Assembly: GCA_016284315.1 (NCBI GenBank)
Contig: JAEEOO010000052.1
Coordinates: forward strand, 1 to 64,000
From: Lachnospiraceae bacterium
GTDB lineage: Bacteria; Bacillota; Clostridia; Lachnospirales; Lachnospiraceae
Direction of reading: 5' to 3'
DNA length: 64,000 bases
Below, in pieces: positions 1-64,000 of this stretch. Below the pieces are notes generated by a model. It was not told the DNA's origin, did no database searches, and saw only the letters and a program-made list of their open reading frames with translations. Each line of letters starts with the position of its first letter. Position 1 is the stretch's first letter. A program made the translations under genes and the position numbers.

Positions 1-843
1 CGCATAGGGATAGACTCCGTTTACGGAAAGCATCTTTACATTATTGTCTCCCACCATGGAACTTAAGTAATATCTGAATGAATAACCGATGGATCCTCCG
101 AATATTGCAAGAGGATGTCTTTTTGTTATCATATTGTTATCCATGAACTTTTCCATCATGGTCTGGCTTCCCGAACCCTTTATCCTTATAAGGGGGTAGA
201 TCATTTTATTGGGGCCGCCTACTTTATTCCAGTTAGTTATCTCCCCTCTGTAAATAGATCGGATCTCATCGATTGTCAGCCCATCCACAGGGTTATCCTT
301 GTTTACAAAGAAAACAAAAGCTTCGTAACCAACGGGTATTATCTCCAGCTCTACGCCTTTCTCTTCTGCGTAATTCATTTGTTCGGCAGATGGATGAGCC
401 GTAAAGAACAGGTCTACGCTTCCTTCAACCATCGCATTAAAACCACGAATGGTGTTTTGATACTTCATTGCGCTGTCATCAGCAAAGTTCTCACCGTATT
501 TATTGTCATCGGAGAACGCTCCGCCTTCATAAGTTACGCATCCTTCGGGATAACATTCATCGATAACGGAAGCATATATTGGGACCAGCGCTGCTGCCCC
601 ATCAAGTACAGGCAACTCATCCTCGTCGGTAAGTTTAAAACTTGAACCCGTCCTTGCAAGAGTCGACTCTTCTTCAAAAGGTAAGTACTTTTTAACATCG
701 ATCATTTTGTACTGATCGGCTCCGCCAAAATTATTGGCAAGTCTGCAGGTTATCTTCCTATACAAAAAAAGATTAGCAGCTGCAAAAACTAAAACTACTC
801 CGGCAATAACAGCTATCTTTCCGATAAAATCCTTCTTTACCAT
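1..843 (-). CDS. PstS-like substrate-binding protein, 3' end cut by window edge
   Basis: The frame is open from an ATG at 843 to the window edge (281 codons, no stop), so the C-terminus is missing. The N-terminus has one hydrophobic segment (about residues 9-27) that serves as a signal anchor; I see no lipobox. The rest resembles PstS-type periplasmic phosphate-binding proteins: LDGAAALVPIYASVI, then GYEAFVFFVNKDNPV, an IYRGEITNW block and a SGSQTMMEKF block, in the family order. The family binds an oxyanion, usually phosphate, for an ABC importer, but no transporter genes are visible, so a sensory or phosphate-scavenging role is equally possible. The start overlaps the end of a 47-codon gene (ATGGTAA), suggesting translational coupling. 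The family call is firm; the ligand is inferred. Confidence 0.8.
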   Translation of the reverse strand, partial: MVKKDFIGKIAVIAGVVLVFAAANLFLYRKITCRLANNFGGADQYKMIDVKKYLPFEEESTLARTGSSFKLTDEDELPVLDGAAALVPIYASVIDECYPEGCVTYEGGAFSDDNKYGENFADDSAMKYQNTIRGFNAMVEGSVDLFFTAHPSAEQMNYAEEKGVELEIIPVGYEAFVFFVNKDNPVDGLTIDEIRSIYRGEITNWNKVGGPNKMIYPLIRIKGSGSQTMMEKFMDNNMITKRHPLAIFGGSIGYSFRYYLSSMVGDNNVKMLSVNGVYPYA

Positions 844-980
844 CCCGTTTCCCTCGATATAAATTGTATGATTGAAGAACTTTCATAGACGTTACAAATA
901 TAGATCGAGTGAGCAATGGTTATTAGCAAACATACCGCGATAACAGAAATGAGAATTATATAAAACTTTTTATTGCTCAT
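837..980 (-). CDS. Small single-pass membrane protein (47 aa)
   Basis: A 47-codon frame starts at ATG 980, preceded by a GGGGG ribosome-binding site 5 bases upstream, and stops at TAA 839-837, overlapping the start of the PstS-like gene. The product begins MSNKKFYIILISVIAVC and has one strongly hydrophobic segment (residues 6-26) followed by a short polar tail. No known family is recognised. The good ribosome-binding site, the stop/start overlap with the next gene and the membrane-protein composition support a real gene. It may be an accessory subunit or coupling peptide for its neighbour; that is inference. Confidence 0.6.
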   Translation of the reverse strand: MSNKKFYIILISVIAVCLLITIAHSIYICNVYESSSIIQFISRETGW

Positions 981-1001
981 ATTTCCCCCGCTATTATTCA
1001 T

Positions 1002-1238
1002 TTACATACTGGATACGATTGCCATAGTCAGAGCAAATAACAGTGCGCAGAACACGATGGTCAATCCCAAAAGTGCCATCGCAACGATGAACATAACAGT
1101 TAACCCTACCGTACGTTTTCTGCCTTCTCTTTTAGCGTTAACGCCGTCTACGATAAACAATACTATTGAAACGATCACGTACGCTATAAAAATACATCCC
1201 AAAAGTGTAAATAAAATTGATGCCATTGATGTAGCCAT
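1002..1238 (-). CDS. Small two-helix membrane protein (78 aa)
   Basis: The product has two hydrophobic helices (about residues 8-30 and 45-72) separated by a basic loop containing NAKREGRKRTVG, so the loop is predicted to be cytoplasmic. An AGGAGG-type ribosome-binding site precedes ATG 1238. It lies 21 bases upstream of the 47-aa membrane protein gene and 37 bases downstream of the beta-helix lipoprotein gene, all on the minus strand, so these genes and the PstS-like gene probably form one transcript. No family is recognised. An opposite-strand frame over the same bases looks like a shadow. Confidence 0.65.
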   Translation of the reverse strand: MATSMASILFTLLGCIFIAYVIVSIVLFIVDGVNAKREGRKRTVGLTVMFIVAMALLGLTIVFCALLFALTMAIVSSM

Positions 1239-1275
1239 AGTTTTCCCTCCTCGAAAAACAAATCTTTAATACTAT

Positions 1276-2310
1276 TTATCCAACCGATCCGTCTTCGCCT
1301 ACTTCCTCATATAATTCCATGTAGTCCTCATCATCACCGTAGCCGTCCTCGGGAGTGATGGTGGGTTCCATAAGTGTGCAGTCTTCGAAGAGACTTTCGT
1401 CATAGTACGCCCACTCATTTGACTCGTTCTGTCCGAAGGTGCAGCGAACAAATTTAATGGTCGATCTATCGCGATAGTCGTAGAAAACTCCGCCGTAGCC
1501 GGAACCGGTGAAGGTGCAGTCTGTGAAAATATATTCACCCTTGCAGTTTATGATTGAAAAAGGTCCCTGGCTGCAGTCCCTAAGGATCGTGTTGCTGACA
1601 TAAAGATTCTGTGTATTGTCCTCGCATCCGATGCCGTAAACTCCGCATCCGTAAAAGTCGCAATTATCAACCTTGGGATCCTTGCAGTATTTAAAATCAA
1701 CAACATCTCCCACGCACTGTCCGACATCAGTGTGGCCCATAGTAAGCCCGGAGATCTCAACATTATCCGTTGCGTTAAAATATAATACTGCCACATATCT
1801 GGGTTCTGTGATCAGCTCAGTATCGGAATAGTTTTCACTCTTACTTGTGATGTGAATTCCATGAGCATCTTGTATTACCATTTCTCTTCCGTCGAACTGC
1901 TCTCTTACCTTAACGTATTTATGAGACTTGTTCCACTCGTAAAGGTCCGGGATGGTCTTAAGGAAGTTGCTGATGTTATAAACGCCGGGCTCGATAACTA
2001 CGGTTACATCAGGCTGGATCGCATTAACAAGATCCTGAACGGTTGAAACTGTGATTTTTCCGTTTTCGTCAGGCTTAAGAAGGTCACTTTCTTCTTCAGC
2101 AGGTGTTTCTAAGCCAACGGTTGCTTCTCCGCTTTCGTTTCCGGAAACTACCGTCTCATCTCCCGTATTCTCTTCGCTGCCCGTTTGCTCGGTTACTTCC
2201 GGATCAGTGGGGCCATTAACCTCTCCTGTCTTTGTACATGCTGTAAAACTCATACACAAGATCATGGTGCTCAGAATAACTGCACCGATCTTTATCCCTT
2301 TTCTTTTCAT
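1276..2310 (-). CDS. Surface lipoprotein with right-handed beta-helix domain
   Basis: ATG 2310 is chosen because it follows AGGAGAGG and begins a classic lipoprotein signal (MKRKGIKIGAVILSTMIL, then lipobox SFTAC). Upstream in-frame codons have no such support. The mature protein starts with an acidic, Thr/Glu-rich linker (about residues 30-85). A repetitive region with Asn/Cys/Gly-rich turns follows (NVEISGLTMGH, VDNCDFYGCGVYGIG, LYVSNTILRDCS, YIFTDCTFTGSGYGG, IKFVRCTFGQ), the pattern of parallel beta-helix (pectate-lyase-like) folds. The C-terminus is acidic. Such domains bind or cleave polysaccharides, but I cannot identify catalytic residues. It heads a run of minus-strand small membrane genes and a PstS-like protein. 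Confidence 0.7.
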   Translation of the reverse strand: MKRKGIKIGAVILSTMILCMSFTACTKTGEVNGPTDPEVTEQTGSEENTGDETVVSGNESGEATVGLETPAEEESDLLKPDENGKITVSTVQDLVNAIQPDVTVVIEPGVYNISNFLKTIPDLYEWNKSHKYVKVREQFDGREMVIQDAHGIHITSKSENYSDTELITEPRYVAVLYFNATDNVEISGLTMGHTDVGQCVGDVVDFKYCKDPKVDNCDFYGCGVYGIGCEDNTQNLYVSNTILRDCSQGPFSIINCKGEYIFTDCTFTGSGYGGVFYDYRDRSTIKFVRCTFGQNESNEWAYYDESLFEDCTLMEPTITPEDGYGDDEDYMELYEEVGEDGSVG

Positions 2311-2486
2311 AGTCCCTCTCCTTTGTCTTTCTCCTTTTAGCCTTACAAAATGCAACTACATCTAAAGTTTACTACATATTCCTTTTAAGATAAATCCCAA
2401 TCTTGATCAAACCCTATCATTTAACTCTTTTCTTCATACTTTTGCTTTTAATTTTAAATAAATTTCCCGGTTTATGGTCCGACTCC

Positions 2487-2515
2487 TTGACTGGGAAACT
2501 CAGGCAAATTATTAT
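2487..2515 (+). promoter_or_regulatory. Sigma-A type promoter for fba
   Basis: TTGACT at 2487-2492 and TATTAT at 2510-2515 are separated by exactly 17 bases, about 50 bases upstream of the aldolase start. Both boxes differ from consensus at one position, consistent with a highly expressed glycolytic gene. Confidence 0.75.
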
Positions 2516-2566
2516 TTATATGTATGGGCTACCATATTTAACAATTTTATATGGAGGTATTAAGGT

Positions 2567-3535
2567 ATGGCATTGGTAACAACCAAAGAGATGTTCAAGA
2601 AAGCCTACGACGGCGGATACGCAATCGGTGCTTTCAACGTCAACAACATGGAGATCGTACAGGGTATCACCGAGGCTGCAGGGGAGCTTGAAAGCCCTGT
2701 TATCCTTCAGGTTTCCAAGGGTGCGAGAGCTTATGCAAATCATAAGTATCTTGTAAAGATGGTAGAAGCTGCGGTGGAAGAGAATCCTCAGATTCCCATC
2801 GCACTTCACCTCGATCACGGCGACACATTTGAGCTTTGTAAATCATGTATCGACGGCGGATTTACTTCCGTTATGATCGACGCTTCTTCCAAGTCTTTCG
2901 AAGACAACATCGCACTGACCAAGCAGGTAGTTGAGTATGCTCACGATCATGGGGTAGTCGTAGAAGCTGAGCTGGGAACTCTTGCTGGAATCGAAGACGA
3001 AGTAGTTGTTGAAGCAGGAAAAGAAGCATACACAAGACCCGAAGAAGTAGAGGAATTCGTATCACGTACAGGATGCGATTCACTTGCTATCGCGATCGGA
3101 ACCAGCCACGGCGCATATAAGTTCACTGCCGCACAGTGTACAAGAAATGCCGAAGGAATCCTTGTTCCTCCGCCCCTTAGATTCGACGTTCTTGAGGAGT
3201 GCATCAAGAGACTTCCGGGATTCCCCATCGTTCTTCACGGATCATCATCAGTTCCTCAGGAATTCGTTAAGATGGTCAACCAGTATGGAGGAAACATGCC
3301 CGATGCGGTAGGTATCCCCGAGGAGCAGCTTAGAAAAGCAGCAACCCTCGCAGTCTGCAAGATCAATATCGACTCAGATATCAGACTTGCTATGACAGCA
3401 AATATCCGTAAGTATTTTGCAGAGCATCCCGATCACTTCGATCCCCGTCAGTACTTAAAGCCCGCTCGTCAGGCTGTTAAGGACATGGTTGCTCACAAGA
3501 TTGTTAACGTTCTCGGTTCAGACCATAAGATCTGA
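2567..3535 (+). CDS. fba: Class II fructose-bisphosphate aldolase
   Basis: This 322-aa enzyme cleaves fructose-1,6-bisphosphate to dihydroxyacetone phosphate and glyceraldehyde-3-phosphate in cytoplasmic glycolysis. Class II, metal-dependent features are visible: ALHLDHGDTFELC near residue 82 (catalytic Asp and zinc His), VEAELGTLAG, AIGTSHGAYK (zinc His), VLHGSSSVP (zinc His) and the phosphate-binding segment KINIDSDIRLA. ATG 2567 follows a GGAGG ribosome-binding site and a good promoter. The gene stands alone and ends before a strong hairpin terminator, so it is monocistronic. The length and lack of insertions match the longer class II type common in clostridia. Confidence 0.95.
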   Translation: MALVTTKEMFKKAYDGGYAIGAFNVNNMEIVQGITEAAGELESPVILQVSKGARAYANHKYLVKMVEAAVEENPQIPIALHLDHGDTFELCKSCIDGGFTSVMIDASSKSFEDNIALTKQVVEYAHDHGVVVEAELGTLAGIEDEVVVEAGKEAYTRPEEVEEFVSRTGCDSLAIAIGTSHGAYKFTAAQCTRNAEGILVPPPLRFDVLEECIKRLPGFPIVLHGSSSVPQEFVKMVNQYGGNMPDAVGIPEEQLRKAATLAVCKINIDSDIRLAMTANIRKYFAEHPDHFDPRQYLKPARQAVKDMVAHKIVNVLGSDHKI

Positions 3536-3571
3536 TAGTTATTAAAAACCTGCACATTTGTGCATCAAAAA

Positions 3572-3605
3572 GGCACGTTGCTTTAACCGGCAACGTGCCC
3601 TTATT
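3572..3605. terminator. Bidirectional terminator between fba and the M42 peptidase gene
   Basis: GGCACGTTGC (3572-3581) pairs perfectly with GCAACGTGCC (3590-3599) around an 8-base loop. A T-rich tail follows on the plus strand and an A-rich flank precedes it, so it can serve both convergent genes. Confidence 0.8.
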
Positions 3606-3634
3606 TGTCTGTTAAATAATTCCGCTAGTTTATG

Positions 3635-4726
3635 TTAGTTCAAAGCATACTCAGTAAGAAGTCTGAGAACGTTCTCTGCTCCGTCGCGGTGGCTTCTCTC
3701 ATATCCGTGGGAAGCGTAAACACCGGCGCCGATAAGTCCATGCTTTATATCGCTTCCGGCTGAAAGAGTAGCTTCTACATCGCTTCCGTAGTGAGGATAA
3801 ATATCTACAGCGTAGTCTGCACCACTTTTCTTCGCAGCTTCCACAAGTCCTTTAACAACGGGATAACTGTAAGGTCCCCCACTGTCCTTTGCGCAGATGG
3901 AAACCTGTCTCTCGGTACATGTAAGTCCGTCGCCGACGCAGCCCATATCAACAGATACCGCCTCCGTTACTCCCTCAGGGACATTAGCACATCCGCCGTG
4001 TCCTACCTCCTCAAATACGGTTACGTGAACATAAAGAGCGCGCCTCGGAACAGCCTTTTCGTCCTTGATATACTTAGCAAGTCCGAGGATGATTCCTACG
4101 CTGAGCTTGTCATCAAGGAAACGTGACTTAATATATCCGCTCTTGGTAACGCGAACATTAGGCTCGAAGCAAACGATATCACCAACGGATATTCCAAGCT
4201 TCTCTGTATCTTCCTTAGTCTTAACATCCTCATCAAGAACAACTTCACAAGTATCCCAGCTTCTCTTTGTGTCATTGTATTCGCCGTTTACATGAATTGA
4301 AGCATTGTTAAGCTGGAAAGTTCCCTCGTAAATACCGTCAAATTTCGTTACAACTCTTACGTTCTCTGTCTCTGCGTTGTTGGGATTCATTCCGCCAAGA
4401 TTAGTAAGTTTAAGTCTTCCGCTCCCCTTGATCTCTGAAACCATTCCGCCGAGGGTATCGGTGTGAGCCTCGATGAGAAGTCCGTTCTTCTTGTCCTTTC
4501 CACCCAATTCAACTATAACGCCGCCCTTGTTGGTAAGAGATGCCTTAAATCCAAGCTTCTCAAACTCTTTCTTAACCCATGCAGCCGCCTCTTCAGTGTA
4601 GCCGGTAGGGGAATCGATATTTAATAGCTCGCAGGTTTTCTCCACAATGAAATCTGTATATTTCTTTAAATTCTTTTTTGTCGCGGTTTTTTCCGCAGTT
4701 TTTTTAACTGTCTTTGTTCCTGCCAT
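3635..4726 (-). CDS. M42 family metallo-aminopeptidase
   Basis: This 363-aa protein belongs to the M42 glutamyl aminopeptidase/endoglucanase-M family, cytoplasmic dinuclear zinc or cobalt peptidases that form large tetrahedral complexes and trim peptides. Landmarks: IDSPTGYTEEA, the metal site EAHTDTLGG, FLDDKLSVG, the catalytic EEVGHGG, VDMG and a C-terminal SHGYERSH metal ligand. An unusual lysine/threonine-rich N-terminal extension (about 20 residues, KKTAEKTATKK) precedes the enzyme and looks disordered. AAAGGAAA precedes ATG 4726. It follows the SLH-like gene by 54 bases on the same strand and may share its transcript, ending at the bidirectional terminator near 3600. Confidence 0.88.
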   Translation of the reverse strand: MAGTKTVKKTAEKTATKKNLKKYTDFIVEKTCELLNIDSPTGYTEEAAAWVKKEFEKLGFKASLTNKGGVIVELGGKDKKNGLLIEAHTDTLGGMVSEIKGSGRLKLTNLGGMNPNNAETENVRVVTKFDGIYEGTFQLNNASIHVNGEYNDTKRSWDTCEVVLDEDVKTKEDTEKLGISVGDIVCFEPNVRVTKSGYIKSRFLDDKLSVGIILGLAKYIKDEKAVPRRALYVHVTVFEEVGHGGCANVPEGVTEAVSVDMGCVGDGLTCTERQVSICAKDSGGPYSYPVVKGLVEAAKKSGADYAVDIYPHYGSDVEATLSAGSDIKHGLIGAGVYASHGYERSHRDGAENVLRLLTEYALN

Positions 4727-4780
4727 TTTAAGTCATTTCCTTTCAGTATCATTTGGATCAGATGAATCAGATCCGTCAAG

Positions 4781-5206
4781 TCAATGTGGTATAGATTCAA
4801 GGCGCCTAATGATCTCGTCGGCTTCCTCTTTGGTTAAATGTCCCTTTCCGTCAAAGATCTTAAGAGGCTTTTCGGAGATGCCTTTTATCGTAACCCCATC
4901 CATTATACATCTTAAATAGACTTGTGCGATATGATTTACGCAAATTCTGCAATCGTAAAGGTCTTTTAATTCTTCAGCGGTTGAGATATCGGGAAGATCT
5001 TTTATCCCAAGTTCCTTTTTCATGTATTCGTGAAGGATCCTCGCGGCGCTTCTTCTCTTGATGGGCTCTTTCCAACTAAGTTCATCCGCTGCTTCAAGAA
5101 GTCCCTTATCTCTTGCGCTTTTCATATCAAGCCCCGTCAGCAAATTTACAAATTCACCAACGGTTATAAACTCATTCGCTTTGATCATAGCTTTTGCTTT
5201 TCGCAC
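4781..5206 (-). CDS. SLH-like hypothetical protein coupled to alpha-galactosidase
   Basis: The 141-aa product has no signal peptide and no catalytic motif that I recognise. It starts at GTG 5206, whose G is the last base of the upstream alpha-galactosidase stop codon (TAGTG), so translation is probably coupled; an internal ATG seven codons in is an alternative start. The layout recalls surface-layer-homology repeats: VGEFVNLLTGL at the front, RRSAARILHEYM, then a second copy-like run VNHIAQVYLRCIMDG followed by GHLTKEEADEIIRRLES. Without a secretion signal, cell-wall anchoring is doubtful, so an accessory subunit for the glycosidase is the better guess. The SLH resemblance is moderate and based on pattern only. 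Confidence 0.6.
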   Translation of the reverse strand: MRKAKAMIKANEFITVGEFVNLLTGLDMKSARDKGLLEAADELSWKEPIKRRSAARILHEYMKKELGIKDLPDISTAEELKDLYDCRICVNHIAQVYLRCIMDGVTIKGISEKPLKIFDGKGHLTKEEADEIIRRLESIPH

Positions 5207-7050
5207 TATTCCTCTATTGGAGTAACAATAAGTGTAACATTGTCATGAGGAGGAATGTTTGAAACAGAGAATTCCTCGCCTCTAAGGTGGGTGCGCTTCT
5301 TGGTCCAAACGTTGTAAACCTCTACTGCATTTGCCTTCCTGATCTCTTCTCTGTTGATGACCTTATCTCCGAGATAAGAAAGGATCCTGTACTTATCAAC
5401 TGTAACGGGCTTTACTCTCTCAGTATCGCTAAGGTTGATAAATGAGATGGCGAAGTTGCCATTCTTAAGAGGCTTTGCAAGAACATCAACTCTGTCGTTA
5501 TCCCTGATATAGCATTTATCGGGGCGGCATACATCCTCACAGTTATCGTTCCAGCAGTCACGCTCTTCAAAAGTGGTGTAAACTCTCTTTGCCTGAATTC
5601 CTAAAGCATCCTGATTAAGAGCGATTACGTCTTCATTTGAAATGATCTCGTAGATCTCATCACCTTTGGTTACTTTTCTAAGATCGAGCCCCAGCATAAG
5701 AGGTGAGTTCATAAGACACCACATAGTCATATGAGTTCGGCACATGGTGTTGTCCAAGCCGTTCATTCCGATCATCAGCATATCGGGATCGTTCCAGCCC
5801 TTGTAAAGGCCTGCAAACTCATCCATGATAACTGCTTTGTTGTACTGGGCGCATACGCTGGTAGTATAGTCGCTTGCCCAGGCTCCTTTTCCGGGATCTC
5901 CGTCTGAGCCAACCTGGAAAGTGATGTCATTTAAGATTCTCCAGGAATCTCCAACCTTGTATCCCCAGTTCTGAGGCTGGGTCTTACCCCATTCGCAGAT
6001 AGAAAGAACGATATCTCTCTCCGGATCAGCTTTCATAAATCCTTCGTGAAGAGCAGCATATGAAGCAAGGGTGTTCTCCTGTCTTCTGTGGTTCATAAGC
6101 CTGATAACATTTTCGCCCTCATTAAGCTTTACCTTAATGGGCTGAGATACCTTAAAGCTCATGGTATCCGCCGTCTCTTCAACGAAATCATCGTATACTA
6201 CATTCGATTTCTCATTGTAACCAACGGCTACCTGAAGCCAGCTTCCGATTCCGGGTTCTTTTCCTGTTGCATACTCAACAGTTAATTCATATTCACCTGA
6301 TACCGGTACATATACATTAAGCACTGCCTCAGCGCTCATGGCTCCAACAGGAGAATGGTCGGGGCCGGTTCCGTCGAAGGTTCCGATGTTTGTAATATAT
6401 TCAAAGTTCTCGCCGGTTATCTCCTCTGCATTCTTTCTCTTTCCGCCTTTTCCCGTTAGCTCCATGTCAGCAGCAGTAAACTCAACTTCAAGACCTTCCC
6501 CGCTGACTACGGCAGATTTAATATTGGGGGCATAAGTGTACTTTGCATTCTCTGCATTTGAGAAGGTTGCGTTATCCCAAAGGTAGTAGCAATTATCAAC
6601 TTTGATAAAATCAACGTCCCAATCAAAATATGTCTTTGCATCAACGGTCTCATGTCCGCAGGTTCCAACAGCGGCGCCGGCGCAAAGGTTTGTTCCGATA
6701 TCGTTGTACATACCGAACTTAAGGCCTTTTCCGTGAATGTAATCAGCAAGAGCCTTAAATCCTGAAGGGAATTTTACTTCTTCGTTTGAAAGAAGGCCTT
6801 CCACTCTCTCGGGCTTATAGCATCCGTCGTCCAAAACAACGTACTTGTATCCCAACTTGTCGAGGCCAAGTTCTACGATCTTGTCAGCCATATCCTTGGT
6901 AAGGGCTTCGGTATTTCCGCTTCCGAAAGCATTCCAGCTGTTCCATCCCATGGCAGGGAGGCGTCCTTTTTTCTTGCCTGCAAGTACTTCTCCGTTTTTA
7001 AAACTGTCGAATCTTGCAGCCTTATCAGTTATCACAACAGGTCTGTCCAT
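5206..7050 (-). CDS. GH27 alpha-galactosidase with inserted carbohydrate-binding domain
   Basis: The 614-aa enzyme is predicted to release terminal alpha-galactose from raffinose-type sugars or galactomannan. Start ATG 7050 follows GGAAGGA; an in-frame TTG at 7122 lacks a ribosome-binding site. GH27 hallmarks: PAMGWNSWNAFG (about residue 32), VVLDDGCY, FGMYNDIGTNLCAG, the nucleophile Asp in DFIKVDNCY (about 152) and the acid/base Asp in SWRILNDI (about 375). Between these two catalytic segments, where normal GH27 barrels run on directly, about 170 extra residues (about 159-331) have a beta-sandwich look (YVPVSGEYELTVEYATG, VKLNEGENVIRLMN) like CBM35/CBM6 modules. There is no signal peptide, so it acts in the cytoplasm. 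The stop is coupled to the next gene. Confidence 0.88.
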   Translation of the reverse strand: MDRPVVITDKAARFDSFKNGEVLAGKKKGRLPAMGWNSWNAFGSGNTEALTKDMADKIVELGLDKLGYKYVVLDDGCYKPERVEGLLSNEEVKFPSGFKALADYIHGKGLKFGMYNDIGTNLCAGAAVGTCGHETVDAKTYFDWDVDFIKVDNCYYLWDNATFSNAENAKYTYAPNIKSAVVSGEGLEVEFTAADMELTGKGGKRKNAEEITGENFEYITNIGTFDGTGPDHSPVGAMSAEAVLNVYVPVSGEYELTVEYATGKEPGIGSWLQVAVGYNEKSNVVYDDFVEETADTMSFKVSQPIKVKLNEGENVIRLMNHRRQENTLASYAALHEGFMKADPERDIVLSICEWGKTQPQNWGYKVGDSWRILNDITFQVGSDGDPGKGAWASDYTTSVCAQYNKAVIMDEFAGLYKGWNDPDMLMIGMNGLDNTMCRTHMTMWCLMNSPLMLGLDLRKVTKGDEIYEIISNEDVIALNQDALGIQAKRVYTTFEERDCWNDNCEDVCRPDKCYIRDNDRVDVLAKPLKNGNFAISFINLSDTERVKPVTVDKYRILSYLGDKVINREEIRKANAVEVYNVWTKKRTHLRGEEFSVSNIPPHDNVTLIVTPIEE

Positions 7051-7100
7051 AACGAATTCCTTCCAAATCTTTGTAATTTGCTCCCTTGGGAGTTTTTCTT

Positions 7101-7146
7101 TAAAACAAAATACAGTGGCCAAAGGTCATCGCCTTAAGCCACTGTA
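7101..7146 (-). terminator. Probable terminator after pgi
   Basis: On the minus strand TACAGTGGC and GCCACTGTA (plus positions 7138-7146 and 7111-7119) form a 9-bp stem with an 18-base loop, followed by TTTTGTTTT. It lies about 70 bases beyond the pgi stop and upstream of the alpha-galactosidase start. Confidence 0.55.
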
Positions 7147-7218
7147 ATTATATCTTAAATCTTATTTATCTATAAACTCATTAAACATCATTTAATGCCC
7201 AAATAATGCTAACTTGCA

Positions 7219-8799
7219 TTAGATGTTAAGGAGGTCTGAGTACTCCTTAAGAGCGCCATCGGTCTCATGAGCAAGAACCTTCTTTGCAAGGACTTTACCA
7301 AGCTGTACGCCTTCCTGGTCGAAGCTGTTGATGTTCCATACAAATCCCTGGAACATAACCTTGTTCTCAAAGTGAGCAAGGAGTGCGCCGAGAGATTCGG
7401 GAGTAAGCTGGTCGCCGATGATGATGCTTGAAGGTCTTCCGCCTTCGAAGTTCTTGTTGTTGTTCTCATCCTTCTTGCCGCAAGCAAATGCAACGATCTG
7501 AGCTGCTACGTTAGCGCAAAGCTTCTGCTGGCTGGTGCTGCCCTGGATATCAACATCTGTTCCGATCTGGCTGTTCTTGAAGCCGATGAACTGAAGAGGA
7601 ACGATGTCGGTTCCCTGGTGAAGGAGCTGGTAGAATGAGTGCTGTCCGTTAGTTCCGGGCTCACCGAAGATAACGGGACCGGTTACATAGTCAACGGGCT
7701 CGCCGAAACGGTTTACGCTCTTTCCGTTTGACTCCATATCAAGCTGCTGAAGGTGTGCAGGGAATCTTGAAAGAGCCTGTGAGTAGGGAAGAACTGCAGT
7801 TGCAGGATATCCCAAAACGTTTCTCTCGTAAACGCCGATAAGGGCATCGAGCATTGAAGGGTTCTTGAAAAGATCCTTGTTAGCAGCAAGCTTATCTTCC
7901 TCAGCTGCACCGTTTAAGAATCTTGCGAATACATCGGGTCCGAATGCAAGTGAAAGGATTGCTCCGCCTACACCTGAAGTAGATGAGAAACGTCCTCCGA
8001 TATAGTCATCCATAAAGAAAGCCTGGAGATAATCAGAGCTCTTTGCAAGAGGTGAAGTCTCACTGGTAACGGCGATCATATGCTTTGAAGCATCAAGACC
8101 TGCTTTCTTGAGAGCATCCTTAACGAAGGATTCGTTGGTAAGGGTCTCAAGGGTTGTTCCTGATTTTGAAACAAGGATAAAGATTGAATGTGCAACGTCT
8201 ACTGAATTAAGGACTGCTGCAGCATCATCGGGATCTACGTTGCTGATGAACTTAGCTTCCATCTTGAAGCATCCGTTCTTCTTTGCCCAGTTCTCAAGAG
8301 CAAGGTACATAGCGCGGGGGCCAAGGTCACTTCCGCCGATACCGATCTGTACAACGGTGGTGAACTTCTCGCCCGCACCGTTTACGATCTCTCCGTTATG
8401 TACTTTATTTGCGAAATCAGCGATCTTCTTCTGCTCGCCGATGTAGAACTCTCTCTTGTCGCCGCCGTCAGCTACAACTGCGTTTCCCAGCTGGCCTCTG
8501 GTCATGTGGTGGAGAACCATTCTCTTCTCACCGGTATTGATAACTTCGCCGTTGTAAAGAGCTTCGAACTTCTCTGCAAGCTGAGCTTCCTCGGCAAGTT
8601 CCTTTAAGGTGTTCAAAATATCGTCATCTACAGCCTTTGCAGCATAATTGAACTTCATGCCTGCTGCCATGGGAACGCTGTACTTTCCGACTCTCTGCTT
8701 TCCGCTTTCACCGGCCATAACCTCCTGAAGCTTGACAGCCTTGGAAGCCTTTAATTTTCCGTAAGAAGAAAGCTTATCAAAATTATTCCATGCAACCAT
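7219..8799 (-). CDS. pgi: Glucose-6-phosphate isomerase
   Basis: This 526-aa enzyme interconverts glucose-6-phosphate and fructose-6-phosphate in the cytoplasm, at the entry to glycolysis. Family signatures: IGIGGSDLGPRAMYLAL, SKSGTTLETLTN (phosphate-binding loop), DMESNGKSVNRFG, the catalytic GEPGTNGQHSFYQL and a C-terminal QEGVQLGK with the active-site Lys. ATG 8799 follows GGAGG. The length is in the usual range. It has its own promoter with a palindrome over the expected start point and appears monocistronic. Confidence 0.95.
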   Translation of the reverse strand: MVAWNNFDKLSSYGKLKASKAVKLQEVMAGESGKQRVGKYSVPMAAGMKFNYAAKAVDDDILNTLKELAEEAQLAEKFEALYNGEVINTGEKRMVLHHMTRGQLGNAVVADGGDKREFYIGEQKKIADFANKVHNGEIVNGAGEKFTTVVQIGIGGSDLGPRAMYLALENWAKKNGCFKMEAKFISNVDPDDAAAVLNSVDVAHSIFILVSKSGTTLETLTNESFVKDALKKAGLDASKHMIAVTSETSPLAKSSDYLQAFFMDDYIGGRFSSTSGVGGAILSLAFGPDVFARFLNGAAEEDKLAANKDLFKNPSMLDALIGVYERNVLGYPATAVLPYSQALSRFPAHLQQLDMESNGKSVNRFGEPVDYVTGPVIFGEPGTNGQHSFYQLLHQGTDIVPLQFIGFKNSQIGTDVDIQGSTSQQKLCANVAAQIVAFACGKKDENNNKNFEGGRPSSIIIGDQLTPESLGALLAHFENKVMFQGFVWNINSFDQEGVQLGKVLAKKVLAHETDGALKEYSDLLNI

Positions 8800-8846
8800 T
8801 TTTGTTTCCTCCGTTTCTCTATTGCAATGTTATAAAAATCAGAATG

Positions 8847-8866
8847 TATCGCGATATCTCGCGATA
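8847..8866. promoter_or_regulatory. Palindromic candidate operator at the pgi start point
   Basis: Perfect 8-bp inverted arms TATCGCGA (8847-8854) and TCGCGATA (8859-8866) are separated by 4 bases. The site begins 7 bases downstream of the pgi -10 box, where a repressor would cover the transcription start. It is GC-rich in an AT-rich gap. The regulator is unknown. Confidence 0.5.
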
Positions 8867-8872
8867 ACCAAA

Positions 8873-8901
8873 ATTATACTTTATGCGGAAAGCGATTTCA
8901 A
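8873..8901 (-). promoter_or_regulatory. Promoter for pgi
   Basis: Read on the minus strand, TTGAAA (8901-8896) and TATAAT (8878-8873) are separated by exactly 17 bases, about 75 bases before the pgi start codon. Confidence 0.75.
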
Positions 8902-8922
8902 GGTTGATTCTGCACAATATAC

Positions 8923-8952
8923 TTGTTTTGGAGCCCCTTTTACAAGTATAAT
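8923..8952 (+). promoter_or_regulatory. Probable promoter for hflX operon
   Basis: A perfect TATAAT at 8947-8952 lies 18 bases downstream of a weak -35-like TTGTTT (8923-8928), about 45 bases before the hflX start. The -10 box is convincing and the -35 box is poor. Confidence 0.45.
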
Positions 8953-8997
8953 GTTATAGATTTGCAAACCTTATTTTTATTCTAAAGGAATCATCAA

Positions 8998-10353
8998 TTG
9001 ACAGAACTTTTAAACGAAGAAGAAATTTTGACGAAAGCGATCCTCGTAGGTCTTGAATCGGACCTTGGAGGAAACGAATATTTTTCCGATTTCGACCACT
9101 CCATGAAGGAGATGAAAGCCCTTGTGGAAGCCTGCGACATGGAAGTCGTAGAGATCATGACCCAGGCTCTTCCCCATCCGGACAACGCAACTTACATCGG
9201 AAAAGGAAAAGCTCACGAACTGGCTGACGCAGTTAAGGAACTCGAGGCTGAATATGTTATCTTCGAGGGAAACCTTTCCCCCGCTCAGATGAAGAACCTT
9301 GTGAACATTGTCGGTACTCCCGTTTGGGATAGGACAAATCTCATCCTTGAGATCTTCTCAAGAAGAGCCCGCACAAGGGAAGCAAAACTTCAGGTTGAAT
9401 CCGCATATTTACAGTTCATGCTCCCCAGGCTCACCGGCATGTGGCAGCACCTTGGCCGTCAGGCAGGCGGTGGTGGAAGCAGCTCCGGCGGCGGAAGACG
9501 TTCCAACAAAGGTATCGGCGAGACCCAGCTTGAGCTGGACAGAAGACATATTAACCATAGGATAGCCGAGCTTTCCAAAGAGCTTGAAACCATCAGCAAG
9601 ACAAGAAAGCTACAAAGAGAGGGCCGCGAACGAGGAAATCTTCCTTCAGTTGCTCTTGTTGGATACACCAACGCAGGAAAGTCTTCTCTTATGAACAGAC
9701 TCCTTTCCGACAGCGAGAAACTGTCAGTCCTTAACGAAGAGAAAAATACCGATAAAAAGGTTTTTGAAAAGGACATGCTCTTTGCTACCCTTGATACTTC
9801 CATCCGTCGTATTTACAGAGAGGACAAGAAGGATTTCCTTTTATCCGACACCGTTGGTTTTATCGAGAACCTGCCCCACGGCCTCGTTAAAGCCTTCCGC
9901 TCGACTCTCGAAGAGATCAAGTACGCAGACGTACTTCTTATTGTTTTGGACAGCGCGGACCCGTATCACAAACAACACAAGCAGGTTACGGAAAACACTT
10001 TAAAAGAACTGGAAGCAGGCGACATTCCCAGGATCTATGTCATGAATAAATCCGACCTTCTTCCTGAGGATGAACTTAGACCCACCGTTCCCAATGAGAA
10101 CACGGTCTATATTTCAACCAAAACAGGAAGCGGCTTAAAGGAGCTTCTTGAAAAAGTTACGGAACTTGCTTACGGAAAGGCTAAAACCGTTAAAGCTCTC
10201 CTTCCTTTTTCGAAGGGGGATCTTTTGAACAAGCTTCACAGCTGCGGCGCAGTCAAGTCCGAAGAATATACAGAAGGCGGTTACCTTATCACCGCCGATT
10301 GCCCCATGCATTTGCTCAGTGAACTCAGTCAGTACGAAGAAAGGAACTCGTAA
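8998..10353 (+). CDS. hflX: Ribosome-associated GTPase HflX
   Basis: This 451-aa GTPase binds 50S subunits and rescues or splits stalled ribosomes, with family roles in heat stress and hibernation. The start is TTG 8998, preceded by AAAGGA. Visible parts: the N-terminal HflX domain, the linker with the hallmark AGGGGSSSGGGRRSNKGIGE, a coiled coil (DRRHINHRIAELSKELE), then the G domain with G1 GYTNAGKSS, G3 DTVGFIENLPH and G4 NKSD. A loop of about 20 charged residues (LNEEKNTDKKVFEKD) between G1 and the switch region is longer than in many homologues. The stop overlaps the next ATG by one base (TAATG), so the histidine kinase gene is co-translated. Confidence 0.93.
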   Translation: MTELLNEEEILTKAILVGLESDLGGNEYFSDFDHSMKEMKALVEACDMEVVEIMTQALPHPDNATYIGKGKAHELADAVKELEAEYVIFEGNLSPAQMKNLVNIVGTPVWDRTNLILEIFSRRARTREAKLQVESAYLQFMLPRLTGMWQHLGRQAGGGGSSSGGGRRSNKGIGETQLELDRRHINHRIAELSKELETISKTRKLQREGRERGNLPSVALVGYTNAGKSSLMNRLLSDSEKLSVLNEEKNTDKKVFEKDMLFATLDTSIRRIYREDKKDFLLSDTVGFIENLPHGLVKAFRSTLEEIKYADVLLIVLDSADPYHKQHKQVTENTLKELEAGDIPRIYVMNKSDLLPEDELRPTVPNENTVYISTKTGSGLKELLEKVTELAYGKAKTVKALLPFSKGDLLNKLHSCGAVKSEEYTEGGYLITADCPMHLLSELSQYEERNS

Positions 10354-13136
10354 TGTCTCATCGCAATAACGGCGATTCCCTTGAATCCCACGAGAGAGCC
10401 AAATCTCTTTCGGAAACCGCTTATATCATCATCCAGACCACTGTCCTGTTTTTCATAATCATCATACTGGCCATTTACGCTTACGGTCAGTTCATAAAAC
10501 ACGCTAAGACTTACTATAATGACCAGTGCACCGAGTACAAGAACGAATGGCACTGGGACAGCAAGGACGGCATTTCCGAATCCTTTGCCGCCCCCTGCAA
10601 CTTCAGTTCAGGCGAGGGCGAAGTCGTAACTCTCTACACCACCCTTCCCGACGAGATCCCCGAAGAAACCTATCTTTATATCCGTACAGGTATCAACTTT
10701 AAGGTCTTTGTAGGCAATGAGGAAAGATACAATTTCCACATCGGCGAATCCACGCTTCCCGGTGAGAACGCCAAGAGCTTCTGGCTCCCCATTGAGCTAA
10801 AGCCTACAGATGCCGGCAGAACTTTGACCCTCTACCGCTACGACATCCATCATTACAACGGTCATTTAAATACAATGTACATCGGTAACACGCAGGGATT
10901 TTTCCGTCAGTGTCTCTTGGACAACGGCCTCATCCTTCTGATGGCATTTACCCTTATGGTCCTTGGATTCATCATCGCCATCATAAGCATTATTTACCGA
11001 ATCCGTTCAAAAAAGAGTTTCCCCCTTATGTACCTAAGCGTAGGCGTCCTTGCAGCTTCCTTCTGGCTCATATTGGACAACTATACTTATCCTTTTATCT
11101 TCAATAACTATTTTGTAGACGGAATCGTAGAGTATCTGCTTGTCATGCTGCTCCCCTTCCCCTTTGTCTGCTTCCTCAATCTTTTGCAGAAGAGAAGATA
11201 CCAGCATTTGTTCAATGTACTCAACGCAATAACCGTAGTCAGCTTTGTGGTTTTCTCGCTCCTTCATTTTACTAATATCGTGGAATTCGATAATTCCATG
11301 ATCCATATCAACATCATAATGGGCGTTGAGGCCGTTATCGCCACTGTAGTCCTTGTTCGCGATGTATTTGTAAAGAAGCACAGCGACTATTTCCTTATTG
11401 CCATTGGTTATTTTGTCCTCATCGCTTCTCTTGTGGGTGAGATCATCCATATCAATCTCCCCGTCCACAACAACGACGGTATCATCGCAGCCTTTGGTCT
11501 TTCCTTTATCCTTGTCTGCGCCATCGTTGAAGAGATCCAGGCTCTCAGGACTTTGCATTTAAGAACTTTGGAAGCTACGGAAAGCAACCGAGCAAAATCA
11601 ACCTTCCTTGCAAATATGTCCCACGAGATCCGTACCCCCATCAACGCCATCATGGGTATGAACGAACTCATTCTCCGTGAGAATTCCAGTGAGAGCATCC
11701 GCGGCTATTCTGAGAACATCAAGAAAGCCAGCCAGTCCCTTTTAGAGATCATCAACGATATCCTTGATTTCTCCAAGATCGAACAGGGTAAGATGGAGAT
11801 CATTGCCGAGAAATACGATATCCGCGAACTGTTGTTAAGCGTTATTACAATGAATAAAGTTAAGGCTGACGAGAAGGGCTTGCGACTTAACATTGATATC
11901 CCCGAAGCTCTTCCCACCATGTTCTCCGGCGACTCAAAGCGCATACGTGAGATCATGACAAACCTTTTAAACAACGCTGTTAAATACACTCAAAAGGGTG
12001 CGGTTACTTTCTCCGTTCATCTTGCATACAGAAGCGGTCAGACCCATCTTGTTATCAGCGTAAAAGATACGGGAATCGGAATCAAGGAAGAAGATCAGGA
12101 AAGACTTTTCAAACAGTTTGAACGTCTTGATTTTGTTAAGAACAAAAGCATTGAGGGAAGCGGTCTCGGTCTTGCCATTACAGGAAATCTTGTTCACCTG
12201 ATGAACGGAACCATCGAATGCAAGAGTATTTATGGTGTAGGCTCCGAGTTCATCGTTATGATACCTCAGAGGATCCTTGATGAATCCCCCATCGGAGATT
12301 TGGAGCAATATAGGATGAGCACCTTCCTCACCGAGGACGACGGCGAATATTCTTTCGTATGTCCTTCAGCCAAGATCCTTATTGTTGATGACAACGATAT
12401 GAACCTTAAGGTTGCCGCAGGTCTCATCGAGACTACAAAGGCTATTGTCACCACCTGCGTCAGCGGTTTTGAGATGCTTGACCTTATCACAAAGGAAAAG
12501 TATGACATCATCCTTCTTGACCACATGATGCCTGATATGGACGGTATCGAAACCCTTATCGCCGCTAAGAAACTTGATAATAATCTTAACAGGACCACTC
12601 CCGTTATCGCACTTACCGCCAACGCCATCGTTGGTGCAAAGGAAATGTATCTGGAGAACGGCTTCGCTGATTACCTGAGTAAGCCCATGGATGTTAAGCA
12701 TCTTAACATGGTCCTTAAGGATCACCTTCCCGAAGATAAGATCATGTATATCCATGAATCCGAGGAACAGCACCAGAAGCGCCACAACGCTTACAATTCC
12801 TCCATCATTGACAGAGCTACCGGTCTTACATATTGCGGAGACATGGAAGATTTCTACCATGATGCTCTTAAGCTTTATGCGGAATCTCTTCCCGAAAAGA
12901 TGGAAGCCCTCAGTTCTCTGTTAGAAAAAAAGGACTTCGTAAACTACGAAGTCCAGGTACATTCTCTTAAATCAAATTCCATGACCATCGGTGCCACCGA
13001 CCTTTCGGCAATGGCAAAGGATATGGAATTTGCATGCAAGGAGAACAATATCAGTTTTGTTGAAAACAATCACAGACGTCTCATTGAAATGTGCGGCGTC
13101 GTTTTAGAAGAAGCAAACAAGATGCTGAATATATAA
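10353..13136 (+). CDS. Hybrid sensor histidine kinase with receiver and HPt domains
   Basis: This 927-aa membrane phosphorelay protein has, in order: a transmembrane helix (about 24-46), an extracytoplasmic domain (about 50-180), a bundle of about seven membrane helices (about 187-395, 7TMR-like), HisKA with phospho-acceptor His424 in NMSHEIRTPINA, an ATPase domain (NLLNNAVKYTQKG, DTGIGIKEED, GSGLGLAI), a receiver with Asp723 in IILLDHMMPDMDG, and an HPt domain with His870 in VQVHSLKSNSMTIG. The whole His-Asp-His relay is therefore on one chain and needs an outside response regulator, which is not adjacent. The 1-base overlap with hflX implies a shared transcript. The signal sensed is unknown. 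Confidence 0.92.
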   Translation: MSHRNNGDSLESHERAKSLSETAYIIIQTTVLFFIIIILAIYAYGQFIKHAKTYYNDQCTEYKNEWHWDSKDGISESFAAPCNFSSGEGEVVTLYTTLPDEIPEETYLYIRTGINFKVFVGNEERYNFHIGESTLPGENAKSFWLPIELKPTDAGRTLTLYRYDIHHYNGHLNTMYIGNTQGFFRQCLLDNGLILLMAFTLMVLGFIIAIISIIYRIRSKKSFPLMYLSVGVLAASFWLILDNYTYPFIFNNYFVDGIVEYLLVMLLPFPFVCFLNLLQKRRYQHLFNVLNAITVVSFVVFSLLHFTNIVEFDNSMIHINIIMGVEAVIATVVLVRDVFVKKHSDYFLIAIGYFVLIASLVGEIIHINLPVHNNDGIIAAFGLSFILVCAIVEEIQALRTLHLRTLEATESNRAKSTFLANMSHEIRTPINAIMGMNELILRENSSESIRGYSENIKKASQSLLEIINDILDFSKIEQGKMEIIAEKYDIRELLLSVITMNKVKADEKGLRLNIDIPEALPTMFSGDSKRIREIMTNLLNNAVKYTQKGAVTFSVHLAYRSGQTHLVISVKDTGIGIKEEDQERLFKQFERLDFVKNKSIEGSGLGLAITGNLVHLMNGTIECKSIYGVGSEFIVMIPQRILDESPIGDLEQYRMSTFLTEDDGEYSFVCPSAKILIVDDNDMNLKVAAGLIETTKAIVTTCVSGFEMLDLITKEKYDIILLDHMMPDMDGIETLIAAKKLDNNLNRTTPVIALTANAIVGAKEMYLENGFADYLSKPMDVKHLNMVLKDHLPEDKIMYIHESEEQHQKRHNAYNSSIIDRATGLTYCGDMEDFYHDALKLYAESLPEKMEALSSLLEKKDFVNYEVQVHSLKSNSMTIGATDLSAMAKDMEFACKENNISFVENNHRRLIEMCGVVLEEANKMLNI

Positions 13137-13152
13137 CCGTTGTTTATCTTGT

Positions 13153-15279
13153 TTATTTTCTTCTTTTACCACCGTGTCCCCGGTGCGCTTTATTTGCGGC
13201 AGGCATTGCCTGTAATTGTCTTCCGTAACGCGCTCCGGGGATTCCTCTTAAAGCTTCAAAAGTTGCTCTGCATGCTTCGCATCTTTCGAATGGATGTCCC
13301 ATAGGGAGCTGTCTTCCGCAATCCTTACATCTCTTAATGAATTTATTCTTGTTACCGCTAAGGTAATCTTCAATCAAAAGCTCGGTATTCTTCTTTTCCT
13401 CCATGAGCCACTCTTCGTCCATGATCTTGCCCATGTGTACGGAGAAAAGATGATAGAGTTCCAAAAGCTTGTAATAGGTCTCAAGCTTTTCAAGCTCATT
13501 ATGGCCGCTCCTTGGATAAGAAGGCTTTTCAAGAGAAACATCAGCTGCATAAGTTAAGCAGTACTGTACCCACTGATCCACAACTCTGGGGTTTCCGTCA
13601 TCAATGGGACAGGAGATCATATCGTAAATGATATCCTTTTTATTCTCGGAGTCACCGTAGATAAGATCAAAGTCAAGGCTCTGATCCTTAAGGGTGTGAT
13701 AGAGGGAAAGCATCCTGTCTATCTTCATCTTCTCGTAAGGCTTTTGAGGATGAATATTGTACCATACGGTAAGTATCTCGCTTAATGTAGCATCAAGGTT
13801 TACCAGCATTCTGGGGAATCCAAGGATCGCTGATCTTATCTGAGGAAGAGGTTTGCCAATGGTTCTTTTAAGAACGGGAAGGAATTCTTCGTCAGTTGTC
13901 GTGACATAACCAATGTCATATTTTCCGAATCGTCCCGCACGTCCGGCAATCTGAAGGATCTCGTCGGGTTTTAAGTCACGTCTCTGCTGTCCGTCAAACT
14001 TCCAGCTCTCTGCAAAGATTATTCTCTGGATGGGGAGGTTGATTCCCATTCCGATTGCATCGGTTGAAATAACGACTTTCGTCTCGCCATTTGCAAATCT
14101 TCTGACCTCGGATTTTCTTGTTTCCGGAGGGAGCTTTCCGTAGATAACGCTGGCCTTTATTCCCATCATTTCAAAGCGGGCCGCAAGGTCAAGGACGCGC
14201 TTTTTTGAGAATAGGATATAACAGTCACCGGGGCGAACCTGGTTTCTTGTAACCCTGTTGCTGTCGCTTAAGATAAAGGGCTCATCCTCCACCACAAGAC
14301 CTGTTTTTCTCTCGTGGTGAGTAATGTCATATTTATCTCCGCAGGTATCGATGATCTCTGTCAAAAGCTCGGTTACATTATCACTTGATAACAGATATAT
14401 TTCCTTTGCCTTAACGCCAAGGATTGCTCTTGACCACGCAGCACCTCTCTCGGGATCTGCGATCATCTGGCACTCGTCGATAACTGCAATGTCGTAATCA
14501 TCATCTAAATTCAGAGTCTCAACAGTCTGAGAAAGAACCCTGCTGTTCTCAACGGTTATATGCTCTTCACCGGTCCTCATGGAAGTCGGAGTTCCGGCGT
14601 CGTTAAGGGTATCGTAAACCTCAAGGGCAAGAAGTCTTAAGGGTGATAAATAAACACCCTTCTGAGCCTCTTTTAGATGCTGAATCGCCTCGTAGGTCTT
14701 ACCGGAGTTGGTTGGTCCAACGTGAAGGTGGAAATTGCGGACCATGGCTCTGGTCTCGGTGTACTCAGCAGTAGGGTCAGTCTGAACAAGGCCCATTATC
14801 TGAACCTTGATCTTTTTATCATAGAACTTCTTAAATTTCTCTTCTATGGGAGTTGCTTTTGTGATTATGGGCCTGTTTCTGGGGTCGCTTAAGAAATCGA
14901 GATAACTCTCGATAGCGTCATCACTTCTTGTCAGTGCCAGGATCTCCCAATCCTTTGCAGCCACAGTCTGAATAAGCCTTGCCATTTCTTCTTCGCTGTG
15001 ACGGCGCATGGCCGGGGGCTGAAGTGAAATAGAGGCCTTCATTGCAAGGATCCTGGGGTACAGGTCCGCATATTGATATCCGTAATACGCGTTCTTGATC
15101 ACGTTACCCGTCGAACCGATCTTCTTATCGAGTTTCTTCATGTTCGTAGGGTTTTTACGGTTACAGAGTCTTTCGTAAGTGTCCGCATACAGCTCTTCCA
15201 TTCTTGCCTGGAGCTGCATCGCGCGCATAAGTTCCGCCTCCTGCTCTTCTTCGAGGCGTTTTTGTTTGTCGTAATCCAT
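13153..15279 (-). CDS. SUV3-type superfamily 2 RNA helicase with zinc-finger tail
   Basis: The 708-aa protein carries LHVGPTNSGKTYEAI (188-195 Walker A; GPTNSGKT is the hallmark of mitochondrial SUV3 helicases), motif II DECQ (about 268-271), STDAIGMGINLP and QIAGRAGRFG (motifs V and VI). The N-terminus (about 1-180) is a charged helical region with ALTRSDDAIESYLDF; the C-terminus has a CxxC...CxxC element (CKDCGRQLPMGHPFERCEAC) like a zinc ribbon, then a basic tail ending GHGGKRRK. SUV3 unwinds RNA for exonucleolytic decay, so a role in RNA turnover is likely but inferred. It lies 16 bases downstream of the xth gene in the same transcript. Confidence 0.85.
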   Translation of the reverse strand: MDYDKQKRLEEEQEAELMRAMQLQARMEELYADTYERLCNRKNPTNMKKLDKKIGSTGNVIKNAYYGYQYADLYPRILAMKASISLQPPAMRRHSEEEMARLIQTVAAKDWEILALTRSDDAIESYLDFLSDPRNRPIITKATPIEEKFKKFYDKKIKVQIMGLVQTDPTAEYTETRAMVRNFHLHVGPTNSGKTYEAIQHLKEAQKGVYLSPLRLLALEVYDTLNDAGTPTSMRTGEEHITVENSRVLSQTVETLNLDDDYDIAVIDECQMIADPERGAAWSRAILGVKAKEIYLLSSDNVTELLTEIIDTCGDKYDITHHERKTGLVVEDEPFILSDSNRVTRNQVRPGDCYILFSKKRVLDLAARFEMMGIKASVIYGKLPPETRKSEVRRFANGETKVVISTDAIGMGINLPIQRIIFAESWKFDGQQRRDLKPDEILQIAGRAGRFGKYDIGYVTTTDEEFLPVLKRTIGKPLPQIRSAILGFPRMLVNLDATLSEILTVWYNIHPQKPYEKMKIDRMLSLYHTLKDQSLDFDLIYGDSENKKDIIYDMISCPIDDGNPRVVDQWVQYCLTYAADVSLEKPSYPRSGHNELEKLETYYKLLELYHLFSVHMGKIMDEEWLMEEKKNTELLIEDYLSGNKNKFIKRCKDCGRQLPMGHPFERCEACRATFEALRGIPGARYGRQLQAMPAANKAHRGHGGKRRK

Positions 15280-15295
15280 CTTTTACCTATTAGTG

Positions 15296-16051
15296 TTAAA
15301 TTTCTATGTCAAGCTCCACAGGGCAGTGGTCGGAGCCCATTATGTCACAATGAATCTTGGCATCCTTAAGAGAATCCTTTAATTTCTCAGATGCCACAAA
15401 ATAATCTATACGCCAACCCGCGTTCTTCTCCCTTGCGTGGAACATGTATGACCACCAGGAGTAGATGTCGGCCTTGTCGGGGTAAAAATATCTGAATGTG
15501 TCGATATATCCGCTCTGAAGGGTCTTGGTAAAGCAAGCTCTCTCTTCATCGGTAAATCCGGCGTTCTTGTGGTTAGACTTGGGATTCTTAAGGTCGATCT
15601 CTTCGTGAGCGACATTAAGGTCTCCGCAATATATTACAGGCTTTTTCTCCTCAAGAGAAAGAATGTAATTAAGGAAATCCTTCTCCCAAACCTGTCTGTA
15701 CTCAAGACGGGTAAGCTCTCTCTGGGAGTTGGGAACGTAAACGGTTATGAAATAAAACTTCTCAAACTCAAGGGTGATAACGCGTCCCTCGGTGTCATGC
15801 TCGGGAATTCCGATGCCATAGGTTACGGAAATGGGCTCCTGTTTTGTAAATACCGCAGTTCCGCTGTAGCCCTTCTTTTCTGCATAGTTCCAATACTGAT
15901 GGTATCCGGGAAGATCTAAATCGATCTGTCCTTCCTGAAGTTTCGTTTCCTGAAGGCAGAATATATCGGCCGAAAGAGCATTAAAAGAATCCATGAACCC
16001 TTTGTCCATGATGGCTCTTAATCCGTTAACATTCCAAGATATAAATTTCAT
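15296..16051 (-). CDS. xth: Exodeoxyribonuclease III / AP endonuclease
   Basis: This 251-aa enzyme cuts the backbone 5' to abasic sites and degrades duplex 3' ends in base-excision repair. Exo/endo/phosphatase motifs are complete: MKFISWNVNGLRA (metal and structural Asn), IFCLQETKLQ (catalytic Glu), a Tyr-bearing VYVPNSQ segment, YCGDLNVAHEEIDL (Asp/Asn) and the C-terminal GSDHCPVEL His. The length is normal. It directly abuts the upstream deaminase gene (TAAATG, no gap) and precedes the SUV3-type helicase, so the three genes form an operon. Confidence 0.94.
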   Translation of the reverse strand: MKFISWNVNGLRAIMDKGFMDSFNALSADIFCLQETKLQEGQIDLDLPGYHQYWNYAEKKGYSGTAVFTKQEPISVTYGIGIPEHDTEGRVITLEFEKFYFITVYVPNSQRELTRLEYRQVWEKDFLNYILSLEEKKPVIYCGDLNVAHEEIDLKNPKSNHKNAGFTDEERACFTKTLQSGYIDTFRYFYPDKADIYSWWSYMFHAREKNAGWRIDYFVASEKLKDSLKDAKIHCDIMGSDHCPVELDIEI

Positions 16052-17347
16052 TTAGCCAAGTATCCTCTCGCAAATCTTATTACAATTTTCATAGACTATC
16101 TCCGGTCTCTCACCGATGTTGTAGACACCGTTGTGGTAAAGGATCTTTCCTCCCACCATAGTCATGAGCACATTGCTCTTGCTTCCGCTGTAAACAATGT
16201 TCTTAACGATATTGTTCTCCGGCTGCATATTGGGCGTATGCATATCAAGGAGAATGATGTCCGCAAATTTTCCCGTATCAAGTATGTCTGCGTCTTTAAG
16301 TTCAAGGGCTCTGGCGCCGCCAATGGTGGCCATACCCAGAACCTTGTCCGCACCAATGGATACAGCATCGTTGTCCCTGATCTTTGATAATGTACTTACA
16401 AGATACATTTCCCTGAACATATCAAGGGCGTTGTTGCTGGCAGGTCCATCGGTACCGATCGCCACATTGAAACCTTTGGTTACAAGCTCTGTTACGGGAG
16501 CAATACCGCTGGCAAGCTTGATATTTGAACCGGGATTTGTAACAACGGATACATCCTTCTTTTCAAGGACGTCCATTTCCTCTTCCGTTAAGTATACGCC
16601 GTGGAAAATGCCTCCGCCGTAATCAAACATTCCGAGGGAATCAAGGAACATTCCGGGAGTCATTCCGTATCTTTCCTTGCAGCCCTCCACCTCTTTTTTT
16701 GTCTCGCTCATGTGACAATAAAAAGGTGCTTTGTATTTATGAACCACCTTGCTGATACGGTCCAGAAGTTTCTTTGAGCAGGTGTACTCCGCATGCATTC
16801 CCAGCTTATAGCTTATAAGGGGATTGAACTCGTTTAACCTCTCGAATTCTTCAGCCATCTTCTCGGGGCTTGATGTGTGGTCGTTCACGTTTCCGCAAAG
16901 GACGCATCTCATTCCCGTATCCCTGCAGGCTTCCGCTACTGCATCGAGATTGATATACATATCAAAAATGGAGGTAACACCACTGGTTACATACTCCATG
17001 ACAGCCAATCTTGTAAGCTCGTAGATATCTCCGGAAGAAAGCTTTGCCTCATAGGGAAATACCTTGTTATTGAGCCATTCGTCCAAAGGCATATCGTCCG
17101 CATAGGAACGAAGGAATGTCATGGCGGAATGGGTATGGGCATTCTTAAAGCCCGGCATAAGGAGATTGTCGCCGCAATCAATTTCAAAATCCCACTTGAT
17201 GTGAGGAATGGCAGGGCCTGCATCTAATATATCTTCGTTTGTGCCTATATATGCAATGCGCTCATTTTTGATCCATACCTCTCCTCTGAATATATCCTTG
17301 TCGGACTCCATGGTCAGTATTCTTGCGTTATATAGACGGATATTCAT
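16052..17347 (-). CDS. Amidohydrolase, MTA/SAH deaminase type
   Basis: This 431-aa metal-dependent amidohydrolase is of the TRZ/ATZ-MtaD group, which deaminates 5'-methylthioadenosine, S-adenosylhomocysteine or 5'-deoxyadenosine. The composite beta-sandwich ends and the barrel are present: MPGFKNAHTHSAMTFLR (metal His-x-His), GMHAEYTCS (His), YCHMSETKKEVE (His, Glu), FHGVYL and IGTDGPASNNALDMF (metal Asp). MtaD-like details include the DEWLNNKVFPYE and SNIKLASG blocks. AAAGGAGC precedes ATG 17347. The exact nucleoside substrate cannot be read from sequence. It is first in an operon with xth and the helicase, after the upstream gene's terminator. Confidence 0.85.
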   Translation of the reverse strand: MNIRLYNARILTMESDKDIFRGEVWIKNERIAYIGTNEDILDAGPAIPHIKWDFEIDCGDNLLMPGFKNAHTHSAMTFLRSYADDMPLDEWLNNKVFPYEAKLSSGDIYELTRLAVMEYVTSGVTSIFDMYINLDAVAEACRDTGMRCVLCGNVNDHTSSPEKMAEEFERLNEFNPLISYKLGMHAEYTCSKKLLDRISKVVHKYKAPFYCHMSETKKEVEGCKERYGMTPGMFLDSLGMFDYGGGIFHGVYLTEEEMDVLEKKDVSVVTNPGSNIKLASGIAPVTELVTKGFNVAIGTDGPASNNALDMFREMYLVSTLSKIRDNDAVSIGADKVLGMATIGGARALELKDADILDTGKFADIILLDMHTPNMQPENNIVKNIVYSGSKSNVLMTMVGGKILYHNGVYNIGERPEIVYENCNKICERILG

Positions 17348-17423
17348 AGCTGCTCCTTTCCCAACCTGAAAACGGATTGCTTTACGTCTTATCCAATGCT
17401 GTTATCTAAAAAGATTATAGCAC

Positions 17424-17456
17424 AAAAAGGGAGCAAACGCATTAAGCGCCGCTCCC
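17424..17456 (-). terminator. Terminator after DUF3048 lipoprotein gene
   Basis: On the minus strand GGGAGC and GCTCCC (plus 17451-17456 and 17429-17434) enclose a further GCGC/ATGCG-like pairing and are followed by TTTTT (17428-17424). It separates the DUF3048 gene from the deaminase operon. Confidence 0.65.
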
Positions 17457-17464
17457 TCGTAATT

Positions 17465-18637
17465 TTATTCGTATGTAATGTAGTCCTGGTATTCGTCCCA
17501 TACAAGGCAGATCCAGGTTTTTCCCTGATTGAGAACTACTTCTTCTCTGTTTGAATCATAGAACTTGAAAGGCTCTGAGTCGTCATTGCTTCTGATCCAG
17601 TATCCGGGGATGACCTTTCCTTCTGTGAAGATGTAGGCTGCGTCTCCGCCGTACATGGTGAAATCAAGGTATCCGCTGGTATCGTCGTAATAGCTTCCCT
17701 TGGTAACCATGAAGATAACGTTTCTGTACGCCAGCTCTTCGTTGTTGCATTCGTCGATCTGGGGCTCTCCGAACTGATATCTGTGGAAGAGGTGATCGGT
17801 GGAATCATAAATGAAGTAGGGAAGTCCGTGTCCGTATCCGCCACCTGACTTATCTGAAGAATATCCGCCGGGTGAGATCTTGGTCACACTATCAAACTCG
17901 CTGTACTTTGAAACCGTGCCGTCCTGAGCAAACCGGAAAGTGGGCTGGAAGGTGGAACGATAATTCTTTTCATAGCCCTGTCTTTCAACTGCGGTCTCAT
18001 ATCCGTCGATGGTCATGATTCCGGTGTACTCTGTTGCGTATCCTGCAGCTTTTCTCTGCTCATCTCTTGCAAATGCTTCGTCGGAAGGATTGTCAATTCC
18101 GAGAACGGATGCGGAAACATTGTCCACTCGGTCGGAGTTGATGATAGGTCCTGCAAGAGGAACTGTAAGTCCCCAGTTGCAGTAGATCGCATCAAGAGTC
18201 ATGGCCTCATATACAAAGTAATGTCTTGCACTTCTAAGAGGTCCGATGTGATCGAGCTCATCATAATCCTCGAAGACCGCCATAAGTCTGGTGCAGCTGA
18301 GCCACTCCATGGGAGCCTCGAATATAATGCTGGCCTTTGATATGCCATACTGAGGCATAGCCGCCTTGTTGTTGGGGATCATAACTGCCATGGGACGTCT
18401 GTTTACAATATCTTCGTCCTTCCACTCACCTGTAAGGTAGCTCTGCTTTTTGCCGTCCACAGTGGGGCGCTCTGTAATTACTTCTCCGTCGGCAATGTCC
18501 GATGTGGTTCCGGTTCCACCGTTTCCGTCTGAGATGGGGGTAGCATTCAGATCGGGGAGGGTATCATCTGCGGCACATGCCGTAAGTCCCATAACTGCTA
18601 TGAGTACAAGGACCATTGCAATAATCTTTTTTCTCAT
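17465..18637 (-). CDS. DUF3048 (YerB-like) lipoprotein
   Basis: The 390-aa product has a lipoprotein signal (MRKKIIAMVLVLIAVMGLTAC), a short Asp/Gly/Thr-rich linker, then the DUF3048 region: NRRPMAVMIPNNKAAMPQYG, IIFEAPMEWLSCTRLMAVF, GPLRSARHYFVYEA, and a C-terminal part with VKGSYYDD-type and MYGGDAAYIF segments followed by GKTWICLVW. B. subtilis YerB is the named relative; its biochemical role is not established. It is exported and tethered to the outer face of the membrane. It appears to be a single gene with its own terminator downstream. Confidence 0.88.
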   Translation of the reverse strand: MRKKIIAMVLVLIAVMGLTACAADDTLPDLNATPISDGNGGTGTTSDIADGEVITERPTVDGKKQSYLTGEWKDEDIVNRRPMAVMIPNNKAAMPQYGISKASIIFEAPMEWLSCTRLMAVFEDYDELDHIGPLRSARHYFVYEAMTLDAIYCNWGLTVPLAGPIINSDRVDNVSASVLGIDNPSDEAFARDEQRKAAGYATEYTGIMTIDGYETAVERQGYEKNYRSTFQPTFRFAQDGTVSKYSEFDSVTKISPGGYSSDKSGGGYGHGLPYFIYDSTDHLFHRYQFGEPQIDECNNEELAYRNVIFMVTKGSYYDDTSGYLDFTMYGGDAAYIFTEGKVIPGYWIRSNDDSEPFKFYDSNREEVVLNQGKTWICLVWDEYQDYITYE

Positions 18638-18801
18638 TTTTATTCCTTTTATAAATGCGGATTAATCCATTATATTCTAGGATTAGATTATCTCATACTG
18701 AAAAAAACAGGTCAATAAAGCATGGGCTACGGGTTTCTTAATATTTCTTAAGGAACAAAGGACATACTCTTCAGACGCCCTACACGTCTCCTTTTTTCCA
18801 T

Positions 18802-18835
18802 AAAAAAAGTGACAGGAGATCGCTCCCTTGTCACT
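18802..18835 (-). terminator. Terminator after tRNA-Leu
   Basis: On the minus strand a GTGACA...TGTCAC stem with an inner GGGAG/CTCC pairing is followed by seven T residues (plus 18808-18802), just beyond the tRNA 3' end. Confidence 0.8.
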
Positions 18836-18842
18836 AATGTAC

Positions 18843-18926
18843 TGCTGGTGGCCGGACTTGAACCGGCACGGGGTTGCCCCCGAGGGATTTTAAGTCCCTT
18901 GCGTCTACCTATTCCGCCACACCAGC
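18843..18926 (-). tRNA. tRNA-Leu, anticodon UAA
   Basis: The 84-base gene folds as a class II (long variable arm) tRNA: acceptor GCTGGTG pairing with CACCAGC, a TGGCGGAAT...GACGC D-arm region with GG in the loop, anticodon stem AGGGA/TCCCT with loop CTTAAAA (anticodon TAA), variable arm around CGGGGGCAACCCCG, and T-arm GCCGGTTCAAGTCCGGC. The discriminator is A. The next three bases are GTA, not CCA, so the tail must be added by the CCA-adding enzyme encoded at 27901-29250. Confidence 0.96.
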
Positions 18927-18939
18927 ATTTCAATCACAG

Positions 18940-18968
18940 ATTCTACCATAACGAATCGGAAATTGCAA
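18940..18968 (-). promoter_or_regulatory. Promoter for tRNA-Leu
   Basis: On the minus strand TTGCAA (18968-18963) and TAGAAT (18945-18940) have a 17-base spacer and end 13 bases before the tRNA 5' end. They sit between the GH13 stop codon and the tRNA. Confidence 0.65.
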
Positions 18969-18975
18969 CGGATAT

Positions 18976-21084
18976 TTAAACAACTATATGTTCAAATTTC
19001 AGGATGGTGGCACTTGTCTTGGGGAGAGTTATCTTAAGGACTCCCGTATGAAGGGGATATACTCTCTCTTCCATGGTGTAACCATCGTCATTTGACTGGA
19101 ATATCATTTTCATTACACCGGTACGGTGGGTTCCAAGCTCCCAGGCCGAGATCTCCTTGTCTATAGCCACATTATTGTTGTTAATGAGGATCATGCACTG
19201 GTCATGTCTCGTAAATCGCCCGTAAGCGATAAAGTTGTATTCGCTTCCCAGCTTCTTTATTGAGCCGTTCCTTAAAACCGGGTATTTGTTTCTCAGGGCG
19301 ATGATGTCTCTGTGGAACTGTATCATCTGCTGATCTTCATGTCCCCAGGGGTAGGTTCTTCTGTTGTCGGGATCTGTAAATCCGCATACGCCCGCTTCAT
19401 CACCGTAGTAGATAGTCGGCGCTCCGGGCCAGGTCATCTGAATGACTACGCCTTCCCTGAACACAGCCTTGTTAACACCGTCCTCTGCGGCCCTCGGACC
19501 AAGAGTATTGGTACGTCCTACCTTGTGGTTTGTTCTTGTTAAAAATCTTGAGTGGTCATGGTTTGACAGTTCGTTCATTGCCGTCTGCCAGGAAGGCATG
19601 CTGAAGCTTGATGTGTGGTGAAGCATTGCTCCCCAGAAGCTCTCTGCATTTCCAAGAAGGTTTTCACGGAAGTCATCGCTGTGCTTTTCCATACCTGTAA
19701 GGAACCAGGTTACCGGCTCCATAAAGGCATCATAGTTCATGACTGTATCCCACTCGTTGCCCTGAAGCCAATCCCTTGTACTGCCGTAATGCTCCGCAAG
19801 GATCAGCGCATTGGGATTTGCCTCTTTAACAGCTTTCCTGAAATCCTGCCAGAATTTATGGTTGAATTCAGGTGAATGGCCAAGGTCCGCAGCAACGTCA
19901 AGTCTCCATCCGTCAATATTAAAGGGCGGAGATACCCACTTCTTGGCTATATGCAAGATATAATCATATAAAGCCTTTGAGCCCTCATAATTGAGCTTCG
20001 GCAAGGTATCATGTCCCCACCATCCGTCGTATGTGGGATTGTATGGCCATTTGGAATCATCATTAAAGCTGAAATATGACCTATAAGGGCTATCAGCGCT
20101 GACATAGGCGCCCTTGTCATATCCGTCTACATTCTCATAGATGCGCTCTCTGTCCAGCCACTTGTTGAAGGATCCACAGTGGTTGAATACACCATCGAGG
20201 ATGACCTTCATTCCGCGGTTATGAGCTTCTTCCACAACCTTGATGAAGAGCTCGTCACTGGCGGTAAGGTTGTTAAATCCGGTAACGCGTCTGATGTATC
20301 TTGTTGATAATCTGTTTTCCTTTGATCCGGGAGGAAGGAGCTCACCCTCGTCGTCCACGATCTTTCCGAAATGGGGATCGATATGGTCGTAATCCTGAAT
20401 ATCGTATTTATGGTTTGAGGGCGAAACGAAGAGGGGGTTAAAGTAAATGGCCTCTACTCCAAGTCCTTTTATATAGTCAAGTTTGTTGAGAACGCCCTGT
20501 AAGTCGCCTCCGTAGAAGCATCTTACATCCATGGACTGAGGATCCCTGTTCCAGTCTTCAACACGGATAACAGGCTCCCCGATGTAGCTGTATTCGCCGG
20601 TCAGAACGTCGTTGGTAGGATCTCCGTTACAGAATCTGTCAACGTAGATCTGGTACATGACTGCGCCTTTGGCCCACTTAGGGGTTGAGAATCCGGGAAT
20701 GATGTTAAAGGTATAGTACTCGTTCACATCCCTTGTGCAGCCACGCATATCGTAGTAGCAGACAAGGTTTCCGCAAACAACTTCGAAATAGTATGAAAAT
20801 TTTTCGTCGCTGAGTTTAACCTGTACTTCAAAGTAATCGAAATGTACGGCAGTCTCCACCTTAGTCATAAGGTATTTATTTCCATGCCATACAAGGAGTA
20901 CATAATCAACGTTGTTTTTGGCGGTTCTGAATCTGATCTTAACTGTAGAAAAAGCGTCCGGTTCCGTGGGAGAGACGTATTCGGCGGAAGTGTCGCTGAA
21001 AAGTGCTCTCGTGTTAAAAACAGGGCGCATCGTATTTATATAATTCTGGAAATATAGAATTTTTTTTCGTTTTTCTAGGTCCAT
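18976..21084 (-). CDS. GH13 alpha-glucan hydrolase (neopullulanase/cyclomaltodextrinase type)
   Basis: The 702-aa enzyme has an N-terminal beta domain (about 30-130), typical of GH13 neopullulanases, followed by the barrel. The four conserved regions are: DGVFNHCG (297-304), GWRLDVAAD with nucleophile Asp396, ILAEHYG with Glu431, and NELSNHDHSRF with Asp510. QIYVDRFCNGD at about 145 also fits the subfamily. No signal peptide is present, so it should act in the cytoplasm on imported maltodextrins or cyclodextrins. The product is somewhat longer than typical members (about 580-600 aa), partly from a loop near 240-270. It has its own promoter overlapped by a palindrome. Confidence 0.9.
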   Translation of the reverse strand: MDLEKRKKILYFQNYINTMRPVFNTRALFSDTSAEYVSPTEPDAFSTVKIRFRTAKNNVDYVLLVWHGNKYLMTKVETAVHFDYFEVQVKLSDEKFSYYFEVVCGNLVCYYDMRGCTRDVNEYYTFNIIPGFSTPKWAKGAVMYQIYVDRFCNGDPTNDVLTGEYSYIGEPVIRVEDWNRDPQSMDVRCFYGGDLQGVLNKLDYIKGLGVEAIYFNPLFVSPSNHKYDIQDYDHIDPHFGKIVDDEGELLPPGSKENRLSTRYIRRVTGFNNLTASDELFIKVVEEAHNRGMKVILDGVFNHCGSFNKWLDRERIYENVDGYDKGAYVSADSPYRSYFSFNDDSKWPYNPTYDGWWGHDTLPKLNYEGSKALYDYILHIAKKWVSPPFNIDGWRLDVAADLGHSPEFNHKFWQDFRKAVKEANPNALILAEHYGSTRDWLQGNEWDTVMNYDAFMEPVTWFLTGMEKHSDDFRENLLGNAESFWGAMLHHTSSFSMPSWQTAMNELSNHDHSRFLTRTNHKVGRTNTLGPRAAEDGVNKAVFREGVVIQMTWPGAPTIYYGDEAGVCGFTDPDNRRTYPWGHEDQQMIQFHRDIIALRNKYPVLRNGSIKKLGSEYNFIAYGRFTRHDQCMILINNNNVAIDKEISAWELGTHRTGVMKMIFQSNDDGYTMEERVYPLHTGVLKITLPKTSATILKFEHIVV

Positions 21085-21122
21085 AATGATCTCTCTCTTG
21101 TTTGTTTAAAACACTCGAAAAC

Positions 21123-21153
21123 ATTATACGGAAAACGGTTTACTGAGTAAACC
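21123..21153 (-). promoter_or_regulatory. GH13 promoter with overlapping palindromic operator
   Basis: On the minus strand TTTACT (21151-21146) and TATAAT (21128-21123) have a 17-base spacer. A perfect palindrome, GGTTTAC (21137-21143) and GTAAACC (21147-21153) around 3 bases, overlaps the -35 box, as expected for a LacI/MalR-type repressor. The 311-base gap 21085-21395 holds this site and the terminator at 21222-21252; I see nothing else in it. Confidence 0.65.
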
Positions 21154-21221
21154 ACCTAACAGCATTATTTTACCTAAAAAAGGATGATATAGCAAGAAAC
21201 TTTAACCTGTTCCACAAAAGC

Positions 21222-21252
21222 GAAAAGGACAGCCGGGGAAGCTGTCCTTTTC
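21222..21252 (-). terminator. Terminator downstream of ftsH
   Basis: A perfect 12-bp stem, GAAAAGGACAGC with GCTGTCCTTTTC, has a 7-base loop. It lies about 145 bases past the ftsH stop; on the minus strand the T-rich arm is followed by GCTTTTG. It could act in both directions. Confidence 0.65.
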
Positions 21253-21395
21253 TTAGAGAAGGTATTTCTTGGGGGTATAGCAAAAAAACTAATGTATTGG
21301 GGTACAATCAGTATATTATCATATACTATTTATACAAGTAAGTCTCACTTTACATAAATTTGACAACAAATAACCCCTCTTTTTGTGCATTTTTA

Positions 21396-23222
21396 CTAAA
21401 TAGTAGTAGTTGTAAAGCAGCCTTCAAACTCTTCGCGAGTAATTCTCTCCTTCTCTAAGAGCAGTTCTGCACATTTATGGAGAACGCTTTCGTTCTCGAG
21501 AATGATATCCTTAGCTTTTTTATAACAGTCATCAATGATGGCTTTAACTTCTCTGTCGATCTCGCTTGATACTTCTTCGCTGTGATTCTTTGCATGTGCA
21601 AGATCACGTCCGATAAATACCTCGTCCTCGTCGTCATCATAGCAGATAACGCCCACATTCTCGCTCATACCAAAGCGGGTTACCATCATACGTGCTACCT
21701 TGGTAGCCTTCTTGATGTCACTGGAAGCGCCGGTGGTTATATCGCCGAAGATGATCTCCTCTGCGATTCTTCCGCCCAGTGAAACCATGATATCCTGGAG
21801 CATCTTGCTCTTGGTAAGGTACATGTCGTCCTTTTCGGGAAGGGGCATTGTGTAACCGCCGGCGCCTTCTCCGGTAGGAATGATGGAAACAGTAAATACA
21901 GGGCCAACATCAGGAAGAACATGGAAGAGGATCGCGTGTCCCGCCTCATGATAAGCGGTAAGCTTCTTTTCCTTGTCCGTTACGATACGGCTCTTTTTCT
22001 CGGTACCGATACCGACTTTGATAAAGGACTTTCTGATATCCTCCATGGCAATAAACTTTTTATTGTCCTTGGCTGCCTTGATAGCAGATTCATTCAAAAG
22101 GTTCTCAAGATCCGCACCGGTAAAGCCTGCTGTTGTCTTTGCGATCTGGGAGAAATCCACATCATCACCAATGGGTTTATTCTTGGCATGAACCTTTAAG
22201 ATCTCTTCTCTTCCCTGTACATCGGGTCTTCCGACAACAACCTTTCTGTCGAAACGTCCGGGTCTTAAGATAGCAGGATCGAGGATGTCCACACGGTTGG
22301 TTGCTGCAAGGACGATGATTCCTGAGTTGGGAGCAAATCCATCCATTTCAACCAGCATCTGGTTTAAGGTCTGCTCACGCTCATCGTGGCCACCGCCCAT
22401 ACCGGTTCCACGTCTTCTTGCAACAGCATCGATCTCGTCGATGAATACGATACAAGGGCACTCTTTTCTTGCGCTTTCAAAAAGGTCTCTGACTCTGGAT
22501 GCGCCGACACCGACGAACATCTCAACGAAGTCTGAACCGGAGATGCTGAAGAAGGGTACTCCCGCTTCTCCCGCAATAGCTTTAGCAAGAAGGGTCTTAC
22601 CTGTTCCGGGGCTACCCTCAAGGAGAATACCCTTGGGGATCCTTGCTCCGAGAGCGGTATATTTTCCGGGATCCTTAAGGAAGTCTACAACTTCCGCAAG
22701 TTCCTCTTTTTCCTCTTTAAGACCTGCAACATCAGAAAAACGTACTTTACTGTCTCTGATGACTTCATGGTGGCTCTTTCCAAAATTCATCATCTTGGAA
22801 TTGCTTCCGCCGCCTGCTGCCCCTGCGGTTCCCGCAAAGAGCATCATGAACATGAATATAACGGCTACAACCAGTACAGCCAAAGGAACCAGAACGTTAA
22901 GTGCCCAAACACCCCAGAAACCGTCCTTAACTACCGGATCGATCTCATGCTCTCTGATCTCCTTTTCGATCTCGCTGACAGAAGTAACGTACAATCTCTT
23001 TGTTACTCCGTTTTCAAGGCCCACAGTAATATATCCGCTGGGAGAGCTTTCGTCCGGTGTAATTGCTACATCCGAAACCTTTCCCGCTTCCATATCGGTA
23101 ACAAACTGTGAATATGTGTAGGGAGTGGCGCTGCTTCTGACTATGTTAAGTACTACTACGATGGCTACCAGAACCAGCATGAAAATAAGATAGCCTCGAA
23201 ATCCCCTCTTGTTGTTGTTCAA
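21396..23222 (-). CDS. ftsH: ATP-dependent membrane zinc protease FtsH
   Basis: This 608-aa AAA+ protease degrades misfolded membrane proteins and regulators. Order: first membrane helix (about 9-29), external domain, second helix (about 106-130), AAA module with Walker [10 protein letters not shown] (203-210), Walker B IVFIDEID, the [23 protein letters not shown], and zinc protease motif HEAGH (425-429). The Walker A has Ser where most FtsH proteins have Pro (GPPGTGKT). The start is TTG 23222, after GGAGG with 9-base spacing; no ATG with a better site is nearby. It is last in the rqcP-divIC-tilS-hpt-ftsH order known from many Firmicutes. Confidence 0.96.
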
Positions 23223-23245
23223 AAATTTTTCCTCCGCAAACTATA

Positions 23246-23770
23246 TTAGTCAAACTTTACGACGCCGATATAAGGAAGGTTTCTATATCTCTGGTCGTAG
23301 TCAAGACCATATCCCACAACGAACTCGTCGGGGATCTCAAATCCGGTGTAATCAACCTTGACATCGGTTACTCTTCTTGAAGGCTTGTCAAGGAGTGTGC
23401 AAAGCTTAAGAGATGCGGGCTTTCTGTCCTGCATCATCTGAAGAAGATAGCTTAAGGTTCTTCCGCTGTCTACGATATCTTCTACGATAAGAACATCCTT
23501 ATCCTTGATGGACTCATCAAGATCCTTTACGATCTTAACAACGCCGCTGGACTTGGTGTCTCCGCCGTAGCTTGATACTGACATGAAGTCAAGGGAAACG
23601 GGAAGATCGATTCTCTTTGCAAGCTCACAAAGGAAGAAGCTTCCACCCTTTAATACGCAAATAAGGTGAACCTGCTTGCCTGCATAATCGCGGGTGATCT
23701 GCTCACCGATTTCTTTGATCCTCTTGTCTACGTCTTCTTCTGAAATCATTATTTCAACATGTTCTGCCAT
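23246..23770 (-). CDS. hpt: Hypoxanthine phosphoribosyltransferase
   Basis: This 174-aa purine-salvage enzyme joins hypoxanthine or guanine to PRPP. Type I phosphoribosyltransferase features: LICVLKGGSFFLCELAKR (the flexible-loop side), SYGGDTKSSG, the PRPP loop VLIVEDIVDSGRTL, and LLDKPSRRV. It lies 4 bases after tilS and 23 bases before ftsH, the usual Firmicute arrangement. Confidence 0.95.
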   Translation of the reverse strand: MAEHVEIMISEEDVDKRIKEIGEQITRDYAGKQVHLICVLKGGSFFLCELAKRIDLPVSLDFMSVSSYGGDTKSSGVVKIVKDLDESIKDKDVLIVEDIVDSGRTLSYLLQMMQDRKPASLKLCTLLDKPSRRVTDVKVDYTGFEIPDEFVVGYGLDYDQRYRNLPYIGVVKFD

Positions 23771-23774
23771 TTTA

Positions 23775-25232
23775 TTACCTCTCGTATTCCAATCTTATTA
23801 TCTTTTCGTTATTAAACGTAAGTTCCATATCATCGCTCATGCGATAGCCCACGAGCCAGATACATTTATCCGCCACCGCTACAACAGGGATCTTCTCCCT
23901 TTCGGAAGCAGGTATCTTTTCATCGATCATGAATTTCTTCAGGCTCTTTTTTCCGGGCCGTCCTTTGGAGTCTTTGATCATGATGTAATCGCCTGACCTA
24001 CGGGACCTCAGTTCAATTGGCCCATCTATTTTATCATAATCCATGTATTTAGTATACTTATTTGCTTCAGACTCTTTCCTTACAAACTCCTCAGTGACAG
24101 CGTTTCCATCAGAAAGCACTTCATAGGAAAGCTTTCCAAGCTCCGGTGAAGACTCCAAAGTTTCCGATTCCTTTTTCTCAACGATCAGTTTGTCGTATTC
24201 CCTTACGGCTCTTACGCCTCTTGCAAGGTCCAGGGATCTGTTACTGGGATTGTCAACAAGTTCAAGAAGCTGTTCTATCTGGAGGCTTCCGATATCCTTG
24301 CCTCCCCGGGTAACAAGCCTTAGCGCTCTGTGGAGGATCCGCTTTTTTATTGCTGGATGAAGCTCCGAAAGTTTCTTGGTATCAAGATCCACTCTCCGAA
24401 CTATTTCTCCTGCAGATTCATTATCCATAGCTACTTCGGGATCTTTTCCGGAATATTCTATGATAAGGCAGGCTTCGTATCCTTTTCTTTCGGACTCTTC
24501 AAGGAAATCCTCGGTCTCAGAAAGGATCTTTGCGGTTCCGCTTATTCTTTTTACAGCCCCCGCAGCTATCTCCTCCGCTACGGGAAGGACATTGTGCCTT
24601 ATCTTGTTTCTTGAATATATGTCTAAAGCATTGGTGGCGTCGGTAACAAAGGTGCATCCCTCAGACTTTAGGATCTCTTCTATTTCACATCTTTCAAGGC
24701 AAAGGAGCGGCCGGATAATAGGGAATCTTCCTTCTCTTATAACGGGGATCCCGGTAAGACCCTTCAGGGCGGATCCTCTGAAAAGATTAAACAGCACCGT
24801 CTCTGCGTTGTCGTTCATGTTATGGGCAACGGCGATCTTGACCGAGCCCTTTCCCTTATATTTCTTAATTAACCCTTCCGCTTCTTTCTCAAAAGCTTCA
24901 TACCTGACTCTTCTTCCGGCTTCTTCCTCCGAGCAGCCCCATTCTTTAGCTTTTGCGGGAACATCTTCTTTTACAAGAACAAAGGGAACCTTTAACTCCT
25001 TGCAAAGCTTCTCAACAAAAGCCGCATCCTCTCCGGCTTCCTTTCGGATGCCGTGGTGTACATGAAGAGCAGTAACCTGAGTATCATATTTCTCACGGAG
25101 TTCGCATAACAAAAATAAGAGGCAAACCGAGTCCGCCCCTCCTGAAATACCGGCAACAATACTGTCACCGGGTTCTATCAGTTTATTCGTCTCCATAAAG
25201 GAGACTACCTTTTCCATTAATGCTTTTTCCAT
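23775..25232 (-). CDS. tilS: tRNA(Ile)-lysidine synthase
   Basis: This 485-aa enzyme modifies C34 of the CAU-anticodon tRNA-Ile to lysidine, so that the tRNA reads AUA. The N-terminal PP-loop ATPase has AGISGGADSVCLLFLL, then LHVHHGIRKEAGEDAAFVE, GRRVRYEAFE, and VAHNMNDNAETVLFNLFRGSALKGLTG split across the family positions. The C-terminal TilS domain includes IELRSRRSGDYIM and PVVAVADKCIWLVGYRM. The start ATG shares a base with the stop of divIC (TGATG), giving tight coupling. The length is normal. Confidence 0.94.
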   Translation of the reverse strand: MEKALMEKVVSFMETNKLIEPGDSIVAGISGGADSVCLLFLLCELREKYDTQVTALHVHHGIRKEAGEDAAFVEKLCKELKVPFVLVKEDVPAKAKEWGCSEEEAGRRVRYEAFEKEAEGLIKKYKGKGSVKIAVAHNMNDNAETVLFNLFRGSALKGLTGIPVIREGRFPIIRPLLCLERCEIEEILKSEGCTFVTDATNALDIYSRNKIRHNVLPVAEEIAAGAVKRISGTAKILSETEDFLEESERKGYEACLIIEYSGKDPEVAMDNESAGEIVRRVDLDTKKLSELHPAIKKRILHRALRLVTRGGKDIGSLQIEQLLELVDNPSNRSLDLARGVRAVREYDKLIVEKKESETLESSPELGKLSYEVLSDGNAVTEEFVRKESEANKYTKYMDYDKIDGPIELRSRRSGDYIMIKDSKGRPGKKSLKKFMIDEKIPASEREKIPVVAVADKCIWLVGYRMSDDMELTFNNEKIIRLEYER

Positions 25233-25546
25233 CAGTTATTATTGTCTTTACGGAATACGATCTCGCCTTCGTTGGTAAGCCCCAGTTTTTCACGAGCCTG
25301 TTCTTCTGCGTATCCCTTTGTCTGGATGTATTTTCCAAGTTCATCGATCTCTTGTGAGCGTTCCTCTTCGGCTGCGATCTGTTCGTCGTAGATAGCATCC
25401 TGGGCGTTATATCCCGCCAGCTTGCTTCTAACTTCCGCGCTCTGGATCATAATGATTATAGAGATCAAAAAAACGACTATTGCAACAAGCAAAAAGCCCA
25501 TAAAACTGCTATGTTTTCTTTTTCTTGCCATTGCCGTTCTGGCCAT
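25232..25546 (-). CDS. divIC: Septum formation initiator, FtsB/DivIC type
   Basis: This 104-aa bitopic membrane protein of the divisome has a basic N-terminus (MARTAMARKRKHSS), one membrane helix (about 16-36), a coiled coil (about 45-75, DEQIAAEEERSQEIDELGKYI) and the closing EEQAREKLGLTNEGEIVF motif typical of the family. The gene overlaps tilS by one base. DivIC-like proteins act with FtsL and DivIB in septal wall synthesis. Confidence 0.88.
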   Translation of the reverse strand: MARTAMARKRKHSSFMGFLLVAIVVFLISIIIMIQSAEVRSKLAGYNAQDAIYDEQIAAEEERSQEIDELGKYIQTKGYAEEQAREKLGLTNEGEIVFRKDNNN

Positions 25547-25632
25547 AACGATCCACCTTCCTCAAATACATAAAGGCACAAAAAGTACCGTTTACATAAT
25601 CTTACCCCTATTTCAGAGGCTCCGTCAACCTT

Positions 25633-25878
25633 TTATTGGCTGATATACTTAAACAATTCCTTGGCTTCGTCCTTCTTAACGGTCTCTGCTACATCAAGGA
25701 CTTCCACCTTAACTTCCTTGTTTCCAAAGGTTATGGTGATGATATCTCCAACCTTAACGTCGGTAGAAGCCTTGGCAACCTTGTCGTTGATCATGACTCT
25801 GCCGGTATCGCACGCCTCATTGGCGATAGTTCTTCTCTTTATCAGTCTTGAAACCTTTAAATACTTATCTAATCTCAT
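25633..25878 (-). CDS. rqcP: S4-domain ribosome quality-control factor RqcP
   Basis: ATG 25878 is chosen because AGAGGAACG lies just upstream and the protein then begins MRLDKYLKVSRLIKRRT, the exact start of the family; an in-frame Met 11 codons earlier lies within the hup terminator. The 81-aa protein is essentially one S4 RNA-binding domain (ANEACDTGRVMINDKVAKAS, VGDIITITFG). RqcP (YabO) works with RqcH to add alanine tails to nascent chains on stalled 50S subunits. It begins the divIC-tilS-hpt-ftsH cluster. Confidence 0.9.
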   Translation of the reverse strand: MRLDKYLKVSRLIKRRTIANEACDTGRVMINDKVAKASTDVKVGDIITITFGNKEVKVEVLDVAETVKKDEAKELFKYISQ

Positions 25879-25894
25879 CTTCGTTCCTCTGCTT

Positions 25895-25925
25895 AAAAAA
25901 AGCGCATCCAATGGTTTGGATGCGC
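25895..25925 (-). terminator. Terminator after hup
   Basis: On the minus strand GCGCATCCA and TGGATGCGC pair around a short loop and are followed by seven T residues (plus 25901-25895), 26 bases beyond the hup stop. Confidence 0.88.
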
Positions 25926-25950
25926 CAGATAAATCTAAATCAGTAAACTA

Positions 25951-26223
25951 TTAGTTTACAGCGTCCTTAAGAGCCTTACCAGCCTTGAACTTAGGAGCTT
26001 TAGAAGCCTTAATCTTCATTTCCTTGCCGGTCTGAGGGTTTCTTCCGGTTCTAGCTGCTCTCTTAGCAACTTCGAAAGTACCGAAACCAACGAGCTGAAC
26101 CTTGTCGTTCTTCTTAAGTGCCTTGGTAACAACAGTGATGAAAGCATTAACTGCTTCCTGTGCATCCTTCTTGGAAAGCTTTGCTTCCTCAGCAACAGCT
26201 GCAACAAACTCAGTCTTGTTCAT
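25951..26223 (-). CDS. hup: HU family DNA-binding protein
   Basis: This 90-aa nucleoid protein bends and compacts DNA. The sequence is a full [48 protein letters not shown] (DNA-binding arm) and a C-terminal [14 protein letters not shown] strong AGGAGG precedes ATG 26223, and a near-consensus promoter and a strong terminator frame the gene, so it is an abundant single-gene unit. Confidence 0.97.
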
Positions 26224-26280
26224 GTTTTATTTTCCTCCTGAATATGAGATTATTTGGTAGCAATTAAAAGCTACTCTTTA

Positions 26281-26309
26281 TATATACTTACTTTACGCTA
26301 TTTTGTCAA
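26281..26309 (-). promoter_or_regulatory. Strong promoter for hup
   Basis: On the minus strand a perfect TTGACA (26309-26304) and TATATA (26286-26281) have a 17-base spacer. A small GTAGC/GCTAC hairpin follows in the leader. Confidence 0.82.
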
Positions 26310-26355
26310 GAAAAATGGGCAAAAACGTGCATAAATTCAGTATTTTTTTGAAATT

Positions 26356-27891
26356 TTAGGGCTCTTTTACCAAATCAGCAAAAGAAAATGATACATCTTT
26401 GTCATCTGTATCTACAGATATGGTATAACTGCGGGTTACATAGCCCGTTTTGCTGAGTGTAACAATATGTAATCCGGAAGCTTTTTTGAAGCTGCAGGGA
26501 GCGATCCCCACATATGCTCCGTCAAGATAAACTTCCGCTCCCGCAGGGGAATCGATATAAACCTTATAGTAGGTAGTAGTTACGTCCGTAGTTGCGGAAG
26601 CATTGCTGCTGTCGGTGCTTCCGGTTCCGCTTTCAGCAGTCTGACCTGATGAGCTTGTGCTTTCTGTATTTCCGTTATTTCCCGTACTCTGGGACGAAGA
26701 CTGGCTGCTTTGTGAAGACTGACCTGTTCCCTGAGAGGAACTTGAACTCTCCGTGGACTGAGTAGAAGTATTATTTGATGCCGTTTCTTCTTTACTACTG
26801 TCCTTGTCGCTTTCGGATTCGCTGTCTATCTTTTCAAGAGTGATATCAATGCCTGCTGTAGGCTGTCCGACGTTCAAATACTGGGTAATGGTGGTGTAAC
26901 CTTCTGCCTTGCAAATAAGCTGATGCAAACCATAGGTTAGCTCAATGCTCTCGGATGCACTCTTCTGCTCTCCGTCGATGTAGAGCTTTGCGGTATTGGG
27001 GTTAACAGAAAACAGTACCGTACCGGTCTTTGGCTTAGCAAAAACAACATCTGAGAAATCCAATGAGGATTCACTGTTTCTGTTTATAACAACGCTCTTT
27101 TCAGCGGTGGTTCCGGCGGCGCTGATGATAACCTGGTACTTTCCTTCCGGAACGGTGATCAGCATATCTTCGGTCACCTTCTGAATAACGGAATAACCTA
27201 TCTCGATCCAACCGTCGATAAAGCCCTGATGGCCTGTTAAACGAAGGTATCCGTGTCCCTTTTCCACGCTTACGCTGTATACTTTGTTTCCGATGCCTTT
27301 GAAAGTCAGCTTGTCAGTGGAAATGATATCTGATTCCGTGATCCTGCTTCCTTCGGAAAAATATACGCAATCGGAGGCAACTTTGTAGACGTCCTCTCCG
27401 ATGGTTACTTCTTTCTTTATCTCATCCATGGAGTATCTGTCGGTTTCTTTGATGGTCCAGGAGTCCTTGGAAAGTCTTACTTCGGAAAGTCGCTTTTTCT
27501 CTTTGATGAACTTGACGTCCACGATATCCCCGGGCTCGATCTGGTCAAGGCTCAGGGTATTGCCGTATTTATCATAGAAGCAGGTTGTTCCATCGTATTC
27601 CAGGGTGTAGTTTCTCTCTACATCAAGATTGTAAAAAGTAAGAGTCTTGTTTTCATCATCCTTTGAAACAAGAATGGGGGTGTCGGCGGAATCATAGCTT
27701 CCGGGGCCATAGACGATAGGTGCGGAAGACGTAGGCTTCTCCCCAACAGCTTCCCCTTCCTCTCCGTTTATAACAGGAGATTTTTCCGGTGTCAGGCTGA
27801 TGCCGCATCCTGTGAGTAAAAGGACTGCTGCCACCGCCAAAGCCGCTTTTGCAGCATATTTACTTTTTAAAAAACCGGCTCTACAAATCAT
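26356..27891 (-). CDS. PEGA-domain lipoprotein
   Basis: The 511-aa exported protein starts with a basic signal and lipobox (AAVLLLTGC). A middle region (about 60-260) has beta-rich segments such as PILVSKDDENKTLTFYNLD and IEPGDIVDVKFIKEKK. Two PEGA repeats follow: FSVNPNTAKLYIDGEQ...LTYGLHQLICKAEGY (about 300-350), and VYIDSPAGAEVYLDGAYVG...SGLHIVTLSKTGY (about 440-490). A Ser/Thr/Gln-rich, probably disordered linker of about 80 residues joins them. PEGA domains sit on surface proteins, but their ligands are mostly unknown. It is last in an operon 9 bases after cca. Confidence 0.85.
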   Translation of the reverse strand: MICRAGFLKSKYAAKAALAVAAVLLLTGCGISLTPEKSPVINGEEGEAVGEKPTSSAPIVYGPGSYDSADTPILVSKDDENKTLTFYNLDVERNYTLEYDGTTCFYDKYGNTLSLDQIEPGDIVDVKFIKEKKRLSEVRLSKDSWTIKETDRYSMDEIKKEVTIGEDVYKVASDCVYFSEGSRITESDIISTDKLTFKGIGNKVYSVSVEKGHGYLRLTGHQGFIDGWIEIGYSVIQKVTEDMLITVPEGKYQVIISAAGTTAEKSVVINRNSESSLDFSDVVFAKPKTGTVLFSVNPNTAKLYIDGEQKSASESIELTYGLHQLICKAEGYTTITQYLNVGQPTAGIDITLEKIDSESESDKDSSKEETASNNTSTQSTESSSSSQGTGQSSQSSQSSSQSTGNNGNTESTSSSGQTAESGTGSTDSSNASATTDVTTTYYKVYIDSPAGAEVYLDGAYVGIAPCSFKKASGLHIVTLSKTGYVTRSYTISVDTDDKDVSFSFADLVKEP

Positions 27892-27900
27892 TTTTCCACC

Positions 27901-29250
27901 CTACATAAGAGCTTTTGCTCTGGTCTTCAAATACTCAGGATCGTTTTTGTCGGGATCGTCAAGAACTTCTTCCAAAAGAGTATTCAGGATCTCGCCCATG
28001 GCGGGTCCCGGCTTTACTCCAAGTTCTATAAGATCTTTGCCGTTTATCTTTAATTCCTTGAGAGAAACGCACTGATTCTTCTCAAGTATTTCTTTATATA
28101 TTCTATCCCACTCACGGATATTTTCAAGTTTCTCCTCGCGCATATATTCGCTCTGGGCAAGGATATCCGCCTCTTTCACTTCAAGGAACATGGGGAACAG
28201 ATCCTTTCCGATCTTGTTCATGGCCTTGCGAACCTTCTTGTCCGTAGCGGGGACTCCGTTTCCGTAGTCGTGATATTTTACAAGGATAGCGACGGTATCA
28301 ATTGTGTCGTTGTCCATCTTAAGACGCCTAAGGATGGTCTTTGCCATCCGGGAGCTAACCATTGGATGTCCGTGGAAGTGAGTGATTCCGTCTTCGTCAA
28401 CGTCAAGTGAATCGGGCTTTCCTATGTCATGAAGGAGCATAGCAAGTCTCAACTTGGGATCAGGTCTTACATTTTCAATGCTGTGAATAATATGCTCGCC
28501 CACGCTATAGCAGTGATGAAGGTGCTGTTGCTCCGTCTCCATTGCCACATCGAATTCAGGCAGGAATATTTTTGTCATTCCTGTCTCGTAAGCTTTTCTT
28601 ATCTCCCCGGGATTGTCGGAAACAAGAAGCTTAACAAGCTCTGTGTGAATTCTTTCGGCGCTTATCTTTTCAAGGTTCCCTGAAAGATCCCTGATGGCTT
28701 TTTCAGTCTCGGGATCGATCTTATATCCAAGCTGGGCAGAGAATCTGACGGCTCTCAGCATTCTAAGAGCGTCCTCGGTAAATCTCTCGTGGGGATCCCC
28801 GACGCAGCGGATGACTTTTCTTTCAATATCCTCAAGGCCTTCATACATATCAACCAGGCCCACGGTATCGTTGTAAGCCATGGCATTGATTGTAAAGTCA
28901 CGCCTTAAAAGGTCTTCCTTAAGCTCTCTTGTAAAGGTGACATCCTTGGGATGCCTTCCATCCTCGTAGATGCCGTCAACGCGGTAGGTTGTGACTTCAA
29001 AGCCCTCGTCTCCCTGCATGACGGTAACGGTTCCGTGCTGAAGCCCGGTGTCAACGGTTCTCCTAAAGAGAGCCTTAACCTGCATGGGCTCTGCGGAAGT
29101 AGTAATGTCCCAGTCCTGGGGCTCCCGTCCAAGAATCGAGTCGCGCACGCAGCCTCCCACAACGTAGGCCTCATAGCCTGCGCCTTCCAGAGTCTTTATT
29201 ATGAAATTGGCCCTTTCGGGAATAGTGATCTTGATGTCTTCAGCTTTCAT
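27901..29250 (-). CDS. cca: CCA tRNA nucleotidyltransferase
   Basis: This 449-aa enzyme adds or repairs the CCA end of tRNAs. The class II nucleotidyltransferase head has YVVGGCVRDSILG and QDWDITTSA (catalytic Asp pair), RRDFTINAMAYN and the RFTEDALRMLRAVRFSAQLG helix. A C-terminal HD domain contains MLLHDIGKPDS and HGHPMVSSRMA, a layout known from several Firmicutes. It is needed here because the tRNA-Leu gene lacks CCA. It is packed one base after the HAD gene and 9 bases before the PEGA gene. Confidence 0.95.
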   Translation of the reverse strand: MKAEDIKITIPERANFIIKTLEGAGYEAYVVGGCVRDSILGREPQDWDITTSAEPMQVKALFRRTVDTGLQHGTVTVMQGDEGFEVTTYRVDGIYEDGRHPKDVTFTRELKEDLLRRDFTINAMAYNDTVGLVDMYEGLEDIERKVIRCVGDPHERFTEDALRMLRAVRFSAQLGYKIDPETEKAIRDLSGNLEKISAERIHTELVKLLVSDNPGEIRKAYETGMTKIFLPEFDVAMETEQQHLHHCYSVGEHIIHSIENVRPDPKLRLAMLLHDIGKPDSLDVDEDGITHFHGHPMVSSRMAKTILRRLKMDNDTIDTVAILVKYHDYGNGVPATDKKVRKAMNKIGKDLFPMFLEVKEADILAQSEYMREEKLENIREWDRIYKEILEKNQCVSLKELKINGKDLIELGVKPGPAMGEILNTLLEEVLDDPDKNDPEYLKTRAKALM

Positions 29251-29251
29251 T

Positions 29252-30145
29252 CTACAAAATAAACTTTTCTATTACTGTTACAAGACCGTCTTCATCGTTT
29301 GAACCGGTGATGAAGTCAGCGGCCTGTTTTACTTCTTCTTTGGCATTTGCCATTGCCACGCCTACTCCGGCGTAATTGATCATGGAGATATCGTTGAATC
29401 CGTCGCCGCAGCAAACAGTGTTCATACGCTTAACTCCGATCTTCCCAAGCATTCCGTCCAGGGTCTCTGCCTTGCTGACGTTTTTAGGCATGACCTCAAG
29501 GAAAAATTCCTCGGAGCGGTAAATGGCAAGTGAATCTCCGTATCTTGCCTGCAGTTCCTTTTCGTAACCCGCAGCCACCATTCCGGGCGCAGTGATAAGA
29601 ACCTTGTTTACAGGGTAATTGATGAACTCGGGGAAATCGTAAACCGTAATAACTTTCATGTTGTTGATCCTTGCCTCGAGGAGCACATACTCATCGGGTT
29701 CAAAGGCAGAAACCACATAGTCTCCGTCGGGATCAATACCTTTTCTGTCAAGGTTGCCACCTTGAAGCTCGCGTTCCTTCTTGTTTCCGCTTATATAATA
29801 GGAGATCATTCCCGCTTCTTTTTCTTTGGCATACTCGTAGATCTCCTGAGGTATACCCATTGGCAATGTTCTCTGATAAATAACTTCTCCGTTTGAGCAG
29901 TCCTTTACTCTTGCTCCGTTAAAGGAAAGAAGATATCCGCCGTACTTTGCAAGCTCCAGCTCCTCTTCATATCTCTTCATTCCGGGAGTCGGTCTTCCGG
30001 AAGCAAGGATAACGGCGTGTCCCATCTCCATGACATGTTTTAATGCTGCAGCGGTCTTGGGTGTGATCTCTTTTTTTGAATTGGTAAGGGTGCCGTCAAT
30101 ATCAAGCACCAGCGCTTTTCTCGTCTCTATATCAAGCTTGTTCAT
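29252..30145 (-). CDS. Cof-type HAD-IIB phosphatase
   Basis: This 297-aa cytoplasmic hydrolase of the Cof/YidA group has HAD motif I ALVLDIDGTLTNSKK (nucleophile Asp), motif II ILASGRPTPG, a C2B cap (about 85-190), VMPKNVSKAETLDGMLG (motif III Lys) and motif IV CCGDGFNDISMINYAGVGVAM. Members dephosphorylate sugar phosphates, nucleotides or flavin phosphates; the substrate cannot be told. It lies in the MATE-HAD-cca-PEGA operon with 3-base and 1-base gaps. Confidence 0.9.
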   Translation of the reverse strand: MNKLDIETRKALVLDIDGTLTNSKKEITPKTAAALKHVMEMGHAVILASGRPTPGMKRYEEELELAKYGGYLLSFNGARVKDCSNGEVIYQRTLPMGIPQEIYEYAKEKEAGMISYYISGNKKERELQGGNLDRKGIDPDGDYVVSAFEPDEYVLLEARINNMKVITVYDFPEFINYPVNKVLITAPGMVAAGYEKELQARYGDSLAIYRSEEFFLEVMPKNVSKAETLDGMLGKIGVKRMNTVCCGDGFNDISMINYAGVGVAMANAKEEVKQAADFITGSNDEDGLVTVIEKFIL

Positions 30146-30148
30146 TTT

Positions 30149-31564
30149 CTAATTGCTTTCTTCCGGGATCAGTGTTTCTGTAGTTACTTCCTTTTCCATC
30201 CTCTTCATCTCGTTAAGGAATCCAAAGATCAAAGGCAGTGTCAATGCGAAAGAGCAGATATCTGCCAGCATCTGGGCCATCTGAACTCCCCTAAGTCCGA
30301 GGAAATAAGGAACGATCAGCACCATGGGAATAAGGAAAAGTCCCTGTCTTGCGCCGGAGAGGATGGATGCTCTCAAAGTCTTTCCGACTGACTGAAGCAT
30401 CATGTTTGAAAATACTACGACGCTGCTTAAAGGAAATACACACATCTGGAATCTGAGAGCAACAGCTCCGATGATGGCAACATTGGGATCGTCCTTTCTA
30501 AAGAAGGTAACGATGGGTGTTGCAAAAATAAAGCTTATAGTTGAGATCAAAAGGAGTACGCAAAATCCCACTTTTACGCAGAACCAGAAGGCCTCGCGAA
30601 CTCTGTCATATTTCTTTCCGCCGTAGTTCATTCCGCAGACGGGCTGAAATCCCTGACCGAAGCCGATAAGTGCGGAATAGCAGAACATGAGATATCTGTT
30701 AACAACACTCATTGCAGCGATTGCGGAGTCTGAAACAGGGGCGCCGTAAGTTCCCGCTGCGCGGTTAAGCAAAACGGTTGAAATGCTTCCAAGGGCCTGA
30801 CGAACCAGCGAAGGAAAGCCTCCCTTAAAGATTTCTTTTACATAGTACCATCCAAAGTGAAGTCCCTTAAAGCTGATCCTTAAATTTCCACCTCTTCTTG
30901 TCATGATAAGCAGAATGGTAAGGCTGACCATCTGGCTGATAACAGTGGAAAGAGCCGCTCCGGCTACGCCGAGATCAAACACAAAGATAAATAAAGGATC
31001 AAGACCCATGTTCAAAAAGGCTCCGGTGCATATTCCGATCATGGCATACATGGCGCTTCCCTGGAATCTGAGCTGATTGTTTACAACGAAACTGCTCATG
31101 GTAAAGGGCGCTCCGATAAGGATTATTCGGAGGTAATCAATGGTGTAGGGAAGGATGGTCTCGGTGGATCCCAAAAGGATGGCAAGGGGTCTTAAAAAGA
31201 TGAGACCCAGTGTTGTTACTACGATTCCCGTTGCAAAAGCATAAAAGAATCCGGTGGAAGCCATATCTGCTGCGGCTTCGTATTCTTCTGCTCCGAGTTT
31301 ACGGGAGATATAATTTCCTGAGCCGTGTCCGTGGTAAAAGCCAAGTGCCTGTATTACAGCCATGACAGAAAAAACAAGTCCAACCGCTGCGGTTGCCTGG
31401 GTGTTGATCTTACCTACAAAATATGTATCAGCCATATTGTAAAAAGCTGTGATCAGCATGCTTACAATAGTGGGGGCCGACATCTTTCCCACAAGGACCG
31501 GGATCTTTTCGGTCTGCATGTATCTGACTTTTTCCTGCTGTGGCATTTTACCGATGGTTTTCAT
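30149..31564 (-). CDS. MATE family efflux transporter
   Basis: The 471-aa integral membrane protein has about 12 hydrophobic helices in two similar halves. Family marks include IVSMLITAFYNMADTYFVGKI near the N-terminus and GFGQGFQPVCGMNYGGKKYDRVREAF in the second half. MATE pumps export cationic drugs or metabolites using a Na+ or H+ gradient; the substrate is unknown. The annotated start at 31564 has only a distant GGAG; the Met 15 codons later is an alternative. It is first in the operon with HAD, cca and the PEGA gene. Confidence 0.92.
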   Translation of the reverse strand: MKTIGKMPQQEKVRYMQTEKIPVLVGKMSAPTIVSMLITAFYNMADTYFVGKINTQATAAVGLVFSVMAVIQALGFYHGHGSGNYISRKLGAEEYEAAADMASTGFFYAFATGIVVTTLGLIFLRPLAILLGSTETILPYTIDYLRIILIGAPFTMSSFVVNNQLRFQGSAMYAMIGICTGAFLNMGLDPLFIFVFDLGVAGAALSTVISQMVSLTILLIMTRRGGNLRISFKGLHFGWYYVKEIFKGGFPSLVRQALGSISTVLLNRAAGTYGAPVSDSAIAAMSVVNRYLMFCYSALIGFGQGFQPVCGMNYGGKKYDRVREAFWFCVKVGFCVLLLISTISFIFATPIVTFFRKDDPNVAIIGAVALRFQMCVFPLSSVVVFSNMMLQSVGKTLRASILSGARQGLFLIPMVLIVPYFLGLRGVQMAQMLADICSFALTLPLIFGFLNEMKRMEKEVTTETLIPEESN

Positions 31565-31610
31565 GTAATGATGTAACTCCGTGATCTAAAACTGTTCGGA
31601 TCATACTCCG

Positions 31611-31639
31611 AAAAAAAGGAGCAGGTACATACCTGCCCC
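31611..31639 (-). terminator. Terminator after PrsA-like gene
   Basis: On the minus strand GGGGCAGGTA and TACCTGCTCC pair (one G-T mispair) around a 2-base turn, followed by seven T residues (plus 31617-31611). Confidence 0.85.
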
Positions 31640-31689
31640 TTTGAAAATTATAAATTAATTGCTTTTAAGCGTCAAATACCTTCTGATCA

Positions 31690-33255
31690 TTACTGAGCAT
31701 CAGAATTTGCTTCAGTTTCAGTGGTTTCCTCTGTAGTCTCTTCAGCCTCAGTAGACTCTTCAGTGGTCTCCTCAGTTGCTTCCTCAGCCTCCTGAGCCTT
31801 GGCTGCTTCAACCTTTAAATAGTTAAGGTCGCCTTCAACTGTCATGTTCTCGGTAAGGCCGTCAAGATACTCGGTCATGCGCTCATTCATCATGTCTGAA
31901 GTAACGCTTGCCTTCCATGCGGGCTCGCCCTGTCCTACAAAGTAAATAACGTAGGAATAATTCTCACCGTTGTTGAAGCTTGTAACATCACCCTTCTGTC
32001 TGTCAGCGGAGAAGAGCCAATCCTTGATGTCACCTTCGTAGGTGCCCTGATCCTGGTTGGTGTAAAGTCCGCCATTAGTGGTGGTGTCAAGTGAGAAGGT
32101 GTTTACAAGGTTGATGAAATCTTCCTCAGTCTTCTCAGTGCTCTCCCACTCGGCAAGAACTGCCGCATCGTTTCCGGCGTCGGTAACAATGATACGCATA
32201 TCTACGGTAGGATCCTCAATGCGGTAACGTGACTTGAATCCTAAAACATAGTAAAGACTTGAAGTCTTGTTCTCGATAACGGTGGTATCGCCTTCTACTC
32301 TCTCATCATCAAAGAGCCAGGTCTTGATGTAGTAGCTGATAGCCGATGAAAGCTCACGGCTGTGCTCTTCACCCTCATCAAATACTTTCTTTTCTGCTTC
32401 GTCAGCAGCCTTCTTAGCCTCGTCCATAGCTGCTTCTTTCTCAGCATCTGAAGGAGTGTAGCTTCCGTCTTCGCCAACTGCAGCGCCTTCGTCAGCAAGC
32501 TCGGTAGGCTCGGTGGGCATTTCTGCATTTACTGTGGTAAGAACGTAATCAACCGCATCGTAATTAGCGGTGTTCTCCTGATAGTAGCTCTCCATCTCTT
32601 CTTCGGTGGGAAGCTTTGACTCATACATTTCCTCATAGAAATGAGCAAGTAATAAGGTCTTTTCTACAACGGGCTGGAGTCTTGACTTAGTTGCATAAGC
32701 ACCATAGTTCTCTTTTAAGAAATCGCTGAGAGCAAGTTCTGAAGAATCAGCCTGCTCCTGAGCATTCTCAATGAATCTGTTCCACTCGTCGGTAGTGTCA
32801 TGGGTGTATCCTGCTGCAGCTGCCTCTTTCTGAAGACCAATGTTCTGCTTTAACTGGTCTACAGCAAGGGATTCAAAGTAATCCTGGAAGGAAAGATCCT
32901 CGCTGTACATGGTCTTTGAAAGATCTGCGCCTTCGGAAAGTCCGAAGTATGAAAGGTATGCGGAATACTGCTGCATATAATTTGACTTAACGGTATTGTA
33001 CATGTAGTCAAATTCAACCTTTCCAATCTTCTCGCCGTCGATGGTGACAACGGTCTTCTTAAGGTTGTAAATGGTGCGTGCGGGGAAGGAAAGAACAAAT
33101 GCAAGGAGAAGAACTACAAAAGCTACTCCTATGAATTTCCAGATTGTAACGGTCTTTGCATCTTTTTTCTTTTCTTCAGCTCTCTTCTGCATTTTTAAAT
33201 CATATTTGGTCATGACTTTTTCAGTCTGCTGAATATCTTTTTTATTGGTTGACAT
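31690..33255 (-). CDS. PrsA/SurA-like membrane-anchored foldase
   Basis: The 521-aa protein has a basic cytoplasmic N-terminus (about 1-42), one membrane helix (about 44-66) and a large external part. That part has a SurA-N-like helical segment (VEFDYMYNTVKSNYMQQY, YFESLAVDQLKQNIGLQKEAAAAGYT), an acidic Ala/Glu helix (about 255-295), and a divergent parvulin-like region (MRIIVTDAGNDAAVLAEW, FINLVNTFSLDTTTNGGLY). The tail (about 490-521) is a run of Glu/Thr/Ser. The rotamase motif is weak, so chaperone activity is more certain than isomerase activity. It probably helps exported proteins fold. A single gene with its own terminator. Confidence 0.72.
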   Translation of the reverse strand: MSTNKKDIQQTEKVMTKYDLKMQKRAEEKKKDAKTVTIWKFIGVAFVVLLLAFVLSFPARTIYNLKKTVVTIDGEKIGKVEFDYMYNTVKSNYMQQYSAYLSYFGLSEGADLSKTMYSEDLSFQDYFESLAVDQLKQNIGLQKEAAAAGYTHDTTDEWNRFIENAQEQADSSELALSDFLKENYGAYATKSRLQPVVEKTLLLAHFYEEMYESKLPTEEEMESYYQENTANYDAVDYVLTTVNAEMPTEPTELADEGAAVGEDGSYTPSDAEKEAAMDEAKKAADEAEKKVFDEGEEHSRELSSAISYYIKTWLFDDERVEGDTTVIENKTSSLYYVLGFKSRYRIEDPTVDMRIIVTDAGNDAAVLAEWESTEKTEEDFINLVNTFSLDTTTNGGLYTNQDQGTYEGDIKDWLFSADRQKGDVTSFNNGENYSYVIYFVGQGEPAWKASVTSDMMNERMTEYLDGLTENMTVEGDLNYLKVEAAKAQEAEEATEETTEESTEAEETTEETTETEANSDAQ

Positions 33256-33269
33256 TGAAACAGTCTCCT

Positions 33270-33310
33270 TCTAAAAGAAAATGATTTGCACAGGAAGCCC
33301 CATGCAAATC
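33270..33310 (-). terminator. Terminator after leuA-araC
   Basis: On the minus strand GATTTGCA and TGCAAATC (plus 33303-33310 and 33283-33290) pair around a 12-base loop, followed by ATTTTCTTTT. It lies between the leuA stop and the PrsA-like start. Confidence 0.65.
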
Positions 33311-33375
33311 ACTATTTTAACTCATTTAATATTAAAAATAAAGTATTTCACAAAAAACTCACATTTGCCGGGAGC

Positions 33376-35382
33376 CTATCCATTCTTCCTGAACTGAAGG
33401 GGAGTCAGGCCGAGAGTCTTCTTAAAGAGCCTGTTGAAATTCTCCACGTTCTCGTATCCGACCTCGGATGCGATGCTCTCAACGCTCATGGTCGTTCCTC
33501 TCAAAAGGTTCTTGGCTCTCTTTAAGCGCTCAGTCTTAACAAGATCCTGGAAGGTCTCTCCGGACTTTTCGCGGATGAACTTGGAAAGATAGGGCTTTGA
33601 TAAATGGAACTCATCAACAAGATGATCCAGAGTAACGTCCTTGTAATGACCCTGAATGTAGCTGATGATCTGGGTTATGCGCTCCTCGCGGCCCTGGGTG
33701 ATGTGCTGCTCGGCAGCAAGTCTGTTGACCGCACTGACAAGAGCTCCGATGGAAGCCTTGATGATATCCTCGTCCACGCCTACGCCCCAGTACATCTTAT
33801 TATTCTGATGAATACCCACGTAAGCTGCAGCTCTTGAACTGGAGCTTCTTGAGATAGCATGCTCCTCATATACAGAAAGCTCGTAATCGATTCCGAAGAG
33901 ATTCTTAACCGCATTACTTACCGCATCCAGACGTCCGTTACCGCCGGCAACGATCTCTCGGCTTACTCCGCCGATCTCTATCGTAAGGTTAGCAACGATT
34001 CCGTTCTCCTGCTTGAAGTGACACTCGGGGATCTTAAATATCGCCTTGGGATTAATGTAGTTCTCCTCAAAGATCTGGTAGATCTCCTTAGGCAAAAGTT
34101 CCTGATGGCGTCTGTCGGACACTCCTTTGATAAGATATCCAACCTCTTCCTGCATGTTCTTGGGAAGCGCGAAACCAAACTGATTCTTGAGGACGAATGC
34201 AACTCCGCCCTTACCGGATGTGGAATTGATACGGATAACATCGGACTCGTACTCTCTTCCAACATCTGCCGGATCGATGGGAAGATAAGGGATATCCCAT
34301 CTCTTGCCGGTCTTTCCTGCATCCTTCCAGGCCATGCCCTTGCTGATGGCATCCTGGTGAGAACCGGAAAATGCAGTGAACACAAGGTCTCCGGCATAGG
34401 GAGTTCTCTCGTGAACACGGAGGTTGGTGAAGTTCTCATACTTCTCGCGGATCTCCATAATGTTTGAAAAATCAAGTCCGCTGTCAACGCCGTGGGTCAT
34501 CATATTGTTGGCAAGGGTAACGATATCAACGTTTCCGGTTCTCTCTCCGTTTCCAAAAAGGGTTCCTTCAACTCTGTCGGCTCCGGCAAGTACGCCAAGC
34601 TCCGCATCTGAAACGCCGGTTCCGCGGTCGTTGTGGGGATGAACGCTGAGAACAACATTGTCCCTGTACTTAAGGTTCTTGCTCATATATTCAATCTGGC
34701 ATGCGAATACATGGGGCATTGCCACCTGCACCGTAGAGGGCAGATTGATGATGGTCTTTCGTTTTTTATTGGGCTTCCAGACATCAAGCACCGCATTGCA
34801 GACTTCCAATGCGTACTCGGGCTCAGTCTGGGAGAAGCTTTCGGGACTGTACTCAAACATGAAGTTTCCTTCGGTCTCGTCAGCCAGCTTCTTTAAAAGC
34901 TTTGCACCGTCAACTGCGATCTTCTTGATCTCTTCCTTATCCTTCTTGAAAACCTGCTCACGCTGTTCAACGGAGGTAGAATTATAAAGATGGATAACAG
35001 CCTTGGGCGCACCCTTAACCGCTTCGAAGGTCTTATTGATGATGTGCTCTCTCGCCTGGGTGAGAACCTGAATGGTGACATCATCGGGGATCATATCCTT
35101 CTCTATAAGAGTTCTGATAAAGGTATATTCGGTATCGGAGGAAGCGGGGAAGCCCACCTCGATCTCCTTGAATCCGATCTTAACAAGCATCTCAAAGAAT
35201 TCAAGCTTCTGCTCAAGGCTCATGGGATCGATAAGGGCCTGGTTTCCGTCCCTCAAGTCAACGCTGCACCAGATAGGTGCCTTGTCTATGGTATCCTTCT
35301 TAACCCAGTCATAGCTTAGTACAGGGGGAAGATGATAGGACTTGATGTACTTCTCACTGTATTTACTCTTTGATTGTGCCAT
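33376..35382 (-). CDS. leuA: 2-isopropylmalate synthase fused to AraC-type DNA-binding domain
   Basis: One uninterrupted 668-codon frame encodes two proteins' worth of domains. Residues 1-559 are a full-length LeuA that would condense acetyl-CoA with 2-oxoisovalerate, the first step of leucine synthesis: CSVDLRDGNQALIDPMS (metal Asp, catalytic Arg), GFKEIEVGFPASSDTE, LSVHPHNDRGTG (metal His pair), LFGNGERTGNVDIVTLA, and the regulatory dimer domain (about 430-559) where leucine binds in the family. Residues 560-668 are a complete AraC/XylS DNA-binding domain with both helix-turn-helix units (LDHLVDEFHLSKPYLSKFI; VESIASEVGYENVENFNRLF) and the closing LTPLQFRK. TAAAGGAGC precedes ATG 35382. It has its own promoter and terminator. 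The DNA targets are unknown; leucine-controlled autoregulation is inference. Confidence 0.93.
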   Translation of the reverse strand: MAQSKSKYSEKYIKSYHLPPVLSYDWVKKDTIDKAPIWCSVDLRDGNQALIDPMSLEQKLEFFEMLVKIGFKEIEVGFPASSDTEYTFIRTLIEKDMIPDDVTIQVLTQAREHIINKTFEAVKGAPKAVIHLYNSTSVEQREQVFKKDKEEIKKIAVDGAKLLKKLADETEGNFMFEYSPESFSQTEPEYALEVCNAVLDVWKPNKKRKTIINLPSTVQVAMPHVFACQIEYMSKNLKYRDNVVLSVHPHNDRGTGVSDAELGVLAGADRVEGTLFGNGERTGNVDIVTLANNMMTHGVDSGLDFSNIMEIREKYENFTNLRVHERTPYAGDLVFTAFSGSHQDAISKGMAWKDAGKTGKRWDIPYLPIDPADVGREYESDVIRINSTSGKGGVAFVLKNQFGFALPKNMQEEVGYLIKGVSDRRHQELLPKEIYQIFEENYINPKAIFKIPECHFKQENGIVANLTIEIGGVSREIVAGGNGRLDAVSNAVKNLFGIDYELSVYEEHAISRSSSSRAAAYVGIHQNNKMYWGVGVDEDIIKASIGALVSAVNRLAAEQHITQGREERITQIISYIQGHYKDVTLDHLVDEFHLSKPYLSKFIREKSGETFQDLVKTERLKRAKNLLRGTTMSVESIASEVGYENVENFNRLFKKTLGLTPLQFRKNG

Positions 35383-35426
35383 TTTAGTGCTCCTTTATAT
35401 ACTGTTTTTAATGTTTTAGTGCGTGT

Positions 35427-35437
35427 TATTTGTAACA
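35427..35437 (+). repeat. Inverted motif, copy downstream of leuA promoter
   Basis: TATTTGTAACA here is the exact reverse complement of the 11-mer at 35537-35547. It lies about 23 bases downstream of the leuA -10 box in the leader. Candidate regulator-binding half of a spaced pair. Confidence 0.45.
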
Positions 35438-35459
35438 GAAATATCAGAAATCATTGTAA

Positions 35460-35488
35460 ATACTATCACTTGCCCGTAGGTATATCAA
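35460..35488 (-). promoter_or_regulatory. Promoter for leuA-araC
   Basis: On the minus strand TTGATA (35488-35483) and TAGTAT (35465-35460) have a 17-base spacer. The leader to the start codon is about 70 bases, with no T-box-like structure and no leucine-rich leader peptide. Confidence 0.65.
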
Positions 35489-35536
35489 GGCTATATTTAA
35501 CTATATTCTTGACTTATTTTAACATAGTAATACCTT

Positions 35537-35547
35537 TGTTACAAATA
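35537..35547 (+). repeat. Inverted motif, copy upstream of leuA promoter
   Basis: TGTTACAAATA, the partner of the 11-mer at 35427-35437, lies about 50 bases upstream of the leuA -35 box. The local context TTTGTTACAAA is itself nearly palindromic. Together the pair brackets the promoter. Confidence 0.45.
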
Positions 35548-35548
35548 C

Positions 35549-35582
35549 AAAAACACGGTAGACAGTTATTCCATCTACCGTG
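35549..35582 (-). terminator. Terminator after aminotransferase gene
   Basis: On the minus strand CACGGTAGA and TCTACCGTG pair around an 11-base loop, followed by TTTTTG (plus 35553-35548), about 30 bases past the aminotransferase stop. Confidence 0.82.
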
Positions 35583-35611
35583 CTTGATATAACTTTATTG
35601 TTTTGAAACCC

Positions 35612-36790
35612 TTATTTCTGCTCGCTTCTCAGTTTTTCTACGAAGATAGCAAATCTTCTCATTGCCTCACGAAGCTTCTCAAGAGAATATGCATAGGAGA
35701 TACGAAGGAAACCTTCTCCGCTGTTTCCGAAAGCCGTTCCGGGAACTGCAGCAACCTTCATCTCTTTAAGGAACCTCTCGGCAAACTCTTCACTGGTCAT
35801 GCCGAATTCCTTGATGCAGGGGAAGATGTAGAAAGCGCCGTAGGGCTCAAACACCTTGACACCCATCTCATTGAACGCATTGAGAAGGAAACGTCTTCTT
35901 CTGTTATATTCCATGCGCATTTCTTCCACATCCTTGTCGCCGTTCTTAAGTGCTTCAACAGCGGCGTACTGGCTGGTGGTGGGTGCGCACATGATGCAAT
36001 ACTGGTGGATCTTGGTCATCTGCTTGATGATGACTTCGGGTCCGCAGGCATATCCAAGTCTCCATCCTGTCATAGCGTAAGCCTTGGAGAAACCGTTGAT
36101 AAGAATGGTCCTCTCCTTCATTCCGGGAAGTGAAGCGATGGAAACATGCTTTTCTTTGTAGGTAAGCTCTGCGTAGATCTCATCGGACATAACATAAAGG
36201 TCGTTCTCGATGATAACGTCGCGGATGGCCTCAAGGTCCTTCTTCTCCATGATGGCACCGGTGGGGTTGTTGGGGAAGGGAAGGATCAGCACCTTGGTCT
36301 TTGGTGTGATGGCTGCTCTTAATTCTTCCGCAGTAAGCCTGAACTCGTTTTCTTCCTTAAGGTCAATGACCACAGGAACGGCTCCCGTGAGAAGAGCGCA
36401 GGGCTCGTAAGAAACATAGCTGGGCTGAGGAATGATGACTTCATCCCCGGGATTACACATTGCGCGAAGTCCGATATCGATTGCCTCTGAACCGCCAACG
36501 GTTACAAGAACTTCTTTTGCAAAGTCATAATCGATCCCCTGACTGCGCTTAATGTAATTACAGATCTCTTTTCTGAGCTCTACAAGACCGGTGTTGGCGG
36601 TGTAGTGGCTCTTACCTTTTTCAAGTGAATAAATACCTTCGTCACGAATGTGCCAGGGAGTATCAAAGTCAGGCTCGCCGACACCGAGTGAGATAACGTC
36701 CTTGTCGTTCATCTCTGTGACTATATCAAAAAATTTTCTGATGCCGGAGGGTTTGATTCCGACGATCACATCTGCTACAGGATTTCTCAT
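35612..36790 (-). CDS. PLP-dependent class I aminotransferase
   Basis: This 392-aa cytoplasmic enzyme is of the aspartate/aromatic aminotransferase fold-type I group. Visible marks: ISLGVGEPDFDTPWHI, TVGGSEAIDIGLRAM, PFPNNPTGAI (substrate-side Asn), DEIYAELTY (PLP-ring Asp/Tyr) and the Schiff-base Lys in INGFSKAYAMTGWRLGYACG. It resembles PatA-like amino-acid aminotransferases; the specificity is unknown. Its ATG overlaps the TGA of the upstream Lrp-type regulator (ATGA), so the regulator probably controls this enzyme according to an amino-acid signal. A strong terminator follows. Confidence 0.92.
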   Translation of the reverse strand: MRNPVADVIVGIKPSGIRKFFDIVTEMNDKDVISLGVGEPDFDTPWHIRDEGIYSLEKGKSHYTANTGLVELRKEICNYIKRSQGIDYDFAKEVLVTVGGSEAIDIGLRAMCNPGDEVIIPQPSYVSYEPCALLTGAVPVVIDLKEENEFRLTAEELRAAITPKTKVLILPFPNNPTGAIMEKKDLEAIRDVIIENDLYVMSDEIYAELTYKEKHVSIASLPGMKERTILINGFSKAYAMTGWRLGYACGPEVIIKQMTKIHQYCIMCAPTTSQYAAVEALKNGDKDVEEMRMEYNRRRRFLLNAFNEMGVKVFEPYGAFYIFPCIKEFGMTSEEFAERFLKEMKVAAVPGTAFGNSGEGFLRISYAYSLEKLREAMRRFAIFVEKLRSEQK

Positions 36791-37275
36791 GGCGTCACAA
36801 TCTCCCTTTCGTCTTCAGTTTTAAGGTTCAAAATCGTACCGTGATCCTTATATTTCTTAAGGATAAAGTGTGTTGCTGTACTGAGCACGGTATCGAGTGT
36901 TGAAAGCTTATCGGATACAAAGCTTGATACTTCTCTCAAGGTTTTTCCTTCGAGAGTAACCAGGAGGTCATAACCACCGGATATAAGGTATACGCTCTGT
37001 ACTTCGGGATATTTGTAGATACGCTCTGCAATGTTGTCAAAGCCCTGACCTCTCTGGGGAGTAACGCGCACTTCGATAAGCGCTGTAACCTTCTCGATGG
37101 AAGTCTTTTCCCAGTTGATCATGGTGTGATAGCCGCAAACGATGCCTTCTTCCTCCATTTTCTGAAGGGCATTGACCACGTCAATTTCCGCGACTCCGAG
37201 GATGACCGCCAGCTCTTTAAGATCGATTCTGCTATTCTTTTCAATAATCGCAAGTAATTCTTCTTCCATTTTCAT
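36787..37275 (-). CDS. Lrp/AsnC family transcriptional regulator
   Basis: The 162-aa regulator has an N-terminal winged HTH (IDLKELAVILGVAEIDVVNALQKMEEEGIV) and a C-terminal RAM effector domain (VTALIEVRVTPQRGQGFDNIAERIYKYPEVQSVYLISGGYDLLVTLEG). Lrp/AsnC proteins form octamers that respond to amino acids. The 4-base overlap with the aminotransferase gene ties the two together as a regulator-enzyme pair. The sequence is slightly longer at the C-terminus than minimal members, ending KTEDEREIVTP. Confidence 0.92.
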   Translation of the reverse strand: MKMEEELLAIIEKNSRIDLKELAVILGVAEIDVVNALQKMEEEGIVCGYHTMINWEKTSIEKVTALIEVRVTPQRGQGFDNIAERIYKYPEVQSVYLISGGYDLLVTLEGKTLREVSSFVSDKLSTLDTVLSTATHFILKKYKDHGTILNLKTEDEREIVTP

Positions 37276-37326
37276 GTTTTCATCCTCGTTTCTTTTTATT
37301 TTTAGATCAGATCTCTCTGATATAAA

Positions 37327-37923
37327 TCAAATCAAACCAAGTCTATTAAGTTCATCGGGCTCGGGTCTGTTAAGATGGCTCTCGGTTCCGTCGTTGTGAA
37401 GGATATGAGCCTTTTTATCGGTGGTGTGACCCACGATCACTGCATTTATCCCTTCATCAAGAAGATTGGTTACCAAAGCTCCCGCCTCCGGAACAATGGC
37501 GATAAGGCAGGACTCGCTGTAGAGGTGATAGGGATTGACTTCCAAAAGCTCGCAGATCTCAATGGTCTCCTGTCTCACAGGGATCTTTCGAAGGTCCAGT
37601 TCAAAGCCAAGACCGCTTTCCTTTGCCAGCTCGTAAAGTCCGGTCAAGAATCCACCCTCTTTTACTTCCGTAGCAAAAGCTGTTTCTTCCAAGACCGCTC
37701 CATGCTTTTCTATGTGATCGGTCAAAGCCTTCTTTGCAGCTTCGAACTCTTCTTTATCCTTTTCGCCACCAAATTCCATGGCTTCTCTCGATAAATAAAG
37801 AGGGAATCTCGCGTCCAGCTTTTCCCTGTATTTCTCTGCAAGGATTGCCGTTCCTTTTAACCCGATATACCCGGTCATGATGACCGAATATGAGTATTTT
37901 TTCAGATCGTTTGCGTCCTTCAT
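37327..37923 (-). CDS. Stand-alone C-terminal domain of an AIR synthase-related protein
   Basis: The 198-aa product matches only the PurM/HypE-like C-terminal half: VIMTGYIGLKGTAILAEKY, then TEVKEGGFLTGLYELAKESG, FELDLRKIPVRQETIEICELLEVNPY and CLIAIVPEAG. These are typical of clostridial AIR-synthase-related proteins of about 330 aa. The N-terminal ATP-binding half expected before VIMTGYIG is absent, and a 35-codon membrane-peptide gene lies directly upstream instead. No good ribosome-binding site precedes ATG 37923. It may be a shortened but functional protein or a remnant; the frame is intact. Function is not known. Confidence 0.65.
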   Translation of the reverse strand: MKDANDLKKYSYSVIMTGYIGLKGTAILAEKYREKLDARFPLYLSREAMEFGGEKDKEEFEAAKKALTDHIEKHGAVLEETAFATEVKEGGFLTGLYELAKESGLGFELDLRKIPVRQETIEICELLEVNPYHLYSESCLIAIVPEAGALVTNLLDEGINAVIVGHTTDKKAHILHNDGTESHLNRPEPDELNRLGLI

Positions 37924-37936
37924 TATAATTGAATCT

Positions 37937-38044
37937 TTATACCGTATATGCTAAAATCATGGGGACAACCATGGCTAAAACAAGAATTCCTGCAATTACT
38001 GCAGCAAAGATTCTTTTGTTCTTTTTATTTTGTAAATTAAGCAT
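37937..38044 (-). CDS. Small membrane peptide (35 aa)
   Basis: A 35-codon frame from ATG 38044 to TAA encodes a basic N-terminus (LQNKKNKR) and one hydrophobic helix (IFAAVIAGILVLAMVVPMIL) ending in AYTV. AAGGCGG lies about 6 bases upstream. It is 13 bases before the AIR synthase-related gene. The length, composition and ribosome-binding site support a real small protein. Function unknown. Confidence 0.55.
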   Translation of the reverse strand: MLNLQNKKNKRIFAAVIAGILVLAMVVPMILAYTV

Positions 38045-38131
38045 TTTTTACCGCCTTTTTATATTTCGGAGATATCCGAATATTTCACAATTACGTCAAT
38101 TATACCCTACGGGAAACAAGCCTGCAAGTTT

Positions 38132-38749
38132 ATGAGATTACAATTTCCTATCCTTTTAAGTGTAATAATGTTTATCGGCGTTCTCCAGTTCGCCATAAGA
38201 AGAGCCCGTCACAAGGATGATAAAGCGGATAAGCTTTTCTGGCAAAGGGAAAACGAAGCCAACAATGTCCGCAGGAAACCCCTTGACGACGTGGAGTACG
38301 TCCGGGTTGATATGGACAGGCTCCCCACCGGTGTTCTTAACGACGATGAAGTTATCGCTGACTGCATCAAAGATATTGAAGACTTAAGCAAAGAAAAGAT
38401 CCTTAACTTAACGGGACTTACCAACACGGACCTTAAGCTTAAATACGGCGTCGCCAATCTTCCATTCCTTTCGGAATGCGACAACCGATATACCCTTCTT
38501 ATCCAGAATCTTCAGAAATGGTCTGAGCAGCTCTGGGAAAAGGGTTATCAGGATGATGCAGTTAAGATCATGGAGTATGAAGTATCCATTGGTTCCGATG
38601 CCCACTCAGTATACAGACGCCTTGCTTCCTACTATTCAAAGAGAGGAAGGACAGAAAAGGTTGAAGAGCTGGTAAAGGATGTGGAAGCCCTGAATCTTAT
38701 GACAACAAAAACACTTATCGCAGATTTAAAAAGCTACCTTGAGTCATGA
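38132..38749 (+). CDS. Membrane-anchored hypothetical protein with TPR-like tail
   Basis: The 205-aa product has one N-terminal membrane helix (about 5-22), a basic stretch, then a soluble domain facing the cytoplasm. The C-terminal third (WSEQLWEKGYQDDAVKIMEYEVSIG, then SVYRRLASYYSKRGRTEKVEELV) looks like two tetratricopeptide-type helical pairs. The middle (VEYVRVDMDRLP, VIADCIKDIEDLSKEKILNLTG) shows no family that I recognise. The start lacks a strong ribosome-binding site. The last codons fall inside the terminator hairpin. It stands alone on the plus strand between minus-strand genes. Confidence 0.7.
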   Translation: MRLQFPILLSVIMFIGVLQFAIRRARHKDDKADKLFWQRENEANNVRRKPLDDVEYVRVDMDRLPTGVLNDDEVIADCIKDIEDLSKEKILNLTGLTNTDLKLKYGVANLPFLSECDNRYTLLIQNLQKWSEQLWEKGYQDDAVKIMEYEVSIGSDAHSVYRRLASYYSKRGRTEKVEELVKDVEALNLMTTKTLIADLKSYLES

Positions 38750-38769
38750 CCCAAGGTAGCTTCTTTTTT
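38731..38769. terminator. Terminator overlapping the end of the TPR-like gene
   Basis: AAGCTACCTTG (38731-38741) and CAAGGTAGCTT (38752-38762) form an 11-bp perfect stem with the TGA stop in the loop, followed by CTTTTTT. It may also stop galT transcription from the other side. Confidence 0.82.
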
Positions 38770-38796
38770 GTATATGTGTTATTTTGGTATAAGCAA

Positions 38797-40332
38797 TTAT
38801 AAACTATTGATGAATCTTTCGAATCCGGCAAAGCCCTTTTCATCGCGCTTGTAAACACCGGCATCCTCAAGAACCTGCATAAATACAAGTCCTATTTCAT
38901 CTTCTACGATCTTGTCGATATTGGTCTCATCGATCTTTGCATACTTTCCCTTAAACTCATCAACCCAATCGGCATGCTTTTCAAGGGTCTCATCTTTTCT
39001 GAGGTCCTTGCCCTCAAGGATTGCTTTCTTTAAGAGAGCCATCTCTTCCTTAAGACGGGCGGGAAGAACCGCAAGTCCCATAACCTCGATAAGCCCGATG
39101 TTCTCCTTCTTGATATGATGGAGCTTTGCATGAGGGTGATATACGCCAAGAGGATGTTCCTCTGTGGTGATGTTGTTTCTGAGAACGAGATCCAACTCAA
39201 AGTTCTCTCCTCTCTTACGGGCGATGGGAGTGATGGTATTGTGAGGCTCGCCGTCGGTCTCCGCAAGGATAAAGCACTCTTCATCGGAGTATCCTCGCCA
39301 TGCAGTAAGGATCTTGTCGGCAAGAGCGATGATCCTGTCGGTGTCCTTTCCGCTGAGTCTGATAACGGACATGGGCCACTTAACGATTCCGGCCTTAACA
39401 TCCTCAAATCCCTTTATCTCAAATTCCTTCTCTACAGGAGCCTTTGCCATGGCGAATTCATAATGTCCGCCCTGGAAATGGTCGTGGGAAAGGATTGAAC
39501 CACCTACGATGGGAAGGTCTGCATTTGATCCCACGAAATAATGAGGGAACTGCTTTACAAAATCAAAAAGCTTGCAGAAAGTAGCGTGCTCGATCTTCAT
39601 GGGCACATGCTGTGAGTTAAATACGATGCAGTGCTCGTTATAATATACATAGGGGCTGTACTGGAATCCCCAGTTGCTGTCGTTGATGGTAACAGGGATG
39701 ATGCGGTGATTCTGGCGGGCGGGATGGTTGAGTCTTCCTGCGTAGCCTTCGTTCTCCCTGCAAAGAAGGCACTTGGGATATCCGGTCTGCTTTGCAAGCT
39801 TTGCAGCAGCGATAGCCTTGGGATCCTTCTCGGGCTTTGAAAGGTTGATGGTGATATCAAGATCACCATACTGAGTAGGCGCAACCCACTTAACATCGCG
39901 GGCAATGCGGTAGCGGCGGATATAATCTGAATCACGGCTGACCTTGTAATAATAATCTGTTGCGGCTACTGCGCCCTCGTTCTTGTAGAGGTCGTTAAAC
40001 TTTTGGATAACCTCGCTGGGTCTGGGCATGAGCATGCTCATGATCTTGGTATCAAAAAGGTCTCTGTAACCGATGGTGTTTTCTTCCATGAGGCCTGCTT
40101 CATAAGCATAATCCATCATTTCGGAAAGAAGGGCCTCAAGAGCTTTTCCGCTCTCAAGCTCCTCGTCGGTGAACTTAAGCTCATCCTCGGTCAGTGCAAG
40201 AGCTTCCTCGGTAATATCATCAAGCTTAAAAAGTTCAAGAAGCTTATTGGTTGTAAAGATCACATCTTCAGCAGGTACAAGTCCGGTCTGAACACCGTAC
40301 TGAACCAGTTTTCTGATATTTTTCTGAATCAT
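38797..40332 (-). CDS. galT: UDP-glucose--hexose-1-phosphate uridylyltransferase, class II
   Basis: This 511-aa enzyme exchanges UMP between UDP-glucose and galactose-1-phosphate in the Leloir pathway. It is the Gram-positive GalT type: a long N-terminal helical part (about 1-150), then YPKCLLCRENEGYAGRLNHPARQNHRIIP, YYNEHCIVFNSQHVPM, the active-site region GGSILSHDHFQGGHYEFAMAK split over family positions, and YHPHAKLHHIKKENIGLIEVMGLAVLP. The gene follows galK by 27 bases. No galE lies in the window, so UDP-galactose epimerase must be encoded elsewhere. Confidence 0.94.
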   Translation of the reverse strand: MIQKNIRKLVQYGVQTGLVPAEDVIFTTNKLLELFKLDDITEEALALTEDELKFTDEELESGKALEALLSEMMDYAYEAGLMEENTIGYRDLFDTKIMSMLMPRPSEVIQKFNDLYKNEGAVAATDYYYKVSRDSDYIRRYRIARDVKWVAPTQYGDLDITINLSKPEKDPKAIAAAKLAKQTGYPKCLLCRENEGYAGRLNHPARQNHRIIPVTINDSNWGFQYSPYVYYNEHCIVFNSQHVPMKIEHATFCKLFDFVKQFPHYFVGSNADLPIVGGSILSHDHFQGGHYEFAMAKAPVEKEFEIKGFEDVKAGIVKWPMSVIRLSGKDTDRIIALADKILTAWRGYSDEECFILAETDGEPHNTITPIARKRGENFELDLVLRNNITTEEHPLGVYHPHAKLHHIKKENIGLIEVMGLAVLPARLKEEMALLKKAILEGKDLRKDETLEKHADWVDEFKGKYAKIDETNIDKIVEDEIGLVFMQVLEDAGVYKRDEKGFAGFERFINSL

Positions 40333-40359
40333 TTCAATTCCTCCGATAATGCACGTTCA

Positions 40360-41532
40360 TTAAAGAACACAGGGGCCGTCTCCAACTTCAACAACATAGA
40401 AATCTGCTTTGTAACCGATGGTCTTTTCATAGGTTTCGCCAACCTGCTTGATGAAGTTGTCGATCTCTGCTTCGGGAACGATTGAAACGGTACATCCGCC
40501 AAAGCCTGCGCCGGTCATTCTCGATCCGATGATGCCCGGAACCTTCCATGCTGCATCAACAAGGGTATCAAGCTCGATTCCGGTTACTTCATAATCATCG
40601 CGAAGAGACTTGTGAGACTCGTTCATAAGCTGACCGAAAGCCTTGATGTTGCCGGCTTTAAGAGCTCTTACAGCCTCGATGGTACGCTGATTCTCGTATA
40701 CGGCGTGACGTGCTCTGCGGCACTTTACTCCGTCCTTGATAACGGGAGAAAGTTTCTCGTAGGTAGCCTCATCAAGCTCTCCAAGACTCTTGATATTAAC
40801 CATGGTCTGGAGGGACTCAAGAGCTGACTCACACTCCTGACGACGCTCATTGTACTTGGAATCTCCAAGTCCGCGCTTCTTGTTGGAGCAGCTGATAACG
40901 ATCTTTGCGCCCTCAAGCTTTAAGGGAGCATATTCAAACTGTAAAGTGGCGGTATCAAGGAAAATAGCGTGATCCTTCTTGCCCATTGCGATGGCGAACT
41001 GATCCATGATTCCACAGTTTACGCCGTTGAACTTGTTCTCTGAGAACTGTCCGATAAGAGCAAGGTCGGTGTTGGTAACGTCAAATCCGAACATATCTCT
41101 TAAGATAAATCCGGTAAGTACTTCAACTGAGGCAGATGATGAAAGACCTGAACCATTGGGTATATTTCCATTAAGGAGAAGATCCATTCCCTGAGGAACC
41201 TTCATTCCCTTCTCGCCAAAGGCCCACATTACTCCCTTGGGATAGTTGGTCCAGTCAGCTTCCTTGTAGGGCTGAAGATCGTCAAGTGAAGACTCGATAA
41301 CCCCAAGGTTTTCAAAATTCATTGAATAAAAACGGAGCTTGTTGTCGTTACGCTTTCTTGCAACGCCGTAGGTTCCGATGGTAAGTGCACAGGGGAAAAC
41401 ATGTCCTCCGTTATAGTCTGTGTGCTCTCCGATAAGGTTTACACGTCCGGGTGCGAAATATACCTTAGCCCCGTCAGCATCCCCAAATACTTTTTTAAAT
41501 TCAGCGAGTACAATTTCTTTCATTTCTGTCAT
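40360..41532 (-). CDS. galK: Galactokinase
   Basis: This 390-aa GHMP kinase phosphorylates galactose at C1. ATG 41532 is chosen because GGAGG lies 7 bases upstream and MTEMKEIVLAEF fits the family; earlier in-frame Met codons would add a hydrophobic leader that is not part of galactokinases. Motifs: APGRVNLIGEHTDYNGG (galactokinase signature), GNIPNGSGLSSSASVE (ATP loop), CGIMDQFAIAMG (catalytic Asp) and MTGAGFGGCTVSIV. It is first in the galK-galT pair, downstream of an AraC regulator that ends in its own terminator. Confidence 0.95.
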   Translation of the reverse strand: MTEMKEIVLAEFKKVFGDADGAKVYFAPGRVNLIGEHTDYNGGHVFPCALTIGTYGVARKRNDNKLRFYSMNFENLGVIESSLDDLQPYKEADWTNYPKGVMWAFGEKGMKVPQGMDLLLNGNIPNGSGLSSSASVEVLTGFILRDMFGFDVTNTDLALIGQFSENKFNGVNCGIMDQFAIAMGKKDHAIFLDTATLQFEYAPLKLEGAKIVISCSNKKRGLGDSKYNERRQECESALESLQTMVNIKSLGELDEATYEKLSPVIKDGVKCRRARHAVYENQRTIEAVRALKAGNIKAFGQLMNESHKSLRDDYEVTGIELDTLVDAAWKVPGIIGSRMTGAGFGGCTVSIVPEAEIDNFIKQVGETYEKTIGYKADFYVVEVGDGPCVL

Positions 41533-41607
41533 TTCGATACCTCCAAAGTAGCCTTTCAAAAACAAAGAGTTAACAAATACTGTATTTAAGCCAATCTTAT
41601 CCGATAA

Positions 41608-41646
41608 AACAAAAACAAACCATACATTTTTGTTTGCATGGTTTGT
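41608..41646 (-). terminator. Terminator between araC-type regulator and galK
   Basis: On the minus strand ACAAACCAT and ATGGTTTGT (plus 41638-41646 and 41615-41623) pair around a 14-base loop, followed by TTTTGTTTT. The position just past the regulator's stop fits. Confidence 0.7.
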
Positions 41647-41658
41647 CAAAATGTTAGA

Positions 41659-42555
41659 TTATTTTTGCCCAACGAAATCCGCCATGAGATTTTCAACCTC
41701 ACGAAGCTGCTCGGGAGTGCTCTCGGATTTGCGGTCTTTTCTGTACTGTGAAGGCGTAACACCGCAGGTCTGGTGGAATGCCTTTGTGAAAACCTGGGAA
41801 TCGCTATATCCGCAGGTCAGTGCGATGCTTTCGATGGAGTACCTTGTGGCCTCCAGTAATTCTTTCGCTTTTGTTATCCTGTAGGTGGTCAGGAACTGCT
41901 GCGGCGACAAGCCGGTTATGTTCTGGAACAGAGTGTAAAGATAACTTCTGTTGACGCAAACATAATCTGCAACGTCCGTAACCTTAATGGGGTTGTAGTA
42001 GTTGTTCTGGATAAAATCTATTGCCTTTTGAACGTAGGTGTTGCCCTTGTCCTTATCCTTGTCTTCGCGGATCAGTACGCTTTCGCTGGATGCGATTATT
42101 GAAAGGAAGATCCCAAGAAGTCCGTCCCTCCTCAGTTCATTGGCCATTCCCACGGTATTGTGCTCCATCATGTCTTTTACAACATCGTAAAGTGCCGAGG
42201 ACTCGTTGCATGTGAATATGGGATGATTGCCGGAAAGTCCCATGTTGGCAAGTACGCTCTGGGCTTCGCTTCCGTCAAAGCCCACCCAGATATAGCTCCA
42301 GGGGTCTTTTTCATCCGCCTGATAAAAAGCCAGTTCATCAGGTTCTATAAGGAATCCGTGGCCTTTCTCAATGTGATATTCTTTGTTCCTAAATCTGAAA
42401 TAACCTTTTCCGCTAATTACGTAATGTATAAGAAAATGCGGTTTTGAAGCGGGGCCAAAGCTGTGAAGCGGCTCTGTCTGGGAGCATCCGCAGTTGTTAA
42501 GATACAAACTGCCGGTCTTTTTACTGTTAAATTCTAACTTAAAAGCTTTCTCCAT
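41659..42555 (-). CDS. AraC family transcriptional regulator beside galK
   Basis: The 298-aa regulator has an N-terminal cupin-like sensing domain (about 1-150: PHFLIHYVISGKGYFRFRN, HIEKGHGFLIEPDELAFY, WSYIWVGFDG). A C-terminal AraC DNA-binding domain follows (about 175-275: VQKAIDFIQNNYYNPIKV, VADYVCVNRSYLYTLF, SIALTCGYSDSQVFTKAFHQ, GVTPSQYRK). Such regulators usually respond to a sugar. Because galK and galT lie directly downstream, galactose or a galactoside is the likely signal (inference). It follows the REC-GGDEF gene by 18 bases on the same strand. Confidence 0.9.
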   Translation of the reverse strand: MEKAFKLEFNSKKTGSLYLNNCGCSQTEPLHSFGPASKPHFLIHYVISGKGYFRFRNKEYHIEKGHGFLIEPDELAFYQADEKDPWSYIWVGFDGSEAQSVLANMGLSGNHPIFTCNESSALYDVVKDMMEHNTVGMANELRRDGLLGIFLSIIASSESVLIREDKDKDKGNTYVQKAIDFIQNNYYNPIKVTDVADYVCVNRSYLYTLFQNITGLSPQQFLTTYRITKAKELLEATRYSIESIALTCGYSDSQVFTKAFHQTCGVTPSQYRKDRKSESTPEQLREVENLMADFVGQK

Positions 42556-42573
42556 GCAGTCTCCTCCGGTCGA

Positions 42574-43917
42574 CTACTGTCTTATATCCATTATATCGAA
42601 AATAAGTTCCTCCGAATTCCTTCCGCTGAGTTCGTGATAGCGGCTTCTGATACGCTGTTCAATGACTGTTTCAAGGTCCTCCGAATCAACGTCAATAAGA
42701 ACCAGCAAAAACTGGGATGCACTGTAACGGGTTCCCACGTCATTTCTTCTAAGACATCCCGCAACCGCCTGATCCACCTTCTGCATGATGACTTCGGTGT
42801 TTCCGGGGGCGGTTTCAGCGCCGACATTGAGAGATACCATTACCAGCTTTGCTCTCTGGTGGGTTCTCTCTACGCATCTTTCAATATAGTTATAGATCCT
42901 CTGGAATTCACGGTAATCAACCTTGTAAACACCGCTTCTTTCACGGATCTCCTTGCGGTCTTCGATAAGCTTTTTAAGCTGTGCGATATTGACCACTTCC
43001 GCTCTTGCGCTGGATGAATCGGTAAAGTCTACGGAATAGAAGCAGTAACCGTTCTTTCCGTTTCTCTTTGCGCAATACTGGGCTTTATCCGCAGCTGCAT
43101 AAAGGGCTGCGTAGCTCTCTCCGTCGTTAGGAGCAAGTGCAACTCCTACTGATAAAGAAGAATTCATCAGATAATCTATAGTAACCGCCTGACGGTTGTA
43201 TTCTCCGAAAAGGTCAACAATGAGCTTCTCAACATATGCTCTGTCATTGTTAAAGATATATATTCCAAACTCGTCTCCACCAAGCCTGAAAACAAAGCCT
43301 CCGTCACCGACGATCGTGGCAAGTATCTGACCTATATCGCAGATAGCCTGATCTCCGGTAACATGGCCATAGGTATCGTTCAAATATTTAAAGTTATCCA
43401 GATCGATCATAACAAAGGATCCGGTCCGGCCCCTTGAAAGAAGTGTGTCGATCTCTTCTTCCGCATAATATCTGTTAAAGAGGCCGGTCATGGGATCATG
43501 CATAGACCTGTCGATGACCTCAGCCATCTTCTGCTTCATGTTCTTTTCTGAAGCTCTTCTGTCAAGAACAAGCTGGACTCTCATCAAAAGAACATCGGGA
43601 ACGAATGGCTTGTGTACAAAGTCCTCAACGCCTTCATTTAAGCACTTGATCTCAAGTTCCGAATCCCTTTCACCGGTGACCATGATGATGGGAACGTCCT
43701 TAAACCATTCCTTTTCCTTGAAGATCTGGAGACCTTCATATCCATTGGTTCCGGGCATCTGGAAGTCAAGAAGGATAAGATCGGGCTTTTCTTCCGAGAT
43801 CAGATCCATCAGTTCCTCTACGCTCATTGCTTTTTTGACTTCATGTTCTTTTCCGAGGATCCTCTCCACCATCATAAGAACAAGCTTGTCGTCATCGCAT
43901 ATATATACTTTGCTCAT
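42574..43917 (-). CDS. Response regulator with active and degenerate GGDEF domains
   Basis: The 447-aa protein starts with a receiver (about 1-122; acidic pocket ICDDDK, phospho-Asp51 in LILLDFQMPG, KPF Lys). A diguanylate cyclase domain follows (about 135-295) with DPMTGLFNRYY, MIDLDNFKYLNDTYGH and an intact GGDEF at 213-217. I see no RxxD inhibitory site five residues before it. The C-terminal part (about 330-440: LVMVSLNVG, CLRRNDVGTRYSASQFLLVLIDVD) has the spacing of a second GGDEF domain in which the signature became SASQF, so it is probably catalytically dead. It would make cyclic di-GMP on phosphorylation. The partner kinase is not adjacent. Confidence 0.88.
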   Translation of the reverse strand: MSKVYICDDDKLVLMMVERILGKEHEVKKAMSVEELMDLISEEKPDLILLDFQMPGTNGYEGLQIFKEKEWFKDVPIIMVTGERDSELEIKCLNEGVEDFVHKPFVPDVLLMRVQLVLDRRASEKNMKQKMAEVIDRSMHDPMTGLFNRYYAEEEIDTLLSRGRTGSFVMIDLDNFKYLNDTYGHVTGDQAICDIGQILATIVGDGGFVFRLGGDEFGIYIFNNDRAYVEKLIVDLFGEYNRQAVTIDYLMNSSLSVGVALAPNDGESYAALYAAADKAQYCAKRNGKNGYCFYSVDFTDSSSARAEVVNIAQLKKLIEDRKEIRERSGVYKVDYREFQRIYNYIERCVERTHQRAKLVMVSLNVGAETAPGNTEVIMQKVDQAVAGCLRRNDVGTRYSASQFLLVLIDVDSEDLETVIEQRIRSRYHELSGRNSEELIFDIMDIRQ

Positions 43918-44085
43918 GGTTAAAAAACCCCTTGTCTATTAGGTCATAACATATGATAATGATGTCATAGCCCCTGAGGCGCATTATCATACATTTAACA
44001 TTATTACCTATACGTAAAATATAATCAAGCACAGAAAAATGACTTTCAGCCCTAAAATATGCTGTTTATCCCTGAGGAATAAAGA

Positions 44086-44958
44086 ATGTCCCATAAAACC
44101 AATATAACAATTAATGATGATATAGACCTTAAAAAAATAGCTGACAGCGGCCAGGCATTCAGGATTAAAGAGATGCCTGACGAAAGTTTCAGATTTGTTT
44201 TTGGAAGCCATGTTCTTTATATCAAAAATATAGGATCAAGCACTTCCGGATCGGAATTTGAGATTGAGGAGCATAGTTTTGGAGACAGTTCCTCTGCTTA
44301 CGAGGCTGAAGCTTGGGACAAAGTCTGGAAGAATTACTTTGATCTTAACAGGTCTTATTCAAAGATCCGTGGTTCTGTTCCCGCAAAGGATAAGTTTTTA
44401 AAAGAAGCCGCCTCATGCGGAGTGGGCTTGAGGATCCTTCGTCAAGACCCTTGGGAGATGCTGGTGACCTTTATCATTTCCCAGAGAAAGAGCATCCCCG
44501 CCATCAAGGATTCCGTTGAAAGGATCTGTGAAAAATACGGAAAGCGCATTAATACAGGCCGTGAAGTTCTTTATCTTTTCCCCTCGGCCTTCGATATGAA
44601 GAATGCTACAGATGAAGAGTTGAAAGACTGCAAGCTGGGATACAGAGTTTCTTATATACAGGACGCCGTATCAAAGGTCAGTTCCGGAGAACTTGATCTT
44701 ACTTCCCTTTACGGACTTTCCTATGAAGAGATCTTTGAGAAGCTTAAAGAAGTTCGAGGCGTTGGTGATAAGGTTTCTAACTGCATATGCCTTTTTGCAT
44801 ATTCAAAAACAGAGGCCGCTCCCGTTGATACATGGATCTCCAAGGTGATCGAAAAGTATTACAAGGGCGTCAATCCTTTTCCGGCGTACAAAGATGCGGC
44901 AGGAATCATGCAGCAGTATATTTTCTACTACGCTCTGACTCATAAAGATAAATTCTAA
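44086..44958 (+). CDS. OGG1-type 8-oxoguanine DNA glycosylase
   Basis: This 290-aa base-excision repair enzyme removes oxidised guanine. It has an N-terminal TBP-like beta domain (about 5-95, including DSGQAFRIKEM), then the HhH-GPD core: ILRQDPWEMLVTFIISQRKSIPAIK, the hairpin VRGVGDKVSNCICLFAYSK with the candidate Schiff-base Lys229, and PVDTWISKVI with catalytic Asp248. Lysine at that position suggests a bifunctional glycosylase/lyase. It ends before a bidirectional terminator and stands alone on the plus strand. Confidence 0.9.
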   Translation: MSHKTNITINDDIDLKKIADSGQAFRIKEMPDESFRFVFGSHVLYIKNIGSSTSGSEFEIEEHSFGDSSSAYEAEAWDKVWKNYFDLNRSYSKIRGSVPAKDKFLKEAASCGVGLRILRQDPWEMLVTFIISQRKSIPAIKDSVERICEKYGKRINTGREVLYLFPSAFDMKNATDEELKDCKLGYRVSYIQDAVSKVSSGELDLTSLYGLSYEEIFEKLKEVRGVGDKVSNCICLFAYSKTEAAPVDTWISKVIEKYYKGVNPFPAYKDAAGIMQQYIFYYALTHKDKF

Positions 44959-44985
44959 AGAGCGCCGGCACTAATTTCGGACATA

Positions 44986-45025
44986 AAAATGCCCCTACAG
45001 ACAAATCTGTAAGGGCATTATTTTT
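44986..45025. terminator. Bidirectional terminator between glycosylase and C11 protease genes
   Basis: ATGCCC-TACAGA and TCTGTA-GGGCAT form a long stem with one bulged or mismatched base and a 4-base loop. It is flanked by A-rich sequence on the left and T-rich on the right, serving both convergent genes. Confidence 0.82.
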
Positions 45026-47267
45026 ATTCTACGTAATCCGGGCTTCCGAGCTCGTAAATATCAGTCACCTGTATATTTCCGTATACATCATTAAACGTGT
45101 AATAACCATAGGTTGTGTAATCATAGAGGTCAAGTCCCTCATACTGAAGTACCAGTTCACTTGCCAAAACAGGCTCTTCATAAGCTCTGTACTCGTAATT
45201 GCCTTCCATATCCAGGTACTCTAATACCACATCAACCTCATCGTTGGGGTAAAGAGAATACATGTCCGATTCTTCCCATGTCTCAAAATCGATATAGGTA
45301 TATCCCATAACTTTTCCGCTGGGAGATTCATTGTCATAGTATACGTACAGAAGTGCGTCTGCGCCGTTTACCTTAACAGGAATGGTACCGTTCTGAGCCC
45401 AGGCTCCGGTTTCTGCATCGCTATAGTAATCATAACAATAGAAAGTACAAATATTGTCGTTTATGAATACCCAAGCTTCGGGATCCACAAGAGCAAAGTA
45501 ACCATCGGAGTCTAATTTGTAGTTGTAATCCTCTCCGAGGGATATATACTCGTTGCCATCCTGGACCCATACGGTCTCCGCTACGTAGTAGAGGTTCTCC
45601 ATAAATTCGTCTTCCAGTTTGGCACCGTAATAATGATCCCTTGTTACAACAGGAATTTCATACTCGGATACATAGGTATAATCCTCTGCATAATCCTCGT
45701 ACTCATCATCATACCAGGCGCCATAGTTAATGCTATCATCGCCAAGATAAGCAACTTCCTGAGAGATAAAGCTGTCATAGAAATCAAGAACAGCCTGATC
45801 ATAATTCAGCTGTACAAAGGACTCGCGTCCATAATCATATTCATCATAGGCTTCATATGGGCTGTATGCCATGAGGCCGTGTCCATAGACGAAGTCGCTC
45901 TCGGTATAAACAACGGTATTAACAACCGCATTGATAAGAGGAGTGGACTTGCTGTTCTGGTAGCTGTTGGCAAGGGTTATAAGGTCAACGGAGTCGTTCT
46001 CCTCATAGTAACCGCAGTTGCCGCGAGCTTGGTAGTATGTGGAATAATCGCCGGCATCAAGGTTTTTCTTTGCTTCCTTGAGATAATTGATATAAGCCTC
46101 ATAGACTTCATCCATGGTGTTAAGCCTGATAACGGACATTGAACCCTGAAGGTAGTCTTCAGCTATGTGATCCATGTAATCACGAACGATCTTTTCGCCG
46201 TAATCTCTGGGATCCTTGTCAAGAAGTGAAAGCCAGTCGGTATAGTAAATACCTACGCCGTTAACGTAGCTTTCCGCACCTACCATGTAGTCTGCATATC
46301 CATCGAGGGCCATGGCCATCTCAAGAGTACACATGTTACAGGCATCAAAGATTACTGTATCAAACTTTACTCCACCGTCAATGAGTTCCTGACGGATCTC
46401 GTAGTCGCACATGGAATCATAGTAGTCGCCAAGCTCGTCGCAGCCGAAGCCTACAGGGATTCCTCCGCCGTGGTCCCAGAGAACAAGGGAGTAGTTGTTG
46501 GCGGGATAATAAGTTGCGGCATATCTGATGAAGTTTGAAAGATCACCTTGCTGTGTCATGGTGGTCTTGCCAAGATCGTAAAGCTGAACAAGTTCTCCGT
46601 TTTCAATGGTGAATCTTGTTACTCTTCCGTCGGGTACATCGGGATGAACCCATTTTTTGGCTCCGCCGCATTCAATTACGACATGAACATCCTCAGGAAG
46701 CTTTGCATTAAGGATCTCGTAAAGGTCATCCGTTGCAGCTCCTCCCTCGTCATAATAATCGCCGGTCTCAAGGTCACTTCCCACCATATAGATCATAAGG
46801 GTTCTGGTGGGCTTATCGGGACTATAGACATTGGCATCTACCGGCTTCTCAATCTCAGGAGTTGTGCCATCAAGCCTGCTGTCTACCACGGGTTCAACCG
46901 GATCAGCCGGCTCTCCCAACCCGCCTGTTCTTGCCTTAGTAAAAGCGAACAAGAGATAGATCACCGCCGAGATGATCAGGATAGGCACCGTTATGCAGAT
47001 CGCAACGATCCATCCCGTCGCCGACTTCGCATTCTTCTGCTGAGGCGGATCCAGCGGCACACTGTGCATGACCACCGGGGACGGGGTCGAGGGGACATTT
47101 TGCTGTGGCGCAGGCTGTGGTGCCTGCTGCACCTGTCCCTGCTGTGCAGAAGTTTGGACCGTCTGAGTGTAGGGAGACTCTTCTATTTTCTTTCTTATTG
47201 ATGTACCGCAATTGGTACAGAAGGAAGCACCTTCTTTCAAAGGAGCTCCGCAGTTGTTACAAAACAT
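45024..47267 (-). CDS. Membrane-anchored clostripain-like C11 protease with zinc ribbon
   Basis: ATG 47267 is chosen (AGAGG upstream; MFCNNCGAPL starts the zinc ribbon). The 748-aa protein has: a zinc ribbon CNNCG...CTNCG (3-20), a Gln/Pro-rich linker (about 35-80), one membrane helix (about 84-110), and an external C11 peptidase (about 150-480) with TRTLMIYMVGSDLE, catalytic His266 in LVLWDHGGG and Cys310 in VIFDACNMCTLEM. The C-terminal 270 residues are Tyr/Asp/Glu-rich beta segments. Clostripains cleave after Arg or Lys. The topology puts the ribbon in the cytoplasm and the protease outside. Residues 57-67 are encoded by a genome repeat (47069-47097). Confidence 0.9.
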   Translation of the reverse strand: MFCNNCGAPLKEGASFCTNCGTSIRKKIEESPYTQTVQTSAQQGQVQQAPQPAPQQNVPSTPSPVVMHSVPLDPPQQKNAKSATGWIVAICITVPILIISAVIYLLFAFTKARTGGLGEPADPVEPVVDSRLDGTTPEIEKPVDANVYSPDKPTRTLMIYMVGSDLETGDYYDEGGAATDDLYEILNAKLPEDVHVVIECGGAKKWVHPDVPDGRVTRFTIENGELVQLYDLGKTTMTQQGDLSNFIRYAATYYPANNYSLVLWDHGGGIPVGFGCDELGDYYDSMCDYEIRQELIDGGVKFDTVIFDACNMCTLEMAMALDGYADYMVGAESYVNGVGIYYTDWLSLLDKDPRDYGEKIVRDYMDHIAEDYLQGSMSVIRLNTMDEVYEAYINYLKEAKKNLDAGDYSTYYQARGNCGYYEENDSVDLITLANSYQNSKSTPLINAVVNTVVYTESDFVYGHGLMAYSPYEAYDEYDYGRESFVQLNYDQAVLDFYDSFISQEVAYLGDDSINYGAWYDDEYEDYAEDYTYVSEYEIPVVTRDHYYGAKLEDEFMENLYYVAETVWVQDGNEYISLGEDYNYKLDSDGYFALVDPEAWVFINDNICTFYCYDYYSDAETGAWAQNGTIPVKVNGADALLYVYYDNESPSGKVMGYTYIDFETWEESDMYSLYPNDEVDVVLEYLDMEGNYEYRAYEEPVLASELVLQYEGLDLYDYTTYGYYTFNDVYGNIQVTDIYELGSPDYVE
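47069..47097 (-). repeat. 29-bp GGGGACGG-type repeat inside the C11 protease frame
   Basis: A single copy of the 29-bp unit also found at 51847-51908, 56222-56283 and 57778-57839. It begins TGACCACCGGGGACGG on the plus strand and ends GGGGACA, followed by TTTT. It falls within the linker region of the protease gene and keeps the frame. Confidence 0.8.
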
Positions 47268-47318
47268 TCGTAAACCTCTCAACGCTTTTTGCTGATAAAG
47301 GATCTGTATGATCCTTCC

Positions 47319-47354
47319 AAAAAATTAAGGGTGCTAACTATCATGCACCCTTAA
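47319..47354 (-). terminator. Terminator after ROK kinase operon
   Basis: On the minus strand TTAAGGGTGC and GCACCCTTAA form a perfect 10-bp stem with a 10-base loop, followed by TTTTTT (plus 47324-47319). Confidence 0.88.
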
Positions 47355-47365
47355 TAAAAATACTA

Positions 47366-48232
47366 CTACAAAGCATTCTTGGCAAGTTCGAGGCACCCTA
47401 TGATGCCCTGATCGCCTTTTAATCCGGCCGGTACGATGTATTTTTCAGGAACCTCAAGGAGATTTGACTGGATATAACCGTTAAGGTTCTTCACAACTTT
47501 TTCCCTTATCATCGGGAAAAGCTGCTCCTGTTTCATGACGCCTCCTCCAAGGATTATCTTTCTCGGAGAAAGAATCATTGTAAGATTGGCAAGAGCCTGG
47601 GCTATATAATAACTTTCAAGTTCCCAGACTTCTTTTTTGTCCGAAAGTTCTTCCGCTTTCCTGCCCCATCTTTTCTCTATGGCGGGGCCGGAAGCCATGC
47701 CCTCAAAACAATTTCCGTGGAAAGGGCAGACGCCTTCAAATTTGTCATCCTCCCTCGGCTTAAGGAGCATATGTCCCATCTCGGAATGGATCACTCCGTG
47801 AAGGACTTTACCGTTAACAAGGATGCCCCCTCCAATACCGGTGCCAATGGTTATATAGACTACATCTTTAAGCCCTTTGGCGCTTCCGTATGTTACTTCT
47901 CCCAAAAGAGAGCCGTTAACATCAGTATCAAAGCCCACGGGAACCTTGATGGCTTCCTCCAATGTTTTAACCAATGGAAAATTTGCCCATCCGGGTTTCG
48001 GAGTTGAAGTGATATACCCGTATGTAGTGGAGGATTTATGAAGATCCACCGGGCCAAAACTGGCCACGCCCAAAGCAGCAATATGCTTGCGTTTGAAGTA
48101 GTCCTTGACTATCTCCATCGTTACTTCAGGTTCGTCCGTGGGGATGGTGACGCGGTCAATGATCTTACCGTTCTCGTCCCCAAGGGCGCAGACAAATTTA
48201 GTTCCTCCGGCTTCCAGTGCACCAAGCAGCAT
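47366..48232 (-). CDS. ROK family fructokinase/glucokinase
   Basis: ATG 48232 follows AAGAGGAA and gives a standard 288-aa ROK kinase; a Met nine codons upstream overlaps the preceding gene. The features match B. subtilis GmuE/YdhR-type fructokinases: LGALEAGGTKFVCALGDENG (ATP loop), ASFGPVDLHKSSTTYGYI, the catalytic FDTDVNGSLLGEV, TIGTGIGGGILVNG, the zinc-site HSEMGHML...CPFHGNCFEGMASGPAIE, and IILGGGVM. It phosphorylates a free hexose, probably fructose. It is last in the GH127-esterase-ROK operon, one base after the esterase stop. Confidence 0.92.
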   Translation of the reverse strand: MLLGALEAGGTKFVCALGDENGKIIDRVTIPTDEPEVTMEIVKDYFKRKHIAALGVASFGPVDLHKSSTTYGYITSTPKPGWANFPLVKTLEEAIKVPVGFDTDVNGSLLGEVTYGSAKGLKDVVYITIGTGIGGGILVNGKVLHGVIHSEMGHMLLKPREDDKFEGVCPFHGNCFEGMASGPAIEKRWGRKAEELSDKKEVWELESYYIAQALANLTMILSPRKIILGGGVMKQEQLFPMIREKVVKNLNGYIQSNLLEVPEKYIVPAGLKGDQGIIGCLELAKNAL

Positions 48233-48233
48233 A

Positions 48234-49835
48234 CTAATTCCTCTTAAACTGTGAAACAAACTTCCATGCGTTCTCGCAGCTGTGCTGTCTGCACTCGTGC
48301 TGCTGACCGCTTACGCTGGCAAACGCTGTACGGCAAACTCCGTCTTCACTTTCATAATAGCGGACGGTAAGGACGCTTCCTCTGCTCTCATCGGGAATCT
48401 TTTCTTCTCTTTCAGCAGATACGCCGTAGTATTTATCTTCCCAATTTTCTTTGTTAGAAAATTCAACGTTGAACTTTTTCTTAAGCTTGTTTACTCCCGC
48501 AACATACTGAACTCTGTTAAGGCAAGTATCAGCCTGTGAAGGAAGTTCGGGAAGAGGTGAATCCTCACCGCCTGAGTAAAATACAGGCTTTGCTACGGTC
48601 ATATTTAGCTTGGGATCTCCCAAAGAAAGTCCGAAGGGATTTTCCTTGATGGGGAAAAGAGCACTGCAAGGCATAAATCCTGCAAAGCCTTCGGGATATT
48701 CCTGATAAAGATCCCAGGTCTTTCCGCTTCCCATTGAGAATCCTGTAGCATAGATCCTGTCCTCATCTACATTATATCTCTTTTTAACGGATTCTATAAC
48801 CTCCATTACCTCAGTTGCGGTAACTGAAAGATGATCGTCAACGGATACAAAAAGGAAATCATGCTTATGGCAAACTTCCCACCATCCGGCAACAAAAGTA
48901 AGGTACATGGATGTATCTCCGCCGCCGTGGAATCCCATTACAAGAGGAACGGGGCCCTTATCCATGATTCCGTTGTTATAATATGCAAAGTAGCCGACCT
49001 TATGAGTGGGCTGGTCCTTATATTTTGATTTGTTATCGGGTGAAGTTTTTACCTCAACGATTCCCGATTCCTCAGTCATGTTAAGCTCTTCAAAATCAGG
49101 CTCAAGCTGGATATTTCCACACCACATTTTGAACTTTCTGACAAATTTCTTAAAGTCAGCCTCGTAGTTTGCCTCTTCCTTGATAAGAAGATTCTCGCAT
49201 CCTTTAAAGGCTTTGTTGATCTCTTCGCTGTTTGCAACGCTTAATACTGCGATATCTTTTCTTTCAACATTCGGAACAACCGAGAGTTTTTCCATGGAAA
49301 CCATGGCGGGAGTTATCTCGCCGGGACCCCAAAGATATTCGCCGTCAACCTTTTTAAGAAGATGCTTTGCGCAATAATCAGCTGACTTTCCATAGCTGTA
49401 AATATCGGCACGGAAGATAGCGCCGCGAACGAAATATCCCTTGAATTCTTTTGTGAAGAAGTCGGTGATCTTTACGATTCCGTCCTCGTACTCAGGATAC
49501 ATCTTGATCTCTTTGATAACCGATGGATAGATGTTGTCTCCTGCATTCTCCCATCCACCTTCGCAGGTAGGATATACAAAGAGAACGCTTCCGTCGCTCT
49601 CTGCCGCAATATTTGCAAGACCTGTATTCTCCGCAAAAGCAACTGCGTCAAAAGAAGTCATGAGATGCTCTTCAAACACGAGAAGTAAGGGCGCTCTGAA
49701 ACCATAATTGTTTACCTGACCCTCAAGATCATTTGAAGGAACATAAACCTTCAAAAAGAAATCCTCGTATTTGTGCTCCCAATATTTTCCACCATTTTCC
49801 ATGGTCGTAACCTCGGGTTTTGTCATAACTGCCAT
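48234..49835 (-). CDS. Alpha/beta-hydrolase esterase, PHB depolymerase-like
   Basis: The 533-aa protein has no signal peptide. The first 240 residues are a poorly conserved domain (LLVFEEHLMTSFDAVAFAENTG, GAIFRADIYSYGKSADYCAK) that itself resembles a hydrolase-like fold without a clear nucleophile. The C-terminal part has the oxyanion segment VMGFHGGGDTS, the nucleophile elbow ATGFSMGSGKTWD and a late His-rich QQHECRQHSCENAWKF expected to carry the catalytic His. Members remove acetyl or feruloyl groups from plant sugars or act on polyesters. The context with GH127 and a ROK kinase favours sugar deacylation. AGGAGG precedes ATG 49835. Confidence 0.8.
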   Translation of the reverse strand: MAVMTKPEVTTMENGGKYWEHKYEDFFLKVYVPSNDLEGQVNNYGFRAPLLLVFEEHLMTSFDAVAFAENTGLANIAAESDGSVLFVYPTCEGGWENAGDNIYPSVIKEIKMYPEYEDGIVKITDFFTKEFKGYFVRGAIFRADIYSYGKSADYCAKHLLKKVDGEYLWGPGEITPAMVSMEKLSVVPNVERKDIAVLSVANSEEINKAFKGCENLLIKEEANYEADFKKFVRKFKMWCGNIQLEPDFEELNMTEESGIVEVKTSPDNKSKYKDQPTHKVGYFAYYNNGIMDKGPVPLVMGFHGGGDTSMYLTFVAGWWEVCHKHDFLFVSVDDHLSVTATEVMEVIESVKKRYNVDEDRIYATGFSMGSGKTWDLYQEYPEGFAGFMPCSALFPIKENPFGLSLGDPKLNMTVAKPVFYSGGEDSPLPELPSQADTCLNRVQYVAGVNKLKKKFNVEFSNKENWEDKYYGVSAEREEKIPDESRGSVLTVRYYESEDGVCRTAFASVSGQQHECRQHSCENAWKFVSQFKRN

Positions 49836-49886
49836 TTAAAATACCTCCTCATAAAATGACTTTATCCCAATACTTTTTAGTTAGTT

Positions 49887-51725
49887 TCAATCTACAAAAT
49901 ACCAATAAATTCCGTATCTTTCGTTGTACTTTTTGTAGTGAGGACCGAAAGTCATTTCCCTGTCAGTTCCCGTCAAAGTAAACTCAAGAGAATAAGGATC
50001 TTTTAATAAATGATCGTTGATATTTTCGATGAAACCTTTAACGTCTCCGTTATTTACTTTTATTTCCTCGCTGATCTCAAGCTTTTCAGCCGGAATGGTT
50101 ACGTCAACACCGGTACTTCCCTCAACCATGTTTTCGCTTCCAAGATTAGCGGACAAAAGAACAGGTCCGTACTTAAATGCAAATACATTGTCTTTATCGG
50201 GAAGGCCAAGGGCCTGTACATGGCAGGGAAGTTTTATTCCAAAGCTTTCTCCGTCCCTCCACTCTCCCTCAGCCACAAAGTATTCCTTCTTCATGGTGAC
50301 AGTTTTTCCTTCTACGCCAAAGATAGGATCGTCGCACCAATCGGGAGTCCTTACCATGATCTTTGCTTTCTTTGAAGTCTCACCGTTCAAAAGTCTTACA
50401 GTAAACTTAACCATATCTGACGCGGGAAGATTTGCTTCCTGGATCAGTTTAATGCCAAGTTCTCCATCGGTTACTTCGGATGAAAGGAACAAATTTACGA
50501 TGATAGCATCGTCGTCCTTAAAGTAAATACTGCTGCCAAGCTTTGTAAAGTTTTCCATTCCGCTTCCCACACAGCACCAGAACTTGTCAAAGGGTCTTCC
50601 GTATACTTTGAAATATCCGGTTGCCATGGGCTGGAAGTACATGCACATTCCGGTCTCAGGATTCTGAGAAGAAAGGATGGCATTGATAAAGGTGTTCTCA
50701 TAATAGTCGGCATATTTCTTATCGCCGGTTATCATGAAGAGCTTTCTTGTCATCTTCAGCATGTTGTAGGTGTTGCAGGTTTCGTTGTTGCAATTGGTTC
50801 TCTCTTTGTCGAGGATGTAATCCTCTCCAAAGTGCTCCCACTCACTGTTTCCGCCGGTTGCATAGGTGTGTCTTTCAACAACCATGGTCCAGAATGCCTT
50901 TACATATTCAAGATATGTCTCGTCACCAACGGTTAAATACCTGTTAAGCGCGCCGAGGAACTTAGGGATGGTAGTATTAGCATGCTGGTTGTTTAAAACA
51001 TTCTTCTCGCCGGAATATACTTTCTTAAAGAGCTCTTCCTCATCAAACATGTGGGCAGCTTTAAGATGCTCTTCTTTCTGAGTCAGTTTATAAAGCTCGT
51101 AAAGAGCATCATTCATTCCGCCATATTCTATGCTAAGAACTGTGCGGTGAATCTCCTCGCTCCACTTTGAAACTCTTTCATATGTCCAGTCACCGATCCC
51201 GGATGCAACGATAAGTGCGGGCATAAAGCCGGTGAGCTTATATACATTTACAAGTCCGTCAAGGATTTTATGCATGGTATACCAGGGAACCCAACTCTCT
51301 TTGAAGATGTCTGTTTTTCCCTGTTCCACAAGATCAAATTGAAGTTCGACGTTTTCGATATCAGAAACGGTGGCTCCGAAAACAAAGCCGGGTTTTCCTT
51401 TGGAGTTTTCCTGACACTCCAAAAGACCGAGCACGATAGTGCTGATCTTATTAAAAAGCTGAACCTTCTGCTCCCCTGTAGCGCCTGCGTTGGCATAGCC
51501 CTGAGCAGCAGCGGTAAGATAGTGACCCATGGTATGACCACCGATAAGGGAGCTCTCCCATCCGGCATACCTCATCTTTTTAGGCGCAAGCCCCGCATTC
51601 TCATAAAACCCCGCAAGAAGCCTGTCCTCTTCAAGACTGAGCAAATATGCCACATCCTTGTTTAATGCATTTACGCAATGATCATCTTTTACCAAAACCT
51701 GTGAAAGACTGTAATCTCTGTACAT
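49887..51725 (-). CDS. GH127 beta-L-arabinofuranosidase
   Basis: This 612-aa DUF1680/GH127 glycosidase removes L-arabinofuranose (or related sugars) from plant glycans. Conserved marks: GWESSLIGGHTMGHYLTA, WVPWYTMHKILDGLVNVY, QHANTTIPKFLGALNRY, then the zinc-thiolate site: Glu301 in HFGEDY, Cys317 in NNETCNTYN and the Cys pair 384-385 in KFWCCVGSGMENF, one of which is the nucleophile in characterised members. There is no signal peptide, so it acts on imported oligosaccharides. GGGAGAG precedes ATG 51725. It leads the operon with the esterase and ROK kinase. Confidence 0.93.
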   Translation of the reverse strand: MYRDYSLSQVLVKDDHCVNALNKDVAYLLSLEEDRLLAGFYENAGLAPKKMRYAGWESSLIGGHTMGHYLTAAAQGYANAGATGEQKVQLFNKISTIVLGLLECQENSKGKPGFVFGATVSDIENVELQFDLVEQGKTDIFKESWVPWYTMHKILDGLVNVYKLTGFMPALIVASGIGDWTYERVSKWSEEIHRTVLSIEYGGMNDALYELYKLTQKEEHLKAAHMFDEEELFKKVYSGEKNVLNNQHANTTIPKFLGALNRYLTVGDETYLEYVKAFWTMVVERHTYATGGNSEWEHFGEDYILDKERTNCNNETCNTYNMLKMTRKLFMITGDKKYADYYENTFINAILSSQNPETGMCMYFQPMATGYFKVYGRPFDKFWCCVGSGMENFTKLGSSIYFKDDDAIIVNLFLSSEVTDGELGIKLIQEANLPASDMVKFTVRLLNGETSKKAKIMVRTPDWCDDPIFGVEGKTVTMKKEYFVAEGEWRDGESFGIKLPCHVQALGLPDKDNVFAFKYGPVLLSANLGSENMVEGSTGVDVTIPAEKLEISEEIKVNNGDVKGFIENINDHLLKDPYSLEFTLTGTDREMTFGPHYKKYNERYGIYWYFVD

Positions 51726-51846
51726 TCCTATTCTCTCCCGTCATCATACACAGTAAAACATCAGCTACGATAATTTAATTCTATACCGCCCTTTTGGGTC
51801 TGAATACGCATTTTTTGCTAGAATCTCTCTCCCCGAATGTTGCTTT

Positions 51847-51913
51847 TGACCACCTAACCCCGTCTCTTGTGGACAGTTTTGTCCACCGGGGACGGAGTCA
51901 AGGGGCCATTTTT
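51847..51913. repeat. Inverted pair of 29-bp GGGGACGG-type repeats
   Basis: Two 29-bp arms, 51847-51875 and 51880-51908, match as an imperfect inverted repeat (21 of 29 positions pair) with a 4-base loop and a TTTTT tail. The right arm is a near-perfect family member (CACCGGGGACGGAGTCAAG); the left keeps the unit ends but differs in the middle. The pair lies between the divergent GH127 and 52-aa genes. Confidence 0.75.
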
Positions 51914-51966
51914 CTCTTTAACTATCCGGGGAATCAATATATAATATATTCACAGGAGGACTTCAT

Positions 51967-52125
51967 ATGGGAAAAAAGGATAATAAGAATGTTCTCATAC
52001 ACGATGACGGTACCATCGTTGATAATAAAAGTACCCAGACTCTTATTTTTGTTGTTCTTTGCCGTATCTTAACCGTTTGTCTTGCTCTGCTTGGTCTTGC
52101 CGCTTTTATCAAAGGAAACTTTTAA
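51967..52125 (+). CDS. Small membrane protein (52 aa) upstream of ion channel
   Basis: A 52-codon frame starts at ATG 51967 behind AGGAGG (7-base spacing), with a perfect TATAAT at 51940-51945. The product has a polar N-terminus (MGKKDNKNVLIHDDGTIVDN) and one membrane helix (about 26-46) ending FIKGNF. It precedes the potassium-channel gene by 41 bases on the same strand, so a shared transcript is likely. No family is recognised; it could be a channel-associated peptide (inference). Confidence 0.7.
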   Translation: MGKKDNKNVLIHDDGTIVDNKSTQTLIFVVLCRILTVCLALLGLAAFIKGNF

Positions 52126-52166
52126 CAATTATCTTCATTCGTCTTTTCTATGAAAGGATCTGACCT

Positions 52167-52895
52167 ATGTACGATTTTAAGCGAAGAGTTTATGAAGTAG
52201 TAGAAGCCTCACATGTTGGAGATGCCTCCAGTAAAGCATATGATATCCTCATGACTACCGCCGTTATCGTCGGTATGGTTCCCCTTACGCTAAAACAAGA
52301 TAATCCTTTCACTATCGCTATTGAGATCGCAACCTGTCTTATCTTTCTCATAGATTACGTCGCCCGGGTTTACACCGCAGACTACAAAATGGGATACAAA
52401 AGTTTTAAAGCTTACATAGCCTATCTCTTTTCACCAATGGCAATCTTTGATTTCCTATCCATTGTACCGATAGTCTCTCTGTTCCTACCCGGTTCTGTTA
52501 TACTAAGGTTGTTAAAACTCTTCAGAGTATTCAGAGTGCTAAAGCTGGTCCGCTATTCCAAGACCACCATAATCATCGCAAATGTTCTTCGTAAAGTAAA
52601 AAAACAGCTCATCGCTGTTCTTATACTGATCATTATTTATATTTTTGTTTCAGCCATGCTTATTTTCCAGTTGGAGCCTACTCTCTTTGATACATTCCTT
52701 GATGCACTCTACTGGGCAACTATCTCTATTACAACCATCGGTTATGGTGACATCACACCGCAAACAGACATGGGCCAGTTCATTACTATGATCTCTGCCC
52801 TCGTAGGAGTTGCGGTTATCGCGCTCCCCACAGGTATGATCACCGCTGCTTACATGAATGAGATAAGCAAAACAAAAACCAAGTATGAACTGTAA
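52167..52895 (+). CDS. Voltage-gated-type potassium channel
   Basis: The 242-aa membrane protein has the six-helix Kv plan: S1 (about 25-45), S2 (about 50-70), S3 (about 85-108), an S4 with regularly spaced arginines and lysines (RLLKLFRVFRVLKLVRYSK), S5 (about 150-172), a pore loop with selectivity filter TTIGYGDITP, and S6 (about 210-230, ISALVGVAVIALPTGMITA). TIGYGD indicates K+ selectivity. A short cytoplasmic tail follows without a regulatory domain. AAAGGATC precedes ATG 52167. Confidence 0.92.
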   Translation: MYDFKRRVYEVVEASHVGDASSKAYDILMTTAVIVGMVPLTLKQDNPFTIAIEIATCLIFLIDYVARVYTADYKMGYKSFKAYIAYLFSPMAIFDFLSIVPIVSLFLPGSVILRLLKLFRVFRVLKLVRYSKTTIIIANVLRKVKKQLIAVLILIIIYIFVSAMLIFQLEPTLFDTFLDALYWATISITTIGYGDITPQTDMGQFITMISALVGVAVIALPTGMITAAYMNEISKTKTKYEL

Positions 52896-52977
52896 GATTG
52901 GAGATGCCAATGTCAACTATTACCATTGAACGTGATGTTCTTTTTAATGCATATCACTTTTGCAATGTTGACCGGGT

Positions 52978-53832
52978 CTACCTCTTTGACTTAGATATCT
53001 CCCAGAAGCTTACTGCGCTGGCAGCAGCTACGTTCAACGAGTCTACACCGTGTTGCATGGGGATCATTACCCGGTAATCACAGGCCGCGATAACTTCCTT
53101 CGGAAGGCCGTTTCCTTCCGTTCCCATTACTACCGCAAGTTTTTCATTTGAAAGCATTTCTTTGTCATCAACGCTGACGGAATCTTCTGTCAGCGCCATT
53201 GCTATTGTCTTATAGCCAAGTTCTTTGAGTGCCTCAATGACTTTTATCCCCTCGGAATCCTCGCGCCTAACCTTAGTCCAGGGAAGCTGGAAAACCGTTC
53301 CCATACTTACTCTTGCGGAGCGCCTTGTAAGAGGATCAACCGAAGCATGAGTAAGCACTGCGCCGTCCATACCAAGGGCTGCAGCGCTCCTTATTATCGC
53401 CCCAACATTTGCCGGATTAACAACATCATAAAGAACAGTGATATGGCTTTTTCCTTCACAAAATTCTTTAAGCTCAGGAACTTTTCTTCTTTCGAGTACA
53501 CCCCAAAGACCTCTGACAAGCTCATAGCCCGTGATATTTACAAGGATATCCTTGCTTGCCACATAAACTGGAATACTTTCAGCGTATTCACTTCCCCAAA
53601 GAGATGCAGTCTTTTCAAGCACAGGTTTTCCTTCTGCTTCCAAGCGTCCTTCTTCCACCAAAAGCGAACTCAGCCTATAGCCTGCTTCCAAAGCTCGCAA
53701 AATAACATAAGCGCTTTCTGCTATGAAAACTCCCGGATCCGGCTCATTATAATGGATCAGCTGTGTCTCCGATGTTCTTGAAAAAATGTCCAATCTTGAA
53801 TCTTCAAGATCTGTAATGTTAACAATGTTCAT
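52978..53832 (-). CDS. TrmH/SpoU family RNA 2'-O-methyltransferase
   Basis: This 284-aa SPOUT enzyme transfers a methyl group from S-adenosylmethionine to ribose in tRNA or rRNA. It has an N-terminal substrate-binding region (about 15-110) and the knotted domain motifs: motif 1 VNPANVGAIIRSAAALGMDG, SARVSMGTVFQLPW, motif 2 VMGTEGNGLP and motif 3 IPMQHGVDSLNVAAASAV. Which RNA is modified cannot be read from the sequence. It follows the lipoprotein gene by 19 bases and may be co-transcribed with it. Confidence 0.92.
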   Translation of the reverse strand: MNIVNITDLEDSRLDIFSRTSETQLIHYNEPDPGVFIAESAYVILRALEAGYRLSSLLVEEGRLEAEGKPVLEKTASLWGSEYAESIPVYVASKDILVNITGYELVRGLWGVLERRKVPELKEFCEGKSHITVLYDVVNPANVGAIIRSAAALGMDGAVLTHASVDPLTRRSARVSMGTVFQLPWTKVRREDSEGIKVIEALKELGYKTIAMALTEDSVSVDDKEMLSNEKLAVVMGTEGNGLPKEVIAACDYRVMIPMQHGVDSLNVAAASAVSFWEISKSKR

Positions 53833-53851
53833 ACTTTAATTCAAATTCTTA

Positions 53852-55414
53852 CTACCAGATCGTAATGCTGTAACCGGTATCGGACAGGTCAAATTTTATG
53901 GTACCGCTTGATGCCTTGCAATTAAGAAGTGATGTATCAAGACCTGCCGAAGGGTTGTACTCTATTTTTACCATATCGGGGCTGGGATGTTTCTTTGTAA
54001 GAGTAAGGCCGTTTATATCAAGCTGAGAAGCTTCTGTTACTCTCCAGCCAAGTCGTCCTCCCGTAAGAGCAATGGTACCGGTGATCTTAAGGCTTGAGCC
54101 GGGTTTTAAGGTAAGGAACTGATAATCCTGATTGGGAAGTACTGTATTTCCCACATCTATTTCAAGATTTGTCCAAACAGCAAAATCGCCGTCGTATGCA
54201 CCTTCTACGTTGTCCGCATCACCTTCGGTTAGTATAGCAGTAACAACCTTTGTTTCCAATTCCTTTTGTTCTTCATATGTAACGGATGGGCCCATATATC
54301 CAAGGTTTTCATTCATTCCGTCGTCTTCGATGCCACAACACACGCAGCCCTCAAATGGCGCTACCTCCGGAGGCTCATTGGGCACAAGACCGGATGGGAA
54401 GGTTACATTTTTGTAGTTTGTATCTCTCATCCTGACAAACTCATATCCGTTTCTTACCCATTCTTCATCGGTAAAAGTCTCACCGTTAATTGTAAGTCCC
54501 GACATATCAACCTTACCTGCATTCATCAGTTCAATGCCTGAACGACCGTCCCGGCCCGGTGCAACTTTTGGCCAAGTTCCCTTAATGGTCACAGCATGGC
54601 CCTCGCACTCAATATATATTCCTTCAAGCGTGTCACTTGAAACATCAATGACTATGTCAGATCCCAATATAGCGGAATCAATTCCTTTATCAAGACGCTT
54701 CCTTATTTCTGCCGCGCTTGAAACAGGGGTATTTCGCTCTGCTTCCAGCGCTTCCTCAGCAAGACGACGTTCCTCTTCTTCTTTTCGCTTTCGTTCTTCC
54801 TCTGCAGCAGCTTCTTCTTCACGTTCTTTTTCGCGTCTTTCCTCCGAGATCTCCCAGGCATAAGACTCAGTATAGATACCTATGCGCTCTATAAATCTGT
54901 CTTTGTCTTCACCCATATAACCCGTTTTGGCTTTGGGCGCGATTTTCTTTGCCACCTCCGCAAGGACATCGGCGTATTCATCTTCAGCATCCGCTCCGTC
55001 AGGATTCATGATCTGAATTTCTGCAACATCTCCATGGTCCTCATACTGAGAGTGGAAATTGTAAAAGTCTACAAAAGCATCCTTATAGTTCTTGCCGATA
55101 TAGTCTTCTTTGATGGTATACTCTGCCATGGCGCTGTTCACGCCGCAATCCACCACTGTATCACCCTTACAGATGGTATAAAACTGCCAGTCATTACCGT
55201 CTTCAAATTCAATCCTGATACCTACATATCTGTCCCCGGATTTTGGCGTATAGGTTCCGTCGGAGTTTAGTTCTATTTCAGCCACATTTTCAAGTGATGT
55301 TGATGGAGTATCAGCAGTTCCCGCGTTACCGCTGCCTAAATTTCCGCAGGCTGTCAACAATGCTGCTCCCGTGATCAACGATATAGCAATTACAGTTATC
55401 TTTGTTCTTCTCAT
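53852..55414 (-). CDS. Lipoprotein with charged coiled-coil middle
   Basis: ATG 55414 begins a good lipoprotein signal (RRTKITVIAISLITGAALL, lipobox LTAC); the in-frame Met 15 codons upstream would spoil it. The N-terminal domain (about 45-170) has beta segments such as YVGIRIEFEDGNDWQFYTI. Residues about 195-235 are an almost unbroken Glu/Arg/Lys/Ala helix (EERREKEREEEAAAEEER and onward), a long single helix or coiled coil. The C-terminal half contains repeated beta turns (IVIDVSSDTLEGIYIEC, VDMSGLTINGETF, SLKITGTIALTGGRL) that look like a short beta-helix. No family function is recognised. It is exposed on the cell surface. Confidence 0.75.
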   Translation of the reverse strand: MRRTKITVIAISLITGAALLTACGNLGSGNAGTADTPSTSLENVAEIELNSDGTYTPKSGDRYVGIRIEFEDGNDWQFYTICKGDTVVDCGVNSAMAEYTIKEDYIGKNYKDAFVDFYNFHSQYEDHGDVAEIQIMNPDGADAEDEYADVLAEVAKKIAPKAKTGYMGEDKDRFIERIGIYTESYAWEISEERREKEREEEAAAEEERKRKEEEERRLAEEALEAERNTPVSSAAEIRKRLDKGIDSAILGSDIVIDVSSDTLEGIYIECEGHAVTIKGTWPKVAPGRDGRSGIELMNAGKVDMSGLTINGETFTDEEWVRNGYEFVRMRDTNYKNVTFPSGLVPNEPPEVAPFEGCVCCGIEDDGMNENLGYMGPSVTYEEQKELETKVVTAILTEGDADNVEGAYDGDFAVWTNLEIDVGNTVLPNQDYQFLTLKPGSSLKITGTIALTGGRLGWRVTEASQLDINGLTLTKKHPSPDMVKIEYNPSAGLDTSLLNCKASSGTIKFDLSDTGYSITIW

Positions 55415-55578
55415 ATGCTCACAGCTCCATCCATCATAAGATCCGGTACGATTCTTCATGATAAGGATCTTGTTTTTGTATTTCCCCGGATAGATAATCT
55501 TTTAAAGACCCTTTGATTATAGCATTTTACTGGGCTTTTCACCACATTCAAACTGTTTATAAATATTTTAGAATTATA

Positions 55579-55621
55579 TTAGCACTCACCTCTTGACAGT
55601 GCTAACAATTGGGACTATAAC
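55579..55621 (+). promoter_or_regulatory. CIRCE operator merged with the hsp20 promoter
   Basis: TTAGCACTC (55579-55587), a 9-base spacer and CAGTGCTAA (55597-55605) match the CIRCE site of the HrcA repressor, with one mismatch (C for G at 55597). TTGACA (55593-55598) overlaps the right arm and TATAAC (55616-55621) follows after 17 bases. The mismatching C is the fifth base of the consensus -35 box. Confidence 0.88.
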
Positions 55622-55669
55622 GTAGGTAGAACAAAGGAATAGAGAAGATTCCAAAACAGAATCCAAACA

Positions 55670-55724
55670 CTCCTTCCCTTGCTCATGAAACATATTATCT
55701 TTCATATTTTTCATGAAAAGGAGG
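55670..55724 (+). promoter_or_regulatory. Leader hairpin that can mask the hsp20 ribosome-binding site
   Basis: CTCCTT (55670-55675) can pair with AAGGAG (55718-55723), which is the core of the ribosome-binding site. Nested inside, TCATGAAA (55683-55690) pairs with TTTCATGA (55709-55716). The AU-rich inner stem and masked site fit an RNA thermometer. This is by eye, with no folding energy calculated. Confidence 0.45.
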
Positions 55725-55732
55725 AATGACCT

Positions 55733-56179
55733 ATGTTACTACCTAGTATTTTTGGAGAAAGTTTATTGGATGATTGGATGGATGTCCCGAGGATGGAATT
55801 TCCCGACATTGACCGAAAGCTTTACGGAAAGAACGCAGCTCACGTTATGAGGACCGACGTCAAAGAGCATGACAATGGTTATGAGATTGATATCGACCTT
55901 CCCGGATTTAAGAAAGACGAGATAAATGTTTCCCTTGAAAACGGATACCTCGCCGTCAGCGCCGCCAAAGCTCTCGATCATGAGAAGAAGAACAATGAAG
56001 GCAAAATGCTTAGGCAGGAGCGCTACTCCGGATCGATGCAGAGAAGCTTCTATGTCGGTGAAGAGGTCACCGAAGAGGATATTCAGGCCAGATTCGAAGA
56101 CGGTGTGCTTAAGTTGAACATCCCTAAAAAGGAGGCAGCTAAAGTACCTGAAAAGAAAGTCATCGCAATAGCCGGATAA
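55733..56179 (+). CDS. Hsp20 small heat-shock protein
   Basis: This 148-aa alpha-crystallin-type holdase keeps unfolding proteins soluble. The N-terminus (LLPSIFGESLLDDWMDVPRM) is followed by the crystallin domain (about 40-135: DVKEHDNGYEIDIDLPGFKKDEINVSLENGYL in family order, RYSGSMQRSFYVGEEV, and the closing FEDGVLKLNIPKKEA) and a short tail with a VPEKKVIAI segment in place of the usual IxI motif. AAAGGAGG precedes ATG 55733. It is controlled by a CIRCE/HrcA site and possibly by its leader, and ends in a strong terminator. Confidence 0.95.
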   Translation: MLLPSIFGESLLDDWMDVPRMEFPDIDRKLYGKNAAHVMRTDVKEHDNGYEIDIDLPGFKKDEINVSLENGYLAVSAAKALDHEKKNNEGKMLRQERYSGSMQRSFYVGEEVTEEDIQARFEDGVLKLNIPKKEAAKVPEKKVIAIAG

Positions 56180-56185
56180 AAATAT

Positions 56186-56222
56186 AAGCCCGCAAGAGTC
56201 AATTCTCTTGCGGGCTTTTTTT
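56186..56222 (+). terminator. Terminator after hsp20
   Basis: GCCCGCAAGAG (56188-56198) and CTCTTGCGGGC (56205-56215) form a perfect 11-bp stem with a 6-base loop, followed by seven T residues. A repeat pair starts at its last base. Confidence 0.93.
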
Positions 56223-56283
56223 GACCACCGGGGACGGAGTTTAGTGGACATTTTTGTCCTCTTGACTCCGTCCCCGGGTGTCA
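56222..56283. repeat. Inverted pair of 29-bp GGGGACGG-type repeats
   Basis: Arms 56222-56250 and 56255-56283 form a long, nearly perfect hairpin; GGGGACGGAGT pairs with ACTCCGTCCCC. The loop is 4 T residues. It lies between the hsp20 terminator and the stop codon of the convergent FecR gene. Confidence 0.85.
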
Positions 56284-56291
56284 TTTTCAGA

Positions 56292-57761
56292 TTACTTATT
56301 TATATAGAGTGCAGGCCGGATTCCTGTATCTTCTCCGAAGTTAGCAAGGCAACCATCCCAATAGGTTCCGTTCCATAAAACTTGCTTGATTCCGGTCTCA
56401 CCCCAATCATTTACCATGACATCTCTTAAAAGCCAATAGCTTCCGGTTTTTCCGATGCATTCGGGCGAGTATTCATAATACATCAATGAATAATCATCGT
56501 TTTCATCATAATAATCCATCTCGCTTATCACCACATTACCAACCTTTTCAGCTACGTAAGGGGTCGCCGCAACAATCAATTCTTCGCTACACCATTCATA
56601 TCCGCCATCATAATATTGATTATAATGGTAGTAATCACCGATGTCTTCCGCTCCCAAGAGAAATACCTTGTCGTAGGTTTCTAAATAATCCCAATTACCA
56701 TTAAAGGGATTTGGACATGTCAAAACCTTCGATAATTTGATCATTTCTTTTTCGCTGTCGGTAAAAGCCTCGTCATAGAATTCTCCATTGAGCCAGTTCC
56801 TAATATCGGAATCTTCCCAAGTTAATCTTGCCCCGGCTACATCAAACTCTCTACATTCTAATACATATCTGCTTACAAGCAAGTAACCTTTGTCACCACC
56901 ATCGTGGATCTCCCACTCAATAGGATCGGGGCCGTTGGAAAGGTCGCCGTCCTGTTCATATTTACCAAATATAGCATATCCTTCATTGCTAATGCTCAGT
57001 CCGTCAATCTCTGAGATTGATCCACCAATTCCCAATGCTTCGCCATTGGCACTACCGTTGTCTACTGTTGCTCCCGATATCCTGTCATCATCCCATCCAA
57101 GAGCTTCCTCAACCTCTTTTTTCAGGTCCTCATTAGCAAGGATCTCATCTACTGCTTCCTGCGGAAGGGATGAAAAATCTTCAATATTTACATTAATATC
57201 TCCATCGGTTCGGGAAACACTTATTCTTTTACCGGCATCTAGAATGTGTCCTTCCGCTTTCTCAGGAAGGAAGACCTCCACTTTTCCACTGGTCAGATAC
57301 AAAACCTCTGCTCCGTTTTCATCGGTTGTAACATAACCCGATGTTCCGCGAATACCGACTATCATAGTGGATGTTCTGATCTCAAAACTCTCATCATTTG
57401 CAAGATCCTTGGCAATGTAAAAATATGTACTTCCCCTGTCAAGAGAAAGGCTGAGTGCTTTTCCCTTTTTATTTACGGTTGCCCCGGACTCCGCCATAAG
57501 ATATACAAATCTATCCTCGTCAAGAAGGACTACCGCACGGCTTTCCTCTCTTGTATCAAGCCTGTTACCATCAAAAAGCCTTACACCAACTTCAGGCTTA
57601 AGAGCATCGCCCTTCACATTAAACAGACTTACAGTTCCGCGAACATCCTCAAGCTTCATGGATGATGCAGTAAACTTACTTGCAACTGTAATGATCACCG
57701 CGATCACTGCCGCAAGAACCACGCCTATTCCTATAAAAATTAATACTCTGACCTTTTTCAT
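56292..57761 (-). CDS. FecR-domain and DUF6273 membrane-anchored protein
   Basis: The 489-aa protein has an N-terminal membrane anchor (about 5-30), then a FecR-like domain (about 36-190: VRGTVSLFNVKGDALKPEVG, RLFDGNRLDTREESRAVVLLDED, FEIRTSTMIVGIRGTSGYV). The C-terminal DUF6273 domain (about 255-489) ends with the typical GDTGIRPALYINK-like sequence (here GEDTGIRPALYINK) and holds WEIHDGGDKGYLLVSRYVLE and SDIRNWLNGEFYDEAFTDSE. FecR-like domains outside Proteobacteria often sense or bind at the surface. DUF6273 is common in Lachnospiraceae and has no proven function. It faces hsp20 across a repeat hairpin, and another repeat pair lies upstream. Confidence 0.82.
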   Translation of the reverse strand: MKKVRVLIFIGIGVVLAAVIAVIITVASKFTASSMKLEDVRGTVSLFNVKGDALKPEVGVRLFDGNRLDTREESRAVVLLDEDRFVYLMAESGATVNKKGKALSLSLDRGSTYFYIAKDLANDESFEIRTSTMIVGIRGTSGYVTTDENGAEVLYLTSGKVEVFLPEKAEGHILDAGKRISVSRTDGDINVNIEDFSSLPQEAVDEILANEDLKKEVEEALGWDDDRISGATVDNGSANGEALGIGGSISEIDGLSISNEGYAIFGKYEQDGDLSNGPDPIEWEIHDGGDKGYLLVSRYVLECREFDVAGARLTWEDSDIRNWLNGEFYDEAFTDSEKEMIKLSKVLTCPNPFNGNWDYLETYDKVFLLGAEDIGDYYHYNQYYDGGYEWCSEELIVAATPYVAEKVGNVVISEMDYYDENDDYSLMYYEYSPECIGKTGSYWLLRDVMVNDWGETGIKQVLWNGTYWDGCLANFGEDTGIRPALYINK

Positions 57762-57777
57762 CTCTGCTCCTCAAAAA

Positions 57778-57839
57778 TGGCCACTCGACTCCGTCCCCGG
57801 TGGTCAAAAATGTCCTCTTGACTCCGTCCCCGGTGGTCA
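57778..57839. repeat. Direct tandem pair of 29-bp GGGGACGG-type repeats
   Basis: Units 57778-57806 and 57811-57839 are in the same orientation, separated by 4 A residues, and share GACTCCGTCCCCGGTGGTCA. They differ only at a few bases in the first ten. The last unit ends inside the stop codon of the TtcA-like gene. Confidence 0.88.
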
Positions 57840-58682
57840 ATATTCATCAAGAAAATGATGTCTGACGCCCTTAAGTTTATATTCGATGACTGTGTCGAGG
57901 TTTACGTTCTCGACGCTTCTGAAGATATTGGACTCGACGTAAGGGTTGTTTTTCTTAAGCTCTGCGATAAGCTTCTTGGTCTCAAGGCGCTTCGAAGTCG
58001 AACTTCCATCATCGTTGACAGTGGAACAGGTCTCCGTAAAGTGGCACGCGCACTGAAGGAAATGAAGGTTATTGTAATCCCTCCATGCACAGATATCACT
58101 CTCCCTAACCAGATATAACGGCCTTATAAGTTCCATTCCCTCGAAATTCGTGCTGTGGAGCTTCGGCATCATGGTCTGGATCTGGGCTCCCTGAAGCATT
58201 CCCATAAGAATGGTCTCGATAACGTCATCATAATGATGGCCCAGAGCAATCTTATTGCATCCAAGAGCCTTTGCCCTGCTGTAAAGATATCCGCGGCGCA
58301 TTCTTGCGCAAATGTAGCAGGGATTTTTTTCTATAGTATCTACTGAATCAAAAATGTCACTTTCAAAAATCGTAATAGGAATTCCAAGATCTCTTGCGTT
58401 GCTTTCAATAAGTTCCCTGTTTTCTTTTTTATAGCCGGGATCCATTACAAGGAATGTTAATTCAAAATTGCACTGCCTGTGTCTCTGGATCTCCTGAAAG
58501 AGCTTTGCCATAAGCATGGAATCTTTTCCGCCGGAGATGCAGACCGCAATATGATCACCTTCACTGATAAGCTGATATGTCTTGCAAGCCTTGGCAAAGG
58601 GTGTAAAAAGCGCCTTATGAAACTTTTTACGTATACTCTCCTCTGCTTTATGTTGTTTATCTTCTATCTTTATTTCATCCAT
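57837..58682 (-). CDS. TtcA-like tRNA thiolation ATPase
   Basis: The 281-aa PP-loop enzyme is predicted to thiolate a tRNA base (2-thiocytidine type). ATG 58682 is chosen; AAAGGA lies upstream, and an in-frame TTG at 58718 is a weaker alternative. Motifs: AVCISGGKDSMLMAKLFQE (ATP pyrophosphatase loop), PCYICARMRRGYLYSRAKALG with the CxxC used for an iron-sulphur cluster, IALGHHYDDVIETILMGM and a later CACHFTETCS. The stop codon TGA comes from the repeat unit ending at 57839. It is transcribed toward the FecR gene. Confidence 0.85.
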   Translation of the reverse strand: MDEIKIEDKQHKAEESIRKKFHKALFTPFAKACKTYQLISEGDHIAVCISGGKDSMLMAKLFQEIQRHRQCNFELTFLVMDPGYKKENRELIESNARDLGIPITIFESDIFDSVDTIEKNPCYICARMRRGYLYSRAKALGCNKIALGHHYDDVIETILMGMLQGAQIQTMMPKLHSTNFEGMELIRPLYLVRESDICAWRDYNNLHFLQCACHFTETCSTVNDDGSSTSKRLETKKLIAELKKNNPYVESNIFRSVENVNLDTVIEYKLKGVRHHFLDEY

Positions 58683-58827
58683 ATATATTAAAATCCTTTG
58701 TATCAAGCCGATTACCAATTCTCTAAGGAATCATTATAACGGCAATTGGCTTTTAAATAAAGTAAAACCGAGATATAATGTATATGTGCGTTTTCATAAA
58801 CATTTTATAAACTTTTTTATTTCCCTC

Positions 58828-58857
58828 TTGGCAAATCGGGGATCATTCAAATATAAT
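58828..58857 (+). promoter_or_regulatory. Promoter for trxB
   Basis: TTGGCA (58828-58833) and a perfect TATAAT (58852-58857) with an 18-base spacer lie about 58 bases before the trxB start. A second TATAAT at 58774-58779 has no good -35 box. Confidence 0.65.
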
Positions 58858-58914
58858 GAGGGCACATATGGACCTTCGATTGAACACACACATTTTACTA
58901 AAGGAGGTTTTCAC

Positions 58915-59820
58915 ATGTTAGATTTGATCATTATCGGTAGCGGACCCGCAGGGCTTTCCGCCGCTATCTACGGCATTCGTGCCAATTTAGATTTATTGGT
59001 TATCGAAAAGGACTATGAAGGCACCGGTCAGGTAGCCCTCAGCAGTAAAGTAGACAACTATCTCGGACTTCCCGGACTCGACGGCTACAGCATGGGTGAA
59101 CAGTTCAGACAGCATGCGGTAGACTTTGGTGTCAAATTCCTTGAAGCAACAGTTACCTCTATTGAACAGGACCCTTCAGACAAGCATTGGATCGTTAAGA
59201 CCTCTGATGGCGGACAGCAGGAAGCAAAGGCTGTTATTTATGCAGCCGGTGCGGTACACAGAAAGCTTGAAGCAAAGGGCGAAGAAGAACTCTCCGGAAA
59301 AGGTGTTTCTTATTGCGCTACCTGCGACGGAGCTTTCTACAGAGGAAAGGTTACCGCAGTTGTAGGCGGCGGAGACACAGCTCTTGACGATGCTCTTTAT
59401 CTTTCCGGTCTTTGCGAAAAAGTTTACTTGATCCACAGACGTGACGGATTCCGCGCAGCAGAGATAACTGTTAATAAGGTAAAAGCAAAAGAAAATATCG
59501 AACTTGTTTTAAACGCTCAGGTTGACGAGATCATCGGCGATGAGAGAGTTAACAGCGTAAGACTTAAGGACGGACGAACTCTTGATATAAACGGCATTTT
59601 CATCGCGACAGGCTCCGTTCCCGTAACCGAAGTTCTTAAAGATACAGATCTTTTAAACTCCGCAGGATACATTGTTGCAGATGAAACAGGAATCACTAAG
59701 GCTCCCGGATTTTTCGTAGCCGGAGATGTAAGAACAAAGGCTCTTCGCCAAGTTGTTACCGCCGTTTCCGACGGAGCAAATGCAGCAACCAGTGCAGAGC
59801 ATTATATCACTGAACTGTAA
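58915..59820 (+). CDS. trxB: Thioredoxin reductase
   Basis: This 301-aa flavoenzyme moves electrons from NADPH to thioredoxin. ATG 58915 follows AAAGGAGG; the longer frame starting at 58786 runs through the promoter. Features: FAD loop DLIIIGSGPAGLSAAIYG, redox site SYCATCDGAFYRG (CxxC), NADPH loop VVGGGDTALDDALYL, HRRDGFRA, and the C-terminal FAD segment FFVAGDVRTKALRQVVTAV. trxA follows 57 bases downstream with its own ribosome-binding site and no terminator between, so both are probably co-transcribed. Confidence 0.95.
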   Translation: MLDLIIIGSGPAGLSAAIYGIRANLDLLVIEKDYEGTGQVALSSKVDNYLGLPGLDGYSMGEQFRQHAVDFGVKFLEATVTSIEQDPSDKHWIVKTSDGGQQEAKAVIYAAGAVHRKLEAKGEEELSGKGVSYCATCDGAFYRGKVTAVVGGGDTALDDALYLSGLCEKVYLIHRRDGFRAAEITVNKVKAKENIELVLNAQVDEIIGDERVNSVRLKDGRTLDINGIFIATGSVPVTEVLKDTDLLNSAGYIVADETGITKAPGFFVAGDVRTKALRQVVTAVSDGANAATSAEHYITEL

Positions 59821-59877
59821 TTAATTTTTTAACCACATTAACATATAGTTTGATCACAGAAAAGAGAGGATAAAAAC

Positions 59878-60192
59878 ATGGCAGAAGTAGTATTAACCAA
59901 AGATAATTTTGAAGCAGAAGTTCTTAATTCAGATATTCCCGTTCTTGTAGATTTTTGGGCTACATGGTGCGGACCTTGCAAGAAACTTGGACCCGTCATC
60001 GCTCAGATTGCTGAAGAAAAAGAGGGTACAGTAAAGGTTGGAAAACTTAATGTTGACGACGAGATGGCAGTTGCATCAAAGTACAACATCATGAGCATCC
60101 CCACCGTTATCCTTTTCAAAGGCGGCGAGCCCGTTAACACTTCCGTTGGATTTAAGACCAAAGAAGAGCTTCTTTCCTTCTTCGGAATCTAA
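59878..60192 (+). CDS. trxA: Thioredoxin
   Basis: This 104-aa cytoplasmic disulfide reductase has the active site VDFWATWCGPCKKLGPVI, the cis-Pro segment IMSIPTVILFKGG and a normal C-terminus. AGAGAGG precedes ATG 59878. It is paired with trxB and followed by a hairpin terminator. Confidence 0.97.
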   Translation: MAEVVLTKDNFEAEVLNSDIPVLVDFWATWCGPCKKLGPVIAQIAEEKEGTVKVGKLNVDDEMAVASKYNIMSIPTVILFKGGEPVNTSVGFKTKEELLSFFGI

Positions 60193-60225
60193 AAGCATTA
60201 TCAAAAAACGCATACTTATTAAATG

Positions 60226-60257
60226 AAAAGGGATTGGTCATACGGCCAATCCCTTTT
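60226..60257. terminator. Bidirectional terminator between trxA and the degV-type gene
   Basis: AAAAGGGATTGG (60226-60237) and CCAATCCCTTTT (60246-60257) form a perfect 12-bp stem with an 8-base loop. A/T arms on both sides serve both convergent genes. Confidence 0.85.
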
Positions 60258-60285
60258 AGGGTGATTTTATATAAAAGACACTAAG

Positions 60286-61143
60286 TTAGGGTGCAAAAAA
60301 TGCGAGGGCGATGGCCCCGGGGCCTATATGGGTTCCGATAGTACAACCTACCGTACTGATGGGAAGTGAGCCGTCCTCGGATTCGTAATCTTCATAGATC
60401 GACTTACTGTCTTCAATATACTTATCAAGCATATCCTTTGAATGCCCTGTGTACGCAAGGCATAAAGGCTTTTTGAAATTAATTCCGTTTTCTTTTTTAA
60501 CAAGCTCCATAAGCTTGTTGTTTCCGTTCTTTGATCCCCTTGCCATTCCAAGGAAAACAACCTCACCATTTTGAATAGCTATAACAGGTTTGATGTTTAA
60601 AAGCGCTCCCGCTGTTGCAACAGTAGCAGAGATCCTTCCGCCCTTTTTAAGGTATTCAAGAGTATCAAGAAGAGCTATCAGGTGAATGTAATTCTTTTCC
60701 TCTTCAAGGATTTTTATCACTTCATCTATAGTTTTTCCTTCTTTTATAAGATCAAGAGCCATCAGGATAAGGATCCTCTGACCAATGGTTACATTAAGGG
60801 AATCCAGAACATAAACACCTTCTCCAACTTCATCTGCTGCAATATTTGCGCTCTGGAAGCTTCCGGACAGCTTACTTGATAGAGTAATGCACAAAACCGT
60901 ATCACCGTTTGCTCTTGCAGCCCTAAAATACTCCTCGTATTCATAAGGGGGGATCTGACTTGTTTTAGGAAACTCATCTGTCTCGATCAGCTTTGAGTAA
61001 AAACCTTTATGATCAAGATCAACTCCGTCTTTGTAGGATGTTTCCCCAAAGGTAACAGTTAAGGGGATCACAGTGATCCCAAAGTTTTCGGCTTCTTTTT
61101 GTGTAATGTCGCTTGCTGAGTCAGTAATAATCTTTATTGCCAT
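60286..61143 (-). CDS. DegV family fatty-acid-binding protein
   Basis: This 285-aa DegV/FakB-type protein begins MAIKIITDSASDITQKEAENFGI, the family start, with SASD at the lipid-carboxyl site, QIPPYEYEEYFRAA, ITLSSKLSGSFQSANIAAD, and KKGGRISATVATAGALLNIKPVI. Characterised members hold a fatty acid for phosphorylation by FakA; no fakA is in the window, so the role here is by analogy. It is a single gene opposite ylmH. Confidence 0.92.
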   Translation of the reverse strand: MAIKIITDSASDITQKEAENFGITVIPLTVTFGETSYKDGVDLDHKGFYSKLIETDEFPKTSQIPPYEYEEYFRAARANGDTVLCITLSSKLSGSFQSANIAADEVGEGVYVLDSLNVTIGQRILILMALDLIKEGKTIDEVIKILEEEKNYIHLIALLDTLEYLKKGGRISATVATAGALLNIKPVIAIQNGEVVFLGMARGSKNGNNKLMELVKKENGINFKKPLCLAYTGHSKDMLDKYIEDSKSIYEDYESEDGSLPISTVGCTIGTHIGPGAIALAFFAP

Positions 61144-61365
61144 ATTTTTCTCCTTCTTTTGGAAACTCCAAGGAGAATGATACTTTCTTCAACGTGACTT
61201 TGCAAACCATGTGATGTGGCGGAACGGGCTAAATAACGCAGCTTTAATGTTGTGTTACAATTCAGTCCTGCGGAAACTCTCGTTGTAAAGAGTACCCGGC
61301 CTCCACATTTATGGTACAATTATAAGGAAATTATTTGAACCGGACAGACGCATGGGTAAATATAC

Positions 61366-62130
61366 ATGAACAACAACGCAGAAATTACCGGGCTCCAAAA
61401 CCGTCTCAGGGACTTGGCGGACAGATCATATAATCAGAACATTTTTACCTTCAGCCAATTCCTTTCCTTAGGAGAAATGGACGCCTTTTATAAAATTGAA
61501 AAAGAATTAGGATACGCTTCGCCTTGCTTATTTGGCGGCTACGAAGGCGCAGAAAGAAACCTTATCAGATTCGGGAATCCTGAGGACCTCGGCTTTGATC
61601 AGGAGCCTCCCATTGTCTGCATTCACATTTCCCCTTTGATGGAAAAGTTTGCAGATAAGCTTTCCCACAGGGATTTCCTTGGAGCCCTTATGAACCTTGG
61701 TATCGAAAGGGATGTACTGGGAGATATAAAAACCGGAGAAAAAGAGGCATATCTCTTTTGCTTAGACAGCATCTCGGAATTCATTTGCGATAGTCTTGAT
61801 AAGGTCAAACATACAAACGTTAAGTGCAAAGTGGTTGATGCAATGGCGGAACTTCCTGAAGAGGAACCGGAAGAAATCTCTGTATTAGTTTCTTCCGAAA
61901 GAGCTGACGGAATTATATCAAAAGTCTGTAAACTCTCAAGAAGTGACTCTCTTGACCTTTTCAGGGAGGGGAAGGTCTTTATCAACGGAAGGCTTTGTGA
62001 AAACAATTCAAAGCCCATAACCAAAGGTGACACAATAAACGCCAGAGGATACGGAAAGTTTACGATACTCTCCGAACCCAACACCACAAAAAAAGGTAAA
62101 CTGAATATTTCCGTCGCAGTATACAGATAG
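61366..62130 (+). CDS. YlmH-type S4-domain RNA-binding protein
   Basis: The 254-aa protein has the YlmH layout: an N-terminal alpha/beta region (LRDLADRSYNQNIFTFSQFL, GYEGAERNLIRFG), a middle domain (SHRDFLGALMNLGIERDVLGDI, YLFCLDSISEFI) and a C-terminal S4 domain (SRSDSLDLFREGKVFINGRLCENNSKPITKGDTINARGYG). YlmH relatives act in cell division clusters and in rescue of stalled 50S-peptidyl-tRNA; here the gene stands alone, away from a sepF/divIVA cluster. The ribosome-binding site is weak. A GC-rich terminator follows. Confidence 0.9.
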   Translation: MNNNAEITGLQNRLRDLADRSYNQNIFTFSQFLSLGEMDAFYKIEKELGYASPCLFGGYEGAERNLIRFGNPEDLGFDQEPPIVCIHISPLMEKFADKLSHRDFLGALMNLGIERDVLGDIKTGEKEAYLFCLDSISEFICDSLDKVKHTNVKCKVVDAMAELPEEEPEEISVLVSSERADGIISKVCKLSRSDSLDLFREGKVFINGRLCENNSKPITKGDTINARGYGKFTILSEPNTTKKGKLNISVAVYR

Positions 62131-62166
62131 TCTGTTAACAACTATTTACTGAAAACACCATATAAA

Positions 62167-62203
62167 ACGGGGACCGGCATTAGCCGACCCCCGTAATTTT
62201 TTT
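62167..62203 (+). terminator. Terminator after ylmH-like gene
   Basis: An ACGGGG...CCGGC and GCCG...CCCCGT stem with small mismatches around an ATTA loop is followed by TTTTTTT (62197-62203). Confidence 0.75.
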
Positions 62204-62231
62204 CTAATCCTGTTTTTATATTAAAACTACA

Positions 62232-64000
62232 TCAGATCTTGAAGAATGAAAGTTCTTCATCAAGCTTCTTTGCAATCTCGTCAAGATTTCCTGCTGATGC
62301 AGCAAGAACATTTACCGTCGCATTGAATTCCTGCATATATGCGCTTGTTTCTTCTGTAGAAGCAGCGTTCTCCTCAGAGATAGCTGAAAGAGAACTCATG
62401 GCATCAACGATCTCATTCTTTGATGCATTGCACTTTTCTGCAAGACTCTTGATCGAGGTTACTCCGCCAACAGTTGTATCAACTCCACCGATAAGCTTCT
62501 TAATGGTTTCAACAGTCTCAGCAAGAACTGTTCCAACCTCGTCACCGATCTTTGAAACTTCCTCTGTCTTTGAAGATGCTCCGTTTGCCTGAATAAGAAG
62601 GTTCTGCATTTCCTTACGGATCTCATCCGCAGTTGTAGCAGACTGCTTTGCAAGAAGTCCGATCTCTTCGGCAACTACTGAGAATCCTCTTCCGGCATCT
62701 CCCGCTCTTGCGGCTTCAATTGAAGCATTAAGAGCAAGAAGGTTTGTCTGAGTAGCAATAGATGTAATGCCGTCAACCCTTGCATTTACGTTGTTAACTG
62801 CCTCTCCGGTTGCTTCCATTGCTACAGAGATCTCTCTTACAGATTCTCCCATTGCAGTCATTCTGCTGGAAAGCTGATCAAGAGCTTCCTTCGATGAAGC
62901 GCTTTCTCCGCTCATCTCTCCGGCTGTAGCAGCAAGTTCATCGGAGCTTCCGGCCACGGTATCAATGGCGTCTGAAAGAGTTGCAAGATTATTTGTAGCG
63001 TTCTCTACAGTTGTAGCCTGATCTGTTGCTCCCTTTGCAACCTCCTGGACTGCACTTGATACATCATCTGCAGTTCCGCTGATCTGGTTAGCTGATTCTG
63101 CCAGCTCATTTGCCTGATTGGAAACGCTTTCCGACGCATCCTTGATATTCTTAACAACCGCCATAAGCTTGTCTATAAGAGCGTTAATATTTGTCACTAT
63201 TGTTCCGAATTCGTCTTTTCTCTTTAAGAGAGACTCGTTTTCAAGCTTCTCAAATTCACCGGCTGAAAGCTTATCTACGGTTCTATTCACCGCTAAAATA
63301 GGCTTAGTAAATGAATTTGCAAGAAGGAAGGCTACTCCTACCGCAATGATAAGAAGTATTATTCCTCCGATGACCATATATGTGATCATCCTTTTTGCAT
63401 TCTCAAGAGCTACATCCACATCGCTGGCAATTACCGTTGTCCATCCGGTGATAGGCTCTCTCTGATATGACATGATCCAGTTTCCACCGTTAGAATTGGA
63501 AGGATAATTACCGCTTGCATTAAGATCACTGCGGCTTTCTTTATACCACTGTTGCGAACTGAAATTAACGGCTTCTCCGCCACCAAGATCCATTGATGTG
63601 TGTGCTATAAGATCACCGTTATTATCGCCGATAAAGATATCCTGGTTCTTTTCGGTAATTTCCTTTTTCATCAATTCGGTAAAGTTATCAAGATTAAAGT
63701 TTCTCTGAGCTCCGCCTATGAGTACTCCATCCAAGTCATAGATGGCATGAACAAAAGTACAGGTTCTCTCTCCGTTCTCATCGATCATCTCATTAGAAAC
63801 ATAGAAAAGAGTGCCGTTCTGTATCTCTTTAAAAAATTCGGTTTCTGATATATCCTCGCATTTACCGGTGGTGTTTACAACCTGCTGTCCTTCCGCATTG
63901 AAAAGGATAAGTGTATTTCCATCACCGATCTCCTCGTCAACCTGTGTGAGCCACTCTATGAGCGACGGCGAAGCTGTCCGTCCGGTTAATAGCCTACGTG
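62232..64000 (-). CDS. Methyl-accepting chemotaxis protein, N-terminus beyond window
   Basis: The frame is open from the stop at 62232 to the right edge with no stop, so the Met at 63788 is internal and the true start lies outside. The visible 589 residues hold the end of an external Cache-type sensing domain ([19 protein letters not shown], then [14 protein letters not shown]), a membrane helix (about 205-228), a HAMP domain ([21 protein letters not shown]) and the cytoplasmic signalling coiled coil with the hairpin tip [29 protein letters not shown]. It clusters with CheA/CheW at the cell pole and steers motility. The ligand is unknown. Confidence 0.93.

Follow-up and report, generated by a model that had tools for sequence, protein, structure and literature searches.

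End-product feedback inhibition and gene control usually reside in different molecules, and the locus described here raises the question of whether a single enzyme can carry both. In the window, i.e., the whole 64,000-nt stretch of DNA that was analysed, a single open frame on the minus strand runs from an ATG at 35382 to a stop codon ending at 33376 with no internal stop, and its product joins 2-isopropylmalate synthase (IPMS, LeuA) to an AraC-type tail. By its sequence features, the product has the architecture of a trigger enzyme, an intact enzyme and a DNA-binding domain in one chain. This committed-step enzyme appears to carry both feedback inhibition and gene control, a closed one-gene loop that would operate in dozens of Lachnospiraceae genera. 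A full-text literature search, with most subscription journals outside its scope, returned no description of an IPMS-AraC fusion or of such control of leuA.

Domain architecture of LeuA-AraC

The first-pass annotation, which gave no strand, had described the frame as a full-length LeuA with all catalytic motifs, joined to a complete two-HTH AraC domain. Both parts of this description were borne out: the open frame carries the Pfam domains listed in Table 1, every match exceeding its curated cut-off, and the five catalytic residues are intact. The NCBIfam model PRK03739 (2-isopropylmalate synthase) scores 802.7 bits against a cut-off of 455, and the solved structures closest to the LeuA part, by sequence and by fold, are those of M. 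tuberculosis LeuA (PDB 1sr9, 3fig). In the tail, HTH_18 matches residues 589-666 and HTH_AraC residues 628-666; the closest solved structures by sequence are AraC-family DNA-binding domains, and in the AlphaFold model this part forms seven helices with a block pLDDT of 81-90. Since the overall pTM of the model is 0.56, with a poor catalytic end and hinge and residues 325-392 below 50 pLDDT, its inter-domain geometry was left unused. The AraC part comes after the last helix of the regulatory domain, and the stretch from N553 to R568 counts exactly 16 residues in 112 of the 119 fused or split proteins. In the source genome, a metagenome-assembled genome that is 81% complete, LeuA_dimer was matched in one protein only, and the further matches to the fusion were to AraC domains only.

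Table 1. Features of the leuA-araC locus, with positions in the window
Feature	Position	Strand	Basis
leuA-araC fusion gene, 668 aa, ATG start	33376..35382	-	ORF reading, Pfam and NCBIfam
IPMS catalytic domain (HMGL-like), residues 36-313	34444..35277	-	Pfam
Post-catalytic domain (IPMS_D2), residues 332-399, includes Y366 (M. tuberculosis LeuA Y410)	34186..34389	-	Pfam and residue mapping
LeuA_dimer, predicted leucine-binding regulatory domain, residues 429-555	33718..34098	-	Pfam; pocket residues mapped
Linker, residues 556-567, length nearly constant	33682..33717	-	Alignment of fused/split proteins
AraC-type DNA-binding domain, two HTH, residues 568-666	33385..33681	-	Pfam; sequence matches; AlphaFold helices
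Ribosome-binding site AAGGAG	35390..35395	-	Read from sequence
Predicted promoter: -35 TTGATA (within second half-site), spacer 17, extended -10 TGA-TAGTAT	35460..35488	-	Consensus match; relatives share geometry
Predicted operator: tandem half-sites TTAAAATaagTCAA + TTAAATAtagCCTTGA, 22 nt start to start	35485..35522	-	Genus conservation; genus model; genome pattern search
Terminator-like hairpin 3' of leuA	33280..33313	-	Hairpin search (3 in region vs 2.0 expected in shuffles)
Terminator-like hairpin of upstream gene, between that gene and leuA	35551..35585	-	Hairpin search

Residues of the window protein were numbered against M. tuberculosis LeuA by alignment, with the positions given in PMC2704214. 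The counterparts of the catalytic residues D81, H285, H287, N321 and H379 named there (D45, H248, H250, N284 and H342 in the window protein) are invariant in all 119 fused or split proteins, and so is Y366, the counterpart of Y410, which the same source describes as required for feedback inhibition (PMC2704214). At the pocket positions listed in that source, the window protein has the M. tuberculosis residue at G481, G483, L485, Y505, A509, A518 and Y366, and differs at three others (V551 to L502, A536 to D486 and A565 to S516). Across the 119 proteins, G481, G483, Y505 and A518 are invariant and L485 almost invariant, and position 509 is alanine in 81 and serine in 36. D486 is also found in 25 of 39 unfused relatives, and the divergence of D486 and S516 from the M. 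tuberculosis residues is common to most of them. Judged by these residues, the LeuA part looks like a complete IPMS with a predicted leucine-binding pocket, and leucine is the most likely signal because the pocket residues listed in the literature are largely kept. LeuA is described as dimeric, with the leucine pockets lying where the regulatory domains meet (PMC11057210).

Conservation, selection and origin of the fusion

At the domain junction (near 33705), where a stop or frameshift would have spoken against the first-pass annotation, the frame is uninterrupted in the window and in 27 of 31 surveyed genomes of the genus, which carry the full-length fusion. Elsewhere in the genus, the gene is fused and starts at a contig edge (G006) or is interrupted by a contig end (G028), and G012 has no LeuA match. 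In G023 (L036), the frame changes at the junction and the AraC frame has no start codon; a real loss or an assembly error is possible there. Conservation in relatives, proposed earlier as a check, extends to the family: in a sample of 299 genomes (298 genera), LeuA was matched in 271, and the match reached the end of the AraC part in at least 68, a lower bound, with all fused proteins among the matches listed (down to 753 bits) scoring above 928 bits. A class sample of 393 genomes contained 144 with a match, 14 of them fused, and three fused genomes (G508, G392 and G510) lay outside the family. Fused Lachnospiraceae records found by scanning the contigs of named genomes include Eisenbergiella porci (L067) and the complete genome CE91-St56 (L068); in the same scan, the Burkholderia-group LeuA relatives were unfused. 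The fusion occurs in the first enzyme of the leucine pathway of many gut and rumen bacteria.

Fused and unfused LeuA copies are found together in G508 and G392, which belong to another family, and in G052 and G138 within the family. The double copies of G508 and G392 suggest that the fusion has been transferred beyond the family.

Omega for the AraC part was between 0 and 0.107 in the 17 own-genus pairs (18 tried) where it was defined, compared with 0.002-0.052 for the catalytic domain and 0.004-0.122 for the regulatory domain, dS being near saturation (near or above 1) in several pairs. These ratios indicate strong purifying selection on the AraC part, within the range of both LeuA domains. 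Relaxed selection on the AraC part in loci with a T-box leader was not seen overall (median profile score 173.8 vs 174.3, p 0.14); low scores were obtained for L175 (112.9) and L176 (132.7).

A 162-row tree built from LeuA alone gathers the fused and split rows, without exception, into a single 131-row clade (SH-aLRT 99), along with 11 rows that lack the domain; fusion status needs at least nine changes over the whole tree. A more careful tree of 80 rows needs at least six and leaves its deepest forks unsettled. A single origin of the fusion would be simplest on the 162-row tree and is not claimed, since the 80-row tree gives no settled deep order.

A predicted operator upstream of leuA

Alignment of regions upstream of leuA in the genus revealed a conserved tandem element whose end forms a -35-like TTGA. 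A family-wide 40-nt motif, tATTAAAAaAaATCAAtaAAA.TGATTAAATTTatCacTT, was derived by expectation maximisation from the 250 nt upstream of leuA in 56 fused loci of other genera, with the then-known T-box loci excluded. When 900 nt upstream of one locus per genus were scored in the family sample, 63 of 69 AraC-bearing loci reached 10 bits, a threshold that was chosen after the scores were seen, and most of these loci belonged to the training set. The threshold was reached by none of the 39 loci without the AraC domain (900 nt; top score 4.3) and by none of 153 downstream control regions (top score 1.1); all three split loci carry the operator. The held-out test used the 14 fused T-box loci: 13 scored at least 10 bits, the weakest two at 11.5 and 12.0, with sites at -394 to -826, beyond every training window; a pattern search had already anticipated this outcome in eight of 11 such genomes. 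Over all fused loci without a T-box, 64 of 103 reach 10 bits with the family-wide model; many of the 39 that fall below come from the clade of the window itself, which has a variant form of the element, and four have less than 150 nt upstream. No above-threshold site was detected in L151, L164 and L168 (fused, without a T-box) or in L175 (fused, with a T-box).

Under the family-wide model, the operator of the window itself scores 9.8 bits. When a genus model was trained on 26 loci, with the window's own locus left out, its best place in the 64-kb window was at 35454-35523 (27.1 bits; next best -7.7). The training loci exceed 17 bits in 24 of 26 cases, L014 and L020 being the failures. The predicted operator lies inside the region (35383-35560) where footprinting had been proposed from the first reading of the locus.

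By these scores, an operator-like tandem repeat co-occurs with the AraC domain and is missing without it. A tree-aware test of domain against operator had only three supported pairs, of which on average 2.9 agree and none disagree (median p 0.25).

T-box leaders in loci with and without the AraC domain

T-box leaders raise expression on starvation. Among loci that lack the AraC domain, 33 of 39 have such a leader (Rfam RF00230) before leuA, vs 14 of 80 loci with the domain. The 33 comprise 32 at gathering score and L187 at 89 bits; the 14 comprise 11 at gathering score, L175 at 90.1 bits, and L067 and L068 by sequence motif only, a gathering-level match being absent in L067. The 41 leaders that were placed lie directly upstream of leuA in the same direction, 41-369 nt away. 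Neither T-box nor operator is present in six of the 39 loci without the domain, and both are kept in 13 loci. The counts imply that the domain brings the operator and that most lineages with the domain have lost the T-box; since 14 fused loci keep it, transcription initiation would not always be the sole control. In one close pair, joined at 100/93 in the 80-row tree, Eisenbergiella L067 with domain, operator and T-box stands beside G137 (L187) with a T-box only. An apparent mutual exclusion of T-box and operator was rejected as an artefact of a 350-nt search window, as fused T-box loci hold the operator further upstream (900 nt scored).

A home-made pattern for the specifier detected GAA-CTC (20 loci) or GAA-CTG (8 loci), both with leucine codons, at the expected context in 28 of 47 T-box loci. 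GAA-CTA was seen in one locus; 15 had no match, and L191, L192 and L216 had only loose, probably spurious ones. Matches to Clostridiales-1 RNA (RF01699) lie between the T-box (or the upstream gene) and leuA in L193, L199 and L225, the last with three tandem copies.

Proposed autoregulation of leuA and its alternatives

The locus had been proposed to encode a trigger enzyme that switches genes directly. Conservation of the fusion, selection on the AraC part and an operator-like element that tracks the domain lend support to this proposal; it is narrowed by the finding of the element essentially only at leuA. In our opinion, LeuA-AraC is probably a single-target autoregulatory trigger enzyme, a dimer that would activate leuA from the predicted tandem operator when leucine is scarce. 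The LeuA part would be a working IPMS that dimerises and binds leucine, taking the place that a dimerising effector domain has in ordinary AraC-family regulators. The two AraC domains of the dimer would bind the two tandem half-sites just upstream of the leuA -10 element, at the place of a class-II activator. With leucine scarce, the dimer on the operator would drive leuA transcription; leucine bound beside the DNA-binding domain would lower both catalysis and transcription. DNA binding, activation as opposed to repression, leucine as the signal and the dimer geometry are what we infer here; the sign may be the reverse, and the signal may be a substrate. We lean slightly towards a further view, in which a single allosteric site inhibits the enzyme and, via a rigid linker of fixed length, shuts off its own transcription, and in which the circuit first overlaid the T-box, most lineages losing the RNA switch later.

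The predicted operator has a fixed position relative to a -10-like element. TAnnnT starts 20-22 nt past the 40-nt motif in 75 of 81 loci with a site (62 of 68 without a T-box and 13 of 13 with one), whereas 200 shuffles gave 10.2 loci on average and 18 at most; at the commonest offset the hexamer is preceded by TGn. The -35 element is poor, with a mean of 2.6 of 6 matches at spacer 17. Assuming a start 7 nt past the -10 element, the operator would span about -73 to -34; an operator that abuts the -35 element and covers such positions is the layout of class-II AraC activators. The combination of a poor -35 with a TGn-extended -10 fits an activator-dependent promoter. A second, weaker operator copy was detected past the -10 element in 22 of 43 loci tested (p 0.01 or less, single-base shuffles); in 14 loci it follows the first site by 33-34 nt, i.e., 73-74 nt start to start, or about seven helical turns. 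Such a copy would suit repression.

This geometry bears directly on an alternative to which we give a modest chance, namely that LeuA-AraC on the same operator blocks its own promoter, leucine relieving or strengthening the block, as PutA represses put. The usual activator layout just described, with the first site upstream of the -10 element, speaks against it, as does the lack of the second copy in most of the other half of the loci; moreover, a T-box, being induced by starvation, would be most simply replaced by an activator. None of these points is decisive, and in favour of repression the site abuts the -35 element, the weaker copy past the -10 is there in 22 loci, and the trigger enzymes PutA and BirA are described as habitually autoregulating negatively (PMC8249747, PMC6978683).

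It is unlikely that LeuA-AraC governs a wider branched-chain amino acid regulon through weaker or half sites. The motif pattern, at up to two mismatches, matched exactly once, just upstream of leuA, in 27 of 28 fused genomes and nowhere in the remaining one; because these genomes were picked for good sites, the match at leuA was expected, and the news is the absence of a second one. The same pattern gave two stray matches in 28 genomes without the domain, none of them at leuA. A genus pattern matched 11 of 31 genus genomes, once each, and the source genome (81% complete) has one match when a pattern composed from its own site is searched at up to three mismatches. With three mismatches allowed, eight of 11 fused T-box genomes show, 400-830 nt before leuA, a site at 0-2 mismatches; the matches elsewhere in these genomes (14 of 22) were no commoner than those of a reversed control pattern (17). 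All these searches took the full site at two or three mismatches and would miss weaker sites. An element located essentially only at leuA makes the evidence favour autoregulation rather than control of a wider gene set.

Quite improbable, in our view, is the possibility that a different regulator binds the operator and that the AraC part of LeuA has another, perhaps structural, role. The genomes do carry further AraC proteins, and the second gene upstream of leuA is Lrp-like. However, the element is absent from all 39 loci without the domain, including 11 within the fused clade, it persists in L189, in which the domain forms a frame by itself, and both its tandem arrangement and its spacing suit a dimer of AraC type. 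As for an assembly or annotation artefact, the window does come from a metagenome-assembled genome and three relatives have a frame change at the junction, but the conservation of the fusion in independent assemblies of many genera and in named isolates (L067 and L068 among them) rules it out for practical purposes.

The terminator-like hairpin that follows leuA points to transcription of this gene alone. The two genes immediately before it (35612-37275, same strand) encode an Lrp/AsnC-like regulator and an aminotransferase and share an overlap of 4 nt; a terminator-like hairpin stands between this pair and leuA.

Relation to known systems

PutA has a ribbon-helix-helix DNA-binding fold and is a repressor that its substrate relocates to the membrane. 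It resembles LeuA-AraC, as proposed here, in being a metabolic enzyme with a built-in DNA-binding domain and single-target autoregulation; as a proline dehydrogenase it is catabolic, whereas LeuA-AraC is biosynthetic and predicted to be end-product-inhibited, and has an AraC domain. In E. coli, PutA is described as binding only the putA-putP spacer, and PutA, BirA and NadR are named as trigger enzymes with a built-in DNA-binding domain (PMC8249747). BirA, a group II biotin ligase, likewise combines an enzyme with a helix-turn-helix that controls its own pathway (PMC6978683), but its HTH is N-terminal, its corepressor is a reaction intermediate, its target is the bio operon, and it has no AraC domain.

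With AraC/XylS regulators, LeuA-AraC shares a C-terminal two-HTH domain, a dimeric effector domain (predicted here) and tandem repeats by the -35 element. Repeats that adjoin the -35 are the layout of known members of this family, and the half-sites of AraC are spaced by 21 nt, compared with 22-23 nt here. The effector domain differs, being a whole enzyme in LeuA-AraC and a cupin or other small sensor in AraC/XylS regulators. The IPMS of M. tuberculosis type (1sr9, 3fig) has the catalytic, linker and regulatory domains in common with the fusion and lacks a DNA-binding domain.

The T-box leader fulfils the same function in relatives that lack the fusion, placing leuA under leucine-responsive control. 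It reads tRNA charging by RNA structure, whereas the fusion would read leucine or the state of the enzyme by protein. The family may offer a natural test of the replacement of an RNA regulator by a protein regulator, with still-living intermediates under dual control, reversals in which domain and operator are lost together, and split genes. It may also offer a leucine sensor ready-made for engineering.

Two of the split genes differ in their arrangement. L189 (G091) has a natural split form: its AraC part occupies a frame of its own at locus-oriented positions 3720-4080, overlapping that of LeuA and equipped with ATG codons, and the leuA operator is intact (39.1 bits). In L196 (G108), the only surveyed genome of its genus, LeuA ends just past an A8 run (TTTAAAAAAAAC) near locus-oriented positions 3756-3792, and the AraC part, which lacks its own start codon, resumes in the -1 frame. 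This junction may reflect a frameshift, programmed or phase-variable, or else an indel of the assembly.
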